Below, piece after piece: positions 1 through 64,000 of a stretch of 64,000 nucleotides of DNA. This stretch comes from Sphingomonas sp. NBWT7 (GTDB lineage Bacteria > Pseudomonadota > Alphaproteobacteria > Sphingomonadales > Sphingomonadaceae), in contig NZ_CP043639.1 of the NCBI RefSeq assembly GCF_014217605.1, forward strand, positions 62,001 through 126,000, read 5' to 3'. The notes beneath the pieces were generated by a model. The model searched no databases and was not told where the DNA came from. It saw only the letters and a program-made list of their open reading frames with translations. The position numbers and the translations under genes are program-made. Every line of letters starts with the position of its first letter. Positions within the stretch are counted from its first letter, which is position 1.

Positions 1-353
1 TCTGACATGATTTCGGTCACATTTGGATAGCCAGCGGAACACAGGTGTTTGCCTAAAAGCATCGATCGTATTCCGCGCTATTTCTCCCCGCGTGGCAGCA
101 GCCGCTTCCTCCCCCGACGCGCCCGCCGCGATACGTGACTTCACTCCAACCAGGAGGCTGTGGCATATGGTAGTCCGGTCGAGCGGCTCCGCGAAAAAAT
201 GCAGGCGATTCTCGGGGTTCTTATTAACTCGGAATTCCATTTGGCCACTTCTCGCACGTCACACTTTGTAGTGGTGGTATCGATCATCGGTTAACGAATC
301 CGGCCGTTTGCGAAATCGGTTGGGCACCCGTTCACCGCGAGCGCTATACTGAG
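1..353. other. no supportable gene (window start)
   Basis: This stretch lies upstream of the first convincing gene. The only open frame of note (23..271) has no recognisable domain, no convincing ribosome binding site and a composition typical of an accidental frame. The sequence is somewhat less G+C-rich than the rest of the window. It probably contains the promoter of the following gene, but I could not pick out a promoter with confidence. Confidence 0.5.
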
Positions 354-356
354 TTG

Positions 357-833
357 ATGGATTCGCTCGTTCCCCTTCAGTCCCGCCCGCTAACGGACGC
401 CGAAGAGGTAATAGCGCGGGGGATGTTCGGTGAGGCATTGGACTATTCCGTCATCCAGATATTTCGCCGTAAATGGGCGTTCTTCCAGCCTCGAAAAGTC
501 ACGATGGCGCCACGCGGCAACATCCATTTCCATCCCGACGGCGACGCCTACTGCGACTGCTTCGCCAGCAACAGCCGGCACTGGCAAGGGCATCTGATCC
601 ACGAGCTGGTTCACGTTTGGCAGCATCAGCAGGGCGTGAACCTCGTTCTGCGCCGGCATCCGTTCTGCCGCTACAGCTATTCAATCAAGCCCGGCTGGAC
701 GCTCGATCGCTATGGGATCGAGCAGCAGGCCGAGATCGTGCGGCACACCTTCCTGCTTCGTCACGGTATCACGGTGCCGGGTGCGCCTCCGCTGCCGACG
801 CTGGAAAGCATTCTGCCGTTCAAAACCGCGTAA
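357..833 (+). CDS. putative zincin-like protein (sphingomonad 'vgr-related' family)
   Basis: A 158-residue soluble protein without a signal peptide. The central part reads WAFFQP...MAPRGNIHFHP, followed by HELVHVWQHQQG around residue 84. That contains an HExxH motif of the kind seen in zinc metallopeptidases and in DUF4157-like domains. A later segment (RRHPFCRYSY and GIEQQAEIV) could supply a third ligand such as the Glu after EQQAE. I recognise the family as the small proteins often labelled 'vgr related' in Sphingomonas; its substrate is unknown. TTG at 354 immediately precedes ATG at 357, and I chose the ATG. The gene is convergent with, and overlaps by 14 nt, a truncated paralogue at 820..1110. 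Family assignment is fairly sure; peptidase activity is inferred only. Confidence 0.7.
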   Translation: MDSLVPLQSRPLTDAEEVIARGMFGEALDYSVIQIFRRKWAFFQPRKVTMAPRGNIHFHPDGDAYCDCFASNSRHWQGHLIHELVHVWQHQQGVNLVLRRHPFCRYSYSIKPGWTLDRYGIEQQAEIVRHTFLLRHGITVPGAPPLPTLESILPFKTA

Positions 834-1110
834 TTCCGAGATTTCCGCCTGTGTGTGCTACTTTATGATAGACGCACATCTCGTGGATGAACAGGCCCTG
901 CTCGCCGAGCGGGGCGGCGGCGAAATCGTCGCTGTAGAGATCGCCGTGCGGATGGAAATGGATCCGCCCGCGCGGCGCCATAACAACGTGGCGCGGCTGG
1001 AAGAACGCCCATTTATGGTCGCACAGCTCGACACGCCCATAGTCGATCGTGTCGCCATAGACGGTGCGGGCGAGCGCCACCTCGCCCGCGGTGAGAGGCC
1101 GCGCGCCCAC
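820..1110 (-). pseudogene. truncated paralogue of the HExxH protein at 357..833
   Basis: The first ~75 residues align with the neighbouring complete protein: PLT.GE.ALAR, KWAFFQPR.V.MAPRG, IHFHP.GD.Y. The homology stops exactly after the first three residues of the metal motif (FIHEM). The reading frame then runs through about 23 unrelated residues (CVYHKVAHTGGNLGITRF at the end) and ends inside the 3' end of the convergent paralogue. The second metal-site His and the whole C-terminal half are missing, so no HExxH site remains. The GTG start lies 9 nt downstream of the copper chaperone stop, suggesting it was once the second gene of that transcript. The likely cause is a deletion or rearrangement that brought two inverted copies together. 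An alternative is a deliberately short non-catalytic form. Confidence 0.7.
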
Positions 1111-1119
1111 TTGATCAGG

Positions 1120-1569
1120 TTACTTGGTGGCGGGCGGGGGATCGCCGGCGGCGACAACGCGTGCGTCCTGCTGGATCCGCGTCGCATCGGCGAAGGTAAA
1201 GGTGAAGGTAATCGTGCCGCCGGGCTTCACCGCCGGATTGAGATCGAACACCATGACGTGCTTGCCGCCCGGCGCGAAGGCGACCTTTGCCTTGGCGGGC
1301 ACGGGCACCTGGGGAACCGCGTTCATCGTCATGGCGCCGTTCGCAGTCGCCATCGATTCGTGGATCTCGGTACGGATCGCGACATCGGTGCTGACGCTGA
1401 CCAGCGTCGCGTCGGTCGGCCCGCCGTGGATCGTGAAATACCCCGCTGCCGGCCGCCCCTCGACCGCGGCGAGCCGTACCCACGCATCGCTGACGTAGAG
1501 CTGCTTCTCCTGCGCGCAGCCCGCCAGCGCGATTCCGGTGGCGAGAAGCGCGGTGGTGGCGCGGAACAT
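1120..1569 (-). CDS. PCu(A)C family copper chaperone (DUF461), lipoprotein
   Basis: A 149-residue exported protein. The N-terminus MFRATTALLATGIALAGCAQ is a signal peptide ending in a lipobox (LAGC), so it is probably anchored to a membrane facing the periplasm. The copper-binding pattern of the family is visible: IHESM, then a Met-containing stretch (AMTMN), then GKHVMVFDL, giving the His/Met ligand set. Family members deliver Cu(I) to the CuA site of cytochrome c oxidase or act in copper homeostasis. ATG at 1569 is preceded by AGGAGAG; longer upstream extensions of the frame would bury the signal peptide and are rejected. It runs divergently from dnaK, and the truncated paralogue follows 9 nt downstream. 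Confidence 0.87.
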   Translation of the reverse strand: MFRATTALLATGIALAGCAQEKQLYVSDAWVRLAAVEGRPAAGYFTIHGGPTDATLVSVSTDVAIRTEIHESMATANGAMTMNAVPQVPVPAKAKVAFAPGGKHVMVFDLNPAVKPGGTITFTFTFADATRIQQDARVVAAGDPPPATK

Positions 1570-1680
1570 GGAACTCTCCTGAAAGCGCTGGAACAGCCGC
1601 CACGCTACGCCCGCGCCGGGTGTGCGACAAGATGCGCCCGGGGTGTCCGCCCAAGGGACGACGCGCGCTTCGGCACGTGT

Positions 1681-1711
1681 CTTGCGGCACGCCAAGCGCC
1701 ACCTATATCGC
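1681..1711 (+). promoter_or_regulatory. RpoH (sigma-32)-type heat-shock promoter of dnaK
   Basis: CTTG at 1681-1684 is followed after 17 nt by CCTATATCGC at 1702-1711. This matches the alphaproteobacterial RpoH consensus (CTTG, 17-18 nt, CYTATNTNNG) at all positions but the last. It lies about 85 nt upstream of the dnaK ATG, which fits a short 5' leader. Confidence 0.72.
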
Positions 1712-1792
1712 GCTTCGTCAACGCTGTTGCGTCGCCGTAACGGGACGCGGCGGCACAGTTTTTTTGTTCAAGCAGGGGCTAGAAGAGCACTC

Positions 1793-3700
<1,908 letters not shown>

Positions 3701-3707
3701 GGCGTTC

Positions 3708-3732
3708 GCCCCTTCCCTTGGAGGGAGGGGGC
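3708..3732 (+). terminator. hairpin between dnaK and dnaJ
   Basis: GCCCCTTCCCT, a 3-nt loop (TGG) and AGGGAGGGGGC form a strong stem 7 nt after the dnaK stop. There is no U-tract, so it may act as an attenuator or mRNA-stabilising element that lowers dnaJ relative to dnaK, rather than as a full terminator. Confidence 0.4.
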
Positions 3733-3889
3733 GGCCGACCGAAGTGAAGGCGTAAGCGATGCATAAGTCCGTCCGTCCCGCGCTTGTCGCAGCACCGGAC
3801 CTGTCTTTACCGGGTTCGCCGGTGATGACCGGAACGACCGCTGGGCAGGCGTGGGGCGGGCGGCTGCTCGTATCTGCGGGGGCGGATCA

Positions 3890-5011
3890 GTGACCGAAGT
3901 CGATTTCTACGAACTGCTCGAAGTCGAGCGGACCGCGGATGCGGGCACGATCAAGTCGTCGTACCGCAAGCTCGCGATGAAATACCATCCGGACAAGAAC
4001 GCCGGGTGCAAGGATTCCGAGGCGAAGTTCAAGGCGGTGAGCGAGGCGTACGACTGCCTCAAGGATCCGCAGAAGCGCGCTGCCTACGACCGCTTCGGCC
4101 ATGCCGCGTTCCGCAACGGCGGCGGCGGTGGTGGCGGCCAGGGCCAAGACTTCTCGGGCTTCTCTGACATCTTCGAGAGCGTGTTCGGCGAGTTCATGGG
4201 CGGCCGCGCCGGCGGCCGCAGCCAGGTCCGCCGCGGCGCCGACCTGCGCTACGACATGGAGATCACGCTCGAGGAGGCGTATCACGGCAAGTCGGCGGAG
4301 ATCACCGTCGACGTTACTGCCGCATGCGACACGTGCCACGGATCGGGCGCGCGCGCCGGCAGCCGTCCGCACGCCTGCAATACCTGCGGCGGGCACGGCA
4401 AGGTGCGTGCGCAGCAGGGCTTCTTCGTCGTCGAGCGTGCCTGCCCGGTGTGCAACGGATCGGGCCAGGTGATCGATGATCCGTGCCCTGACTGCCGCGG
4501 CGACGGGCGCGTCGAGCGGACCAAGACGCTGACGGTCGAAATCCCGCCGGGCGTCGACGAGGGGACGCGCGTGCGGATGACGGGCGAGGGCGAGGCGGGT
4601 GCGCGCGGCGCGCCGCCGGGCGACCTCTACATCTTCCTCCACGTCAAGCGGCACGCGCTGTTCGAGCGTGAGGGGACGACGCTGTTTGCGCGCGCGCCTA
4701 TCAGCTTCACCACCGCGGCGCTCGGCGGATCGCTGACGATCCCCGGGCTCGACGGGCGCAACCACGAGGTGCGCATCCCCGTCGGCATCCAGTCGGGCAA
4801 GCAACTGCGTCAGCGCGGCGCGGGCATGCCTGTGCTGCAGGGCCGCGGCCATGGCGATCTGGTGATCCAGATCGAGGTCGAGACGCCGACCAAGCTGTCG
4901 ACGCGGCAGCGCGCGCTGCTCGAGGAATTCCGCGAGACCGAGACCGGCGACGAATGCCCTGCATCGCAAGGCTTTTTCGCGCGTTTGAAGAATGCGTTCG
5001 CCGGCGAATAG
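3890..5011 (+). CDS. dnaJ: molecular chaperone DnaJ (Hsp40)
   Basis: A 373-residue co-chaperone that delivers clients to DnaK and stimulates its ATPase. The J domain (residues 1-70) has the essential HPD in MKYHPDKN. A Gly-rich segment ([15 protein letters not shown]) follows. Four zinc-finger repeats come next: [24 protein letters not shown] and CPDCRGDG. Two C-terminal beta domains complete the type I (DnaJA) architecture. The start is GTG at 3890 ([12 protein letters not shown]); the ATG of the longer open frame at 3851 adds a non-conserved arginine/glycine leader. It is downstream of dnaK, probably in the same heat-shock transcript. Confidence 0.97.
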
Positions 5012-5046
5012 CGTCGATCAGGGCAGGGCGCGAAGGAGTTGGACCG

Positions 5047-5418
5047 ATGCGCACGCTGTTCCCTCTCGCGATCGCCGTCGCGATCATCGCCGCACCCGGC
5101 GCCGCGCGGGATCGTAACGCGATCCCCGCGGCGACGCCGGTCGGCAAGCCGCAGAACTGCATCCCGATCCGCAGCATTCGCGAGAGCCTGGTGCGCAGCG
5201 ACCGGATCATCGATTTCCGCATGAACGGCAATCGCTACTATCGCGTCACGCTCGATCGCGGATGCCCGCAGCTCGGCTTCGAACGGCGTTTCAGCTATTC
5301 GACGTCGCTCAGCCAGCTCTGCGCGCAGGATATCATCACCGTGCTGCAGACGACGCCGGTGATGGCGGGGCCAAGCTGCGGCCTTGCGCCATTCCAGCCG
5401 GTGATGCTCGCCAAGTAA
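5047..5418 (+). CDS. small secreted protein, DUF6491-like
   Basis: A 123-residue protein with an N-terminal signal peptide ([20 protein letters not shown]) and four cysteines in the mature part (NCIPI, GCPQL, LCAQ, SCGL), probably forming disulfides in the periplasm. The pattern NCI.IR.I..S.V.......F.MNG.R.YR..L...CP.L matches what I recall of DUF6491 proteins of sphingomonads and xanthomonads. Function is unknown. AAGGAG ten nt upstream supports ATG 5047. It follows dnaJ by 35 nt and may be read through from it. The family name is from memory. Confidence 0.7.
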
Positions 5419-5474
5419 CGCTGTCCGAAAACCGGCTGGCGCGCACGCATTGCGCCTGCTAGGCGAAACGCCAC

Positions 5475-5551
<77 letters not shown>

Positions 5552-5564
5552 AGGCTTTCATATC

Positions 5565-5583
5565 ATCCCGTCAGCTGCGGGAT
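5565..5583 (+). terminator. possible short terminator after tRNA-Arg
   Basis: ATCCCG-TCAGCTG-CGGGAT is a 6-bp stem 13 nt after the tRNA 3' end. There is no clear U-tract, so the role is tentative. Confidence 0.3.
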
Positions 5584-5714
5584 TGCGATACGTCGCAGCG
5601 GCGCTGTTACACAAGTTGCGCCAAGGCGGATTGGCTGGGCGGCATTGGTCGGTAAGGTGTTCGCTTGGCGCTCCGTGCCAGCGTCGTACCCCGTCAATTG
5701 AAGCGCGAGATCCG

Positions 5715-6305
5715 ATGAGCGACCAGATCCTGATCTTTTACGGTTCGTATCGATCCGATCGGCAGGGGATTAAGCTCGCCCGTTGGTTGGTCGAGGCGTT
5801 CGCCGCGCGCGGGGCGAGCGCCGAGCTGATCGACGCGAAGGCGATCGACCTGCCGCTGCTCGACCGCATGTACAAGGAATATCCCAGCGGCGAGGCGCCG
5901 GCGAAACTCGAAGCGCTGGCGGGAAAGATCAAGGCGGCCGACGCGTTCGTCTTCGTTGCCGGCGAGTATAATTGGGGCGTCCAGCCCGGGCTCAAGAATC
6001 TCACCGATCACTTTTTGGAAGAGTGGTTCTGGCGCCCCGCGGCGATCGCCAGCTACTCGGCGGGGAGGTTCGCCGGCGCGCGCGTCGGGTTGCAGTGGCA
6101 CGGCACGCTATCCGAAATGGGTATGGTGGTGATATCGAGCGCGCTCGCGGTGGGCGGGATCGGCCATGCCTTTGACGCGGACGGCAAGCCGGCCGGCGAG
6201 GGCGGTGCGTCGCTGGCCCGTGCCTTTCCGCGCTTCGCCGACGATCTCGCGTGGTGGACCGAGGCCGCACGCGCGCAGCGCGCCCGGCGCGATCCGCCAT
6301 ATTGA
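5715..6305 (+). CDS. NADPH-dependent FMN reductase family protein
   Basis: A 196-residue flavodoxin-fold oxidoreductase of the NAD(P)H:FMN reductase / quinone reductase group. The first strand and phosphate loop are visible as ILIFYGSYRSDRQG, where the FMN phosphate binds. The second signature, GEYNWGVQPGLKNLTDHF, is the usual (G/P)EYN...P..LKN.ID motif contacting the isoalloxazine ring. It is cytosolic with no export signal. Likely activity is reduction of flavin or quinones by NAD(P)H; the substrate cannot be told from sequence. ATG 5715 gives the family N-terminus; the frame extends upstream into the tRNA gene, so longer starts are excluded. It stands alone between two tRNA genes. Confidence 0.87.
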   Translation: MSDQILIFYGSYRSDRQGIKLARWLVEAFAARGASAELIDAKAIDLPLLDRMYKEYPSGEAPAKLEALAGKIKAADAFVFVAGEYNWGVQPGLKNLTDHFLEEWFWRPAAIASYSAGRFAGARVGLQWHGTLSEMGMVVISSALAVGGIGHAFDADGKPAGEGGASLARAFPRFADDLAWWTEAARAQRARRDPPY

Positions 6306-6432
6306 CACGGCGCGCGACTGCGGCGGAAGCGTCGCTGCGCGGAATGAGATCGATTGTCCCCGCCGATCATCCGCCGGTTATCAACGGGCGGCTTCGACCG
6401 CGAAGCGTCGCCAATCGCGCCTGGTAAGAAGA

Positions 6433-6506
6433 TGGAGGCCCGACCGGGAATCGAACCCGGGTGCAAGGATTTGCAGTCCTCTGCGTCACCACTCCGCCAT
6501 CGGGCC
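6433..6506 (-). tRNA. tRNA-Cys(GCA)
   Basis: A 74-nt cloverleaf on the minus strand. The acceptor stem GGCCCGA pairs with TCGGGCC, the discriminator base is T and CCA is encoded. The anticodon arm GGACT-GCA-AATCC gives anticodon GCA. The T arm CCCGGG-TTCGATT-CCCGG is typical. Confidence 0.95.
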
Positions 6507-6648
6507 TCGATGCGAGCGAGGGCGGGCTGATGCGGCGCGCGCGCTTCGCTGTCAAGCGCGCCATTGGCGCAACGCTGCCGCCGCGATAAAGCACGCCCTC
6601 CGATGACGTGTATTGCCATGATAAAACAGCTGTGCGACAGGTGAACCG

Positions 6649-7317
6649 ATGACGACGACGATCGAACGCCCCGAAGATTTCGCTGCGATGCGCATCGCGA
6701 TGGTGGCCAGCCAGTTGCGCCCCAATGCCGTGTCCGACCCGCGTGTGGTCGCTGCAATGGCGGACGTGCCGCGCGAGCGCTTCGTGCCCGAAGCGCAGGC
6801 GAGCGTCGCTTATCGCGACGCGCTGCTGCCGTTGGGGCAGGGGCGGACGGCCAACCTTCCGATCGCGACAGGCCGGCTGCTGACCGAGGCGCGGCTGCAG
6901 CCCGGCGATCGCGTGCTGCTGATCGGTGCGGCGAGCGGCTATACCGCCGCGGTGCTGGCGCGGCTCGTCGCGCACGTTGTGGCGGTCGAGGTCGATCCCG
7001 CGCTCGCCGGGGTCGCGCAGCGGACGCTGGCCGGGGAACATCGCGTCACCGTCATCGAGGGGCCGCTCGAGCGCGGCCACGCCGCCGACGGGCCGTACGA
7101 CGTGCTTGTCATCGACGGCGCGGTCGAGGCGATCCCATCGACGCTGGTGACGCAGGTGGTGCCGGGCGGCCGGATCGTCGGCGGGTTGATCGAGCGCGGC
7201 GTGACCCGCCTCGCTGCCGGTCGGCGCAGCGAGGGAGGCTTCGCGATGATCGACTTCGCCGATATCGATTGTGCGATCCTGCCCGGCTTCGCCGCCCCGC
7301 CCAAGTTCACCTTCTGA
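6649..7317 (+). CDS. protein-L-isoaspartate O-methyltransferase-like protein
   Basis: A 222-residue class I SAM-dependent methyltransferase of the PIMT family, which methylates isoaspartyl residues to start repair of damaged proteins. The N-terminal segment MVASQLRPNAVSDPRVVAAM, then VPRERFVPE and the SAM motif I (LLIGAASGYTAAVLARL), are characteristic. Motif I differs from the usual E(I/V)GTGSGY(Q/N), having Ala-Ala-Ser, so the activity may be altered; many alphaproteobacteria carry such divergent copies directly before tolC. YDVLVIDGAVEAIP corresponds to motif II. It ends 37 nt before the TolC start and is probably co-transcribed with it. AGGTGA is visible before ATG 6649. Confidence 0.85.
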   Translation: MTTTIERPEDFAAMRIAMVASQLRPNAVSDPRVVAAMADVPRERFVPEAQASVAYRDALLPLGQGRTANLPIATGRLLTEARLQPGDRVLLIGAASGYTAAVLARLVAHVVAVEVDPALAGVAQRTLAGEHRVTVIEGPLERGHAADGPYDVLVIDGAVEAIPSTLVTQVVPGGRIVGGLIERGVTRLAAGRRSEGGFAMIDFADIDCAILPGFAAPPKFTF

Positions 7318-7354
7318 CGTCGATCCCCCGTCGATTGCCCGCGTAAGGACCGAA

Positions 7355-8860
7355 ATGAAGCGCGCCGTTCCTCTTGCTGCCCTGCTCTCGCTTGCCGCGA
7401 CGCCCGCCGCCGCCGACACGCTGCGCGAGGCGCTCGCGCGTGCCTATAAAGACAATCCGACGCTGACCGGCAGCCGCGCGCAGCAGCGCGCGACCGATGA
7501 GACGGTGCCGATCGCACGCGCCGCCGGCATCCCGACGCTCGGCACGAACGCGGGCTATAACGAGAATTTCCTGCAGACCGGCAATTCGCTGACCAACCCG
7601 GCGCGCCAGCTGACCGCGTTCGCGGGCGTGACCGTTCCCGTCTACCAGGGCGGGGCAGTGAAAAATTCGGTGCGCGCTGCGGAGACGCGAGTCGAGGCGG
7701 GGCAGGCGGGGCTGCGCAGCACGGAGGCGACCACCTTCACCGATGTCGTCGCGGCCTATAACAACGTGCTCCGCGACGAGGCGATCGTCGGCCTCAACAC
7801 GCAGAACGTGCGCGTGCTCGGCACCAATTTGCGCGCCAGCCGCGATCGGTTCCAGGTCGGCGATCTGACGCGAACCGACGTCGCCCAGTCCGAAGCGCGG
7901 CTGAGCCTGGCGCGCGCGCAATTGCAAACCGCGCAGGCGAATCTCGTGTCGAGCCGCGAAAATTACGTGCGGCTCGTCGGCCAGGCGCCGGGCGTGCTCG
8001 AGCCGCCGCCGCCGCTCCCGAATCTGCCGAACTCCCCCGACGCGGCGGTCGACGTGGCGATGCAGAACAATCCCGCGCTGCTCGCCGCGCAGAAGACGCG
8101 CGACGCCACCGCCTATGACGTGCGCGTGGCGCAGGCCGGGCGGCTGCCGCAGGTGGGCGTGACGGTCGGCGAGCAATACAACAATTTCCTCGGCTCGCTG
8201 GGGGCGGGGCAGGGGTTCACCACGATCCAGTCGGGTGCGGCGACAACCGTCGGGCTGCAGCTGCAGCTGCCGATCTTTCAGGGCGGGCGCGTCTCGGCGC
8301 AGATCCGTCAAGCGCGTGCGCTGCGCGGGCAAGCGATCGAGAATGCGACCGCGACCGAGCGGCAGGTGATCGCCTCGGCCCGTTCGGCGTATGCGATCTG
8401 GCGTTCGTCGCTCGAGGTGATCGCCTCGAGTGAGACCGCCGTCAACGCGAACAAGCTCAGCCTCGAAGGCGTGCGCGCCGAGAACAGCGTCGGCAACCGC
8501 ACCATCCTCGACATCCTCAACGCCGAGCAGGAGCTGCTCAACAGTCAGGTGACGCTCGTTACCGCGCGGCGCGACGCCTATGTCGCTGGCTTCGCCCTGC
8601 TCGCTGCGATGGGTGAGGCGGAGGCGCGCGACCTCGGGCTCGACGGCGGGCCGCTGTACGACCCGACGGTGAACTACCGCAACGTCCGTCGCAGCATCTC
8701 CGACTTCCGCGACGGTCCGCAGCCGCAGGCGGAAGCGCCCGGTACGCGCAACATCCCGGCGCAGAACGCAACGGTCACCCGCCCGCTCGATCCGGCGCTC
8801 AAGAGCGATGTTGACAGGAGCCCGGCGTTGACGACAGGTGAGAACGCACCGAACCGCTGA
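7355..8860 (+). CDS. tolC: TolC family outer membrane efflux protein
   Basis: A 501-residue outer-membrane channel for type I secretion or RND/ABC efflux. Residues 1-20 (MKRAVPLAALLSLAATPAAA) are a signal peptide. The mature protein starts DTLREALARAYKDNPTL, the usual TolC opening. Two long alpha-helical/beta repeats follow, with the repeated signature F.VG..TRTDVAQSEARL in the first half and NRTILDILNAEQELLNSQV in the second. The Pro/Gln-rich C-terminal tail after residue ~455 is probably disordered. ATG 7355 places the signal peptide at the N-terminus; an upstream extension overlaps the PIMT-like gene and is not conserved. Inner-membrane partners are not encoded nearby. Confidence 0.93.
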   Translation: MKRAVPLAALLSLAATPAAADTLREALARAYKDNPTLTGSRAQQRATDETVPIARAAGIPTLGTNAGYNENFLQTGNSLTNPARQLTAFAGVTVPVYQGGAVKNSVRAAETRVEAGQAGLRSTEATTFTDVVAAYNNVLRDEAIVGLNTQNVRVLGTNLRASRDRFQVGDLTRTDVAQSEARLSLARAQLQTAQANLVSSRENYVRLVGQAPGVLEPPPPLPNLPNSPDAAVDVAMQNNPALLAAQKTRDATAYDVRVAQAGRLPQVGVTVGEQYNNFLGSLGAGQGFTTIQSGAATTVGLQLQLPIFQGGRVSAQIRQARALRGQAIENATATERQVIASARSAYAIWRSSLEVIASSETAVNANKLSLEGVRAENSVGNRTILDILNAEQELLNSQVTLVTARRDAYVAGFALLAAMGEAEARDLGLDGGPLYDPTVNYRNVRRSISDFRDGPQPQAEAPGTRNIPAQNATVTRPLDPALKSDVDRSPALTTGENAPNR

Positions 8861-8899
8861 TCGTCGGCGGCTTCGCGGGACCTGGGGTGGATTGCGCGC

Positions 8900-9415
8900 A
8901 TGGGGGATGTCAGCGCCGAGCCGTCGATGGAGGACATCCTGTCCTCGATCAAACGCATCATCGCCGAGGACGGCGACGATCGGCCCGCGCGCCCGCGCCG
9001 CCAGGCGCCGCCGCGCGGGACCGCGCTTCATGCTGTCGACGACGAGGCGGAGGAGGTGCTCGAGCTGAGCGATCCGATGCCGCCGAGCCCACCGCCCGCG
9101 CGCACTGAACCCCGTGCCGCCGCTTCGCCGACGCGCGAGCCCGCGTTGCGCGAGGCGCCGACGCCATCACCTGCCGTCGCCGCGAGCCCCGAACCGACGA
9201 TCGTGTCCGAGCAGACCGCGCAGGCGACGCGCAGCACGCTCGATTCGCTATCGCGCCTGCTGGTGAAGCCCGAGGCGCCGAGCGACGGCACGCTCGAGGG
9301 GCTGGTGCGCGAGATGCTTCGCCCGATGCTGCGCGAGTGGCTCGACGCGAACCTGCCGGCGCTGGTCGAGACGCTGGTCGCGCGCGAGATCACCAAAATC
9401 ACGCGCGGCCAGTAA
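8900..9415 (+). CDS. popZ: DUF2497 / PopZ-like polar organising protein
   Basis: A 171-residue protein with the three-part PopZ layout. A short N-terminal helix (SMEDILSSIKRIIAEDG) recruits partners. A long disordered linker rich in Pro, Ala, Arg and Glu (residues ~30-105) follows. The C-terminal helices end LEGLVREMLRPMLREWLDAN, then LPALVETLVAREITKITRG, and mediate oligomerisation. In Caulobacter PopZ self-assembles into a polar matrix that anchors ParB-parS and signalling proteins; the gene is also near valS there. It lies 39 nt after tolC. Family assignment is firm; polar function in this organism is inferred. Confidence 0.85.
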   Translation: MGDVSAEPSMEDILSSIKRIIAEDGDDRPARPRRQAPPRGTALHAVDDEAEEVLELSDPMPPSPPPARTEPRAAASPTREPALREAPTPSPAVAASPEPTIVSEQTAQATRSTLDSLSRLLVKPEAPSDGTLEGLVREMLRPMLREWLDANLPALVETLVAREITKITRGQ

Positions 9416-9483
9416 GCTCCGGCGCAAGGGCCGCGTCGATCGGCGATTGTCGCGTCCGATACGATCTGCTCTAGTCGCGCGCC

Positions 9484-11547
9484 ATGAGAATGCTCCTTTG
9501 CGCGAGCCTGATCGCGCTCGCCGCCGCCCCGCTTGCTGCCCAGACGACAGGCGTGACTCAACCACGCCCGGCCGGTCGCCCGCTCACGATCGAGGACGTG
9601 ACGATGCTGAGCCGCATCGGTGCGCCGACCGTCTCGAAGGACGGGCGCTGGATGGTGTGGGCACAGCGCGAGACCGACATCGACGCCGATCGCGGCCGCT
9701 ACGATCTGTGGCGCCTCGATCTGTCGCGCGCCGGCGCGGCCCCGCAGAAGCTGCTGGCGGACCCGCAGAAGGACGAGAACGATCCGCAGATCGTCGACGC
9801 GACGGTATACTTCACGATGGACGATGCGATCTGGTCGATCCCCGTCACGGGCGGTACGCCGCGCAAGCTGACGAGCTTCGTCGGCGGGTTCAACGGCTTC
9901 AAGGTCGCGCCGACGGGTGACCGGATCGTCGTGTGGGCGGATCGCCTGCCGGGCGCGCCGAGCCTCGAGCAGCCGATGGTCAAGAAGCGTGCCGATGCCG
10001 GCGTGGGTCGCACCTATGACAAGCTGTTCGTGCGCCACTGGGATACGTGGGCGGACGGCACGCGCCAGCAGCTCTTCGTCCTGCCGCTGACCGCGGCGGG
10101 CGCGCGGGGCAACGGCAAGGCAGTCGTCGGCGCACTTGTCGGCGATACGCCGTCCAAGCCGTTCGGCGGGGCGGAGGAAGTCGCGTGGAGCCCCGATGGC
10201 CGCACGCTCTACTTCGCGCTGCGCGAGGCGGGGCGGATCGAGCCGACCTCGACCAACCTCGATATCTTCGCAGTGCCGGCGGACGGCAGCGCTGCGCCGG
10301 TCAATCTGACCGATGCGAACGACGCGACCGACAATCTGCCGACCGTGTCGCCCGATGGTCGCAAGCTCGCCTATTTCGCGATGCGTCGACCGGGGTACGA
10401 GGCTGACCGCCAGGTGCTGACGGTGCGCGATCTCGCCACGGGGCAGGTCACCTCGCTGACCGAGCGCTGGGATCGCTCGGTTGGCTCGATCGCCTGGGCA
10501 CCTGATTCGCGTAGCCTCTACGTCACGGCCGACGATACCCAGGAAACACCGCTGTTCCGCGTCGATGCGGCCACCGGCGAGGTCACGCGGCTGACGCAGC
10601 AGGGGCATGTGTCGGCAGTGGCAGTGACGCCGGCTGGGCCAGTGGTGGCGATCGATTCGCTCACTGCCCCGGCCGATTTCTACCGCGTCGTGGGCACCGC
10701 CGCGCCGCAGCGGCTCACCAGCGTCAACGCCGCGAGGCTCGCCGGCATCGCGATGCCGATGGTCGAGCGGTTCAGTTTCACCGGGGCGAACAACGACACC
10801 GTCTGGGGCTATGCGGTGAAGCCCGCGAATAGCACCGGCAAGGTGCCGATCGCTTACATGGTCCACGGCGGGCCGCAGGGATCAAGCAACAACAGCTGGT
10901 CTTATCGCTGGAATCCGGCGGTGTTCGCGGGTGCCGGCTACGGCCTCGTCGCGGTCGATTTCCACGGCTCGACCGGCTACGGCCAGGCCTTCACCGACGC
11001 GATCCGCAACAATTGGGGCGGCTGGCCGCTGGAGGATCTCAAGAAGGGGCTCGCCGCCGCGACCAGCAAGTTCAGCTGGCTCGATGGCGACAAGGCCTGC
11101 GCGCTCGGCGCCTCCTACGGTGGCTATATGATGAACTGGATCGAGGGGCAGTGGCCCGATCGCTTCAAGTGCATCGTCCAGCACGACGGCGTGTTCGACG
11201 CCCGCGCCATGGCGTACGAGACCGAGGAATTGTGGTTCGACGAGTGGGAGCACGGCGGCAAGACCTATTACGAGGATCCGCAGGCGTTCGAGAAGTGGAA
11301 TCCGGTGAACCATGTCGCGAAATGGAAGACGCCGCAGCTCGTCATCACCAGCGAGAAGGACTTCCGCATCCCCTACACGCAGGGGCTGGCGGCGTTCACC
11401 GCGCTCCAGCGGCGCGAGATCCCGTCGCGGCTGCTGGTGTTTCCGAACGAGAACCACTGGGTGCTCAAGCCGAAGAACTCGCGGCAATGGTATCGTGAGG
11501 TGATCGGCTGGATGGACACGTGGACCGGGAAGGCGTCGGCCAACTGA
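9484..11547 (+). CDS. S9 family peptidase (prolyl oligopeptidase / dipeptidyl aminopeptidase type), exported
   Basis: A 687-residue serine peptidase. MRMLLCASLIALAAAPLAAQ is a signal peptide, so it acts in the periplasm. Residues ~40-410 form the beta-propeller with WSPDGRTLYFA- and VSPDGRKLAYFA-type blades that gate access to the active site. The alpha/beta hydrolase domain carries the nucleophile in CALGASYGGYMMNW, the Asp in SEKDFRIPYTQGLAAF and the His in NENHWVLKP. HGGPQGSSNNSWSYRWN provides the oxyanion-hole region. The family cleaves short peptides, often after Pro or Ala. It interrupts the popZ-valS neighbourhood seen in other alphaproteobacteria. ATG 9484 fits the signal peptide. Confidence 0.93.
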   Translation: MRMLLCASLIALAAAPLAAQTTGVTQPRPAGRPLTIEDVTMLSRIGAPTVSKDGRWMVWAQRETDIDADRGRYDLWRLDLSRAGAAPQKLLADPQKDENDPQIVDATVYFTMDDAIWSIPVTGGTPRKLTSFVGGFNGFKVAPTGDRIVVWADRLPGAPSLEQPMVKKRADAGVGRTYDKLFVRHWDTWADGTRQQLFVLPLTAAGARGNGKAVVGALVGDTPSKPFGGAEEVAWSPDGRTLYFALREAGRIEPTSTNLDIFAVPADGSAAPVNLTDANDATDNLPTVSPDGRKLAYFAMRRPGYEADRQVLTVRDLATGQVTSLTERWDRSVGSIAWAPDSRSLYVTADDTQETPLFRVDAATGEVTRLTQQGHVSAVAVTPAGPVVAIDSLTAPADFYRVVGTAAPQRLTSVNAARLAGIAMPMVERFSFTGANNDTVWGYAVKPANSTGKVPIAYMVHGGPQGSSNNSWSYRWNPAVFAGAGYGLVAVDFHGSTGYGQAFTDAIRNNWGGWPLEDLKKGLAAATSKFSWLDGDKACALGASYGGYMMNWIEGQWPDRFKCIVQHDGVFDARAMAYETEELWFDEWEHGGKTYYEDPQAFEKWNPVNHVAKWKTPQLVITSEKDFRIPYTQGLAAFTALQRREIPSRLLVFPNENHWVLKPKNSRQWYREVIGWMDTWTGKASAN

Positions 11548-11644
11548 GCCGCCCGTCTTCCGGGTCTCCGGACTGAGATCGCGCTGCTTTTCTACTGCGA
11601 TCGCATGGCAGCGCGGTTCGTGACGTTCGGGGCGGCGTGATGGT

Positions 11645-11676
11645 GGGGCGGGGACTTGGGTTCCCCCCACCGCCCC
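11645..11676 (+). promoter_or_regulatory. leader hairpin just upstream of valS
   Basis: GGGGCGG at 11645-11651 pairs with CCGCCCC at 11670-11676, with further G/C pairing inside. The stem ends 16 nt before the valS ATG. It could influence translation initiation; no T-box is expected in this lineage. Confidence 0.3.
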
Positions 11677-11692
11677 GCTATGGCCTCGCGGC

Positions 11693-14536
11693 ATGAGCGA
11701 GCTGCCCAAGACCTTCGACCCCGCCGCGATCGAATCCCGCTGGTACAGCCATTGGGAGGAAAACGGCCTGTTCCGTCCCGAGCGTCCCGGCGCTGAGCCG
11801 TGGACGATCGTCAATCCGCCGCCCAACGTCACCGGCTCGCTCCACATCGGCCACGCGCTCGACAACACGCTGCAGGACATCCTGACGCGTCACGCGCGGC
11901 TGAAGGGCAAGGACGCGCTTTGGGTCGTCGGCACCGATCACGCCGGCATCGCCACCCAAATGGTGGTCGAGCGGCAGATGGCGCTCCGCCAGCAGAAGCG
12001 CACCGACTTCACCCGTGACGAATTCGTCGCCAAGGTGTGGGAATGGAAGGCGGAGAGCGGCGGCCAGATCACCGGCCAGCTGCGCCGCCTGGGCTGCTCG
12101 ATGGACTGGGCCAACGAGCGGTTCACGATGGACGAGGGCTTCTCGAAGGCCGTGCTCAAGGTCTTCGTCGAGCTTCACCGCCAGGGCCTGCTCTATCGTG
12201 ACAAGCGGCTGGTGAACTGGGATCCGGGCCTCGGCACTGCGATCAGCGATCTCGAGGTCGAGACGCGCGAGGTGAAGGGCCAATTTTGGCGGCTGGGCTA
12301 CCCGTTGGAAGATGGCTCGGGTTTCATCGAGGTTGCGACGACGCGCCCCGAGACGATGCTCGCCGACATGGCGGTGGCGGTCCACCCGACGGACGAGCGC
12401 TACACTGCGCTGATCGGTAAGAACGTGCGCCTGCCGATCACTGGCCGCCTGATCCCGATCGTCGCCGACGAACACGCTGATCCCGAGTTGGGCAGCGGTG
12501 CGGTGAAGATCACCCCAGGGCACGACTTCAATGACTTCGAGGTGGGCAAGCGCGCAGGCATGAAGGCCGGCGAGATGCTCAACATGCTCGATGCCAAGGC
12601 GAACATCGTTCAGGTCGCCGACGGGCTGATCCCCGCCGAGCTGCTCGGGCTGTCAACCGCGGAGGCGCGCAAGGCAGTGGTTGCGCGATTGAAGGCCGAG
12701 GGCGTTCTCGTGCCTTATGTCGACAAGGACGGCGCGGAGCACGATGCCGAGCCGCGCACGATCCAGACGCCGTTCGGCGATCGCTCCGGCGTCGTCATCG
12801 AGCCGTGGCTGACGGACCAATGGTATGTCGACGCCAAGACGCTGGCGCAGCCCGCGATCGAGGCGGTGAAGTCCGGCGCGATCCGCCTCGTCCCCAAGAC
12901 GTGGGAGAAGACCTACTTCAACTGGATGGAGAACATCCAACCGTGGTGCGTCTCGCGTCAGCTGTGGTGGGGCCATCATATCCCGGCGTGGTTTGGGCCC
13001 TCCAAGAGCGACCTTGGCCTAGAGGTTGTGCATACCGAAGCGCAGGGTCTCAGCCGCCCTAGCTTTGTTGGTATGAGCTTCGAGGAGGTTAGAGCAGAGG
13101 CTGCTAAGTACTACGGCGTCCAGCCGGAGCGGATCGTCGAAGCAGCGGATTCGCAGCAGGCGGCGGGATTTGCGCCCGGTTCGGAAGTTCCGGAGCACGT
13201 TCTGGCCGAAGGAATACCATCAATCGGTCCGATCTCGTTGTGGCGCGATCCCGACGTGCTCGACACCTGGTTCTCCTCCGCGCTCTGGCCCTTCGCCACG
13301 ATGGGCTGGCCGGAGAATAGCGATCCCACGCTCGGCGGGCGCTATCCCAACGACGTGCTGATCTCGGGCTTCGACATCCTGTTCTTCTGGGATGCGCGCA
13401 TGATGATGCAGGGCATGCACTTCATGAAGGATGTGCCCTTCAAGACGCTCTACCTGCATGGCCTGGTCCGCGCGGCGGACGGCGCTAAGATGTCCAAGTC
13501 CAAGGGCAATACGGTCGATCCGCTCGGCCTGATCGACAAGTACGGCGCAGACGCACTGCGCTTCTTCATGGCGGCGATGGAAAGCCAGGGCCGCGACATC
13601 AAGATGGATGAGAAGCGGGTCGAGGGCTATCGCAACTTCGCGACCAAGCTGTGGAATGCAAGTCGCTTCTGCCAGGCGAACGGCATCGGCGGATCGACCA
13701 CGCTGGAGCCGCCGGCGGCAACCTCCGCGGTCAACAAATGGATCGTCGGCGAGGCGATCAAGGCGATCCAGTCGGTCGACCTCGCGCTCGGCGAATATCG
13801 CTTCGATGCCGCGGCGAACGCCATCTACCAGTTCGTGTGGAGCCAGTTCTGCGACTGGTATCTCGAACTCATCAAGCCTGTCCTGAGCAAAGCCGAAGGA
13901 GGTTCGATCGACGAGGAGACGAAGGCGGTCGCCGGCTGGGTGCTCGACCAGATCCTGATCGTGCTCCACCCCTTCATGCCGTTCATCACCGAGGAGCTGT
14001 GGCACGCGCTCAGCGACCGCGATCATGACCTGATCGTCGCGCACTGGCCGATGGCCGATGCGCGCGCGATCGATCCGGCGGCGGCGCAGGAGATCGACTG
14101 GCTGATCCGTCTCGTCAGTGAAGTCCGCTCCAGCCGCACCGAGCTGAACGTGCCGCCGGGCGCGCGACTTCCCTATGCGGTGACGGATGCGAACGCCGAG
14201 ACGCAGGCGCGCCTCGATCGCAACGCCGCAACGATCGCGCGCCTTGCGCGGGTTAATCCGGGCGAAGTCGCAGGCGGGACGGCGCAGGTGGTGGTGGAGG
14301 AAGCCACGTTCCGCCTCGCGCTGGGCGACGTGATCGATCTCGCCGCCGAACGCGCGCGCCTCGCCAAGGCGATCGCCGCGGCGGAGAAGGAGCGCGACGG
14401 GCTCGCCGGCCGGCTCGGCAATGCGAGCTTCGTCGAGCGCGCGAAGCCCGAGGCGGTCGAGAAGGCGCGTGCCGATCACGCCGAGAAGGCAGCGGAGGCT
14501 GAGCGGTTGGCGGCGGCGCTTTCCCGCCTGGGGTAA
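11693..14536 (+). CDS. valS: valyl-tRNA synthetase
   Basis: A 947-residue class I synthetase that charges tRNA-Val. The HIGH motif is in [17 protein letters not shown], the editing domain lies around residues 190-340, and KMSKS is in [20 protein letters not shown]. The C-terminal tail is the ValRS coiled coil ([20 protein letters not shown] and onward) that contacts tRNA. Two oddities are present. Between IPAWFGP and [13 protein letters not shown] there are ~80 codons (13001-13240) where about 25-30 are normal. They are rich in codons rare elsewhere here (CTA, AGA, ATA, CCA, TCA). At 13877-13900 an in-frame copy of a dispersed repeat encodes PVLSKAEG. All catalytic motifs are intact, so the enzyme is probably functional. 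Confidence 0.97.
13877..13900 (+). repeat. dispersed CCTGAGC...CGAAGGA repeat inside valS
   Basis: CCTGTCCTGAGCAAAGCCGAAGGA matches the common sphingomonad repeat core TCCTGAGCnnnGTCGAAGGA, with one change. It is in frame and encodes PVLSKAEG; another frame reads CPEQSR, a signature often seen when this repeat is translated. I saw no second copy in the window. Confidence 0.55.
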
Positions 14537-14909
14537 GCTCGCGGACGTCGTTCCTGCCGAATGCACGACGCCGGTGGGCGAGCAGCGCTGTCGTGCCTCG
14601 CGCGCGCGGTGGCGCATTGCCGGGCGTTGCCCCGGTCCAGCGTCGACTAGATCGGTATCGGCCGTACAACGCTGCGGGCGCCCGGCCGGTCGGTAGCCGA
14701 TCCGCGTAGGCCGCGCGGCCTTGGTGTCGCCCTCGACACCACAGCGGCTCGACGCAACCGCGCGCCTGAAGCTGTGGCACGAGCTCTCGGGGCTACGCCG
14801 GCGTTCCTGCCTGCCGCCGCGATCCAGTTGCGGCTTGTCGTGCCCGCGCACGTGCCGCAAGGTGGATCGTGACCGGAACAATGCCGGCGCCGGGGATTAG
14901 GGGAGCGTG
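14537..14909. other. intergenic region, no gene seen
   Basis: This 373-nt gap lies between valS and the MATE gene. It has the general base composition of the chromosome, with no conserved frame, no tRNA and no strong terminator with a U-tract that I can identify. It presumably holds the valS terminator and the MATE promoter. Confidence 0.5.
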
Positions 14910-16367
14910 ATGGAAGAACCGGTCCCCCAGTTGCGCCCCGGCCAGCGCGATCTCACCACCGGGCCGATCGGATCGGCGCTGCTGATGTTCGCGCTGCCGA
15001 CACTCGCCTCGAACGTGCTGCAATCGGCGAACGGATCGATCAATGCGATCTGGGTCGGGCGCTTTCTGGGCGAAGGGGCGCTGGCGGCCACCTCGAACGC
15101 CAACATCATCATGTTTCTGATGTTCGGCGCGGTGTTCGGCTTCGGCATGGCGGCGACGATCATCGTCGGGCAGAGCTGGGGACGGCGCGACATCGAGGCG
15201 GCGCGGCGTGCGTTCGGTTCGGCGATCGGCCTCGTGCTTGCGGGATCGGTGATCGTCGGGGCGCTTGGCTGGGTATTCGCGCCGCAGATCCTCACCGCGC
15301 TCGCCACCCCGGCCGATGCCTTTACCCCAGCACTCGATTACCTCCGCGTCATCTTTCTCGCGTTGCCGGCCTCGATGCTGCTGGTGCTGATGTTCATGGG
15401 GCTGCGCGGCACGGGTGATTCGGTGACGCCCTTGTGGTTTATGGGGCTCGCCGTGGTGATCGATGCGGGGATGAACCCGCTGCTGATCGCCGGCATGGGG
15501 CCGTTTCCGCGGATGGGCATCGCGGGCTCTGCCACCGCGACGCTGATCGCCAACATCGTCGCGCTCGGCGCGCTGGTCGGCTGGATTGCGTGGCGCGATC
15601 TGCCCCTGCGGCTGAAGGGGGCGGAGATCCGCTACATCCTGCCTGAACGCACGCTGGTGCGCACGATCGTCGGCAAGGGGCTGCCGATCGGTGCGCAGAT
15701 GCTGGTGCTGTCGACCAGCGCGCTGGCGATGGTGGGCCTCGTCAACCGCAACGGCATCGATACCGTCGCCGCCTACGGCATCGTCCAGCAATTGTGGGGT
15801 TATGTGCAGATGCCGGCGATGGCGATCGGCGCGGCGGTATCGGCGATGGCGGCGCAGAATATCGGCGCGGGGCGGTGGGATCGCGTCGCGCGGATCACGC
15901 GATCCGGCCTTTTCTACAACATCGGGCTGACCGGCGTGACGGTCGCGCTGGTGCTGTTCTTCGATACGACGATCATCGGGCTGTTCATCCCCGGCGGCAG
16001 CCCGGCGCTGCCGATCGCGCAGCATATCAATCTGCTCGCCACCTGGGGGTTCATCATGTTCGGCGGCACGATGGTGCTGTTCGGCGTCGTGCGCGCGAAC
16101 GGCGCGGTGTGGGGCCCGCTCGCGATCCTGACGATCGCGATGTTCCCGGTGCGGCTCGGCGTTGCGTTCGCGCTTCAGCCGCTGCTCGGGCCTGATGCGC
16201 TGTGGTGGAGCTTCCCGATCGGATCGGCGGCGAACGTCGCGCTCGCCGCGCTATATTATCGCTACGGCGGCTGGCGCGAAGGCGGGCTGCTGGTGCCGGA
16301 GGACCATTGCGAGGAACGCAGCCACGCCGATATCGAGCCGGCCGGCCAGTTGAAGCCGGTGAGCTAG
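14910..16367 (+). CDS. MATE family efflux transporter
   Basis: A 485-residue inner-membrane protein with about 12 hydrophobic segments in two homologous halves, typical of MATE exporters that extrude drugs or metabolites using Na+ or H+. Family signatures include ALPTLASNVLQSANGSINAI in the first helix, GAVFGFGMAATIIVGQSWG, LPASMLLVLMFMGLRGTGDS and, in the second half, GIVQQLWGYVQMPAMAIGAA. The hydrophilic N- and C-termini are short. GTG at 14907 directly precedes ATG 14910, and GGGAG lies upstream. The stop is shared (CTAG) with the convergent lipid kinase gene. The substrate cannot be predicted; homologues in this lineage are usually annotated only at family level. Confidence 0.93.
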   Translation: MEEPVPQLRPGQRDLTTGPIGSALLMFALPTLASNVLQSANGSINAIWVGRFLGEGALAATSNANIIMFLMFGAVFGFGMAATIIVGQSWGRRDIEAARRAFGSAIGLVLAGSVIVGALGWVFAPQILTALATPADAFTPALDYLRVIFLALPASMLLVLMFMGLRGTGDSVTPLWFMGLAVVIDAGMNPLLIAGMGPFPRMGIAGSATATLIANIVALGALVGWIAWRDLPLRLKGAEIRYILPERTLVRTIVGKGLPIGAQMLVLSTSALAMVGLVNRNGIDTVAAYGIVQQLWGYVQMPAMAIGAAVSAMAAQNIGAGRWDRVARITRSGLFYNIGLTGVTVALVLFFDTTIIGLFIPGGSPALPIAQHINLLATWGFIMFGGTMVLFGVVRANGAVWGPLAILTIAMFPVRLGVAFALQPLLGPDALWWSFPIGSAANVALAALYYRYGGWREGGLLVPEDHCEERSHADIEPAGQLKPVS

Positions 16368-17257
16368 GCGGCTTCGGCGGGCGCGGGGACCATCACGCGG
16401 ATCACCCCGGCGGCGATCTTCGCGCGGATCGGGGTATGCGCCAGCACCTCGCCGTCGATCGATATCGGCAAGCTCGGCCGCGTGTCGACCTTCAAGTCGC
16501 AGCCGGTGAACGTCACCGTATCCTGGTGCCGCGACTCCATCCCGAAGAAGCTCGCGAACCAGTTCTTGAACAAGGTGCGCTTGTAGCGTGCAGTGACCGC
16601 CTGGACGACGATCTTGCCCGAATCGACGTGCGCCTCGTCCACCAGCCAGGTGCCGCCGTGATACGGCCCGTTCGAGATGCGCACCTCGACCACGCGCATG
16701 CGCTGCTCGCCCGTCCCATCGTCGACGGTTAGCATGAAGGGGCGGAACTTGGCGAACTGTAGACCCGCCCAGCCGAGATAGCCGACGCGTCCCAGAACCT
16801 TCTTCAGATTGTGCGGCACCGTCTCGGCGATTTGCGGCGAAAGGCCCATCGCCGCGCAATTGGCAAAGTAGTCGTCGTCGATCATGCCCAGATCGATGCG
16901 TCGCGGCACGCCGGTGCGGAAGACGTCGATCGCCCCGTCGATGCCGAGCGGCAGGCCTAGCGTGCGCGCGAAGCTGTTGGCGGTGCCGAGCGGGAGGACG
17001 CCGAGGATCACGTCGTGCCCGACGAGCAGATCGACCAGCCCGCTGATCGTCCCGTCGCCGCCGCCGAGGATAACGAGATCGGGCTTCTTCTCCAGCGCAC
17101 GGCGCACCGTGCGTTCGAGATGCTCGGGGTTCTTCACCGCGTGTGCGTCGACCGGAAAGGGCAGGTCGCGCATGCGGGCGCAAGCACGCTTGAAAAGCTT
17201 TTGCCCTTTGCGAGACTTGGCGTTGACGATCAGCGCGGCGGACTTGATCTCATTCAT
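16364..17257 (-). CDS. diacylglycerol kinase family lipid kinase
   Basis: A 297-residue protein of the DAGK/sphingosine kinase catalytic family. LILGGGDGT-type nucleotide binding appears as VILGGGDGTISGLVDLL, followed by the second signature VLPLGTANSFARTLGLP. A C-terminal beta-sandwich contains NGPYHGGTWLVDEAHVDSGK and SISIDGE-like segments (PISIDGEVLAHTP). The likely reaction is ATP-dependent phosphorylation of a lipid alcohol, such as diacylglycerol or a sphingoid base; the latter is of interest because sphingomonads make glycosphingolipids, but the substrate is not shown. ATG 17257 starts just before the conserved AALIVNAKS strand; longer N-termini overlap the divergent hemB region. Confidence 0.88.
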   Translation of the reverse strand: MNEIKSAALIVNAKSRKGQKLFKRACARMRDLPFPVDAHAVKNPEHLERTVRRALEKKPDLVILGGGDGTISGLVDLLVGHDVILGVLPLGTANSFARTLGLPLGIDGAIDVFRTGVPRRIDLGMIDDDYFANCAAMGLSPQIAETVPHNLKKVLGRVGYLGWAGLQFAKFRPFMLTVDDGTGEQRMRVVEVRISNGPYHGGTWLVDEAHVDSGKIVVQAVTARYKRTLFKNWFASFFGMESRHQDTVTFTGCDLKVDTRPSLPISIDGEVLAHTPIRAKIAAGVIRVMVPAPAEAA

Positions 17258-17333
17258 GCCCGCCAAACGCGCGAGCGGCAGTTTCGCCCCCGTAACGCTT
17301 GCGATGGCGAACGCTGCGGCGCAAGGCGGACGC

Positions 17334-18326
17334 ATGCACGCCCCGTTCCCCGCGCTACGCCTGCGCCGCACCCGGTCCGCCGCGTGGAGCCGCCGCCTCC
17401 ACCGCGAAACGACGCTGACCCCGGCGGATTTCATCTGGCCGCTGTTCATCGCAGAGGGCGAGGGCGTGGAAGAGCCGATCGCCAGCCTGCCCGGCGTGTC
17501 GCGCTGGTCGGTCGACGGCATCGTCGCTCGTGCGCGCGAAGCGCGGGCGCTGGGCATTCCGTGCCTCGCCTTCTTCCCCAACACGCCGGCCCATCTGCGT
17601 AGCGAGGACGGGCGCGAGGCGCTCAATCCCGACAATCTGATGTGCCGCGCGATCCGCGCGGTGAAGGATGCGGTACCCGATATCGGCATCCTCACCGACG
17701 TCGCGCTCGATCCCTATACCGCGCACGGACACGACGGGTTGGTCGACACGGCGGGCTATGTCGTCAACGACGCGACGGTCGAGATCCTCGTCGGCCAGTC
17801 GCTCAACCAGGCGGCGGCAGGGGCGGACATCATCGCGCCGTCGGACATGATGGACGGACGCGTCGGCACGATCCGCGCGGCGCTGGAGGCGGAGGGCCAC
17901 GCCAACGTCCAGATCATGGCCTATGCCGCAAAATACGCCAGCGCCTTCTACGGCCCGTTCCGCGACGCGGTCGGCAGTCGCGGGCTGTTGAAAGGCGACA
18001 AGGCGACGTACCAGATGGATCACGGCAACGCCGAGGAAGCGCTGCGCGAGGTCGCGCTCGACCTCGCCGAGGGGGCCGACAGCGTGATGGTGAAGCCGGG
18101 GCTGCCGTATCTTGATATCGTCGCGCGGGTGAAGCAGCGTTTCGAGGTGCCCGTCTTTGCCTATCAGGTGTCGGGCGAATATGCGATGATCGAAGCGGCC
18201 GTCGCCGCCGGCGCCGCGGATCGCGACGCGATCGTGCTCGAGACGCTGACGGCGTTCAAGCGTGCAGGTTGCTCGGGCGTGCTGACGTATCACGCGGTTC
18301 ATGCCGCGCGTCTGCTCGGAGCGTGA
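17334..18326 (+). CDS. hemB: porphobilinogen synthase (delta-aminolevulinic acid dehydratase)
   Basis: A 330-residue cytosolic enzyme that condenses two 5-aminolevulinate molecules to porphobilinogen in haem and corrin synthesis. The two active-site lysines lie in MAYAAKYASAFYGPF and VMVKPGLPYLDIV. The metal loop reads DVALDPYTAHGHDGL. It lacks the three-Cys zinc site (CLCEYTSHGHCG in Zn enzymes) and has Asp instead, so this is the Mg2+/K+-type found in Pseudomonas and many alphaproteobacteria. RLRRTR near the N-terminus is usual. ATG 17334 gives the standard N-terminus. The gene is divergent from the lipid kinase (76 nt apart) and overlaps the next gene at GTGA. Confidence 0.97.
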   Translation: MHAPFPALRLRRTRSAAWSRRLHRETTLTPADFIWPLFIAEGEGVEEPIASLPGVSRWSVDGIVARAREARALGIPCLAFFPNTPAHLRSEDGREALNPDNLMCRAIRAVKDAVPDIGILTDVALDPYTAHGHDGLVDTAGYVVNDATVEILVGQSLNQAAAGADIIAPSDMMDGRVGTIRAALEAEGHANVQIMAYAAKYASAFYGPFRDAVGSRGLLKGDKATYQMDHGNAEEALREVALDLAEGADSVMVKPGLPYLDIVARVKQRFEVPVFAYQVSGEYAMIEAAVAAGAADRDAIVLETLTAFKRAGCSGVLTYHAVHAARLLGA

Positions 18327-18889
18327 GCGGGGCGCGGCTCCGCACGATATCGCCGTTCGACGATGCCCCGATCGTGACGGAGCGGCTAATTCTTCGCGTG
18401 CCGCAATCGCGTGATCGCGCCGCGGTGCACGCGATGTGGGCCGACCCGCGGGTGATGGCGGACCTAGGCCCGGTAAAGTCGGCGGCCGAGAGCGACGCCG
18501 CGCTGGCCCGCCATGCCGCCTACGCGCCGCTTGGCTTCCGCGTGATCGAACTGCGCGATGGCGGCGCGGCGATCGGCTTCTGCGGGCTCAAGCCCGGTGC
18601 GTCCGACACGCCGATCGCCGGCATGATCGAGATCGGCTGGATGCTCGCGACGGATTATTGGGGGCAGGGCTATGCCCGCGAGGCCGCCGACGCGACGCTC
18701 GACTGGGGCTGGGCCGTGCGCGACGCCGCGGCGATCGTCGCGATCACGGCGGAGCGCAACGTCAAGAGTCGCGGGTTGATGGAGCGGCTGGGCATGCGGC
18801 ACGATCTGGCGATGACGTTCGATCATCCGCTGTTCGCGCTCGACGATCCGCGCCGGCGCACCGTCACCTATCGGATCGATCGCCCGTGA
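18323..18889 (+). CDS. GNAT family N-acetyltransferase (RimJ/RimL type), first of two
   Basis: A 188-residue acetyl-CoA-dependent acyltransferase. The fold is visible as TERLILRVPQSRDRAAVHAM at the N-terminus, GFCGLKPG, IEIGWMLATDYWGQGYAREA (the acetyl-CoA pyrophosphate loop), and ITAERNVKSRGLMERLGM at the C-terminus. RimJ/RimL-like members modify N-termini of ribosomal proteins or small amines; here the substrate is unknown. It starts with GTG overlapping the hemB stop (GTGA) and ends overlapping the next acetyltransferase in the same way, so hemB and three following genes form a tightly coupled operon. It is about one-third similar to its downstream neighbour, suggesting tandem duplication. 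Confidence 0.88.
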   Translation: MSGARLRTISPFDDAPIVTERLILRVPQSRDRAAVHAMWADPRVMADLGPVKSAAESDAALARHAAYAPLGFRVIELRDGGAAIGFCGLKPGASDTPIAGMIEIGWMLATDYWGQGYAREAADATLDWGWAVRDAAAIVAITAERNVKSRGLMERLGMRHDLAMTFDHPLFALDDPRRRTVTYRIDRP

Positions 18890-19431
18890 CCGAGGCGATT
18901 GCGATGGAGACGCCGCGCCTTGTGCTCCGCCGCTGGCGCGACACCGATGTCGCGCCGTTCCACGCGATGGGTCAGGACGCGGCGGTGATGCGCTATCTGG
19001 GGCCGCCGATGGATTTGGCCGCCTGCGTTGCCACCGTGGCACGCATGAACGCACTGGCGGGCGCTTCGGGGGATTGCTTCTGGGCGATCGAGCGCCGCAT
19101 TGATGGCGCGTTCATCGGCTTCTGCGGCATCGAACCCGGACCGGCGGGCACGCCGATCGCCGACGCGCCGGAGATTGGCTGGCGGCTGGCGCGCGATGCT
19201 TGGGGGCAGGGGTTCGCGCGCGAGGCGGCCGCCGCGTGCCTGCAACGCGCATGGGATCGCTGCACGGCACGGGTTCACGCAATCACCGTCGCCGCGAACG
19301 AGCGGAGCTGGGGGCTGATGATCCGACTTTGCATGCGCCGCGTCACCGACGGGGATTTCGATCATCCCGCGCTCGCCGAAGGCGATCCGCTGCGCCGGCA
19401 CGTCCACTATACGATCGATCGCCTGCGATGA
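18886..19431 (+). CDS. GNAT family N-acetyltransferase, second of two
   Basis: A 181-residue acetyltransferase parallel to the previous gene: METPRLVLRRWRDTDVAPFH, IGFCGIEPGPAGTPI, PEIGWRLARDAWGQGFAREA and NERSWGLMIRLCMRR. The pyrophosphate-loop pattern (WGQGFA) is intact. The start is GTG 18886 overlapping the preceding stop (GTGA); ATG 18904 is an alternative that would still contain all conserved parts. It ends with an ATGA overlap into the membrane spermidine-synthase-like gene. The pair probably arose by duplication and diverged in substrate; neither substrate is deducible. Confidence 0.88.
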   Translation: MTEAIAMETPRLVLRRWRDTDVAPFHAMGQDAAVMRYLGPPMDLAACVATVARMNALAGASGDCFWAIERRIDGAFIGFCGIEPGPAGTPIADAPEIGWRLARDAWGQGFAREAAAACLQRAWDRCTARVHAITVAANERSWGLMIRLCMRRVTDGDFDHPALAEGDPLRRHVHYTIDRLR

Positions 19432-21614
19432 TCGCGCGGTCGAGCCGCGGGCTGTTCGTCGCGACGATCCTGACCGGATCGTTCCTGCTGTTCCTCGTCC
19501 AGCCGATGGTCGCGCGCATCGCGCTGCCGCGGATCGGCGGTGCGCCGGCGGTGTGGAATTCGGCGATGCTGGTGTACCAGGCGCTGCTCCTCGCAGGCTA
19601 CGGCTATGCGCACGGCCTGGGGCGGCTCGCCGTTCGGCGGCAGGCGGGCGTTCACCTCGCGCTGCTCCTGCTGGCGATGCTGTGGCTGCCGATCGGCGTG
19701 CTCGCCTGGCCGATGCCCGACGGAATTGCGCCCGAATGGTGGGTGCCATGGCTGCTTGCCGCTTCGATCGGGCCACTGTTCGTGATCGTCTCGGCGCAGG
19801 CGCCGCTGATGCAGCGCTGGTTCGCCGCCGCCCGCCCCGACGAGGATCCCTATCGGCTCTACGCCGCGTCGAACCTGGGCAGCTTCGCCGGGCTGATCGC
19901 CTATCCGCTCGCGGTCGAGCCGCTGCTGCCCGTCGCGGGGCAGCGCTGGCTGTGGAGCGCGGGCTATGTCCTGCTCGTCGCGCTCGTTGCGGTGATCGCG
20001 ACCGGCCTGCCGCGCACCCGCGCCGCCGCCGCGGAGCCGGCTACGCAGGTCGATGCCAACCCTGCCGGACCGCGCCGCATCGCGCACTGGATCGCGCTCG
20101 CCGCCGTGCCCTCGGGGCTGATGCTCGCGACGTCGACCTATATCACCACCGATATCGTCGCGATGCCGCTTTTGTGGGTGATCCCGCTTGGCATCTATCT
20201 GCTCAGCTTCACGATCGCCTTCGCCGACGATAGAAGCGTCGCCGATCTGATCGTGCGCATCGCGCCGGTGACGATCCTGCTGTTCGGCGGGGTGATGATC
20301 GGCGGCTTCTCGGTCCAGCCGTTCTTCGGGCTCGCACTGGCGATCGTGCTTCTGTTCATGGCGTCGGTTGCGCTCCACACCGCGCTCTACCGGTTGCGCC
20401 CCGCGCCCGAGCGGTTGACGGGCTTCTATCTCGCAATGTCGGTCGGGGGTGCGATTGGTGGGCTGTTCGCCGGGCTCGTCGCGCCGGCGCTGTTCGACTG
20501 GACCTGGGAATATCCAATCCTGATCCTCGCCGCCGGCGCATTGGTGCCGCAGGTGTTCCTCGCGCATCCGGTCCGCGCATTGTGGAACCGCGGCGCTGGA
20601 ATGCCGGGGCTGATCGGCGTGGCCGTCGCGCTGGCTGCGCTACTTGCGTTACGGCAATGGGGTCCGGACGCGCTGTTCGGCGAGGATCATCCCGGTACTG
20701 TCTTCGCCGCTATCGCGATCGTCGGGCTACTGACCGTGGGGGCGCGTCGCGCGTACCTGATGGTGCTTGGCACGGCGCTGCTGCTGTTCGGCGGGATGGC
20801 CGCGATCAAGATCTCGCTTGACGGTACCATTCGCACACGCAGCTATTTCGGGGTCTACAGCGTCGACGAACAGCCACGTAAACGCACGCTGGCGCACGGC
20901 ACCACCTTGCACGGCGTCCAGCTGCTCGGCAGCCCGGCGCGCGAGCAGACGCCGACGACCTATTACGTGCCCTCATCGGGCGTCGGCCGCGCGATGACGC
21001 TCGCGCCCGCATTCTACGGACCGGAAAGCCGCATCGGCGTCGTCGGGCTGGGGACGGGGACGCTCGCCTGCTATGCCTGGCCGGGGCAGCGCTGGACGTT
21101 CTTCGAGATCGACCCGACGATGGTCGATCTGGCGCGGACGCGCTTCTCGTTCGTCCGCACCTGCGCGCCCGATGCCACGATCACGCTCGGCGACGCGCGG
21201 CTGTCGATCGCGCGGACGCCGCGCGGCGCGTTCGACCTCCTCGCGCTCGATGCCTTCTCGTCGGATGCGGTACCGATCCACCTACTGACGCGCGAGGCGT
21301 TCGCCGATTACGGCCGCGCGCTTCAGCCCAAGGGGCTGCTGCTGGTGCACATCTCCAACCGCTATCTCGACCTTTCACCGGTGATCGCCGCTGCAGCGGG
21401 GGCGGGCGGATGGCACGCGATCCAGCTCGTCGACCGACCCGCGATGCGCGAGGAGGGCGGATCGATATCGCACTGGATCGCCCTGTCGCGCGATCCCGTC
21501 GCGATCCGTCAGCTACGCGGTATCGGCACCGGGTGGGTCGACTTTCCGCACTATCCGGACTTCAGCGGCTGGAGCGACGATTACGCGTCGATCCTGCCGC
21601 TGCTGCATCCGTGA
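19428..21614 (+). CDS. membrane-anchored spermidine synthase-like protein
   Basis: A 728-residue two-part protein. Residues 1 to ~510 are very hydrophobic with about a dozen membrane segments, e.g. GLFVATILTGSFLLFLVQPM. Residues ~520-728 form a soluble Rossmann methyltransferase/aminopropyltransferase-like domain: IGVVGLGTGTLACYAWPGQR, FFEIDPTMVDLA and LLALDAFSSDAVPIHLLT. In true SpeE the acidic residues contact decarboxylated SAM and putrescine; FFEID and LDAFSSD keep part of this pattern, but the polyamine activity is unproven. Such fusions are often annotated 'fused MFS/spermidine synthase'. ATG 19428 overlaps the preceding GNAT stop (ATGA). The stop is 3 nt from the convergent TonB receptor stop. 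Confidence 0.83.
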   Translation: MIARSSRGLFVATILTGSFLLFLVQPMVARIALPRIGGAPAVWNSAMLVYQALLLAGYGYAHGLGRLAVRRQAGVHLALLLLAMLWLPIGVLAWPMPDGIAPEWWVPWLLAASIGPLFVIVSAQAPLMQRWFAAARPDEDPYRLYAASNLGSFAGLIAYPLAVEPLLPVAGQRWLWSAGYVLLVALVAVIATGLPRTRAAAAEPATQVDANPAGPRRIAHWIALAAVPSGLMLATSTYITTDIVAMPLLWVIPLGIYLLSFTIAFADDRSVADLIVRIAPVTILLFGGVMIGGFSVQPFFGLALAIVLLFMASVALHTALYRLRPAPERLTGFYLAMSVGGAIGGLFAGLVAPALFDWTWEYPILILAAGALVPQVFLAHPVRALWNRGAGMPGLIGVAVALAALLALRQWGPDALFGEDHPGTVFAAIAIVGLLTVGARRAYLMVLGTALLLFGGMAAIKISLDGTIRTRSYFGVYSVDEQPRKRTLAHGTTLHGVQLLGSPAREQTPTTYYVPSSGVGRAMTLAPAFYGPESRIGVVGLGTGTLACYAWPGQRWTFFEIDPTMVDLARTRFSFVRTCAPDATITLGDARLSIARTPRGAFDLLALDAFSSDAVPIHLLTREAFADYGRALQPKGLLLVHISNRYLDLSPVIAAAAGAGGWHAIQLVDRPAMREEGGSISHWIALSRDPVAIRQLRGIGTGWVDFPHYPDFSGWSDDYASILPLLHP

Positions 21615-21617
21615 CGA

Positions 21618-23753
21618 TCAGATCGCGAGCCGCAGGCTGACGCGGATGTCGCGGCCCGCGAGCGGCGCGAAATCCTTGAGCACGCTGGCGTGGCGCCGCG
21701 CGTCGACGTCGAACAGATTGTTGGCGCTGACGAGGATCGCGGTGCGCGGATGGTCGGTGAACGGCCGGAACGAGAGCGAGGCGTTGACCATCGTGAACCC
21801 GTCGGTCGGCGTCTCGAACGCGGCGATGCGATCCTGCTTGAAGACGCGTTCCACCTCGACGCGTCCGGTCGCACGATCCCCCTGCGCTTCGATTCCGCCG
21901 AGCAGTCTCAGCGGCGGGATGCGCGGGGCGGGGCCGGTGCCGATGATCGTCGCGCGGACGTAATCGCCGACGACATCGGCGCTGATCGCATAGCCGCCGA
22001 TCGTTGCCAGCCGCGCCGAGGCATCGACTTCGAACCCCCAGTAGCGCGCCTTCGACTGCGCATAGGCGAAGCATGGCAGGACCTCGTCGGCGTCGGGGCC
22101 GGCCGCCGCCTCGCACACGCCCTGCGGCACCTGGCCCTCGTAAATGAAGTCGTCGAACCAATTATGGTACGCCGATGCATCGAGGCTGAAGCGGTCCGAG
22201 TGCGCGTGGAACGTCGCTTCGAGCCCCCAGCTCTTCTCGGTGCGAAAATCGGCGTTGCCGAGTTCGTACGATTGCGTGCCGGCATGATTGCCGTTGGAGA
22301 ACAGCTCTTCCGCCGATGGCGCGCGCTCGGTGCGCGAGGCGTTGAGCCCGATCCGCGTCTCCTCGCCGATTGCATAGGAGGCGCCGAGAGAGCCGGAGAA
22401 GGCGTCGAACCGCTTCTTGGTGCGCGGATAGCGGTCGTCGCCGAACGGCGGACGCGAGTCGAGTCCGGTCCGCTCGTAGCGCGCGCCGCCCTCGGCGCGG
22501 AAGCGGCCGAGCGTCAGCTGCTGCAGCGTGAAGACGCCGAACTGCTGCGTCTCGACGGGCGGCAGGAACGCCTCCTCGCCGATCGCGCGCAGCTTGCGAT
22601 CGAGGTACTGGACGCCGCTCGCGCCCGACCAGCCACCCTTGTCGGCCTGCACCAGTTCGAGCCGGCCCTCGGTGCCCTTGTTGAGGAACGTCGTGCCGAT
22701 CTCGCCGTCAGGCTCCAGCTCGTAGTGGCGATAGTCGGCATGGCCGAGCCGCAGCCGGATCGCATCGAGGAAGCCGCCGCCGGTCTTCACCTCGCCGCGC
22801 AGATCGACGCGGTCCTGCGCAACGTCGATCCGCGGCGCCTCGACCTCCTGGCCGACCGTCGTCGCGTAGCGCAGCGGGATGCCGTACAGGCTGTCATAGT
22901 GGCTGTAGGCGACGCCGAGCGATCCGCCGTCGGTGATCAGCGCGCCGCCGATCCCGGCGTTCCACGTCTCGATCGCGCTGTTCGGCAGCCGGCCGCGCAG
23001 TTGCGTCGGGCCGACGTAATCGATCGGCTCCTCGACGCCCGCCTGGTCGCCGGCCTCCGCACCCGCGGCCAGCGCCGCCTCGCGTGCGCGGCGCGACAGG
23101 ACGCGCCCGCCAATGCGCAGATCGTCCGCCTTGAGATACGACCCGTTGACGTTGACGACGAACTGCGAACCCAATGCGACGTCGGCCGATCCGGCGACGT
23201 TGCGCTGATCCGCAGCCGAGCCGTAGCCGGCGATCGCGTTGAGCCGGTATCCCTCCGCTGGCACGGTGCGCGGAATGCGCGCGTCGAGCACGTTGACGAC
23301 GCCGCCGACCGCTGAGGAACCGTACAGCAGCGCTACGGGGCCGCGCAGCACCTCGACGCGGTCGGCGAGGAGCGGGTCGATCACCACCGCGTGATCGACC
23401 GAGCTGTTGGCGGCATCGAACGAGCCGATCCCGTCGGTCAGCACACGCACCCGGTCGCCCTGGAAGCCGCGCAGGACGGGGCGTGAGGCACCCGGGCCGA
23501 ACGATGTCGCCGACACACCGGGCAGCCGCGCGAGCGTCTCGCCGATCGTCGGGCGCAGTTCGCGGTCGAGCTTTTCGCCGTCGAGCACCGACGTGCCCTG
23601 CAGGACGTCGCGCTCGCTCTGCCGCACCGGTGCGGTGATGATGATGTCGCGTCCGACCGGGCGATCGGCGTCGGGGGCGGCGTCGTCCGCGGCAATGGTC
23701 GCGGCACTGGCTGCCAGCGTCATCGCGGCGAGATTGGCGGTGAGAAGAAGCAT
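21618..23753 (-). CDS. TonB-dependent outer membrane receptor, ZnuD-like
   Basis: A 711-residue receptor. The signal peptide is MLLLTANLAAMTLAASAATI. The plug domain includes LDGEKLDRELRPTIGETLA, then LPGVSATSFGPGASRPVLRG and GDRVRVLTDGIGSFDAANSS, then VEVLRGPVALLYGSSAVGGV. The SRP.IRG...R...L.DGI.S.DA.N.S.DHAV arrangement is that of ZnuD-type zinc receptors of Neisseria and Acinetobacter. The remainder is a beta-barrel ending ...RDIRVSLRLAI with a C-terminal hydrophobic residue pattern. The ligand is probably zinc, by similarity only. ATG 23753 has CCGGAG 6-9 nt upstream and is preferred over the ATG at 23774. A short dyad at 23790-23805 could be a Zur site. Confidence 0.87.
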   Translation of the reverse strand: MLLLTANLAAMTLAASAATIAADDAAPDADRPVGRDIIITAPVRQSERDVLQGTSVLDGEKLDRELRPTIGETLARLPGVSATSFGPGASRPVLRGFQGDRVRVLTDGIGSFDAANSSVDHAVVIDPLLADRVEVLRGPVALLYGSSAVGGVVNVLDARIPRTVPAEGYRLNAIAGYGSAADQRNVAGSADVALGSQFVVNVNGSYLKADDLRIGGRVLSRRAREAALAAGAEAGDQAGVEEPIDYVGPTQLRGRLPNSAIETWNAGIGGALITDGGSLGVAYSHYDSLYGIPLRYATTVGQEVEAPRIDVAQDRVDLRGEVKTGGGFLDAIRLRLGHADYRHYELEPDGEIGTTFLNKGTEGRLELVQADKGGWSGASGVQYLDRKLRAIGEEAFLPPVETQQFGVFTLQQLTLGRFRAEGGARYERTGLDSRPPFGDDRYPRTKKRFDAFSGSLGASYAIGEETRIGLNASRTERAPSAEELFSNGNHAGTQSYELGNADFRTEKSWGLEATFHAHSDRFSLDASAYHNWFDDFIYEGQVPQGVCEAAAGPDADEVLPCFAYAQSKARYWGFEVDASARLATIGGYAISADVVGDYVRATIIGTGPAPRIPPLRLLGGIEAQGDRATGRVEVERVFKQDRIAAFETPTDGFTMVNASLSFRPFTDHPRTAILVSANNLFDVDARRHASVLKDFAPLAGRDIRVSLRLAI

Positions 23754-23789
23754 CGAGATCTCCGGCAGGAACATGAGCCGGGTAGGCAG

Positions 23790-23805
23790 GATGTTACATC
23801 GTATC
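23790..23805. promoter_or_regulatory. candidate operator upstream of the ZnuD-like receptor
   Basis: GATGTTACATCGTATC contains an imperfect dyad GTTAC-ATC-GTATC and an overlapping GATGT-T-ACATC palindrome about 40 nt upstream of the receptor start codon. The spacing fits a Zur-type repressor site, but the match to a Zur consensus is only partial. Confidence 0.3.
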
Positions 23806-23846
23806 AAGCCTCTTTCGTCGAACCGCGGTCGGGCCTCGCAATTCGG

Positions 23847-24062
23847 CTATTGCCCGTTGCGCTCGACCGACTCGAGGATCCGCGCACCCGCCATGAAGAC
23901 GGCGAGGGGGCAGACGGCGAACAGCATCCAGCCGCCGACGCCGGGGTAGTCGCGAAGATAGTGGGCTCCACGCTCGGTCGCACCAAGCCCAAGCCCGTAG
24001 ATCACCATAAAGGCTTCGAACTTGGTGGTGATGGTGAATAGTCGGGCGATACGATCGAACAT
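23847..24062 (-). CDS. small hypothetical membrane protein (71 aa)
   Basis: I do not recognise a named family. The 71 residues contain one clear membrane segment (WMLFAVCPLAVFMAGARI, residues ~44-61) and a weaker one (FEAFMVIYGLGLGA, ~15-28), with short charged ends (MFDRIARLF and ESVERNGQ). The protein therefore probably sits in the inner membrane. ATG 24062 lies at the edge of a long A+T-richer promoter-like stretch (ATACGCAAATC) and just downstream of the terminator hairpin that ends the astB transcript. An upstream ATG at 24125 would translate through that hairpin and is less likely. It is monocistronic or leads into the TonB receptor 94 nt downstream. Confidence 0.6.
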   Translation of the reverse strand: MFDRIARLFTITTKFEAFMVIYGLGLGATERGAHYLRDYPGVGGWMLFAVCPLAVFMAGARILESVERNGQ

Positions 24063-24073
24063 GCCAAAATATA

Positions 24074-24103
24074 CGCAAATCCTGCGCCAACGGCGGATTT
24101 GCG
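24074..24103 (-). terminator. terminator of the astA-astB operon
   Basis: Reading the minus strand, CGCAAATCC (24103-24095) and GGATTTGCG (24082-24074) form a perfect 9-bp stem with an inner GCC/GGC pairing, followed by TATATTTT. It lies 25 nt beyond the astB stop. Confidence 0.6.
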
Positions 24104-24127
24104 CCATTCCGGCGTTACCATTCATGG

Positions 24128-25381
24128 TTACCTGTCAATTAACTCGACAAGATTGAGCGCGGTGAGCAGCGCGCGCCGCGCCGCGATCACCTGATCGATC
24201 AGCGCCGCATCGCCGATCGCGCCCGCCTCGATCCGCTCGGGCCAGTGCGCCTCGACCACGGCGGCGATGGCGTCGAGCTTCACGTCGTCGACCAGGAAGC
24301 GTGGATCGACCAGCGCGGGATCGCAGGCGACGCGCAGCCGCAGGCAAGCCGGGCCGCCGCCATTGGCCATCGATTCGCGCACGTCGACCACCTCGACCGC
24401 GCGGATCGGCCGGTTGCCGCGCAGGTGATCCTGCAACCACGACCAGACGGCGGCGTTGGCGCGCGCCTCGGCGGGAACGATCAGCGTCTGCGTGCCCGAC
24501 GCCGCAGTGACGAGCTGCGCGTTGAACAGGTAGGAGCGGATCGCGTCGTCGAGACTGACGCGTTCCGCCGGAACCTCGACGATCTCCACCCCCGGCATCC
24601 GCGCGCGCAGCGCCGCGTATAAGCCGTCATGATCCGCAAAAGCCTGTTCGTGGGCGAACAGCGTCCGCTCGTTCGCGACCGCGACGACATCGTTGTGGAA
24701 CGCACCCGCGGCGATCGCCTCGGGCGATTGTTGGGCGAACAGCACATGCGCGGGATCGAGCCGGTGCGCGCGCGCGACCGCCTCGCAGGCTTCGCGATGC
24801 TGCCGGGCGGGGAAGCGCCCGCCGCTCTCGCCGTAGACGAAGATTTCGATGCCCGGCGCATCGTGCGACGCGGCGAGGCGCATGTGGTTCGCTGCCCCCT
24901 CGTCCCCGAAGGATGCGGGCACGGGCGGATGCACCGCGAAGCCCGGATGCGCGAAGGCGAGGCGGAGCTGCGCGAGCGTTTCGGGCCATTCGTGGCTGCG
25001 GTGCGGCATCGTCACGAGGTTCGCGACGGTAAGGTGGCAGCGGCCGTCCGCAGTATCGGGCGCGGGCGACACCGTCGCTGCATTGGCCGCCCACATCGGC
25101 GAGGCGGAGAAGCTGCGCGCCTTGAGGTGCACCGGGGCGGCGGCATAATCGGTGTGCAGCGCCGCGAGCCAGCGATCGTCGGGGCGCGCATGCGGCGGCA
25201 GGATGCCCTGGACAAGCCCGAGCGCGAGGTTCGCACGCATCTTCGCGATTCCCTGCAACGCCGCCGCGCGCGGCCGGGCGGTCGCGCCGGCATTGTGCGT
25301 CGCCGCCAAATTGCCGGGGCTGAGCCCGGCGTAATTGTGGCTCGGCCCGATGATGCCGTCGAAGTTAATCTCGCGGATCAC
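24128..25381 (-). CDS. astB: N-succinylarginine dihydrolase
   Basis: A 417-residue cytosolic enzyme, second step of the arginine succinyltransferase (AST) pathway: N2-succinylarginine plus water gives N2-succinylornithine, CO2 and ammonia. It belongs to the guanidino-modifying (pentein) fold. The N-terminus EINFDGIIGPSHNYAGLSPG contains the conserved substrate loop, NDVVAVANER and HNDVV provide the catalytic His region near residue 230, and the C-terminal NGGGPACLRLRV carries the Cys/Asn motif region. The start is GTG 25381 with GGGAG upstream; the ATG further up adds a non-conserved leader. It lies 34 nt downstream of astA in the same operon. Usual family length is ~415-445. Confidence 0.95.
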   Translation of the reverse strand: MIREINFDGIIGPSHNYAGLSPGNLAATHNAGATARPRAAALQGIAKMRANLALGLVQGILPPHARPDDRWLAALHTDYAAAPVHLKARSFSASPMWAANAATVSPAPDTADGRCHLTVANLVTMPHRSHEWPETLAQLRLAFAHPGFAVHPPVPASFGDEGAANHMRLAASHDAPGIEIFVYGESGGRFPARQHREACEAVARAHRLDPAHVLFAQQSPEAIAAGAFHNDVVAVANERTLFAHEQAFADHDGLYAALRARMPGVEIVEVPAERVSLDDAIRSYLFNAQLVTAASGTQTLIVPAEARANAAVWSWLQDHLRGNRPIRAVEVVDVRESMANGGGPACLRLRVACDPALVDPRFLVDDVKLDAIAAVVEAHWPERIEAGAIGDAALIDQVIAARRALLTALNLVELIDR

Positions 25382-25415
25382 GCCACTCTCTCCCGCATGT
25401 GCTGGCCGAACCCGT

Positions 25416-26447
25416 TCACAGGCGGGGAATGTGTAGGACCGCGGCATCCTCCGCGGCGCCGGTTAGCGCGGCGCAGCCCGGATCGAGGACGATCGTCTCG
25501 TCGCCGACCTCGCGGACCGTGCCGTAGGCGCAGCGGAAATCGGACAGACTGCCGTGCGCGACCAGCGCCTCGCCGCCGCCGTCGTAGTCGAGCGCGACGA
25601 TCCGCCGCGCGCGCGCGTCACGGATGGTGCGCACCTGATCGATCCGCGCGGTCATCGTCGGCCCGCCGTCGAAGATGTCGACGTATTTCTCGAACGCGAA
25701 CCCCTCGTTCTCCAGCATGCGCATCGCCGCGCGCCCGGAGGGGTGGGGGAGGCCGATCGCGGCGCGCGCACTGTCCGACAGCATCGCGGTATAGATCGGG
25801 TGCTTGGGCATCAGATCGGCGATGAACTGGTGGCCGTGGATGGCGTTGAAGGCGTCGGCATCCTGGAAGTTCATGCCGAAGAACCGCCCGGCGAGCCCGT
25901 CCCAGAATGGCGATCCACCCGCCTCGTCGATCACGCCGCGCAATTCTGCGAGAATTCGTTCGCCGAAGCGCGCGCGATGCGCCTTAATGAAAAGGTACCG
26001 GCTGCGCGCGAGCAGCAGCCCTAGCCCGCCCGCGCGCTCGCCGGGATGAAGGAACAGGCCGCCGACCTCGCTCGACCCTTCGAGATCGGTGGTCAGCGAC
26101 AGCATTTCCGCGCGGAAGGTGCGGTCGAGCGCGCTGCTGTGCTGCGTCAGCGTGCTGATGCGATAGCTGTAGAACGGGTGGCGCTGGCCGACCTGGGTAA
26201 AGATCTGGCAGGTGCCGCGCACCTCGCCGGTGGCGACGTTCTCGAGGATCAGGACGAACAATTCGTCCTCGACGCTGTCGGCATCGCGCGCGAAGGCGGC
26301 GTGGCTGCGATCGAGCTTGGCTTTCAACGCGCGGCGGTCGGGCGGCAGATTGGTGAACCCGCCACCGGTCAGCTTCGCCATCTCGTAGAGGTGCGCCAGA
26401 TCCTCGTCGCGCGCCGCGCGGACGACGAACATGCTCGGGGCCGTCAC
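25416..26447 (-). CDS. astA: arginine N-succinyltransferase
   Basis: A 343-residue enzyme that transfers succinyl from succinyl-CoA to the alpha-amino group of arginine, starting the AST arginine degradation route that yields nitrogen and glutamate. Conserved blocks are MAKLTGGGFTNLPPD, EVGGLFLHPGERAGGLGLLL (acyl-CoA loop), AELRGVIDEAGGSPFWDGL, LMPKHPIYTAML and YVDIFDGGPTM. The GTG at 26447 overlaps the stop of the upstream M20 gene (GTGA), giving coupled translation and the family's typical length; ATG 26432 is an alternative. AstC, AstD and AstE are not in the window, so the pathway must be completed elsewhere or by other enzymes. Confidence 0.95.
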   Translation of the reverse strand: MTAPSMFVVRAARDEDLAHLYEMAKLTGGGFTNLPPDRRALKAKLDRSHAAFARDADSVEDELFVLILENVATGEVRGTCQIFTQVGQRHPFYSYRISTLTQHSSALDRTFRAEMLSLTTDLEGSSEVGGLFLHPGERAGGLGLLLARSRYLFIKAHRARFGERILAELRGVIDEAGGSPFWDGLAGRFFGMNFQDADAFNAIHGHQFIADLMPKHPIYTAMLSDSARAAIGLPHPSGRAAMRMLENEGFAFEKYVDIFDGGPTMTARIDQVRTIRDARARRIVALDYDGGGEALVAHGSLSDFRCAYGTVREVGDETIVLDPGCAALTGAAEDAAVLHIPRL

Positions 26448-27658
26448 AAACCGTTCTCCGCCAGCCGCAGGATGGTGATCGCAGACAGCGCAGCGCGCTC
26501 GGCCAGGCTGTCGACGATCAGGAATTCGTCCGACGAGTGGATCGCGCCGCCGCGCACGCCCATCGTGTCGATAACCGGCGTGCCGGCGGCGGCGATATTG
26601 TTGCCGTCGCACACGCCGCCGGTGTCGCGCCACGCGATCGCGAGGCCGAGGTCCGCCCCCGCAGCGCGAACCGTGTCGAACAGGCGGGCGGCGCCGGGAT
26701 CGATCGGCTTGGGGGGGCGATTGAACCCGCCGTGCACCGTGATCCGCACGTCGCGCGTTGCCGCGATCTCGGCGACGGCGGCGTCGATCGCGCCGCGCGC
26801 GCGGGCGATCTCGGCGGCATCCTTCGGGCGGAAGTTGACGCGCAATACCGCTAGGTCGGGGACGACGTTGTTCGGCCCGCCGCCGTCGATCCGCGCCGGA
26901 TTGACGGCGAGCCGCGGGCCTTTCGCCTGTTCGAGCATCACCGCCAGCGCGGCGGCGGCAGTGATCGCGTTGCGGCCGTCCTCCGGGTTGCGTCCGGCGT
27001 GCGCCGCGCGGCCCCTGACGACGATCGAGAAATTGCCGGTTCCGCCACGCGCGCCGGCGAGCGTGCCGTCGGGCAGCGCGGGCTCATAGGTCAGCGCGGC
27101 GAGCTTCCCCCGCGCCGCGTCCTCGATCAGTGCGGAGGAGGAGAAGGAGCCCGTTTCCTCGTCCGAGTTGATCACGACGTCATAGCCGATCGCGCAGCCC
27201 GCCGCCTCGATCGCCTCCAATGCAGCGAGCATGACGGCGAGTCCGCCCTTCATGTCGGCCGTGCCGGGGCCGTTGATCGTGCCGTCGCCGCGCTCGGTAA
27301 TGGCCTGGAACGGATGATCGACCGGGTAGACGGTATCCATATGGCCGGTCAGCAGGAGCCGCCGCGTCGCGTCGGGTCGCACCGACAAATGGAGGTGGTG
27401 GCCATGATCGAGCGCCGCGACCGTGCCGTCTTCCCTGACGCGCTCCGCCGGCGCCGGCGGCACCAGGCGAACCTCGCCGGGTAGGGCGGAGAAGGCGTCG
27501 GCGAGTTGCCCGGCGACCGTCGACAGGCCGGCAAGATTGCCCGTGCCGCTGTTCATCGCCGCCCAGCGGCATATTCTCTCGAGCGAGGGCGCGGCGGCGG
27601 TTCGCTCGACCGCAGCTCTCTCCGCGCCGCGCAATCCAGTTTCAGGCGATACGACCAT
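26444..27658 (-). CDS. M20 family metallohydrolase
   Basis: A 404-residue zinc-dependent hydrolase resembling carboxypeptidase G2 / succinyl-diaminopimelate desuccinylase. Metal ligands are visible in LLTGHMDTVYPVDHPF (His/Asp), GPGTADMKGGLAVMLAAL (bridging Asp), NSDEETGSFSS (catalytic and metal Glu) and, near the end, GGAIHSSDEFLI (His). A central dimerisation domain contains RGRAAHAGRNPEDGRNAI. It heads the operon with astA and astB and overlaps astA by GTGA, so it may remove the succinyl group at the end of the pathway in place of AstE, or process arginine peptides. The start is uncertain: ATG 27658 (MVVSPETG) is chosen, with ATG 27679 possible. Confidence 0.82.
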   Translation of the reverse strand: MVVSPETGLRGAERAAVERTAAAPSLERICRWAAMNSGTGNLAGLSTVAGQLADAFSALPGEVRLVPPAPAERVREDGTVAALDHGHHLHLSVRPDATRRLLLTGHMDTVYPVDHPFQAITERGDGTINGPGTADMKGGLAVMLAALEAIEAAGCAIGYDVVINSDEETGSFSSSALIEDAARGKLAALTYEPALPDGTLAGARGGTGNFSIVVRGRAAHAGRNPEDGRNAITAAAALAVMLEQAKGPRLAVNPARIDGGGPNNVVPDLAVLRVNFRPKDAAEIARARGAIDAAVAEIAATRDVRITVHGGFNRPPKPIDPGAARLFDTVRAAGADLGLAIAWRDTGGVCDGNNIAAAGTPVIDTMGVRGGAIHSSDEFLIVDSLAERAALSAITILRLAENGL

Positions 27659-27802
27659 GAATGTTGCTAGCGCACCCATGCGGAGACGGCCAGCCCGCAC
27701 GTCTGCGAATGATTCTCAACCCTCCTGCGCCTTGCCGTCATGGCGCTCGGAGCCTAAAGCGCCCCGCATCCGTTCGCACCTGCGAGAAACCCGAAAGCGC
27801 CC

Positions 27803-28177
27803 ATGGTCGATCTGTCGCAATACCTGCCGATCCTGATGTTCCTGGGCGTCGCGCTGCTGCTGTCGGGCACCTTCGTGTTCCTGCCGATGGCGGTCGCGCG
27901 GCTCACCGGGGCGCATAAGCCAACGGTGGAGAAGCTGTCCGAATACGAGTGCGGTTTCCCCGCGTTCGAGGACAGTCGCGCGCAATTTGACGTGCGATTT
28001 TATCTAGTTGCGATCCTGTTCATCATCTTCGATCTCGAAGCCGCGTTCCTATATCCATGGGCGGTAAGCGTGTTCGAACTCGGCTGGACGGCCTGGATCA
28101 GCATGATGATCTTCATCGGTGAACTCGCGCTCGGCCTGGCCTATGCCTGGAAGAAGGGCGCGTTGGATTGGGAATGA
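27803..28177 (+). CDS. nuoA: NADH-quinone oxidoreductase subunit A
   Basis: A 124-residue membrane subunit of respiratory complex I with three transmembrane helices: [40 protein letters not shown] and [19 protein letters not shown]. The loop [20 protein letters not shown] holds the conserved Cys whose exposure marks the deactive state in mitochondrial ND3. It opens the nuoA-N operon. A weak TTGCCG-17-TAAAGC promoter-like pair lies at 27732-27760. The stop overlaps the nuoB start (ATGA). Confidence 0.96.
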
Positions 28178-28764
28178 CCATGAACTCCGGCCTCATCAAT
28201 TCCGGCCTGCCGACGTCCGGCCCCGTCGAGCTGCCGCGCGATGCGAGCGCGTCGAGCGTCATCGCGCCTGACCAGGGTTTCTTCAACGATCTGAACGGCG
28301 AGCTGACCGACAAGGGTTTCCTCGTTACCTCGACCGAGGAACTGTTCCAGTGGGCGCGCACCGGCTCGCTGTGGTGGATGACGTTCGGGCTCGCCTGCTG
28401 CGCGGTGGAGATGATCCACGTCAACATGCCGCGCTATGATCTGGAACGCTTCGGCGCCGCGCCGCGCGCCTCGCCGCGCCAGTCGGACGTGATGATCGTC
28501 GCGGGCACGCTGTGCAACAAGATGGCGCCAGCGCTGCGCCGCGTGTACGATCAAATGTCCGAGCCCAAATACGTCATCTCGATGGGCTCGTGCGCCAACG
28601 GCGGTGGCTATTACCATTACAGCTACAGCGTCGTGCGCGGCTGCGACCGGATCGTGCCGGTCGACATCTACGTGCCCGGCTGCCCGCCGACCGCGGAGGC
28701 GTTGCTCTACGGCATCATGCAGCTGCAGCGTAAGATCCGCCGTTCTGGGAGCATCGAGCGTTGA
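28174..28764 (+). CDS. nuoB: NADH-quinone oxidoreductase subunit B
   Basis: A 196-residue peripheral-arm subunit that holds the terminal iron-sulfur cluster N2, which passes electrons to quinone. Tandem cysteines CC are in GLACCAVEM, with the further ligands in [17 protein letters not shown] and [11 protein letters not shown]. The N-terminal ~40 residues are a low-complexity extension preceding the conserved [23 protein letters not shown] 28174 overlaps the nuoA stop (ATGA); the upstream ATG at 28168 is in frame but within nuoA. The gene ends in an overlap with the TTG of nuoC. Confidence 0.96.
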
Positions 28765-29606
28765 GGGCGCCCGCACCCGCTTTCGCCGCCGACCTCAACG
28801 ACGCGACGATCGAGGCGGCGCGCGCGGCGATCCCCGCGGGGCTGGTCGATGCGTTCGCGCAGGTCGGCGAGGTGCAGCTGCACGTCCATCGCGACCATCT
28901 GGTGCCCGCGCTGACCGCGCTGCGTGACACGCCGGGGCTCGAATACCAGCAGTTGATGGAGATCGCCGGGGTCGACTATCCCTCGCGGCCCGAGCGGTTC
29001 GACGTCGTCTACTGCCTGTTGTCGGTGACGCGTAATCACCGGCTCCACGTCCATGTCGCGGCGAGCGAGGACACGCCGGTACCGTCGGTAACCGATCTGT
29101 GGCCGGTTGCCGGATGGCTCGAGCGCGAGGTGTACGACATGTTCGGCGTGCTGTTCGCAGGCAACCGCGACCTGCGCCGTATCCTCACCGACTATGGCTT
29201 TCGCGGCCATCCGTTCCGCAAGGACTTCCCGCTCACCGGGCACGTCGAGATGCGCTATTCCGAAGAAGCGAAGCGCGTGATGTATGAGCCCGTCTCGCTC
29301 GCGCAGGACTTCCGCACCTTCGATTTCACCAGCCCGTGGGAAGGCGCCGAATACGTCCTGCCGGGCGACGAGAAGGGCGCGCTACCGCAGCAGAAGGGCG
29401 CGCAGACGCCGGTGACGGCGGACCAGATCCAGAAGGCGGACGCGAGCGAGAGCAAGGCGAAGGCGCCCGCCGCGTCGAGCGAGCCTTATGCCAAGGCCGA
29501 CGCGAAGAGCACCGCCGAGACCGGCGCCGGTAAGCCGCATCCGGAGGGCACGCCCAAGCCTGCCGATCCCGATGTCGTCCCCGGCAAGGGAGGACAGAAC
29601 CAGTGA
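28761..29606 (+). CDS. nuoC: NADH-quinone oxidoreductase subunit C, with long low-complexity tail
   Basis: A 281-residue peripheral-arm subunit. The 30-kDa subunit signature is complete: [20 protein letters not shown], then [20 protein letters not shown]. The core ends near residue 190 at [15 protein letters not shown]. Beyond it is a ~80-residue tail rich in Ala, Lys, Pro and Glu ([20 protein letters not shown] and onward) that most NuoC proteins lack; it is probably disordered. The only start available next to nuoB is TTG 28761, overlapping the nuoB stop (TTGA). The stop overlaps the GTG of nuoD. Confidence 0.95.
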
Positions 29607-30880
29607 CCGACACGGTGATGACCGATAGCGCGCTGAACGATCGGATCGACCCCGCGGTCGAGCGCATCGCGCACATCGACGCGGACGGGCGTCCGACCGA
29701 CGACGAAGTCGCGATCCAGAACTACACGATCAACTTCGGGCCGCAGCATCCCGCCGCGCACGGCGTGCTCCGGCTGGTGATGGAGCTCGACGGCGAAATC
29801 GTCGACCGGATCGACCCGCACGTCGGGCTGCTGCATCGCGGCACCGAGAAGCTGATCGAGTATAAGACGTATCAGCAGGCGATCCCATATTTCGACCGCC
29901 TCGATTACTGCTCGCCGATGTGCATGGAGCATACGTTCGTGCTCGCGATCGAGAAGCTGCTCGATCTCGAGGTGCCGCTGCGGGCGCAGTACCTGCGCGT
30001 CTTCTTCGCCGAATTGACGCGCATCATGAACCACATGCTCAACCTGGGCAGCCACGTTATGGACGTCGGCGCGATGACGCCGAACCTGTGGCTGTTCGAG
30101 CTGCGCGAAGACCTGATGGGCTTCTACGAGCGCGCATCCGGCGCGCGGATGCATGCCAATTACTTCCGCGTCGGCGGCGTCCACCAGGACGTGCCGCTCA
30201 AGCTGCTGACCGACATCGCCGACTGGCTCGACAACCGCCTGCCGGTGTTGTTCGAGGATGCGATCAGCCTCGTTGCGGACAACCGCATCTTCAAGCAGCG
30301 CAATGTCGATATCGGCATCGTCTCGCGCGACGATGCGCTGCGCTGGGGCTTCTCCGGCCCGATGATCCGCGCGGCGGGCATTCCGTGGGATCTGCGCAAG
30401 CAGCAGCCGTACGACGTCTACGCCCGGATGGACTTCGAGGTGCCGGTCGGCACGCGCGGCGATTGCTACGACCGCTTCATGGTGCGCGTGGAAGAGGTCC
30501 GCCAGTCGGCGCGGATCATGAAACAGTGTCTGGCGGAAATGCCCGAGGGGCCGATCGCCAGCCTCGATCGCAAGGTCGTGCCGCCCAAGCGCGGCGAGAT
30601 GAAGCAGTCGATGGAAGCGCTGATCCATCACTTCAAGCTATATACCGAAGGCTATCACGTGCCCGCGGGCGAGGTGTATGTCGCGACGGAGAGCCCCAAG
30701 GGCGAGTTCGGCGTCTATCTGGTCAGCGACGGCACCAACAAGCCGTACCGCTGCAAGATCCGGCCGACCGCGTTCAGCCATCTCCAGGCGATGGACTTCA
30801 TGAGCCGCGGACACATGCTCGCCGATACCACCGCGATCCTCGGTGCAATGGACATCGTGTTCGGGGAATGCGACCGGTGA
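29603..30880 (+). CDS. nuoD: NADH-quinone oxidoreductase subunit D
   Basis: A 425-residue 49-kDa subunit forming one wall of the quinone-binding pocket; evolutionarily the large subunit of NiFe hydrogenase without the metal. Family blocks are [20 protein letters not shown] with the quinone-site His, [28 protein letters not shown] and the C-terminal DIVFGECDR. The N-terminal ~25 residues ([18 protein letters not shown]) are variable. GTG 29603 overlaps the nuoC stop. It is followed, with overlap, by a small membrane ORF rather than directly by nuoE. Confidence 0.97.
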
Positions 30881-31056
30881 ATTTTACCTTTCATGGGCCG
30901 GCAAAGGCATGCTGGATCATGGGGCTGGTGCTGATCATGATCAGTGCGGTGAATGATGTTCTGGGCGGCCGGCAGAGCCTGATCGCCTTTGTCTTGTTGG
31001 GCGCCGTCTCGATCGGCTGCGCCTTCTTCCTCAGGAGCCGTTCGTACCGTGGCTGA
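30877..31056 (+). CDS. small two-helix membrane protein between nuoD and nuoE
   Basis: A 59-residue ORF that starts with GTG overlapping the nuoD stop (GTGA) and ends 8 nt inside nuoE, so it is locked into the operon. Two hydrophobic segments are visible: [19 protein letters not shown] and [19 protein letters not shown] short polar tail RSRSYRG follows. Orientation by the positive-inside rule puts the tail in the cytoplasm. I do not recognise a named complex I subunit. It could be a lineage-specific accessory or assembly protein, or mainly a translation-coupling bridge. The clean hydropathy argues for a real protein. Confidence 0.65.
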
Positions 31057-31740
31057 CGCCCCCCAGATCCCCGACGAGGCCGAAGTCCGTGCCCGCTGGA
31101 ACGGGTTCCAGTGGTCCGAGGAAAGCATCGCTAAGCGTAACGCGATCCTCGCGCGCTATCCGGCCGGGCGCGAGCAATCCGCCTCGATCCCGCTGCTCGA
31201 TCTCGCGCAGCGGCAGGTGGGCGCGGAAACGCAGACGCAGGGCTGGCTGCCGGTGCCGGTGATTGAATTCGTCGCGCGCGAGATCGGCGTGCCGTACATG
31301 CGCGTCTACGAAGTCGCGACCTTCTACACGATGTTCAATCTCGCCCCCGTCGGCCGCTTCCACGTGCAGGTCTGCGGTACCACGCCGTGTATGTTGCGCG
31401 GGTCGGACGACGTGCTGGCGGCGTGCAAGAACAAGGGGCTAATCAAGGGCAAGACGACGCCCGATGGCCTGTTCACGCTGACGGAGGTCGAGTGCATGGG
31501 CAATTGTGCCTCAGCGCCGATGGTCCAAATCAACGACGACAATTTCGAGGACCTCGATTACGATCGCACGATCGCGATCCTCGATGCGCTGGCGCGCGGC
31601 GAGCAGCCGAAGGCAGGCACGCAGGAGCCCGGCCGCCACACCGTCGAGCCGCTGGGCGGGCCGACGACGCTGACCGCAATGGTGAGCGAGAACCACGATT
31701 ATCGTTCCGAATGGAACACGCCTGCCGTGGGAGCGAGCGC

Positions 31741-31744
<4 letters not shown>
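31049..31744 (+). CDS. nuoE: NADH-quinone oxidoreductase subunit E
   Basis: A 231-residue 24-kDa subunit of the NADH dehydrogenase module, with a thioredoxin-like fold and the [2Fe-2S] cluster N1a. The four ligands are in [12 protein letters not shown] and [31 protein letters not shown] precedes them. The C-terminus beyond residue ~185 ([20 protein letters not shown]) is a Pro/Gly-rich extension common in alphaproteobacteria. GTG 31049 overlaps the preceding small ORF by 8 nt; the stop overlaps nuoF (ATGA). Confidence 0.96.
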
Positions 31745-33059
<1,315 letters not shown>

Positions 33060-33060
<1 letters not shown>

Positions 33061-35060
33061 TGCCCAAGCTGAAGGTAGACGGGATCGAAGTGGAGGTGCC
33101 GCAGGGCGCCACCGTGCTGCAGGCGTGCGAGATCGCCGGCAAGGAAATCCCGCGTTTCTGTTATCACGAGCGGCTGTCGATCGCCGGCAACTGCCGCATG
33201 TGCCTGGTCGAGGTGAAGCCCGGGCCGCCCAAGCCGCAGGCGTCGTGCGCGCTGCCCGCGGCGGACAATCAGGAGGTCTTCACCACCTCGCCGATGGTCA
33301 AGCATGCCCGTGAGGGCATCATGGAATTCCTGCTGATCAACCACCCGCTCGATTGTCCGATCTGCGACCAGGGCGGCGAGTGCGATCTCCAGGATCAAGC
33401 GATGGCCTATGGCCGCGGCCACAGCCGCTTCCAGGAGAACAAGCGCGCCGTCACCGAGAAGTATATGGGGCCGATCGTCAAGACGATCATGACCCGCTGC
33501 ATCCAGTGCACGCGCTGCGTCCGCTTCGCCGAGGAAGTCGCTGGCGTTGAGGAGATCGGCGCGATTTATCGCGGCGAGAACATGCAGATCACGTCGTATC
33601 TCGAAGAGGCGGTGACGAGCGAGCTCAGCGGCAACGTCGTCGATCTGTGCCCGGTCGGCGCGCTGACCAGCAAGCCCTACGCTTTCGAGGCACGGCCGTG
33701 GGAGCTGAACAAGACGCTGACGATCGACGTGATGGACGCGGTCGGCACCAACATCCGGCTCGACAGCCGCGGGCGGCAGGTGCTGCGCGCGCTGCCGCGG
33801 GTGAACGACGAGGTCAACGAGGAGTGGGCGACCGACAAGACGCGTCACGCGGTCGACGGCCTCGTCCGTCGGCGGCTCGATCGGCCCTATGTGCGGCGTG
33901 ACGGCAAGCTCGTCCCGGCAACCTGGGACGAGGCGTTCGCGGTGATCGCCGATGTCGCGAAGGGAGCCGGTGACAGTGTTGCCGCCATCGCAGGCGATCT
34001 GGTCGATTGCGAGACGATGTTCGCCGCCAAGGCGCTGCTTCGCGACATGGGCTCGTCGCTGCTCGAAGGGCGGCAGACGGGCATGGACTATGACACGTCC
34101 AGCCTCGCCGCGGTCAATTTCAACACGACGATCGCCGGGGTGGAGCGCGCCGACGCGATCCTGTTGGTCGGCACCAACCTCCGGTGGGAAGCGAGCCTCG
34201 TCAACACGCGGATCCGCAAGGCGATCAAGCGCGGCGCGAAGGTGTGGGCGATCGGCCCGGAGACCGACCTTACCTACAAGGCGACCTGGCTCGGCAACGA
34301 TCTCGCGGTGCTCGGCGACCTGCCGGATGCCCTGACCGAGGCGTTCGGCAAGGCCGAGCGGCCGATGGTGATCGTCGGCGGCGGCGCGCTCAAGGGGGCG
34401 CACGGCGCGGCGCTCTCGCTCGTCGACACGCTCGGCCTCGTCAAGGACGGATGGAACGGGTTCAACGTCGTTCACATGGCCGCGAGCCGGATGGGCGGGC
34501 TGATGCTCGGCTACGCACAAAAGTCCGGCATCTCGGCGCTTTGTGATGCGAAGCTCGCGTTCTTCCTCGGCGCCGATGAGTGCGATTTCACGCGCTTCGC
34601 CGGCTTCAAGGTGTATGTCGGTCATCATGGCGACAAGGGCGCAGCGGCGGCGGACGTCGTGCTGCCGGGTTCGACCTATGCCGAGAAGTCGGGCACCTGG
34701 GTCAATCTCGAAGGGCGCGTGCAGCGCGGTAACCGTGCGGTGTTTGCGCCCGGCGACGCACGCGAGGACTGGACGATCTTCCGCGCGCTGTCCGAAACGC
34801 TTGGCCGCCCGCTGCCGTTCGACACGCTCGGAGAGCTTCGCGCAGCGATGGCGCTCGACTGTCCCGATCTCGCCAACGAAGGCCTGGTGACCTTTGCGTG
34901 GAACCCGCCGTCCTTGTCGGCCACTGCGCAGGGCGTGCTCGATAGCTACCCGATCAAGGACTTTTACTTGACCAACGCGATCTGCCGCGCCTCGCCGACG
35001 ATGCAGCGCTGCTCGGCCGAACTCGTCCACGGCGAGACCTTCGCGGAGGCGGCGGAATAA
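33060..35060 (+). CDS. nuoG: NADH-quinone oxidoreductase subunit G
   Basis: A 666-residue 75-kDa subunit. The N-terminal ferredoxin-like domain binds the [2Fe-2S] cluster N1b ([19 protein letters not shown] and CALPAAD). The His/Cys-ligated N5 cluster is in [21 protein letters not shown]4 is in [13 protein letters not shown] with [17 protein letters not shown]. The remaining ~400 residues form the molybdopterin-oxidoreductase-like domain without cofactor. The extra N7 cluster ligands of E. coli are not evident. The start ATG 33060 shares one nucleotide with the nuoF stop; nuoH follows after 1 nt. Confidence 0.97.
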
Positions 35061-35061
35061 C

Positions 35062-36111
35062 ATGACGCAGTTCTTCAACGCGACGCTCGGGCTGCCCTAC
35101 GGCTGGGCCTGGTTTCTCGCCACGCTGATTGGCATTCTCGTCATCGCGCTGCCGCTGATGCTGGCGGTGGCTATGATTATCTATGCCGACCGCAAGATCT
35201 GGGCGGCGATGGCGCTGCGCCGCGGCCCCAACGTCGTCGGCCCGTTCGGACTGCTGCAGTCGTTTGCCGACGGGCTGAAGGTGTTCCTGCAGGAAACGAT
35301 CGTTCCGACGGCGGCGAACCGCGGGCTGTTCCTGCTCGCGCCGATCATCACCTTCACCGTCGCACTGATCGTGTGGGCGGTGGTGCCGTTCGATGTCGGC
35401 GTCGTGCTGGCGGACATCAACGTTGGCCTGCTCTACATTCTCGCCGCCTCGTCGCTCGGCGTCTACGGCATCATCCTCGCCGGCTGGTCGTCGAACTCCA
35501 AATATCCGTTCTTCTCGGCGATCCGCGCCGCGGCGCAGATGGTCAGCTACGAAGTCGCGATTGGCTTCGTGCTCATCTCGGTGATCATGTGGGCAGGCAC
35601 GTTCAACCTGACGGGAATCGTCGAGGCGCAGCGCAGCGTGCTGGGGACGCCGATCAACGGCTTCTTCCTTAACCCGCTGCTGTTCCCGATGGCGGTGATG
35701 TTCTTCATCTCCTCGCTTGCCGAGACGCAGCGCGCGCCGTTCGATCTGACCGAGGCGGAATCGGAGCTCGTCGCGGGGTATCAGACCGAATATTCGTCGA
35801 TGAGCTTCGCGCTCTACTGGCTGGGCGAATATGCCAACGTGCTGCTGATGTGCACGCTCAATGCGACGCTGTTCTGGGGTGGCTACCTACCGCCGCTCGA
35901 CTGGGCGCCGCTCTACTGGGTGCCGGGGATCATCTGGCTGTTCGCCAAGATCCTGTTCTTCTTTTTCCTGTTCAGCTGGGTGAAGGCGACGGTGCCGCGC
36001 TATCGCTACGATCAGTTGATGCGGCTGGGCTGGAAGGTGTTCCTGCCGGTGTCACTGTTCTGGGTGTTCCTCGTGTCCGGCGTGCTGATGCTGAACCGGG
36101 TTGGGATCTGA
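35062..36111 (+). CDS. nuoH: NADH-quinone oxidoreductase subunit H
   Basis: A 349-residue membrane subunit (ND1 homologue) with about eight helices that connects the peripheral arm to the proton-pumping arm and forms the roof of the quinone channel. Conserved blocks are [40 protein letters not shown] and [20 protein letters not shown]; the last holds the loop acidic residues important for quinone coupling. The C-terminal helices read [20 protein letters not shown]. It begins 1 nt after nuoG and is followed 1 nt later by nuoI. Confidence 0.97.
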
Positions 36112-36112
36112 T

Positions 36113-36598
36113 ATGGGTATCGCTTCGACGATCAAGGCCTTCACCCTCTGGGAGTTCGTGAAGGCGCACGCGTTGACCTTGAAGTATTTCTTCAAGCCCA
36201 AGGCAACGATCAACTATCCGTTCGAGCGTAATCCGCTCTCGCCACGGTTCCGTGGCGAGCACGCGCTGCGCCGCTATCCCAACGGCGAGGAACGCTGCAT
36301 CGCGTGTAAGCTGTGCGAGGCGGTGTGCCCGGCGCTGGCGATCACGATCGAGGCCGAGCCGCGCGACGACGGCAGCCGCCGCACGACGCGCTACGACATC
36401 GACATGACGAAGTGCATCTTCTGCGGCCTGTGCCAGGAAGCCTGCCCGGTTGATGCGATCGTCGAGGGGCCGAACCTCGATTATTCGACCGAGACGCGCG
36501 AGGAGTTGATCTACGACAAGGCGAAGCTGCTCGATAACGGCGACCGCTGGGAGCGGACGCTCGCAGCGAACATTGCCGCCGACGCGGCATATCGGTAG
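36113..36598 (+). CDS. nuoI: NADH-quinone oxidoreductase subunit I
   Basis: A 161-residue ferredoxin-type subunit with two [4Fe-4S] clusters (N6a, N6b). The ligand sets are [16 protein letters not shown] and [16 protein letters not shown]. The N-terminal amphipathic segment lies against the membrane. It conducts electrons between NuoG and NuoB. ATG 36113 gives the normal N-terminus [15 protein letters not shown]; the upstream in-frame ATG at 36101 lies within nuoH. A 39-nt gap to nuoJ contains a 10-codon ORF. Confidence 0.97.
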
Positions 36599-36608
36599 GC
36601 GACGCGCG

Positions 36609-36641
36609 ATGATTCACCGCACCCCCGTGGTGATGGCATGA
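36609..36641 (+). CDS. 10-codon bridging ORF between nuoI and nuoJ (tentative)
   Basis: The frame ATG...GCATGA (peptide [10 protein letters not shown]) starts 10 nt after the nuoI stop and its stop overlaps the nuoJ start (ATGA). It fills one of the gaps in an otherwise overlapping operon. The peptide itself is probably not functional; the role would be to deliver ribosomes to nuoJ. It could be chance. Confidence 0.3.
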   Translation: MIHRTPVVMA

Positions 36642-37249
36642 TCCAGGCCATCGCCTTCTATCTCTTCGCCGTCGTCGTGCTCGTGTCGGGCGCGATGACG
36701 ATCGGCTCGCGCAACCCGGTGCACAGCGTGCTGTGGCTGATCCTGGCGTTCTTCAACGCCGCCGGGCTGATGGTGCTCGTGGGGGCTGAGTTCATCGCGA
36801 TGCTGCTTGTCATCGTCTATGTCGGGGCGGTGGCGGTGCTGTTTCTCTTCGTCGTCATGATGCTCGATATCGACTTCGCCGAGCTACGCGCTGGTTTCGT
36901 TCGCTATTTCGGGCTTGGCCTGGTGCTCGCGGTAGCGCTGGTGTGCGAGATCCTGATCGGCGTGGGCGCGTGGAGCGCGGGCGGGGTCGATCTCGCGCGG
37001 CGCGCGGCGCCGACCGATGCGACGCTGCCCAACATCCAGGCGATCGGTAACCTCCTCTACACGCGCTATCTGTTCGTGTTCGAGGGTGCGGGGCTTGTGC
37101 TGCTCGTCGCGATGATTGGCGCGATCGTGCTGACGCACCGCCAGCGCCACGGCGTGCGCCCGCAGAACATCGCCGCGCAGATCGCGCGCCGCCCGCAGGA
37201 TGCGACGCGCAACATGCGGCCGGAGATCGGGCAGGGGGTGCAGCTGTGA
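36638..37249 (+). CDS. nuoJ: NADH-quinone oxidoreductase subunit J
   Basis: A 203-residue membrane subunit (ND6 homologue) with five predicted helices. The conserved third helix region [20 protein letters not shown] contains the pi-bulge glycine/tyrosine pattern involved in coupling quinone chemistry to proton pumping. The C-terminal ~40 residues ([20 protein letters not shown]) are polar and basic. ATG 36638 is used; the stop overlaps the GTG of nuoK. Confidence 0.95.
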
Positions 37250-37560
37250 ACGGGGCGATCGGCCTGATCCACTATCTCGTCGTGGCGGCGCTGCTGTTCA
37301 CGATGGGCGTGCTGGGGATCTTCCTGAACCGAAAGAACATCATCGTCATCCTGATGGCGATCGAGCTGATCCTGCTCGCGGTGAACATCAATCTCGTCGC
37401 CTTCTCCGCGGCGCTGAACGATCTCGTCGGGCAGGTCTTCGCGATGTTCGTTCTGACCGTCGCTGCCGGCGAGGCAGCGATCGGGCTCGCCATTCTCGTC
37501 ATCTTCTTCCGCGGTCGGGGCTCGATCTCGGTCGACGATCCCAGCCGGATGAAGGGCTGA
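37246..37560 (+). CDS. nuoK: NADH-quinone oxidoreductase subunit K
   Basis: A 104-residue membrane subunit (ND4L homologue) with three helices. Two buried acidic residues needed for proton translocation are visible: Glu in [16 protein letters not shown] and Glu in [16 protein letters not shown]. The start is GTG 37246, overlapping the nuoJ stop (GTGA). nuoL follows after 7 nt. Confidence 0.97.
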
Positions 37561-37567
37561 ACGACCC

Positions 37568-39658
37568 GTGACCTCGATCCTCTTCATCGTCTTCCTGCCG
37601 CTGCTCGCGGCGGCGATCGCCGGGCTCGGCAATCGTGCGATCGGCAACGTCGCTGCGAAGGGCGTGACGACCGCCGCGTTGTTCATCGCCTGCGCGCTGT
37701 CGTGGCCGATCTTCATCGGCTTCATGACGGGCAGCCTCTCTGCCACCGTCACGCCGGTGCTCCACTTCATCACCTCGGGCAGCTTCGACGTGTCGTGGGC
37801 GCTGCGCGTCGATGCGCTGACCAGCGTCATGCTGGTCGTCATCACCAGCGTCTCCGCACTCGTCCACCTCTACAGCTGGGGTTATATGGAGGAGGATCCG
37901 GATCAGCCGCGATTCTTCGCCTATCTGTCGCTGTTCACCTTCGCGATGCTGATGCTGGTGACGGCGGACAACCTCATTCAGATGTTCTTCGGCTGGGAAG
38001 GCGTCGGGCTCGCGAGCTACCTGCTGATCGGTTTCTGGTTCAAGAAGCCGAGCGCCAGCGCCGCGGCGATCAAGGCGTTCGTCGTCAATCGCGTCGGTGA
38101 TCTGGGCTTCATGCTCGGCATCTTCGGCACCTATCTCGTGTTCGACACGGTCTCGATCCCCGCAATCCTCGAGGCCGCGCCCGGCATGGCGGGATCGACG
38201 ATCGGCTTCCTCGGCTACCGCTTCGATACGATGACGGTGCTCTGCCTGCTGCTGTTCGTCGGGGCCATGGGCAAGTCGGCACAGCTCGGCCTGCACACCT
38301 GGCTGCCCGACGCGATGGAAGGCCCGACCCCGGTGTCGGCGCTGATCCACGCCGCGACGATGGTCACCGCGGGCGTGTTCATGGTCTGCCGCCTGTCGCC
38401 GATGTTCGAAACGTCGCAGACGGCGCTCCACGTCGTCACCGCGATCGGTGCCGCGACGTGCATCTTCGCCGCGACGATCGGCACGACGCAGACCGACATC
38501 AAGCGCGTGATCGCCTATTCGACGTGCTCGCAGCTCGGCTATATGTTCTTCGCCGCGGGCGTCGGCGCCTATGGCGCGGCGATGTTCCACCTGTTCACGC
38601 ACGCTTTCTTCAAGGCGCTCCTGTTCCTTGGTGCGGGCTCGGTGATCCATGCCATGCATCACGAGCAGGACATGCGCTTCTACGGCGGCCTGCGCCGGCA
38701 CATCCCGATCACCTTCTGGGCGATGCTGCTCGGCACGCTGGCGATCACCGGCGTCGGCATCTACGGCGTCGGCGGTTTCGCCGGCTACCATTCGAAGGAC
38801 GCGATCCTCGAGGTCGCCTGGGCGTCGGGCCGCGGGCAGGGCGCGTTCTGGGTCGGCACGATCGCCGCACTGCTGACGAGCTTCTATTCTTGGCGGCTGA
38901 TGTTCCTCACCTTCTGGGGCGCACCGCGCTGGGCCGGGTCCGAGCATATCCAGCACGCCGTCCACGATGCGCATGGTCACGGCCATGATGCGCACGGCCA
39001 CGGGACGCACGGGCATGACGATCCCGCCGCAGAAGACGCAGGCCACGCGCCGCATGCACATGGCCGCGACGCCGAGACCGTGCCGACGGGCACCGCGGGC
39101 TATCATCCGCACGAGAGCCCAGTGACGATGCTGGTGCCGCTCGTCGTGCTTTCGCTCGGCGCGGTGTTCGCCGGCTATGTCTGTAATGGCTGGTTCATCG
39201 AGCCCGAGGCAGGCGAGCGGTTCTGGCGCGGCAGCCTAGCGTTCAACGAACATCTGATGCACGAAATGCACGCCGTGCCGCTGCTGGTGAAGCTCGCCGC
39301 GACGATCGTCATGCTGATCGGTCTGTTCGGCGCGTGGATGGCGTACATTCGTCGTACAGATTGGCCACGGCGCTTCACGACGACGTTCGACGCGCTGTAC
39401 GATTTCATCGCGCACAAATGGTATTTCGACGAGCTCTACAATCTGCTCTTCGTCCGGCCGGCGTTCGCGATCGGCCGCCTGTTGTGGCACAAGGGCGACG
39501 AGGGCACGATCGACCGCTTCGGCCCGAACGGCGCGGCTTGGGTGACGCAGGTGACCAGCCGGGTCGCCGGCCGGGTGCAGACGGGCTATGTCTACACCTA
39601 CGCTTTCGTCATGCTGATCGGGCTTACCGCCGCGGCGACGTGGGTGATCGCAGGATGA
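37568..39658 (+). CDS. nuoL: NADH-quinone oxidoreductase subunit L, with His-rich loop
   Basis: A 696-residue antiporter-like proton-pumping subunit (ND5 homologue). Core signatures include the lysine/glutamate helices: NLIQMFFGWEGVGLASYLLI, MGKSAQLGLHTWLPDAMEGP and TPVSALIHAATMVTAGVFM. The long lateral amphipathic helix is near the C-terminus. At residues ~462-515 (38953-39115) there is a hydrophilic insertion extremely rich in His and Gly (HDAHGHGHDAHGHGTHGHDD), between two membrane segments. It resembles metal-binding loops and is not part of the pump core. GTG 37568 is the start. The stop overlaps a 43-codon ORF (ATGA). Confidence 0.96.
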   Translation: MTSILFIVFLPLLAAAIAGLGNRAIGNVAAKGVTTAALFIACALSWPIFIGFMTGSLSATVTPVLHFITSGSFDVSWALRVDALTSVMLVVITSVSALVHLYSWGYMEEDPDQPRFFAYLSLFTFAMLMLVTADNLIQMFFGWEGVGLASYLLIGFWFKKPSASAAAIKAFVVNRVGDLGFMLGIFGTYLVFDTVSIPAILEAAPGMAGSTIGFLGYRFDTMTVLCLLLFVGAMGKSAQLGLHTWLPDAMEGPTPVSALIHAATMVTAGVFMVCRLSPMFETSQTALHVVTAIGAATCIFAATIGTTQTDIKRVIAYSTCSQLGYMFFAAGVGAYGAAMFHLFTHAFFKALLFLGAGSVIHAMHHEQDMRFYGGLRRHIPITFWAMLLGTLAITGVGIYGVGGFAGYHSKDAILEVAWASGRGQGAFWVGTIAALLTSFYSWRLMFLTFWGAPRWAGSEHIQHAVHDAHGHGHDAHGHGTHGHDDPAAEDAGHAPHAHGRDAETVPTGTAGYHPHESPVTMLVPLVVLSLGAVFAGYVCNGWFIEPEAGERFWRGSLAFNEHLMHEMHAVPLLVKLAATIVMLIGLFGAWMAYIRRTDWPRRFTTTFDALYDFIAHKWYFDELYNLLFVRPAFAIGRLLWHKGDEGTIDRFGPNGAAWVTQVTSRVAGRVQTGYVYTYAFVMLIGLTAAATWVIAG

Positions 39659-39786
39659 TCCGCGCGGACACCATTGCGCGCGTCCTGGCCGCTCGCGCCG
39701 CGACGCTTGATCTCATCGCCCCGCTGTTCGGGGAAGGGCGTGGCGCATCGGCGCGTTGCCCGAACGGCCTGCTGGGGGCGAAGTGA
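39655..39786 (+). CDS. 43-codon bridging ORF between nuoL and nuoM
   Basis: It starts with ATG overlapping the nuoL stop (ATGA) and ends overlapping the nuoM GTG (GTGA), so both junctions show the overlap typical of translational coupling. The peptide begins MIRADTIARVLAARAATLDL and ends CPNGLLGAK. It is amphipathic at best, with no membrane segment and no recognised family. It may be a lineage-specific small protein or only a coupling element. The exact double overlap makes a chance ORF less likely. Confidence 0.5.
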   Translation: MIRADTIARVLAARAATLDLIAPLFGEGRGASARCPNGLLGAK

Positions 39787-41336
39787 CCGGTTTTCCCATC
39801 CTATCGCTGATGCTTGCGATCCCGGCGCTCGCCGCGATCGCCTGCCTCTTCCTGTCGGCACAGAGCGCGCGCTGGCTCGCGCTGGCGGCGACGCTCGCCG
39901 ATCTGGCGCTCGGCGTCATCCTGTGGCTCAGCTTCGACGTCGGCGGGGCGCAGTGGCAGTTCGTCGAATACGCGCCGCTGTTCGGCCGCTTCGCCTGGGC
40001 GCTGGGGATCGATGGCTATGCGCTGCTGCTGATCGCGCTCAGCGTGTTCCTGATGCCGATCTGCATCGGCGCATCGTGGGACGCGATCGAGAAGCGCGTT
40101 CCCGAATATATGGCAGCGTTCCTGCTGTCCGAAGTGCTGATGATCGGCACGTTCGCGGCGCAGGATGTCTTTCTGTTCTACATCTTCTTCGAAGCCGGTC
40201 TGATCCCGATGTTCCTGATTATCGGTATCTGGGGCGGCGCGAACCGCATCTATGCGTCGTACAAGTTCTTCCTGTACACGCTGCTCGGCTCGCTGCTGAT
40301 GTTCATCGCGATGCTCTACATGAGCATCACTGCGGACACGACGTCGATCCCGGCGCTGATGGCGTATGATTTCCCGCCAGACGTGCAGACCTGGCTGTGG
40401 CTCGCGTTCTTCGCCTCCTTCGCGGTGAAGATGCCGATGTGGCCGGTCCACACTTGGCTGCCCGATGCGCACGTTCAGGCGCCGACTGCGGGATCGGTGA
40501 TCCTCGCGGGCGTGCTGTTGAAGCTCGGTGGCTACGGTTTTCTGCGCTTCAGCATTCCGATGTTCCCGGAGGCGTCGTCGCAGCTCGTCTGGCTCGTCTT
40601 CGGGCTCAGCGCCGTGGCGGTGATCTACACCAGCCTCGTCGCGCTGGTGCAGTCCGACATGAAGAAGCTGATCGCCTATTCGTCGGTCGCGCACATGGCG
40701 ATCGTGACGATCGGCTTGTTCGCGTTCAACGCGCAGGGGATCGAGGGCGCGATGATGGTGATGCTCGGCCACGGGCTTGTCTCTGGCGCGCTGTTCCTAT
40801 GCGTCGGCGTGATCTACGATCGCCTGCACACCCGCGAGATCGCGCGCTACGGCGGGCTTGCCAGCAACATGCCGCGTTACGCCGTCTTCTTCCTGCTCTT
40901 CACGATGGCGTCGATCGGTCTGCCGGGGACGAGCAACTTCGTCGGCGAGCTGCTGGCGCTGATGGGCACCTACAAGGTGTCGACGACGATTGCGCTGCTG
41001 TGCACCACCGGCATCATCCTCGGCGCGGCCTACATGCTCTATCTCTACCGCCGCGTGGTGTTTGGGGAGATCAAGTCGGAAGAGGTCCGCGCGATGTCCG
41101 ATCTGTCGCGTCGCGAGCTCTGGCTGCTCGCGCCGATCGCAGCCGTCGTGCTGTGGATGGGCGTCTATCCCGAGAGCTTCCTCGCGCCGATGCGCGCTGA
41201 CACCGCGCGGCTGCTCGCGCGTATCGAGCGTGCGCAGCCCGCCGGTGACTCGCAGCCGACGCCCGGCACCGGCATCGTTCCCGCAGCGCATGCAGAAGGC
41301 GCCGCGCACGCCACCGCCCCCGGAAAGGCGCACTGA
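39783..41336 (+). CDS. nuoM: NADH-quinone oxidoreductase subunit M
   Basis: A 517-residue antiporter-like proton-pumping subunit (ND4 homologue) with about 14 helices. Conserved parts are FFEAGLIPMFLIIGIWGG (essential Glu in the fifth helix), FASFAVKMPMWPVHTWLPDA (Lys) and LIAYSSVAHMAIVTIG. The C-terminal ~40 residues are polar (TPGTGIVPAAHAEGAAHATA). GTG 39783 overlaps the preceding small ORF; the stop shares one nucleotide with the nuoN ATG. Confidence 0.96.
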   Translation: MTGFPILSLMLAIPALAAIACLFLSAQSARWLALAATLADLALGVILWLSFDVGGAQWQFVEYAPLFGRFAWALGIDGYALLLIALSVFLMPICIGASWDAIEKRVPEYMAAFLLSEVLMIGTFAAQDVFLFYIFFEAGLIPMFLIIGIWGGANRIYASYKFFLYTLLGSLLMFIAMLYMSITADTTSIPALMAYDFPPDVQTWLWLAFFASFAVKMPMWPVHTWLPDAHVQAPTAGSVILAGVLLKLGGYGFLRFSIPMFPEASSQLVWLVFGLSAVAVIYTSLVALVQSDMKKLIAYSSVAHMAIVTIGLFAFNAQGIEGAMMVMLGHGLVSGALFLCVGVIYDRLHTREIARYGGLASNMPRYAVFFLLFTMASIGLPGTSNFVGELLALMGTYKVSTTIALLCTTGIILGAAYMLYLYRRVVFGEIKSEEVRAMSDLSRRELWLLAPIAAVVLWMGVYPESFLAPMRADTARLLARIERAQPAGDSQPTPGTGIVPAAHAEGAAHATAPGKAH

Positions 41337-42796
41337 TGGACTACGCATCGCAGGTCGCGATGACCCTTCCCGAAGTCGTGCTGGCGCTCGGCGCGTTGGC
41401 GCTGATGATGGTGTCCGCCTGGGCGCCTGCCACGGCGACGCGCGCCATCTCGTGGACCGCGGTGGCGGTACTCGGCGGCGCGTGCCTCGCACTGATCGGG
41501 CCCGCGACGAGCGGCGCCGCCGCGTTCGACGGCATGTACCGCGCGGATGCCTTCGCGGGCTTCGGCAAGGTGCTGATCTACATCGCCTCGGCGATCGCCA
41601 TCGTCCTCGCACCGAGCTTCTTCGAACGTACGGCGGGTGACGATCTGCGGCCCGAATATCCTGTGCTGATCCTGCTGTCGGCGATCGGCATGGGGATCAT
41701 GGTCTCCGCCGGCGATCTGCTGACGCTCTATATTGGCCTCGAGCTGCAGAGCCTCGCGGCGTACGTCCTCGCCAGCTTCATGCGGCAGGACGCGCGTTCG
41801 GCGGAGGCGGGGCTCAAGTATTTCGTGCTCGGCGCGCTCGCCAGCGGCATCCTCCTCTACGGCATCAGCCTCGTCTACGGCTTCACCGGTTCGACGATGT
41901 TCGGCGAGATCGCCGGCGCGTACGGCGCGGCGACGCTGACGGGCGAGGCGAAGTCGATTGGCCTCATGTTCGGGCTCGTCTTCGTCTTTGCCGGTATCGC
42001 CTTCAAGATCAGCGCAGTGCCGTTCCACATGTGGACGCCTGACGTCTACGAAGGCGCGCCGACGCCGGTGACGGCGTTCTTCGCTTCCGCGCCGAAGGTG
42101 GCGGCGATGGGGCTTGCCGCACGCGTCGCGATCGAGGCGATGGGCCCGGCATCGGACCAGTGGCGCCAGATCGTCATTTTTGCTGCGCTGGCATCGATCA
42201 TCCTCGGCGCGGTTGCCGCGATCGGTCAGAGCAACATCAAGCGCCTGCTCGCCTATTCGTCGATCAACAACGTCGGCTTCGCGCTGATCGGTCTCGCGGC
42301 TGCAACGCCCGAGGGCGTCGCGTCGGTGCTCACCTACATGGCGATCTACATCACGACGACGCTCGGCGCGTTCCTCGTCGTGCTGCAGATGCGCGACGAA
42401 GCGGGGCAGCCGATCGAGTCGATCGCGTCGCTGTCGGGCCTGTCGCGCAGCCGGCCCGGCCTTGCCGCGGCACTGGCGATCTTCATGTTCAGCCTTGCCG
42501 GCATCCCGCCGCTGTTCGGCTTCTGGGCGAAGTTCGCGGTGTTCGATGCCGCCGTGCGCGCGGGGCTGTTCCCGCTCGCCGTCGTCGGCATCGCGGCAAG
42601 CACGATCGGCGCCTATTACTATCTGCGCGTCGTCAAGACGATGTACTTCGACGAGCCGTCTGCGGCGTTCGGCGCGGGTGATCGGCTTGAAGGCGGGCTG
42701 ATCGCGGTTGCCGCGGTTGCGGTGTCGCCGCTCGGCTATCTCGCCATCCCGGTGCTCGGCGGCTGGACGATGGCGGCGGCGCAGGCGCTGTTCTGA
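41336..42796 (+). CDS. nuoN: NADH-quinone oxidoreductase subunit N
   Basis: A 486-residue antiporter-like pump subunit (ND2 homologue). Typical segments are LYIGLELQSLAAYVLASFMR (helix-5 Glu), GIAFKISAVPFHMWTPDVYE and NIKRLLAYSSINNVGFALIG. This is the last complex I subunit in the operon. Its stop codon lies in CTGA, overlapping what appears to be a CTG start of birA, so translation probably continues directly into the biotin ligase. Confidence 0.97.
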   Translation: MDYASQVAMTLPEVVLALGALALMMVSAWAPATATRAISWTAVAVLGGACLALIGPATSGAAAFDGMYRADAFAGFGKVLIYIASAIAIVLAPSFFERTAGDDLRPEYPVLILLSAIGMGIMVSAGDLLTLYIGLELQSLAAYVLASFMRQDARSAEAGLKYFVLGALASGILLYGISLVYGFTGSTMFGEIAGAYGAATLTGEAKSIGLMFGLVFVFAGIAFKISAVPFHMWTPDVYEGAPTPVTAFFASAPKVAAMGLAARVAIEAMGPASDQWRQIVIFAALASIILGAVAAIGQSNIKRLLAYSSINNVGFALIGLAAATPEGVASVLTYMAIYITTTLGAFLVVLQMRDEAGQPIESIASLSGLSRSRPGLAAALAIFMFSLAGIPPLFGFWAKFAVFDAAVRAGLFPLAVVGIAASTIGAYYYLRVVKTMYFDEPSAAFGAGDRLEGGLIAVAAVAVSPLGYLAIPVLGGWTMAAAQALF

Positions 42797-43512
42797 GCCG
42801 AGCAGCACTGCCGGCGATCCTGACGGTCGCGGAGACCGGCTCGACCAACGCCGATCTATTGGCGCTCGCCTCCGATGGCGCCCCCGAGGGCAGCTGGCTG
42901 CGCGCCGAGCGGCAGACGGCAGGACGCGGGCGCCAGGGCCGCACTTGGGCGTCGCCGAACGGCAACCTCTACGCCAGCACGCTGGTTCGCATCGCGCCAA
43001 CCGATCCGCCCGCAGCGTCGCTCGCGCTCGTCTCCGCGGTCGCGCTTGCCGATACGATCGCGACACTCGGTTGCCCCGCGGTGACGATCAAATGGCCCAA
43101 CGATCTGCTGCTCGACGGCGCGAAGCTTGCTGGCATCCTGCTGGAGCGCAGCGGCGGCGCGGTCATCGCCGGCTTCGGCGTCAACCTCGCGACGCACCCC
43201 ACGATCAAGGGGCGCAAGACAGCAAGTCTTGCCGGTCGCCTGTGGATCCACTCCGCAGCCGAGCTCTTCGATCACCTGGTAAGCGATTTCGCGCGCTGGC
43301 TCGGCATGTGGCGCCGCGACGGGCTCGCGCCGGTCATCGCACGGTGGGCGGGGCAAGCGCACCCGATTGGCACGCCGCTCGTCGCCAATCTGTCGGACGG
43401 CTCGTCTGTTGCCGGCACGTTCGACGGCCTCGCTAGCGACGGGGCGCTGCGGCTGCGCTTGGCGGATGGCGCGGTCCGTGTCATCCACGCCGCCGACGTG
43501 TTCGTGGTTTAG
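42793..43512 (+). CDS. birA: biotin--[acetyl-CoA-carboxylase] ligase, non-canonical CTG start
   Basis: A protein of about 239 residues that attaches biotin to the carboxyl carrier protein through biotinyl-AMP. The catalytic core is complete: [10 protein letters not shown] (substrate loop), [19 protein letters not shown] (GRGRxGR), [18 protein letters not shown] (KWPND) and [11 protein letters not shown]. There is no N-terminal DNA-binding domain, so it is not a repressor. The first ATG/GTG/TTG codon in frame is TTG 42859, which would delete the conserved ETGSTN motif. CTG 42793 overlaps the nuoN stop as CTGA and is the best candidate; CTG 42808 and 42820 are alternatives. Confidence 0.85.
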
Positions 43513-43523
43513 GGGGGAAGATC

Positions 43524-44309
43524 ATGCTGCTCGCGGTCGATGCGGGGAACACCAACATCGTCTTCGCGCTCGTCGACGGGCGCGAGATCAAGACGCGCTG
43601 GCGCATCGCCACCGATCCACGCCGCACCGCGGACGAATATGCCGTGTGGCTGAGCCAGCTGCTCGCGCTCGAAGGGTATCAGCGCAGCGATGTTGACGCG
43701 GTGGTCGTCTCCACCGTCGTCCCGCGCGCGCTGCACAATCTGCAGGTGCTCTCGTCGAAATACTTCGGTTCCGACGCATTGGTCGCCGGGCGCGCGCCGC
43801 TCGAATGGGGCGTCGCGCTTGACGTCGACGAGCCGCAGAACCTTGGCGCGGATCGTGCGGTGAACACGATCGCGGCGCACGCGCTGCACGCCGGCGACCT
43901 GATCGTGATCGACTTCGGCACCGCGACGACGCTCGACGTGTCCGACTTCAACGGCGCCTACAAGGGCGGAATCATCGCGCCGGGCATCAACCTATCGCTC
44001 GACGCGCTGGTTAACGCCGCGGCCAAGCTGCCGCGTATCGCGATCGAGGCCCCCAAGAACAACCTGTCGGTGATCGGCCGCAACACCGTGGATCAGATGA
44101 ACATCGGCATCTACTGGGGCTATCTTGCGATGATCGAGGGGTTGGTCGCGCGGATGAAGGCGGAGATCGGGCGTCCGGCAAAGGTAATCGCCACCGGCGG
44201 CCTCGCCACGCTGTTCGAACAGCATACGGGCGTATTCGACGCGATCGAGCCCGATCTGGCGATCCAGGGGCTGGCGATCATGGCCGAGCGCGCCCATATC
44301 ATCGCATGA
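43524..44309 (+). CDS. coaX: type III pantothenate kinase
   Basis: A 261-residue cytosolic kinase for the first committed step of coenzyme A synthesis (pantothenate to 4'-phosphopantothenate). The ASKHA-fold phosphate loop is [16 protein letters not shown]. Further conserved parts are [27 protein letters not shown] and [15 protein letters not shown]. The family needs a monovalent cation and is not inhibited by CoA. A strong GGGGGGAAG precedes ATG 43524. It follows birA by 11 nt; the stop overlaps a short ORF (ATGA). Confidence 0.96.
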
Positions 44310-44368
44310 AGGATTTCACCGCCGCATCCGCCGAACCGTTGCTGAAAAGCGCCGTCGCTGGCGCGTAG
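44306..44368 (+). CDS. 20-codon ORF after coaX (tentative)
   Basis: ATG 44306 overlaps the coaX stop (ATGA), and the frame [20 protein letters not shown] ends with TAG. It has no known relatives that I recognise. It could be a leader peptide in the 219-nt space before rnj, a remnant of the former start of the next gene, or chance. Confidence 0.25.
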
Positions 44369-44426
44369 CAACGACCGCTCGCGACGCGGCGGGCTGACCG
44401 CCCGGCCAACCGGCTTGGCGACGAGA

Positions 44427-44448
44427 TTGGGGCATGGGCTTCCCCCAA
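44427..44448 (+). promoter_or_regulatory. hairpin in the coaX-rnj intergenic leader
   Basis: TTGGGG at 44427-44432 and CCCCAA at 44443-44448 form a 6-bp stem followed by ATATT. A second small stem, GGCGCC-CC-GGCGCC, lies at 44470-44483. They may terminate coaX transcripts partially or structure the rnj 5' leader. Confidence 0.35.
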
Positions 44449-44528
44449 ATATTGAAGCCTTGATCATGAGGCGCCCCGGCGCCCGCACTGCCGCCACATC
44501 GCGGCGGTGTTGCTGAAGGACGAATACG

Positions 44529-46166
44529 ATTTCCAAGAACGACGAACTTCTCTTCTGCGCCCTCGGCGGCTCGGGCGAGATCGGCATGAACGTCAATCTC
44601 TATGGCGCGCAGGGCCGCTGGGTAATGGTCGACTGCGGCGTCACCTTTGCCGATCATCAATATCCCGGCATCGATCTGGTGCTACCCGACCTCGCGTTCA
44701 TCGAGGAGCGGCTCGATACGCTCGACGGCATCGTGATCACGCACGGGCATGAAGATCATATCGGCGCGCTGCCGTATCTCGCCGACGATCTCGGCGTGCC
44801 GATCTATGCGACGCCGTTCACCGCCGGCCTCATCCGCCACAAGCTGGAGGAGGAGCGGATCGCCGACCGCATCGACCTGCGCGTGATCGAACCGGGGAAG
44901 ACGTTTCGCGTCGGCCCGTTCGGGTTCGAGTTCGTGCCGATGTCGCACTCGATTCCCGAGGCGAACGCGCTTCTCATCGACACACCCCAGGGGCGCGTGT
45001 TCCACACCGGCGACTGGAAGCTCGATCCCGATCCGGTGATCGGCAAGCCCGCGCGCGCGGAAGAGCTGAAGGCGATCGGCGATCGCGGCATCGACGTGCT
45101 GGTGTGCGATTCGACCAACGTGTTCAACGACACCGCGTCCGGCTCCGAGAGCGACGTGCGCGGCGGGCTGATGGAGGCGATCGGCAAGGCGAAGGGGCGC
45201 GTGCTTGTCACCACCTTCGCCTCCAACGCCGCGCGGCTGCAGACACTTGGTGAAGTCGCGCGTGAGACCGGGCGCACCCTGTGCGTCACCGGCCGCTCGC
45301 TCGACCGCATCATCAAGGTCGCGCGCAGCTGCGGCTATCTGCGCGACTTCCCGGCGACGGTATCGCCCGACGAGGCGATGCGCCTGCCGCGCGACAAGGT
45401 GCTGATCGTCGCCACGGGCGGGCAGGGCGAGCCACGCGCCGCGCTCGCCCGCGTCGCGGAGGGCCAGCATCCGATCAAGCTCGACGCCGGCGATACCGTC
45501 GTCTTCTCGTCGAAGCAGATCCCCGGCAACGAGGTGGCGATCGGGCGCATCCAGAACATCCTCGCCGGTCGCGGCGTCGCGATGGTGACGGAGAAGCAGG
45601 CGCACGTCCATGTCTCCGGCCACCCCGGTCGGCCCGAGCTCGAGCAGCTCTACGGCTGGCTACGCCCACGCGTCCTCGTGCCCGTCCACGGCGAGATGCG
45701 GCATTTGATGGAGCAGGCGCGCTTCGGGCTCGCGCGCGGCATCCCGCGCACGCTGGTGCAAACCGACGGCGATCTGGTGCGCCTCGCGCCCGGTGATCCG
45801 GCCAAGATCGGTCACGCGCCCGTCGGTCGCCTCGTCCTCGACGGCGATGTGATCCTGCCGGCGGACGGCGGGACGATCAACGAGCGCCGGCGCCTGGGCG
45901 TCAACGGCCAGATCTCGGTTGCGTTCGCACTGGCGCAGGACGGCCGGCTCGCCGGCACGCCGCAAGTGCGGCTGCAAGGCATCCCGGTCGAGGAAGAGCG
46001 CGACGCGTTCATCGCCGAAGCTGAGGACGCGGCGGCGGAGGCGGCGCGCGGCCGCAATCGCGATCGTAATCGCGTACGCGAGGACGTGCGTCTCGCGGTG
46101 CGCCGCTGCGCGACGCGCTGGACCGGCAAGAAGCCGGTCGTCGACGTCCTGATGATCGAGGTGTGA
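44529..46166 (+). CDS. rnj: ribonuclease J, non-canonical ATT start
   Basis: A protein of about 545 residues in the metallo-beta-lactamase / beta-CASP RNase family, with endo- and 5'-3' exonuclease activity in mRNA turnover and rRNA maturation. The opening ELLFCALGGSGEIGMNVNLY is followed by the zinc site ITHGHEDHIGALPYL. Further signatures are VFHTGDWKLDPDP, VCDSTNVFN and the beta-CASP HVSGHPGRPELEQLYGWLRP. In this frame a TGA at 44514 precedes AGG ACG AAT ACG ATT..., and the first ATG/GTG/TTG is 44586, which would remove the conserved first strand. ATT 44529 has AAGGA 8 nt upstream and is the best start. DUF1467 follows after 6 nt. Confidence 0.88.
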   Translation: MSKNDELLFCALGGSGEIGMNVNLYGAQGRWVMVDCGVTFADHQYPGIDLVLPDLAFIEERLDTLDGIVITHGHEDHIGALPYLADDLGVPIYATPFTAGLIRHKLEEERIADRIDLRVIEPGKTFRVGPFGFEFVPMSHSIPEANALLIDTPQGRVFHTGDWKLDPDPVIGKPARAEELKAIGDRGIDVLVCDSTNVFNDTASGSESDVRGGLMEAIGKAKGRVLVTTFASNAARLQTLGEVARETGRTLCVTGRSLDRIIKVARSCGYLRDFPATVSPDEAMRLPRDKVLIVATGGQGEPRAALARVAEGQHPIKLDAGDTVVFSSKQIPGNEVAIGRIQNILAGRGVAMVTEKQAHVHVSGHPGRPELEQLYGWLRPRVLVPVHGEMRHLMEQARFGLARGIPRTLVQTDGDLVRLAPGDPAKIGHAPVGRLVLDGDVILPADGGTINERRRLGVNGQISVAFALAQDGRLAGTPQVRLQGIPVEEERDAFIAEAEDAAAEAARGRNRDRNRVREDVRLAVRRCATRWTGKKPVVDVLMIEV

Positions 46167-46172
46167 CGCGCC

Positions 46173-46436
46173 ATGCGCTGGTCGTCCGCGCTCGCGATCT
46201 ACATTTTGTTCTGGTCGTTCAGCGTCTTCCTGGTGCTGCCCTTCGGCGTCCGCACCACGGAAGAGGCTGGCGGCGACCGGATCCGCGGCCAGGCGGATAG
46301 CGCGCCGCACGAATTCTCGCTGAAGCGATTGATCGTGCGCGTGACGATCGTCGCGACGATCCTGTTCGGCCTGTTCTACGCCAATTATGTGTTCGACTGG
46401 ATTACGCCGGCGATGGTCGACCTCACCAAATACTGA
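46173..46436 (+). CDS. DUF1467 family membrane protein
   Basis: An 87-residue protein with two transmembrane helices (ALAIYILFWSFSVFLVLPFG and IVATILFGLFYANYVFDW) and a short cytoplasmic loop between them (RTTEEAGGDRIRGQADSAPH). This is the DUF1467 pattern, conserved in alphaproteobacteria and usually found next to rnj or proS. Function is unknown. It follows rnj by 6 nt and is probably its last operon partner. It is convergent with the large coiled-coil gene, 52 nt apart. Confidence 0.88.
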   Translation: MRWSSALAIYILFWSFSVFLVLPFGVRTTEEAGGDRIRGQADSAPHEFSLKRLIVRVTIVATILFGLFYANYVFDWITPAMVDLTKY

Positions 46437-46488
46437 GGCACCGCCGGCGGCGAGCGGCAGGCGGCGGTGGCCGCTGCCCGCCACGTCG

Positions 46489-48792
46489 CTAGCGCAGCCG
46501 CTCGATCGCCTGCGCCAGTGCGACGTACAATTTGCCCATGTCCGACGACAGCAGCGTGACGCCGAGTGGCGAGCCGTCGCGCTGCGTCAGGATCGTGCGC
46601 AGCATCGCCTCGAAATCGTGGATGTAGCGGTTGACCTGGTCGCGGAAGCCGAGATCGTCGTCGTACAGGCGCGCGATCTCGCGCTGCTCGACGCCATCGA
46701 GCAGCCGCACCGCGCGCCGCGTGAAGACGCCGCGGTCGCCCTTCAGATACGCTGCCCAGGCACTGTCTGCGACGTCGGGCGCGAAGCTGCGCGTAATGTC
46801 GATCGCGGCCGAGTTGAGCGCCTCGATCAGCAGCGACGCGCGGCGGGCGAAGCTCTCCTGACTCGCTTCCTCCTGTTCGGCGCGCGCCACCTCGAGCCGC
46901 GTATCGACCGAGGCTGCCGCCGCGTCGATCGCCTTGATCTGCTCGTCGAGCCGCAGTGCGGCGCGGTTGGCTGCCTCCACTGCCGTCTCCGCACTGACGG
47001 CGATCTGCGCGATCTGACCGTCGAGCCCGGCGTCGACCGCGCGGCGCAATGCCGCCGCGCCCGATTGCTCCAGCGCCTCCGCCGCTTCGGGAATGACGCG
47101 CGCCAGCACCTCGCGCGCGTGATCCGCCGCCTGTGTCGCGGTGTCGCGGACGCGCAGCAGCGCCTCGAGCAGACGCGGCGCGGCTTCCTCGGCGAAGCGG
47201 TTCGCGCGGTCTGCCGCCTCGTCGACCATCTGCCCCATCGCATCGGCCTTGGCGCGGCCGGTCGACAGCGTCTCGAGCAGCGTACCGCTCAACGTGTCGA
47301 CGTTGCTGCGCTGGTCCGCCACCACCTGCGCCACCGCCTCGATCGCGCTGTGTGTGCTCTCTGCCGCAGTGACGAGCGCGAGCAGTTCGGGTTTCGCCGC
47401 CACGACCACCGCCTTCGCCGCGATCACCCGCGCGTCGAGCCGGTCGACCGCGGCCGGCAGCGTCTCGTCGATCTCACGCGCAGCCGCGTCGAGCGCGAGC
47501 AGCAGCGATTCGGTGGTCGCGATCGCCTTGGTCGCCATCATGTCGCCGGCGACGAGCGCCTCGGTCATCGCGCCCGCCGAGCCGCCCAGCGCGCTGATCG
47601 ACGCGGCGAGATGCTGCGACCGCTCGACGCCGAGCCGGTGCAGTTCGTCCAGCTCGCTTCCGACGCGTGCGATCCCCACTTCGAGGTCACCGACCAGGCC
47701 GTCCGCGTTCGACCGCTGCGCATCGAGCCGCGCGGTGATGCGGTCAATGACGATCTCGATCACCCCGATCCGCTCGGCGAGCGATTCGGCGCTCTCGCGC
47801 GCCGCGGCATCCAGCGCGGCCTGATTCGCGCCGACCATCGCGAGCATCGCGTCGCCCTGCGCGGCGATCCCCTTGCGCGATTCGTCGACCGCATCGGCGG
47901 TGCGCGACAGCAGGGCGTCGACCGCACCCGTCATCTCCGCCGTGACGGCCTCCAGCCGGACGCCCGCGGTCTCGCTGGTTGCCTCCATCCGCGCGATATG
48001 CGCGGCAAGCTTCTGTGCCGCGCCGCCGGCCATTGCTTCTGCCTCGCGCCCGCGATCGGCGAGGGCGACGATCTGCGCGTCGAGCGCTGCCGCCTGCTCG
48101 CCTGCGGCCAACCCGGCGCGCTCGATCTTGCCCGCCATCGTATCGGCCTCGGCCTGCGCGCGCGGCATCGTGGCGAGCAGCACCGACAGATTGTTCTGCG
48201 CATTGCCTGCCGCCTCGGCGAGCGAACGTGCGTGGACGTCGGCCTGGTCGATTTCTTCCGACAGGCCGCGACCAATCGCCGACAGCCGCGCAGTGGCCGC
48301 ATCGCCGATCGTGCCCAACTGTTGCACCTGTTCCGCCAGCCGCAGGCGATTGTCCTCCAGCGCGGCGGCGAGCGCCCCTACCGTTTGCTCTAGCGCGGCG
48401 GCTTCGCCACGCATCGCCCGCGCGGTGGCGGCGAAGCGCATCGCCTCCGCCCGGCTCGTCCGCAGTGCGACCAACCACACCACGCCGGCCAGGACAGGTA
48501 CCGCGACGAGCGCTGCGGCGAATTGCGCCACCGCCAAAGCCGTCATCGCCGCGAACTGCCCGCGCGCCAGCCAGATCAGCGCGACGACCCAGCCCAGCGA
48601 TACCGCAGCAAGCGCGATCGGCCCGATATTGCGGAGCAGGGAGGGCGCGACATAGCCGTCCTCGACCTCTTCCGCAGGCTGGTCGAAGGCGAAATGCTCC
48701 GCCAGGGCGACGGGCGCCTCGGCCTCGGTCGGCTGCGGCTGATCGCTTGCGTCACGCGAGCGAAAATCGATCACTGATGGCCCCCCGGTCAT
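46489..48792 (-). CDS. large membrane-anchored coiled-coil protein, TipN-like architecture
   Basis: A ~767-residue protein. Residues ~1-60 are polar. Two adjacent membrane helices follow (NIGPIALAAVSLGWVVALIW and VAQFAAALVAVPVLAGVVWL). Then come ~530 residues rich in Ala, Glu, Arg and Leu heptads, i.e. a long cytoplasmic coiled coil. A conserved-looking C-terminal domain ends DMGKLYVALAQAIERLR. Two N-terminal helices, a very long coiled coil and a compact C-terminal end resemble the Caulobacter polarity factor TipN; chemoreceptor-like or RmuC-like roles are alternatives. ATG 48792 (MTGGPSVIDFRSRD) is preferred; ATG 48879 would overlap the divergent gene's start. It is divergent from the HPt-like run. 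Confidence 0.7.
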   Translation of the reverse strand: MTGGPSVIDFRSRDASDQPQPTEAEAPVALAEHFAFDQPAEEVEDGYVAPSLLRNIGPIALAAVSLGWVVALIWLARGQFAAMTALAVAQFAAALVAVPVLAGVVWLVALRTSRAEAMRFAATARAMRGEAAALEQTVGALAAALEDNRLRLAEQVQQLGTIGDAATARLSAIGRGLSEEIDQADVHARSLAEAAGNAQNNLSVLLATMPRAQAEADTMAGKIERAGLAAGEQAAALDAQIVALADRGREAEAMAGGAAQKLAAHIARMEATSETAGVRLEAVTAEMTGAVDALLSRTADAVDESRKGIAAQGDAMLAMVGANQAALDAAARESAESLAERIGVIEIVIDRITARLDAQRSNADGLVGDLEVGIARVGSELDELHRLGVERSQHLAASISALGGSAGAMTEALVAGDMMATKAIATTESLLLALDAAAREIDETLPAAVDRLDARVIAAKAVVVAAKPELLALVTAAESTHSAIEAVAQVVADQRSNVDTLSGTLLETLSTGRAKADAMGQMVDEAADRANRFAEEAAPRLLEALLRVRDTATQAADHAREVLARVIPEAAEALEQSGAAALRRAVDAGLDGQIAQIAVSAETAVEAANRAALRLDEQIKAIDAAAASVDTRLEVARAEQEEASQESFARRASLLIEALNSAAIDITRSFAPDVADSAWAAYLKGDRGVFTRRAVRLLDGVEQREIARLYDDDLGFRDQVNRYIHDFEAMLRTILTQRDGSPLGVTLLSSDMGKLYVALAQAIERLR

Positions 48793-48877
48793 GCCGCCGG
48801 GTGTATCACGATTCGATCGCGCCGAAAGCGAATAGCGGAAACTTGCGATTAAGCGTTGCCTGCTAGCGACTTGCTCC

Positions 48878-49171
48878 ATGGCCTATGATCCCGGAGCTAT
48901 CGATGCGACGCTCGCTGCGGCCGTGGGGGACGATCCGGCGTTGATCGCCGAGCTTCGCGCCTCCTTCGTCGAGAGCGCCAAGCGTGGGTTCGAGGCGCTC
49001 GCCGCCGCGTCGGACGACGAGGCGTGGCGGGCGGCGGCGTGGCGGCTGAAGGGGCTGGCCGCGAGTTTCGGCGCGGTGCGGCTGATGGCACTCGCGACCC
49101 AGGCGACCGCGCTCTCGCCGCAGGACGCCGCGATGCTGCGCAAGCTGCGCCGCGCGATCGACCGGCTGTAG
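48878..49171 (+). CDS. degenerate HPt-domain protein without histidine
   Basis: A 97-residue all-helical protein with the HPt outline: DPALIAELRASFVESAKRGF as the first helices, then AAWRLKGLAASFGAVRLMAL, which aligns with the HPt active-site motif A-H-x-L-K-G-x-A-x-x-(L/F)-G. The phosphoacceptor His is replaced by Trp55, and the whole protein contains no histidine. It therefore cannot act as a phosphotransfer intermediate in the usual way and may instead dock a kinase or receiver. It heads a same-strand run with the membrane protein, DUF2336 and kinase genes. I recall relatives with the same WRLKG in sphingomonads, so the loss looks fixed. Confidence 0.75.
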   Translation: MAYDPGAIDATLAAAVGDDPALIAELRASFVESAKRGFEALAAASDDEAWRAAAWRLKGLAASFGAVRLMALATQATALSPQDAAMLRKLRRAIDRL

Positions 49172-49229
49172 CCGTATCGCTTGACGGGCGGCGTTGCCCA
49201 AGGGCGGGACAGCGCCTAAGCGCGCGGCA

Positions 49230-50420
49230 ATGCTCGCCGGGCTAATCTTTGCCGTACAGGATGCCGAGGACCGGCCCGGCGCGCTTGCCGCCACCCTGCC
49301 GTTCGCCGGCATGACGGTGATCGAATATCAGGCACGGCTGCTGATCGAGGCGGGCGCGTCGCAGATCGTCGTCGTCGTTGCGCGATTGACGCCCGAATTG
49401 CTCGGCGCGGTCGCGCGGATCGGGCGGCGCGGCGTGACGATCGATACGGTACGCAGCGCGGCTGAGGCGTCCGCGCGACTGCACCCGCTGTCGCACCTGC
49501 TGGTTCTCGCCGACGGACTCGTCACGACGCAGGCGGTGTTGGCGCCGGTGGTGCGTACCCCGGGCGACGTCATGCTCGTCGTTGCAGAGAGTGAGGCTAC
49601 CGCCGGCTACGAGCGTGTCGGCGGCGGCGATGCATGGGCCGGCCTTGCGCGGCTCGACGGGCGGCGTCTCGCCGAAGTGGCGGCGATGCCGCGCGATTAT
49701 GACGTGCAATCCGCGTTGCTCCACGCCGCCGCGCAGGCAGGCGCGCGCCGGCTGGTGCTGCCGGATGACGAGGCGCAAGCCGGGCACGGCATCGAGCGGC
49801 GCCGCGATGCGCTGGAGGCACGCAGCCAAGCTGTGGTGTCCGCCACGCTGGCCGCGCGGACCGGCTGGTTTGATCGCTGGATCGTGAAGCCGCTCGCCCG
49901 GCTTGCTTTGCCGCCGCTGATGCGCCGCCACGTGCCGACGCCGGCGCTGGCGGGCGCCGCCGCGCTCGTCACGCTCGGCGGGCTCGGCGCCTTGTGGGCG
50001 GGGCAGATGACCGCGGGGCTGCTTGCCGCGCTGGCTGGCGTGGCAACCGCCGCGCTTGCTTCCAGCTTCGCCTGGCTGCGCGACGAGACCGCGCTGGCGC
50101 GGTGGCTCGGCTGGCTGAGTCTCGGCACCCCTGCCGCCGCCGCGCTGCTGCTCGGCCACATCCTCGACGCCGAGACCGGAGAGCGGACCGCAACGGTGCT
50201 CGCGCTTGCGCTGATCGTCGCGGGCGGGCTGGGGACGCGCGCGATCGGTGAGGCCCGCGAGCCGTGGTGGGGCGATCCGCCGGGCTACCTGCTGCTCCTT
50301 GCCGCTGCGACGATCCTCGGCCTGCCGCTGCTCGGGCTCGCACTTACCGGCGTTTATGCCGCCGTGACGCTTGGCCATGCGATCGAGCGGCTTCGTGCGC
50401 GAGGCTTAGCAGCGCTTTAA
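49230..50420 (+). CDS. membrane protein resembling an NTP-transferase / CDP-alcohol transferase fusion, motifs missing
   Basis: A 396-residue protein. Residues 1 to ~200 have a Rossmann-like alternation (LPFAGMTVIEYQARLLIEAG, QIVVVVARLTPELL) similar to sugar nucleotidyltransferases such as inositol-1-phosphate cytidylyltransferase. The GxGxR nucleotide signature is absent. Residues ~210-250 (RTGWFDRWIVKPLARLALPP) resemble the start of CDP-alcohol phosphatidyltransferases fused to such domains. Six or so membrane helices follow, but the catalytic DG-AR-G-D-D motif cannot be found. It is probably a non-catalytic derivative. ATG 49230 is chosen; TTG 49194 gives a short basic extension. It lies 58 nt after the HPt-like gene. 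Confidence 0.6.
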   Translation: MLAGLIFAVQDAEDRPGALAATLPFAGMTVIEYQARLLIEAGASQIVVVVARLTPELLGAVARIGRRGVTIDTVRSAAEASARLHPLSHLLVLADGLVTTQAVLAPVVRTPGDVMLVVAESEATAGYERVGGGDAWAGLARLDGRRLAEVAAMPRDYDVQSALLHAAAQAGARRLVLPDDEAQAGHGIERRRDALEARSQAVVSATLAARTGWFDRWIVKPLARLALPPLMRRHVPTPALAGAAALVTLGGLGALWAGQMTAGLLAALAGVATAALASSFAWLRDETALARWLGWLSLGTPAAAALLLGHILDAETGERTATVLALALIVAGGLGTRAIGEAREPWWGDPPGYLLLLAAATILGLPLLGLALTGVYAAVTLGHAIERLRARGLAAL

Positions 50421-50445
50421 CGCAACGCTTGCTAGAGCCGCCACC

Positions 50446-51522
50446 ATGTCGGCCGATCCCAACGACGCCTTGCGCGCGCCCCAGGTGACCGTCGCGCCGC
50501 TCGTCGCGCGCGCGGCGGTGGCCGATCGTCGTGCCGATCGGCGGTTGCAGACCGCGATCGAGGACTTCTTCCTGGCCGAGAACGATCGCCTCGACGATCG
50601 CACCCGCGCCGCGATCGGCACGCTGCTTACCGATGCGATCGGCGCGATCGCGGGTGAGATCGTGGGTCATGCGGCGCGGCAACTCTCGGGCCAATGGCCG
50701 CGGCCCGGCGGGGCAGGGCTCGTCAGTCGGCTGAGCGCGTCGGGCCTTCTGCGCGACGCGGGATTGATGAGCGAGCTGCTCGGACAGACCCGGCAGGATC
50801 TTCTCGCCGATGCTCTGCGCAGCAATCGTGCGCCCGGCGCGCAGCCTGTGCTGCTGGCGCAGCTCGCCGGCTGTGGTGACGGGGTGATCGCCGCCGCCGC
50901 CCGGCTGTATCTTCAGACGGAGAACCGGCGTCGAACCGTGGGCGGCGCGCATGGCAGCGATTTTCCCGCTCACCTGCATCGCCAGCTGATCTGGTGGACC
51001 GCGGCGGCGGTACGCGAGCAGCTGATCGCCGCAGGCGGACGACTTGACCGGCTCGATCGCGCGCTCGTTGCCGGGGCGCAGCGCAGCATCGCCGCGCACG
51101 ACGACGATGATCGGCTCGACGCCGTCGCGCTGCGGCTCGCCGCCGCGATCGACGCGCGGCCGGAGGAACTGCCGGATCTGCTCGCCGGTGCGCTTGACGA
51201 GGGATATCCGGCCCTGTTTTGTGCGATCCTCGCACACGCACTCGGCATCGATTTCGGCGAGGCGCGCGCGCTGGTGCTAGATCCTGAGGGCGACGTGCTG
51301 TGGTTTGCCCTGCGTGCGCATCACGCAGATCGCGCGTCGATCGCGCGGGTCGGGCTGGCGCTCGCCGACGCCGATCCGCGCCGCGACATCGAGGCGTTCG
51401 CCGACGATCTCGACGCGATCGCCGCGATAACCCCCGATGATGCGCGCGTCGCGCTCGCCACGCTGTCGCTGCCGGCAGATTTCCGCGCCGCGGTGCGCGC
51501 GCTCGGGCGGATCGGCGCGTGA
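50446..51522 (+). CDS. DUF2336 domain protein
   Basis: A 358-residue soluble, Ala/Leu/Arg-rich helical protein. The part around residues 30-200 (QTAIEDFFLAENDRLDDRTR, then LSASGLLRDAGLMSELLGQT, then RLYLQTENRRRTVGGAHGSD) fits DUF2336, an alphaproteobacterial family with HEAT-like helical repeats and unknown function. No signal peptide, membrane helix or catalytic motif is visible. Stacked helical repeats suggest a protein-binding scaffold. The stop overlaps the GTG of the histidine kinase-like gene (GTGA), so the two are made together and may act as partners. Confidence 0.75.
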   Translation: MSADPNDALRAPQVTVAPLVARAAVADRRADRRLQTAIEDFFLAENDRLDDRTRAAIGTLLTDAIGAIAGEIVGHAARQLSGQWPRPGGAGLVSRLSASGLLRDAGLMSELLGQTRQDLLADALRSNRAPGAQPVLLAQLAGCGDGVIAAAARLYLQTENRRRTVGGAHGSDFPAHLHRQLIWWTAAAVREQLIAAGGRLDRLDRALVAGAQRSIAAHDDDDRLDAVALRLAAAIDARPEELPDLLAGALDEGYPALFCAILAHALGIDFGEARALVLDPEGDVLWFALRAHHADRASIARVGLALADADPRRDIEAFADDLDAIAAITPDDARVALATLSLPADFRAAVRALGRIGA

Positions 51523-52859
51523 TGATGATCGATCCACCGATCGTGTCGGCGAAGCTCGACGCCGCCGATCGCCTGATCGACGCTGATCCCGCCTTCCTCG
51601 CGCTCAACGAGCGTGCGGGTGGCGCGATCGGCGCAACGCTGGCGACGCCGCAGCTCGCCACGATGGTGCGGCTCGCCCGGCGGCTGCGCATCCTCGTCTC
51701 GCGCGCCGTCACGATCGCCGACGCCGACCTCGATCTCGACTGCTGGGTGCGCGCGACGCCGACCGACCAGGGCGTGTCGCTGGCAATCTCGCCGACGCGT
51801 GAACGGCCCGCGTGGCGGTCACCCAGCGCGAGCGGCGCGGTGCCGCCGCCCGCCGATGCCGATTGGATCTGGGAAACCGATGCCGGCCTGCGCCTGCAGC
51901 GCATCGCACCCGATGCCGGCGCCCGCTTTGGCTTCGATGCCGACGCAGCGCTCGGGAAGCCGTTGACCCGCCTGTTCGCGCTCGAAGGCGGCGACGACGG
52001 CGTGCTGACGCTGCTCGAGGCGGTGGCGGCGGTCGAGGATTTCGACGGCCAGCCCGCCGTGCTGCGCGAGAGCGGCGCGGCGGTGACGCTAGCCGGGCAC
52101 GTCCGCCGCGACGGCAGCGGGGCGTTCGCCGGGTTCGTGGGTGGCACGTTCCACGAATGCGTTTCGTCCGCGCGGGAGGTGGAGGCGCTCGGTGACACGT
52201 TCAATCGGCGGCTCGACACGATCCTGCGCGGCCCGCTAGGACGGATCGTCGCCAATGCCGACAGCATCAATGCCGGCACCGAGGGCCCGATCGATCCGCA
52301 TTACGCCGATTATGCCGCGGATATCGCCAGCGCCGCGCGTCACCTGATGGGACTGATCGACGATCTGGCCGACATGCAGGCGATCGAGCGCGACGACTTC
52401 ACCGTCGAGGACGAGGGCATCGACCTTGCCGACGTGACACGGCGCGCCGCGGGTCTGCTCGCGGTGCGTGCCGCGCACGGCGACGTCACGATCGACCGCG
52501 GCGATCTCGATACGCCGCTCGCCGCGCACGGCGAGTTCCGCCGCACGCTGCAGATCATGGTCAATCTGATCGGCAACGCGGTGCGCTACTCGCCGCGCGG
52601 CGCCACGATCTGGCTCAAGCTGCAGCGCGACGGGGACCGCGCGATCGCGATCGTCGCCGATCAGGGCAAGGGGATCGCGCCCGAGGATCACGAGCGTATC
52701 TTCGGCAAGTTCGAGCGCGTCGATCCCGCCGAAGCCGGCGGCAACGGCCTCGGCCTCTACATCGCGCGCCGCTTGGCGCGCGCGATGGGCGGGGACCTGA
52801 CGGTGGACAGCGCCCCGGACGCCGGCGCGCGCTTCGTGCTGACGCTGCCCGCCGCCTAG
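51519..52859 (+). CDS. histidine kinase-like protein lacking the H-box histidine
   Basis: A 446-residue soluble protein with no membrane helix. A PAS-like sensor lies around residues 115-205 (DWIWETDAGLRLQRIAPDAG). The dimerisation helix reads FNRRLDTILRGPLGRIVANA (from residue 228). Against the canonical SHELRTPL this gives DTILRGPL, so the His is replaced by Thr. The ATPase domain is intact: N box VNLIGNAVRYSPRG, G1 VADQGKGIAPED, F box IFGKFERVD, G2 GGNGLGLYIARRLARAMGG. It may bind ATP and signal by conformation, as Caulobacter DivL does with Tyr in place of His. GTG 51519 overlaps DUF2336. The stop is shared (CTAG) with the convergent glycosyltransferase. Confidence 0.82.
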   Translation: MMMIDPPIVSAKLDAADRLIDADPAFLALNERAGGAIGATLATPQLATMVRLARRLRILVSRAVTIADADLDLDCWVRATPTDQGVSLAISPTRERPAWRSPSASGAVPPPADADWIWETDAGLRLQRIAPDAGARFGFDADAALGKPLTRLFALEGGDDGVLTLLEAVAAVEDFDGQPAVLRESGAAVTLAGHVRRDGSGAFAGFVGGTFHECVSSAREVEALGDTFNRRLDTILRGPLGRIVANADSINAGTEGPIDPHYADYAADIASAARHLMGLIDDLADMQAIERDDFTVEDEGIDLADVTRRAAGLLAVRAAHGDVTIDRGDLDTPLAAHGEFRRTLQIMVNLIGNAVRYSPRGATIWLKLQRDGDRAIAIVADQGKGIAPEDHERIFGKFERVDPAEAGGNGLGLYIARRLARAMGGDLTVDSAPDAGARFVLTLPAA

Positions 52860-54652
52860 CGGATCCGGTACAGCCGCAGCGGCGACCCCTTCGGCATCGG
52901 TACCGACTGGAGCCAGTCGAACGTCTCGCCATGCGCCAGCCGATCGTAGAAGCCCCCGGGCGCGCGATCGCGATAGACGGTCGACTCGGCCATGTTCGGG
53001 CAAACCAGCATCAGCGTCGCGCCATGCCGCTTCATGATCGCGCGCGCCTCCGCCGGTGAGCGCTTGAAGGCGTGCTGCACGTCGAGGATCGCGTCGCCGT
53101 TGCGGTGATACGGCCCGGCGATGGCATTGTGATGTGTGAGGGTGATCAACCGCGGCCCGAGATCGACGAAGGTGAAGATCGTCTGCCGCGGCAGGCGGTT
53201 GAGCGGGTCCATCGCCGGCAGCGTCAGGCACCGCCCGGTCGCCCGGTTGACGCGCTGGACGTACGGTTTGGGACGATCGATCGGGAACCACTGGAGCGCC
53301 AGCCCGGCGAACAGGCCGGAGATCGCGATGAATACCGCGACGGTGCCGAACACGCGCACGAACAGCGATCGGTGCCGCAGCAGCCACGGCAGGATCAGCC
53401 AGCCGAGCGCGGTGACGCCTGGGATCGCGAGGACCTGTGCCGCCGGCCCTGCGCGCACCTGCCACAGCAGCATCGCGATGGCGAAGACAGCGAACAGCGT
53501 GACGCACGCCCAGCCGAGTGCGCTGGGCGTACGTCGCGCGCGCCACGTCGCGATCAGCGCGCCGATCAGCCCCATCGTCGGCAGCGCCATCAGCGGCAGC
53601 CCGACGCGAAGCGGGTGGCGATAGATCGGCTTCGCCTCACGCACGTTGCCCAGCCAATTGTTGTAGAGCTCGTCGGACACCTGCTCGGGCCGGCCGAGGC
53701 ATTGCGGGAAGAGCAGGGCGAAGCCGATGACGATGATCGCGCCCGCCGCCACGGCCAGCGCCAACCGCACGCTGCGACGGCGCGGCGAGGCCATCGCCAG
53801 CAGCGCGAGCAGCGCCCCCGCCGCGACGAAGACACTGAGCCAGATCGGGGTCAGCGCGTCGCAGCGCATCACGCGGTTCGCTTCGGACGCGAAGATCGCG
53901 AAGCCCGCCGCGCACCCGCCGCCGAGCGCCAGCGCGTAGGTAAGCAGCCGCTGCCGCTCGGCCGCGTCCCATACCCGGCGCAACGCGATGATCGCGCCCG
54001 CCATCGCGCAATAGGGTAGCATCTCGAGCCCGATCGTCAGCGATACGGCGCTCGCCAGGCCGACCATCGCACCGCCGCGCGGGCCCCTGGGATCGCACAA
54101 GCCGGCTACCGTCAGGCTCAGCATCGCCAGCTGCCAGCCGTGATGATCGATGCGATCGGGCATGAACATCAGCAGCGCGACGGTTGATCCCATCATGAAG
54201 ACGATCGCGAGCGGCCAGGCGGTCGGCGCGACCAGCCGCCGCACCGTCGCGCCGATGCCAAGCAGCGTCACCGCGAGCGGGATCAGCGGGGCGATGCCGC
54301 AGGCCAGCTTCTCCGCCTCCGCGTTGCCGACGAACGGCCGCAGCAGCAGGATCAGGCCTGCGATCGGCAGATCGACGATGCGCGACCAGTGGATGTCGAA
54401 CCCGCCCGGCGGATTGAGGCGATAGTTGCGCAGATCGTACCAGCCCTGGCCGCCGAGCAGCGCGCGCACCTGCATCAGCCGCATATTGTCGTCGGTATCG
54501 CCCAGCGACAGCCAGTGGATCGCGCTCCAGCGCTGCCACACGTAGAAGATCGCGACGACGACCCAGGCGATCAGCGTCAGACGGATCCAATGACGGTCGA
54601 GTTCGGCGGCGAGCGCCGGGGGCAGGGCGGGTGCGCCCTTCGTATCGTTCAA
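52856..54652 (-). CDS. GT-C type membrane glycosyltransferase
   Basis: A 598-residue inner-membrane protein with about 11-12 helices. Near the N-terminus, after the first helix, a periplasmic loop reads IHWLSLGDTDDNMRLMQVRA, with an acidic cluster (DTDD) like the metal-binding DxD of GT-C enzymes such as STT3/PglB and polyprenyl-phosphate-sugar transferases. GGFDIHWSRIVDLPIAGLIL and MPDRIDHHGWQL follow. The C-terminal ~130 residues form a periplasmic domain with Cys. Such proteins are sometimes mislabelled as AcrB-family. It probably transfers a sugar from a lipid carrier to a surface glycan, together with GtrA and the GT2 nearby. The start is TTG 54652 with GAGGGAAGAG upstream. Confidence 0.75.
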   Translation of the reverse strand: MNDTKGAPALPPALAAELDRHWIRLTLIAWVVVAIFYVWQRWSAIHWLSLGDTDDNMRLMQVRALLGGQGWYDLRNYRLNPPGGFDIHWSRIVDLPIAGLILLLRPFVGNAEAEKLACGIAPLIPLAVTLLGIGATVRRLVAPTAWPLAIVFMMGSTVALLMFMPDRIDHHGWQLAMLSLTVAGLCDPRGPRGGAMVGLASAVSLTIGLEMLPYCAMAGAIIALRRVWDAAERQRLLTYALALGGGCAAGFAIFASEANRVMRCDALTPIWLSVFVAAGALLALLAMASPRRRSVRLALAVAAGAIIVIGFALLFPQCLGRPEQVSDELYNNWLGNVREAKPIYRHPLRVGLPLMALPTMGLIGALIATWRARRTPSALGWACVTLFAVFAIAMLLWQVRAGPAAQVLAIPGVTALGWLILPWLLRHRSLFVRVFGTVAVFIAISGLFAGLALQWFPIDRPKPYVQRVNRATGRCLTLPAMDPLNRLPRQTIFTFVDLGPRLITLTHHNAIAGPYHRNGDAILDVQHAFKRSPAEARAIMKRHGATLMLVCPNMAESTVYRDRAPGGFYDRLAHGETFDWLQSVPMPKGSPLRLYRIR

Positions 54653-54764
54653 AACTCTTCCCTCGATCCGCCGCGCACTTTAGGAGCCCCGCCACCACCC
54701 GTTTCCCTGGCCAGGCCGGAAAGCGGTGCATCGCCTCTAATCCGGGGGGCACAAAGGGCAAGGC

Positions 54765-55187
54765 GTGGACGCGGTTCGCAACAAGTTCCTGACGGCGCAG
54801 AACCGGGAGACGTTCTGGCAGATCGTCCGCTTCGGGATCGCCGGCGGGCTCGCCACCATCTGCTATGCCGCGGTCTATTCGCCGCTCGCGGCGTTCAAGA
54901 TCACGTCGGAACAGGTCGCCAATATCGCCGGCTACCTTGTCGCGATGCTGTCGGGCTACGTCCTCCACAGCAAGTGGAGTTTCCGCGGCCACAATGCTTC
55001 CGCCAGATCGTCGGCGCCGAAGTTCTTCGCCGTCTCGCTCGTCAGCTACGCGGTCAACACCTTCTGGGTGTGGCTGTTCACCGACGATGCGATGCTGGCC
55101 GGGCCGTGGTGGTGGCCGCTGATCCCGATCGTGCTCGTCACGCCGCTCGTCACCTTTGCACTCAATCGTCTGTGGGTATTCGCCTGA
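54765..55187 (+). CDS. GtrA family membrane protein
   Basis: A 140-residue protein with four helices: FGIAGGLATICYAAVYSPLA, NIAGYLVAMLSGYVLHSKWS, FAVSLVSYAVNTFWVWLFTD and LIPIVLVTPLVTFALNRLWVF. The GYVLHSKWSF and FALNRLWVF pattern (xxxNRxWxF) is the GtrA signature. GtrA proteins are thought to flip polyprenyl-phosphate-linked sugars across the inner membrane for O-antigen or wall glycan modification. GTG 54765 is the start with AAGG upstream. The methyltransferase gene begins 1 nt after its stop. Confidence 0.88.
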   Translation: MDAVRNKFLTAQNRETFWQIVRFGIAGGLATICYAAVYSPLAAFKITSEQVANIAGYLVAMLSGYVLHSKWSFRGHNASARSSAPKFFAVSLVSYAVNTFWVWLFTDDAMLAGPWWWPLIPIVLVTPLVTFALNRLWVFA

Positions 55188-55188
55188 T

Positions 55189-55917
55189 ATGGATCGCCGC
55201 GTCTACGATCGCATGGCCGAGCACGATTCCACCCATTGGTGGTATCGCGCGCGCCGCGACATCCTGGCCGATTATCTGACGCGTGAGGGGCGGCTGCCGG
55301 CAAAGGCACGCATCCTCGAGATCGGCTGCGGCACGGGGCACAATTTGCCGATGCTCGCGGCGTTCGGCGAGGTTGACGCGATCGAGATCGATCCCGCGGC
55401 ACGTGGCATCGCCGGCCGGCGGCTCGGCAAGCCGGTGGGCGACAGCCCGCTGCCGTCGCTACCCGGCGTACCCGACGCGCATTACGACCTGATCGCCGTT
55501 CTCGACGTGGTCGAGCATATTGAGGACGATGTGGCCGCACTCGCCGCGATGCGCGCGCGGCTCGCACCCGGCGGGAAGATCCTGATCACCGTGCCCGCGC
55601 ACCAGTGGATGTGGAGCGCGCACGACGTCGTCAACCATCACCATCGCCGCTATTCCAAGTCGACGCTGGTAAAGGCGATCGAGGCCGCCGGACTGCGCCC
55701 GCGCAAGCTCGGTTACTTCAACTCGCTGCTGTTCCCGCTCGCGGCGGGCGCGCGGATCGCGGGGCGGCTGACGGGGCGCGACGACAGCGACGATTCGCCG
55801 CCGCCACCGCTGGTGAACAAGCTGTTCGAGACGATCTTCCGGTTCGAGCGGCACATGGTCGGCCGACTGCCGATGCCGCCCGGCGTCTCGATCGTGACGC
55901 TCGCCGAACCCGCCTGA
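55189..55917 (+). CDS. class I SAM-dependent methyltransferase
   Basis: A 242-residue soluble methyltransferase. DRMAEHDSTHWWYRARRDIL at the N-terminus and the SAM motif RILEIGCGTGHNLPML are clear. YDLIAVLDVVEHIEDDVAAL is motif III/post-I, and VPAHQWMWSAHDVVNHHHRR is characteristic of a family found in polysaccharide gene clusters. SAM binds at EIGCGTG; the acceptor is unknown, possibly a glycan or lipid-linked sugar given the neighbours. ATG 55189 starts 1 nt after gtrA. It is convergent with the GT2 gene, 4 nt apart. Confidence 0.87.
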   Translation: MDRRVYDRMAEHDSTHWWYRARRDILADYLTREGRLPAKARILEIGCGTGHNLPMLAAFGEVDAIEIDPAARGIAGRRLGKPVGDSPLPSLPGVPDAHYDLIAVLDVVEHIEDDVAALAAMRARLAPGGKILITVPAHQWMWSAHDVVNHHHRRYSKSTLVKAIEAAGLRPRKLGYFNSLLFPLAAGARIAGRLTGRDDSDDSPPPPLVNKLFETIFRFERHMVGRLPMPPGVSIVTLAEPA

Positions 55918-55921
55918 TCGC

Positions 55922-56938
55922 TCAGCCGCGTTCCTTGCGGGCGATCGCGCTGTCGGGAATGCGCGTGTGCTCCGCCTGGAAGCCGAGCGTCGCGCGGCGA
56001 TGCACCGCGCCGGCGATATCGGCGACGAGGTACAGCGGGCGTCGCTTCGATTCGATGTACAGCCGCCCGATATATTCGCCGATCATGCCGAGCACGAACA
56101 TCTGCACCGCGCTAAGCACCGTCACGACGAGCATCGTCGACGTCCAACCCTGCACCGGATCGCCCTCGAAATAGCCCCAGGCGATATAAACGAGCAGCAG
56201 CAGCGACAGCCCGGCGAGCGCGACCGACGCGTGGCTCGCGAAGCGCAGCGGCGCGGTGGAGAAGCCCGTCACCGCGTCGAACGCCAGCCGCAGCATCTTG
56301 GAGATCGGATAGTTGGTCTCGCCCGCGTGCCGCTCGGCGCGGTCGTAGGGGAAGGGGACCTGGCGGAAGCCGACCCATGCCACCATCCCGCGAATGAAGC
56401 GCGCCTGTTCGGGCAGCGACAGCAGCGCGTCGAGCGCGCGGCGCGACATCAGCCGGAAATCGCCGGTGTCGAGTGGTATCTCGGTATCGGTCAGCCGATC
56501 GAGCAGGCGGTAGAAGGCAGCGGCCGTGGCCTTCTTGAACAGCGTCTCGCCGGCGCGCTTGCGCCGCACCGCATAGACGACGTCGGCGCCCTCGCGCGCC
56601 ATCACGGCGCGCATGTCGGAGAGCAGCTCGGGCGGGTCCTGAAGATCGGCATCGATGATCAGGATCTGCTCGCCCGAGCACAGGTCGAGCCCGGCAGTAA
56701 GCGCGAGCTGGTGGCCGTGGTTGCGCGACAGGTTGATCGCCACCAACCGCGGATCGCTGGCGGAGAGATATTGCATGATCGACCAACTGTCGTCGCGCGA
56801 CCCGTCGTTGATAAGCACGATCTCATGGTCGTCACCGACCGCAGCGGCGGCGGCCGCCGCCACCCGCTGGTGCAGCAGCGGCAGGTTGGCGGCTTCGTTG
56901 TAGCAGGGAATGACGATCGAGAGGGCGGGACGGTGCAT
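55922..56938 (-). CDS. GtrB-like glycosyltransferase family 2 protein
   Basis: A 338-residue polyprenyl-phosphate glycosyltransferase (DPM1/GtrB type). The GT-A domain shows LSIVIPCYNEAANLPLL, IVLINDGSRDDSW, NLSRNHGHQLALTAGLD, IIDADLQDPPELL (DxD) and a TGDFRLMSR signature. Two C-terminal membrane helices follow (ASVALAGLSLLLLVYIAWGY and STMLVVTVLSAVQMFVLGMI) with the YIGRLYIESKRRP ending typical of GtrB. It makes the lipid-linked sugar donor on the cytoplasmic face, to be flipped by GtrA and used by the GT-C protein. ATG 56938 fits the family N-terminus, but a perfect 10-bp hairpin ends 3 nt upstream of it and no free ribosome binding site is visible. Confidence 0.9.
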   Translation of the reverse strand: MHRPALSIVIPCYNEAANLPLLHQRVAAAAAAAVGDDHEIVLINDGSRDDSWSIMQYLSASDPRLVAINLSRNHGHQLALTAGLDLCSGEQILIIDADLQDPPELLSDMRAVMAREGADVVYAVRRKRAGETLFKKATAAAFYRLLDRLTDTEIPLDTGDFRLMSRRALDALLSLPEQARFIRGMVAWVGFRQVPFPYDRAERHAGETNYPISKMLRLAFDAVTGFSTAPLRFASHASVALAGLSLLLLVYIAWGYFEGDPVQGWTSTMLVVTVLSAVQMFVLGMIGEYIGRLYIESKRRPLYLVADIAGAVHRRATLGFQAEHTRIPDSAIARKERG

Positions 56939-56941
56939 GAT

Positions 56942-56966
56942 CGGGGCGGTCTTACAGACCGCCCCG
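56942..56966 (-). promoter_or_regulatory. perfect hairpin directly before the GT2 start codon
   Basis: CGGGGCGGTC-TTACA-GACCGCCCCG is a perfect 10-bp stem with a 5-nt loop between the DUF885 stop and the GT2 ATG. It lacks a U-tract. It could terminate the DUF885 transcript or sequester the initiation region of the glycosyltransferase. Confidence 0.55.
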
Positions 56967-57005
56967 CCTGAAATCACGTGGAACTTCGGCGGCAACGCCC
57001 GCCGA

Positions 57006-58841
57006 TCACGCGAGCCGTGCCTGCTCCTCGACCAGCCGCTCGAGGATCGTCAGCGGCACCGCGCCGTAACGCAGCACTTCGTGGAACTGCTTCAAGTCGA
57101 AGCGGTCGCCGCGGATCTTCTGCGCGGTGGCGCGGGCGCGCTGCCACGCCGCATGGCCGACCTTGTAGCTGCATGCCTGCCCCGGTTGTGTGCAATAGCG
57201 CTCGACCTCACGCTGCGAGCGCGGGCGCGCGAAGCCGACCGTCTGCACCATGTAGTCGGTCGCCTGATCGCGCGTCCACCGCTTGGTGTGCAGCCCGGTG
57301 TCGATCACCAGCCGCGCGGCGCGGAACAGATAGCTCTGCAGGAAGCCCGCGCGCTCGAGCTCGCTGGCATAGCCGCCGAGCTCGTCCGCCACGCTCTCGG
57401 CATAGAGCGCCCAGCCTTCGGAATAGGCCGAGAAGAAAGTGAGGTTGCGCAGCAGCGGCTGCGGCGCCTTCTGCGCGATCGAGATCTGGAGGTGATGCCC
57501 CGGCACGCCTTCGTGATAGGTGAGGCTGGGCAGCGAATATTTCGGCCAGTCGCCGACGCTTTTGAGGTTGATCCAGTAGATCGCCGGGCGTGAGCCATCG
57601 AGCGCGGCGCGGCTGTAATAGCCGTTGGATGCGCCGTCCTGAATGTCGACCGGCACTGCGCGGATCTCGAGCGGCTCGCTCGGCGGATTGATGAACGCCT
57701 GCGCGAGCTTCGCCGTCATCGCGGCATTGCCCTCGTTCAACCCGCGGATCAGGTCCGCACGCCCGGCGGCGGTGTCGGGATAGACCTGATCGGCGCGCAC
57801 GTTGAGCACGTTGAGCCGCTCCGCGACGCTGCCCTGCGTCAGTCCCTGCTTGCGCAGGATCGCGTCGAGCTCGGCGGAGATCTGTGCGACCTGCTCGAGC
57901 CCCATCTTGTGGACCTCGTCGGGCGTGTACTTGGTCGTCGTCGCCTGTTCGAGCGCGGCGGCGTAGATCGCGTCACCCTGCGGCACGTCCCACACGCCCG
58001 CCGAGCTGCGCGCCTTCGGGCGCAGCGACTTCATCAGCGCGATCTGCCGGTCGAGCGCGGGATACACCTGCGCCTCGACGATCTTCGCCGCGCGCGCCTG
58101 CCAGTCGCCCGCGATGTTTTTCGCCGCCGCGCGCTTGGCCACCGACTGTGCGAGGCCGCTGTCAGCCGCCGGCTGACCGCGCAGCTTCGCCATCTGCCCC
58201 AGCGTCAGATCAAGCGAGAAATCGGGCGCGAGATAGCCGCGCGCCGCCTCTTCCTTTTGCTCGGCGCTATCCTGATCGAGCCGCGTCGCGAACGCCGACA
58301 GGCGATCGAGATACGCCTCGCAATCGTCCGTCGTGTTGATCGTGTGCGCCGAGTTCAGGAAGTCGGGCGTCGAGAAATAGGCGCCGCCCTGCTGGAAGAT
58401 GGTGAACGGGCGCTGCACCGAATCGAGCTTGAAGCGATCGTAGGGCAATGCGTAGCTGTTGAGCGAATAGAGGATCACCTCCCGGTCGAGCTTCGAGCGC
58501 GTCGACAGCGGCGCGGGATCGACCGCCTGGATCGCGGCGATCGACTGCTTGAGTTCGGCCTGATCGCGCGCCTTCGCGGCGGGCGAATTGTCCGACAGCT
58601 GGTGCTTCAGTCGTGCGTTCGGGCCCTTGTCCATGCCGAGCGAGGTCGCGAGTTCGGGCGAGCGCTGCAGCGTCTTGGCGAAGACCTGATCGAAGATCGC
58701 GTTGAGCTTGGCATCCGCCGGGCTAGCGGGCGCGGCGCCGGGGGCGGCGCGCGAGGCGGCGGCTTGCGCGCGGAGCGCTTCGGGGATCAGCGCGATCGCG
58801 GAGGCGGCACCGGCAGAGGCGAGGAAGGAACGACGATCCAA
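57006..58841 (-). CDS. DUF885 family protein, Tat-exported (putative metallopeptidase)
   Basis: A 611-residue exported protein. MDRRSFLASAGAASAIALIP carries a twin-arginine motif (RRSFLA) and hydrophobic stretch, so it is probably folded before export by Tat. The long helical DUF885 domain contains the putative zinc motif YHEGVPGHHLQISIA (HExxxHH-like) and FFSAYSEGWALYAESVADEL with a second Glu. Relatives are annotated as peptidases or lipoproteins, but activity is largely unproven. The start is TTG 58841, with AAGGAA just upstream; no ATG fits the signal peptide. It is downstream of, and probably separate from, the (p)ppGpp enzyme gene (127 nt). Confidence 0.85.
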   Translation of the reverse strand: MDRRSFLASAGAASAIALIPEALRAQAAASRAAPGAAPASPADAKLNAIFDQVFAKTLQRSPELATSLGMDKGPNARLKHQLSDNSPAAKARDQAELKQSIAAIQAVDPAPLSTRSKLDREVILYSLNSYALPYDRFKLDSVQRPFTIFQQGGAYFSTPDFLNSAHTINTTDDCEAYLDRLSAFATRLDQDSAEQKEEAARGYLAPDFSLDLTLGQMAKLRGQPAADSGLAQSVAKRAAAKNIAGDWQARAAKIVEAQVYPALDRQIALMKSLRPKARSSAGVWDVPQGDAIYAAALEQATTTKYTPDEVHKMGLEQVAQISAELDAILRKQGLTQGSVAERLNVLNVRADQVYPDTAAGRADLIRGLNEGNAAMTAKLAQAFINPPSEPLEIRAVPVDIQDGASNGYYSRAALDGSRPAIYWINLKSVGDWPKYSLPSLTYHEGVPGHHLQISIAQKAPQPLLRNLTFFSAYSEGWALYAESVADELGGYASELERAGFLQSYLFRAARLVIDTGLHTKRWTRDQATDYMVQTVGFARPRSQREVERYCTQPGQACSYKVGHAAWQRARATAQKIRGDRFDLKQFHEVLRYGAVPLTILERLVEEQARLA

Positions 58842-58968
58842 GAACTTGGCCCTTTCGTTGGGGAGGCTGGCAGGGTTCTAGGCGGCGCGATGCGTTAGTC
58901 GCAAGTGACACAAATCAACGCCGCCGCCGTGCGCGTGAGCAAGCGGCGAAGGCCCGCGCTCGCGAGGG

Positions 58969-61077
58969 TCAGACGCGCTCCGCCGCATTTACTGCGTCGG
59001 CGGCGCGCAGCGCGGCGAGAAGACGCATCAGCTGGTGCGCATCGTGCACCTCGACGTCGATGATGTTGGTGTGGAATTGGGTGTCGCGCGTATCGAGCCG
59101 CAGGTTGATGATGTTCGCCTTGTGCTGGCCGATGATCGTCGCCAGCACGCCGAGCGCGCCGGGTTCGTTCTTCACCTCGACCGATATGCGTGCCGTGGCG
59201 CCTTCGGTCTTGTTGCCCCATTGCACGTCGATCCAGTCGGTCTCCTCGTTCGACCGATCGGCGAGCTCGCTCAGCGTCGCGCAGTCGATCGCGTGGACCT
59301 CGATCGACGCGTCGGGCCGGCGCAAGCCGACGATGCGGTCGCCGGGCACGGGGTGGCAGCAATCGCCGAGTTCGTAGGCGACGCCGGGTGCCAGCCCTTC
59401 GATCGAGATGGCGGAGGATTGCGGCGGTGCGTGCGCGACGTCGGCGCCCGCCGAACCGGGCATCAATGCCTCCATCACCTGCGCGTCGGTCAGCGTGCGG
59501 CGCGCGATCGCCTGCATCAGCTGCGCCTCGTCGGCGAGCTTGAGCCGCTTCAGCGCCTGCGTCAGCGCGTCGGGGCCGAGCGGGGCGGGGAGGCGCGTGA
59601 CGATATCGTCGTATAGCTTGCGTCCCAGCGCCACCGTCTGGTCACGCTCTACCTGACGCAGGTGACGGCGGATCGCGGCGAGCGCCTTGCCGGTGATCGC
59701 GAAGCCGAGCCAATTGGGTTGCGGCGTCTGCGCCTTGGAACGCAGCACCTGCACCTGATCGCCGTTCTCGATCGGCGTGCGCAGCGGCACCACGCGCCCG
59801 TTGATCTTCGCGCCGACCGCCTGATCGCCGAGATCGGTGTGGACGGCATAAGCGAAATCGATCGGCGTCGCGCCCTTGGGCAGCTGGATCAGCTCGCCCT
59901 TCGGCGTGAAGGCGAAGATGCGATCCTGGTACATCGCCATGCGCGTGTGTTCGAGCAGCTCCTCTGGGCTGCCCGCGGTGTCGAGGATCTCGACCAGATC
60001 GGCGATCCAGCTGTGCTGCGATTGCGGGCTGACGCGGCTGCCCTGCTTGTACGCCCAGTGTGCGGCGAGCCCGAATTCGGCCTCCGCGTGCATCTCCTCC
60101 GTGCGGATCTGGATTTCGACGCGCTTGTTCTCGGCGTGGATCACCGCGGTGTGAAGCGAGCGATAGCCGTTGCGCTTGGGGGTCGAGATATAGTCCTTGA
60201 ACCGCCCCGGCACCGTCGGCCAGCGGCGATGGATATGGCCGAGCGCGGCGTAACAATCGTCCTCGCTCTTCACGATCGCGCGGAACGCCATGATGTCCGA
60301 CAATTGCTCGAAATCGATGTGGCGTTCCTGCATCTTGCGCCAGATGCTGTAAGGGTGCTTCTCACGCCCCGATATCTCGACGTCGAGACCGTGGCGCGAC
60401 AGCAGCAGCTTCAGCCCGGAGCCGATCTTGGCGATCTTGTCGCCGCCGCCAGCGTTGAGCTGCTCGAGCCGCCGCGTGATCGATTCGTACGCCTCGGGTT
60501 CGAGCTGGCGGAAGGCGAGCGTCTGCATCTCCTTCATGAATTCGTACATGCCGATCCGCTCGGCGAGCGGCGCGTAGATATCCATCGTCTCGCGCGCAAT
60601 GCGGCGGCGCTTCTCTTCCGATTTAATGAAGTGCAGCGTGCGCATGTTGTGCAGCCGGTCGGCGAGCTTCACCAGCAGGACGCGGATATCGCCCGACATC
60701 GCGAGCAGGAACTTGCGCAGATTCTCCGCGGCGCGCTCGCTCTCGGTCTGCGCCTCGATCTTCGACAGCTTGGTGACGCCGTCGACCAGCCGCGCGACAT
60801 TGTCGCCGAAGATGCGGCGGATCTCGTCGCTGGTGGCGACGGTATCCTCGACGGTGTCGTGCAGGATCGCGGTGGCGATCGTTTCGTCGTCGAGGTGAAG
60901 CTCGGTCAGGATGCCGGCCACCTCGATCGGGTGGCTGAAATACGGATCGCCGCTCGCGCGCTTCTGCGTGCCATGCGCGTTTACCGAGAAGACATAGGCG
61001 CGGTTGAGCATCGCCTCGTCGGCGCTCGGATCGTAATCGAGGACCCGATCGACTAATTCGTATTGGCGCAGCACCAT
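58969..61077 (-). CDS. rsh: bifunctional (p)ppGpp synthetase/hydrolase (RelA/SpoT family)
   Basis: A 702-residue stringent-response enzyme. The HD hydrolase domain is intact: AYVFSVNAHGTQKRASGDPY, then ILHDTVEDT, then LVKLADRLHNMRTLH. The synthetase domain carries GRFKDYISTPKRNGYRSLHT, with the RFKD loop seen in bifunctional SpoT/Rel enzymes rather than the acidic RelA form, and VEIQIRTEEMHAEAEFG. TGS (FAFTPKGELIQLPKGATPID) and C-terminal ACT (RISVEVKNEPGALGVLATII) domains complete it. It makes and degrades (p)ppGpp in response to starvation. ATG 61077 (MVLRQYELVDRVLDY) is chosen; the longer frame reaches into the terminator hairpin. Confidence 0.96.
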   Translation of the reverse strand: MVLRQYELVDRVLDYDPSADEAMLNRAYVFSVNAHGTQKRASGDPYFSHPIEVAGILTELHLDDETIATAILHDTVEDTVATSDEIRRIFGDNVARLVDGVTKLSKIEAQTESERAAENLRKFLLAMSGDIRVLLVKLADRLHNMRTLHFIKSEEKRRRIARETMDIYAPLAERIGMYEFMKEMQTLAFRQLEPEAYESITRRLEQLNAGGGDKIAKIGSGLKLLLSRHGLDVEISGREKHPYSIWRKMQERHIDFEQLSDIMAFRAIVKSEDDCYAALGHIHRRWPTVPGRFKDYISTPKRNGYRSLHTAVIHAENKRVEIQIRTEEMHAEAEFGLAAHWAYKQGSRVSPQSQHSWIADLVEILDTAGSPEELLEHTRMAMYQDRIFAFTPKGELIQLPKGATPIDFAYAVHTDLGDQAVGAKINGRVVPLRTPIENGDQVQVLRSKAQTPQPNWLGFAITGKALAAIRRHLRQVERDQTVALGRKLYDDIVTRLPAPLGPDALTQALKRLKLADEAQLMQAIARRTLTDAQVMEALMPGSAGADVAHAPPQSSAISIEGLAPGVAYELGDCCHPVPGDRIVGLRRPDASIEVHAIDCATLSELADRSNEETDWIDVQWGNKTEGATARISVEVKNEPGALGVLATIIGQHKANIINLRLDTRDTQFHTNIIDVEVHDAHQLMRLLAALRAADAVNAAERV

Positions 61078-61112
61078 CAGGGATTTGGGGCAGGCGGGGC
61101 GTGCAATGCAAC

Positions 61113-61145
61113 AAAAAAGGGCCCGCGCCAAAGGCGCAGGCCCCC
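61113..61145 (-). terminator. rho-independent terminator of the CC_3452-like gene
   Basis: On the minus strand GGGCCTGCGCC-TTT-GGCGCGGGCCC forms an 11-bp stem (one G-T pair), followed by TTTTTT. It lies about 33 nt beyond the stop of the secreted-protein gene and just before the (p)ppGpp enzyme gene, separating the two transcripts. Confidence 0.88.
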
Positions 61146-61177
61146 TCGTTTATCGGCGGGAGTGCCGATCGGTGGAA

Positions 61178-61540
61178 TTAGTTCGCGGTGGCTGGCGCCG
61201 CATCGGTCTTGGCGACCTGCGTCTTGGCGACCTTTGCCTTGGCGTTGCACGCGTCGAGCTGCGCCGCATCGAACGCCTTGCCGTTGGCGGTGAAGCCCGA
61301 CAGCAAGCCGGCGTCGCGTGCGACGAGCTGGCACGCGGCCATCTCACGCATCGGCGCATTGACGGTGACGAACGCGCCGTCGCGCAACTTCCACGCGGTG
61401 TCGCGCGTCATCAGCGTGGTCTTGGCCGGTGCGGCGACCGGGGTGGCGACATAGGCGCCGTCGATCGGCTGCGCGGAGGCACCCGCTGCGGCGAGCAGGG
61501 CGGCGGAAACGAGAACGGACTTGGCGATCGTGCGAATCAT
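61178..61540 (-). CDS. small secreted protein resembling the CC_3452 family
   Basis: A 120-residue exported protein. MIRTIAKSVLVSAALLAAAG is the signal peptide with cleavage near ASA-Q. The mature part has the pattern ACQLVARDAGLLSGFTANGK then LDACNAKAK, with two cysteines. This fits what I recall of the CC_3452 family (secreted, uncharacterised, common in Caulobacter and sphingomonads). The tail is rich in Lys, Thr, Ala and Val (KAKVAKTQVAKTDAAPATAN). ATG 61540 has a strong GGAGGT six nt upstream. It is divergent from the HxlR regulator with a large inverted repeat in between, and ends in a clear terminator, so it is a single-gene transcript. Confidence 0.72.
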   Translation of the reverse strand: MIRTIAKSVLVSAALLAAAGASAQPIDGAYVATPVAAPAKTTLMTRDTAWKLRDGAFVTVNAPMREMAACQLVARDAGLLSGFTANGKAFDAAQLDACNAKAKVAKTQVAKTDAAPATAN

Positions 61541-61582
61541 GTGGACCTCCCAGAAAGGGTTGCTGAACGCTACCTAGATATT

Positions 61583-61624
61583 GCAGATGCGAGTTGCAAG
61601 AGAAAACTCGCATCTGCGAGTTGC
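61583..61624. promoter_or_regulatory. inverted repeat, likely operator for the HxlR regulator
   Basis: GCAGATGCGAGTT (61583-61595) and AACTCGCATCTGC (61605-61617) are perfect 13-nt inverted repeats with a 9-nt spacer. GCGAGTTGC also occurs twice as a direct repeat (61589-61597 and 61616-61624), and ACTCGCA-TC-TGCGAGT is a nested palindrome. The site lies between divergent promoters. Confidence 0.65.
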
Positions 61625-61715
61625 GAATGGAAACCTTTATTTCTGAGCAGTTGGCGCGTATTGCGGTGCGCTTCACCGGCGCGATGCGTTAGGGTGGCGA
61701 TCAGAAGGAGTTGGA

Positions 61716-62192
61716 ATGGACAAGCTGCGCGAGCCGCTTCAGGAATGCAGCCTGCCGGCGGCGCTGGAGGCGATGGGGGAGCGCTGGGCGTTCCTGATCC
61801 TGCGCGCGGCCTTCAACGGCCTGCAGCATTTCGAGGAATTCCAGTCGGAGCTCGGCATTGCGCGCAACATCCTCGCCAACCGGCTCGCGCGCTTCGTCGA
61901 ACACGGCATCATGGAACGCCGCTCGCTGCCCGAGGATCGCCGCAAGATCGCCTATGGCCTGACTGAGAAGGGCTATGCACTGCTGCCGACGATGGTCGCG
62001 CTGCGGCAGTGGGGCGAGCGGTGGGAGACGGGCTGCCCCGCCTTCCCGATCCTCGTCGATGCGCGCGACGGGCGCCCGATCCAGCAAGTCGCGGTGCTCA
62101 GCCACGACGGCCGCGTGCTGGGCAAGGGCGACATGATCTGGGCGCTGCCGAGCGACGTCGAGCGCGCCGAGCACCGCGACGCCGCCGAATAG
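61716..62192 (+). CDS. HxlR family winged-helix transcriptional regulator
   Basis: A 158-residue DNA-binding protein. The HxlR signature begins C.L..ALE..G.RW: ECSLPAALEAMGERWAFLIL. The conserved Cys14 or so could be redox- or ligand-sensitive as in HypR/YodB. The recognition helix region is LGIARNILANRLARFVEHGI, followed by the wing RRSLPEDRRKIAYGLTEKG. The C-terminal ~45 residues extend beyond the minimal domain, as in longer HxlR members. AAGGAGTTGGA precedes ATG 61716. It is divergent from the secreted CC_3452-like gene, with a strong dyad in between, so autoregulation and control of that gene are likely. Confidence 0.9.
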   Translation: MDKLREPLQECSLPAALEAMGERWAFLILRAAFNGLQHFEEFQSELGIARNILANRLARFVEHGIMERRSLPEDRRKIAYGLTEKGYALLPTMVALRQWGERWETGCPAFPILVDARDGRPIQQVAVLSHDGRVLGKGDMIWALPSDVERAEHRDAAE

Positions 62193-62215
62193 CGCGGTTC
62201 GCTCAGCGTCGGGCT

Positions 62216-62941
62216 CTAGACGAACAGCTCCGCGAGGAAATCGGCCATCGCCTTCCAGCTGCGCCGGTCGGCGCGCTCGTCATAGGCGACGCCGGGCGCC
62301 GCCGGCTTGACCAGCGCCGTATCGGTAAAAGCATGGCCGGCGTTGCCATAGGCGTGGATCTGCCAATCGGCATGCGCGTCGGTCAGCTCACGGCCCAGCG
62401 CCACCATCTGTTCGGGGGTGGCGAGCGGGTCCTCCCAGCCGTGGCAGATCAGTAGCTTCGCCTCCATCGTCGGCACGTTGGCATAGTCGGGCCGGTCGTA
62501 GACGCCGTGGAAGCTCACCCCGCCCAGGATCGGCAGCCCGCTGCGTGCCATGTCGAGCACGCACTTGCCGCCGAAGCAGAAGCCGACGGCGGCGACGCGC
62601 GCCGCATCCACGGCGCCGAATCCGCGCAGCGCGTCGAGCGAGGCCGCCAGCCGATCGCGGAGCAGCGCGCGGTCGGCATTCATCTGGTTCATGTAGAGGC
62701 CGGCGTCCGGACTCTCGCGCGTCGTGCGCTTGCCCTGGCCGTAGACGTCGCAGGCGAGCGCGACGTAGCCGAGCTTCGCCAGCGCTTCCGCCTTCTGGTT
62801 GTCGGATTCCTTCTGACCGAGGATGTTGGGGCAGACGAGCACGCCCGGACGCGGCGTCTCCACCTCGTCCTCCCACGCAACGACGCCCTCGAACGGACCG
62901 CCGGGCCCGTCGTAGATCAGCGTCTGCCGTACGATCGCCAT
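62216..62941 (-). CDS. dienelactone hydrolase family protein
   Basis: A 241-residue cytosolic alpha/beta hydrolase. The nucleophile is Cys in [16 protein letters not shown] (G-x-C-x-G-G), the acid is in [17 protein letters not shown], and the His in [12 protein letters not shown], giving the Cys-Asp-His triad of dienelactone hydrolases. Family members open the lactone ring in chloroaromatic degradation, but many, like this isolated one, have unknown ester substrates. ATG 62941 gives the usual N-terminus; the gene is convergent with the HxlR gene and 116 nt from the divergent gpmA. Confidence 0.9.
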
Positions 62942-63056
62942 TACTTGCTCCTCACAAACCGTGCGTCGCGCGCTTGTCGAACGCCCGCGCTTCTCTCTAT
63001 CAGCGCGGCATCAAAGGGAAGTCCGCGCTTGTGTCGAGCGCCAACGGGAGACCATC

Positions 63057-63743
63057 ATGCCCACGCTCGTCCTGATCCGCCACGGCCAGTCGGCCTGGAA
63101 CCTGGAAAACCGCTTCACCGGCTGGTGGGACGTCGACGTAACCGAGAAGGGCGCGGCCGAGGCGCGCACGGCGGGCGAGCTGATGGCGGCGAAGGGACTC
63201 GATTTCGACCTCACCTTCACTTCGCTGCAGACGCGCGCGATAAAGACGCTCAACCTCGCGCTCGAGGCGATGGGGCGGCTGTGGCTGCCGAGCGAGAAGC
63301 ACTGGCGGCTGAACGAGCGCCACTATGGCGGGCTGACCGGGCTCGACAAGGCGGAAACGGCGGCCAAGCACGGCGCCGAGCAGGTGCACATCTGGCGCCG
63401 CAGCTTCGACATCCCGCCCCCCGCGGAGGAAGCCGGCAGCGCGTTCGACATGACCAACGACCGGCGCTACGCCGGCATCGCGATCCCCAAGACGGAGAGC
63501 CTGAAGGACACGATCGCGCGCGTCCTGCCCTACTGGGAAGAACGCATCGCCCCCGAGCTGCGCGCGGACAAGCGCGTGCTCATCTCCGCGCACGGCAATT
63601 CGCTGCGCGCGCTCGTCAAGCATCTGTCGAACATTCCCGACGACGAGATCACCTCGCTCGAGATCCCGACCGGCCAGCCGATCGTCTACGAACTCGACGC
63701 GAACCTCGCCGCCACCGACCGCTATTATCTGAGCGAGCGGTGA
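63057..63743 (+). CDS. gpmA: 2,3-bisphosphoglycerate-dependent phosphoglycerate mutase
   Basis: A 228-residue glycolytic enzyme interconverting 3- and 2-phosphoglycerate through a phosphohistidine. [20 protein letters not shown] carries the catalytic RHG His near residue 9. [19 protein letters not shown] and the second His in [17 protein letters not shown] complete the active site. Length and motifs match the dimeric bacterial form. GGGAG seven nt before ATG 63057 supports the start; the open frame upstream is not conserved. The rarD gene follows after 19 nt. Confidence 0.97.
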
Positions 63744-63762
63744 TCGCGCGTCAGGCTGCCGC

Positions 63763-64000
63763 ATGACCGACGCGTCGGATCGGTCGGTGGCGCGCGGCGG
63801 GCTGCTGCTCGGGCTGGGCGCCTACGCCTTCTGGGGCGTGCTGCCGCTCTATTTTCGCTGGCTCGGCGGGTTGCCCGCGCTGGAGATCCTCTCGCACCGC
63901 GTCGTCTGGTCGCTGCTGCTGCTCGTCGTCGTGGTGACGGCGCTGCGGCGCTGGCGCACCGTGCGTGCGGCGATAACGCCGCGCACGCTGGCGATGCTGG
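63763..64000 (+). CDS. rarD: EamA family transporter RarD (N-terminal part, cut by window end)
   Basis: Only the first 79 codons are present; the frame is open at the window edge. After a short polar start (MTDASDRSVARG) comes LLLGLGAYAFWGVLPLYFRW, then the diagnostic RarD motif EILSHRVVWSLLLLVVVV, i.e. the beginning of a ten-helix drug/metabolite transporter of the EamA superfamily. The substrate is not established for the family (chloramphenicol-sensitive protein in some annotations). It probably shares a transcript with gpmA. Confidence 0.85.
   Translation, partial: MTDASDRSVARGGLLLGLGAYAFWGVLPLYFRWLGGLPALEILSHRVVWSLLLLVVVVTALRRWRTVRAAITPRTLAML

Follow-up and report, generated by a model that had tools for sequence, protein, structure and literature searches.

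The histidine-kinase-like protein D of Sphingomonas sp. NBWT7 is a genuine, selected pseudokinase that has lost its phospho-acceptor, keeps its ATP site and is encoded beside two other degenerate enzymes. Its gene is the last of four, A to D, which follow one another on the plus strand of the 64,000-nucleotide stretch of DNA analysed here (the window). As the acceptor and the nearby catalytic residues are lost while the ATP contacts are held, D is best explained as needing nucleotide binding. Sequence comparison demonstrates the loss of the H, E and T positions together with a nearly invariant ATP site, the existence of signature-bearing relatives, the gene order and the selection; a scaffold function, a role in polarity and a link to DivK are inferred.

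Results

Gene A (48878..49171, plus strand) encodes an HPt-like protein of 97 amino acids without any His, in which Trp55 (codon 49040-49042, plus strand) occupies the former phospho-His site. B (49230..50420, plus strand) combines a nucleotidyltransferase-like N-terminus with a hydrophobic helical half resembling CDP-alcohol phosphotransferases and has lost both signatures; its residues Ala274-Trp282 (50049..50075, plus strand) fill the alignment columns that hold DxxDGxxAR in motif-keeping homologues. The frame of B opens at a TTG at 49194, and the consensus start in the genus is the ATG at 49230. C (50446..51522, plus strand) is a DUF2336 protein. D (51519..52859, plus strand) joins a DHp domain lacking the phospho-acceptor to a conserved HATPase_c domain, with Thr234 (codon 52218..52220, plus strand) at the position of the H-box His. 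C and D are the only close pair of the row. They share the GTGA overlap described in the sequence-only reading, the GTG being one of three candidate starts of D, with further in-frame ATGs at 51522 and 51525; the positions, frames and common strand of the four genes had also been given correctly there. A adjoins E (46489..48879, minus strand), a divergent gene for a coiled-coil protein with two likely membrane helices as judged by eye. If E is read at its longest, its start codon and that of A overlap in a CCATGG at 48877-48880. Homologue lengths place the true start of E probably near 48792, and the protein is 96% identical to one labelled Sphingomonas sp. TZW2008.

B, C and D were present in 60/60 other genomes of the genus searched, and they lie adjacent on one strand in all 20 loci fetched from it. 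Omega, computed with an experimental Biopython module from stop-to-stop frames that include some upstream codons, ranged from 0.03 to 0.39 over 28 close pairs (NG86, the seven closest disjoint pairs per gene), with 0.03-0.20 for D, 0.03-0.21 for C, 0.10-0.39 for B and 0.09-0.29 for A. Judged by their sequences, A, B, C and D are working genes under purifying selection. Pseudogene decay could account for catalytic residues that are gone and replaced by variable substitutes. It is refuted by omega values that are not near 1, by the presence of B, C and D throughout the genus and by the nearly invariant ATP site, unless the low omega reflects protein stability only, and we find it hardly credible. 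The earlier proposal that the locus reflects purpose rather than decay is borne out by the same values, by the constant B-C-D order and by ATP-site residues that are essentially invariant where H, E+1 and T+4 vary. At the level of the family, D was matched in 122 genomes and not found in 27/149 at the threshold used; its function is therefore dispensable for the family.

D matches HATPase_c at 4.9e-27 in Pfam with HisKA under the cut-off, and its N-terminal part is PAS-like by eye and by the PAS matches of three orthologues from other families. Thr234 stands where an active HisKA kinase has its phospho-acceptor, and the N, G1, F and G2 boxes are intact, so that the description of D as a kinase with an intact ATPase and no H-box His was accurate. 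The genome yielded 42 HATPase_c matches, 30 of which were inspected; 29 are histidine kinases, and as 27 of these 29 keep the His, its absence from D is more than chance. The two inspected kinases without His are D and the orthologue of DivL.

The survey of D in the family took in the first 59 family loci, then 40 weaker or doubtful loci and then 11 more; L299, L369 and L370 are other kinases and do not enter the final count, and of the 122 genomes of the family in which D was matched, 59 lie outside the H-box readings, as do half (30/60) of the other genomes of the genus. Of the 92 family sequences read, six have an intact H-box and 86 are degenerate (31 from the genus, 55 from other genera). 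The six intact forms, all SHELRTPL, come from basal members of the family (L360, L361, L362, L364, L366 and L367), and SHEL[RK]TPL is found in 20/20 loci of other families. Intact His residues in close relatives, the observation that the sequence-only reading had named against itself, did not turn up: none of the 31 genus sequences, that of NBWT7 included, has an intact H-box, and one has a stray His. Such boxes occur only in the basal members and in other families, where the C-D order is kept as well.

The residue at the His site varies widely, both in the first 59 family loci (R 18, A 9, T 8, Q 7, K 7, G 4, S 3, H 1, N 1, E 1) and in the 86 degenerate sequences (R 19, P 19, T 9, A 9, Q 8, K 7, G 4, S 3, E 3, H 2, D 2, N 1); the Pro in 19 of the latter means that the residue there is not phosphorylatable. 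An acidic E+1 is present in none of the 86, T+4 is Thr in five and Asn in two, and no degenerate sequence retains two of H, E+1 and T+4. The stray His of L030 (from the genus) and of L263 stands in neither case in a HELRTP motif. Other DHp residues are largely kept, R+3 in 78/86 and P+5 in 81/86. In a tree of 93 D sequences rooted on other families, the intact forms of the family are basal and the His label requires three changes, which we read as a single loss together with the strays L030 and L263. The tree was built by a quick method with the H-box columns excluded, and it has several long branches and one other-family row (L076) inside.

The ATP site behaves differently from the H-box: seven columns (N353, the G1 Asp and Gly, F and three G2 glycines) are invariant in 86/86 degenerate sequences, and the eighth, N349, is kept in 85/86. 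A working kinase domain would likewise be expected to keep its ATP site strictly conserved. The ATPase domain of D might still be catalytic and act in trans, phosphorylating the DHp His of another kinase within a heterodimer or a residue other than His; the conservation of the eight columns speaks for this, in contrast to DivL, a weak binder of the analogue TNP-ATP. However, no second kinase gene was noticed beside D in an unsystematic look at the fetched loci, and the R+3 and P+5 that D keeps in its DHp fit homodimer or response-regulator contacts equally well. We consider catalysis in trans unlikely. Self-phosphorylation in cis on a residue other than the lost His is less probable still. Its best candidate is His275 in the second DHp helix, kept in 85/86 degenerate sequences and in 19/20 other-family orthologues, but the acidic residue of the H-box has been lost along with the acceptor (0/86), and as His275 is just as well conserved in proteins with the normal His, it is probably structural. 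The reading that we prefer is a D that changes shape with ATP and binds a partner.

Window B on its own matched no enzyme family in Pfam. A profile of its family (65 sequences) matches IPCT-DIPPS of Archaeoglobus fulgidus (PDB 4mnd, 5.4e-9) and also phosphatidylinositol-phosphate synthases, and 4mnd is the best Foldseek match of the AlphaFold model (pLDDT 95.8; 2.8e-10, TM 0.61/0.59). B has the fold of the CDP-alcohol phosphotransferases (PF01066), and hydropathy and model show a front resembling a nucleotidyltransferase and a back of hydrophobic helices. It shares the two-domain fold of IPCT-DIPPS but has neither catalytic signature, window B showing neither a PF01066 match nor DxxDGxxAR. The proposed likeness to a nucleotidyltransferase/CDP-alcohol transferase without the motifs was thereby confirmed. 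Individual family members match CDP-OH_P_transf in 5/65 and NTP_transf_3 in 17/65 cases.

DxxDGxxAR is kept in only 5/84 distinct B homologues (G116, G129, G137, G184 and G199), which we call putatively live in the sense that the signature is present. In these five the motif is shortened in its second half, with Glu at the expected third Asp as read from the alignment, and the N-terminal nucleotidyltransferase signature is already absent. In all five genomes B is followed by a relative of inositol-1-phosphate synthase (INO1; PF01658 in the two tested), then by a nucleotidyltransferase and a Wzi-like gene (L366, L277, L284, L286 and L293). B, INO1, nucleotidyltransferase and Wzi-like gene apparently make up an inositol-lipid cluster in some Sphingomonadaceae. 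INO1 was not found at 1e-12 in the other loci scanned, many of which had flanks of 1.5 kb only. A Wzi-like gene also lies near a DUF2336-kinase pair outside the family (L065, L074).

One locus, L366 of genome G184, holds signature residues of A, B and D alike. On a single strand it carries A (AHRLKG), B (DGVDGKLAR, with a CDP-OH_P_transf match of 1e-8, above the cut-off), INO1, nucleotidyltransferase, Wzi-like gene, C, D (SHELRTPL) and a bestrophin-like gene. Two further loci show mixed states. L277 (G116) has a motif-bearing B and inositol genes between B and C-D, with a degenerate D, and L367 (G111) reads E-B-C-D, with a live H-box in D and a B without the motif. D and B consequently lost their signatures separately, on different branches. 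An RNase J tree covered 61 genomes, a selection that takes in 25 without D as well as G215, and was rooted by choice on four live-D genomes; in it G111 and G184, which also have a live D, fall outside the clade formed by G116 and the rest.

A scores just under the cut-off of the Pfam Hpt family (PF01627; 8.8e-5, 23.1 against 24.6 bits), which its orthologue L114 passes at 30.9 bits. The claim of an HPt-like protein devoid of His holds: with Trp55 at the site and no His elsewhere, A lacks the phosphorylatable His of an HPt, which is present in 6/6 fetched orthologues, of 10 matches, from other families. The His column reads L 12, W 11, A 3 in 26 genus rows and M 9, W 7, L 7, H 3 plus seven singles in 33 rows from other genera; within the family, His is found in L366 (the live locus of G184), L166 and L179. 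Since this column is variable and the residues after it are kept over the 59 family rows (R 59, L 55, G 53), A is a degenerate HPt whose former active site varies. E is its constant neighbour, also in other families (L114-L119) where A keeps its His; in layout, E presumably resembles TipN.

The sequence-only reading had taken the four genes for one module; in that form this is not supported, and their unity holds only in part. B, C and D hold their order, not only in the genus loci but in 19/20 other-genus loci that contain all three (the exception is L277). A follows E instead: found in 45 of the 60 other genus genomes (E 0.001) and missing in 15, it adjoins B in only 11/20 fetched genus loci, and in 14 further genus loci (L100-L113) it is located elsewhere, beside E in 14/14. 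B in turn occurs without C-D in 14/20 fetched loci, most of them picked for want of a D match; no D was found in 13 of these genomes, and in the remaining one, G151, C-D lies several kb off. The histories of A and B are thus partly independent of that of C-D. These data could mean that two or three units under separate selection, made up of E-A, B and C-D, are mere neighbours. The stable B-C-D order in the genus and beyond speaks against this, as do the 33 distinct other-genus loci with A close to B (from 81 scanned and centred on B or D, which gives no unbiased count) and the live cluster of G184, in which A, B, C and D already stand together on a single strand. We rate separate units as rather unlikely.

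The score of C lies above the cut-off of DUF2336 (PF10098; 36.3 against 34.6 bits), as originally assigned, and its model (pLDDT 91.1) is all-helical, with the helical repeat of that assignment staying putative. Against the SpbR equivalog NF052659 (cut-off 400 bits) it gave no match up to E 0.1. The pairing of a DUF2336 protein with a kinase extends beyond the family: in a scan by name, which kept 80 of 91 loci found, an adjacent kinase is present in 76/80 loci of Kordiimonas, Emcibacter, Iodidimonas, Eilatimonas, Sneathiella and relatives. The PAS histidine kinase and DUF2336 protein of the Kordiimonas-type bacteria and Sneathiella share the pair, the order and the HATPase with C-D and differ in the kinase, whose H-box is canonical by pattern in 74/80 loci.

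Discussion

Our explanation of the locus as a whole is tentative, and we hold it with a little less than even confidence. B-C-D, with A and E beside it, would descend from an ordinary enzyme cluster composed of an HPt protein, a CDP-alcohol phosphotransferase with genes for inositol-phosphate supply, a DUF2336 adaptor and a PAS histidine kinase. The phospho-acceptor of D would have been lost once, in the lineage of most Sphingomonadaceae read; the inositol genes and the active-site residues of A and B would likewise have been lost, with purifying selection retained on all. D may now be a non-phosphorylating, ATP-liganded dimer whose shape changes with the nucleotide and which would use its conserved DHp surface to bind a partner, in the manner of DivL with DivK~P, with C as its helical adaptor and B as a membrane anchor. 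The least certain parts are the response regulator or partner that D reads and the participation of A. A more far-reaching version, in which a phosphotransfer and inositol-lipid operon was converted stepwise to a non-catalytic, ATP-gated scaffold for signalling or cell polarity, with G184, G111 and G116 as intermediates, is possible but doubtful.

Histidine-kinase-type pseudokinases are few in the literature found: DivL, a version of ChrS and possibly CCNA_03265. The version of ChrS from Corynebacterium is reportedly of this type. Like DivL, D is a full-length histidine-kinase core without the phospho-His that is kept by selection. In contrast to DivL, which reads SYELRTPL in the orthologue of this genome, D has lost E+1 and T+4 too, keeps its ATP signature and is paired with DUF2336. 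DivL of Caulobacter (PDB 4q20) is described in PMC4211667 as a sensor that acts by binding DivK~P, without phosphorylation, and as a weak binder of the nucleotide analogue TNP-ATP. D itself was considered as the DivL orthologue and rejected: that place belongs to L324, which has PDB DivL as best match (8.9e-34) and Tyr at the site, and DivL is not among the PDB matches of D up to E 1e-15. CCNA_03265 of Caulobacter, whose kinase domain is reported to be without the conserved His (PMC11481889), is unlike D a hybrid kinase with a receiver domain. The openly licensed literature contained no description of this locus that we could find. SpbR offers a further comparison, as the other-family DUF2336 partner L065 matches NF052659 at 154 bits, far below the cut-off of 400, and window C does not match it. 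Wang and Bowman are said to have linked SpbR of Caulobacter to cell-pole development in 2019.

The genome has its own DivK orthologue (L343; PDB DivK as best match, 1e-35). Across 149 family genomes, DivK is missing in 17/27 without D versus 4/122 with D (at thresholds of 1e-18 and 1e-50). Absence from the match lists is the basis on which seven of the D-less genomes and one DivK-less genome were classed. Two corrections apply, as the D match of G121 is a different kinase (L369) and a contig end probably truncates D in G215. Random independent pairings on the RNase J tree, with G208 (36% match only) counted as DivK-less, mostly gave 2-3 concordant and 0-1 discordant pairs (sign-test p 0.25 to 1). 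With so few independent losses, the co-occurrence falls short of significance once the tree is taken into account and is a hint only.

A single family thus holds forms of the locus with and without the signature residues, together with intermediates, and the role of a histidine kinase that lacks its acceptor and keeps its ATP site can be tested directly in it. In Sphingomonadales the DivJ-PleC-DivK system is reported to be degenerated or lost (PMC2877005), and the locus may bear on how these bacteria cope with that condition.
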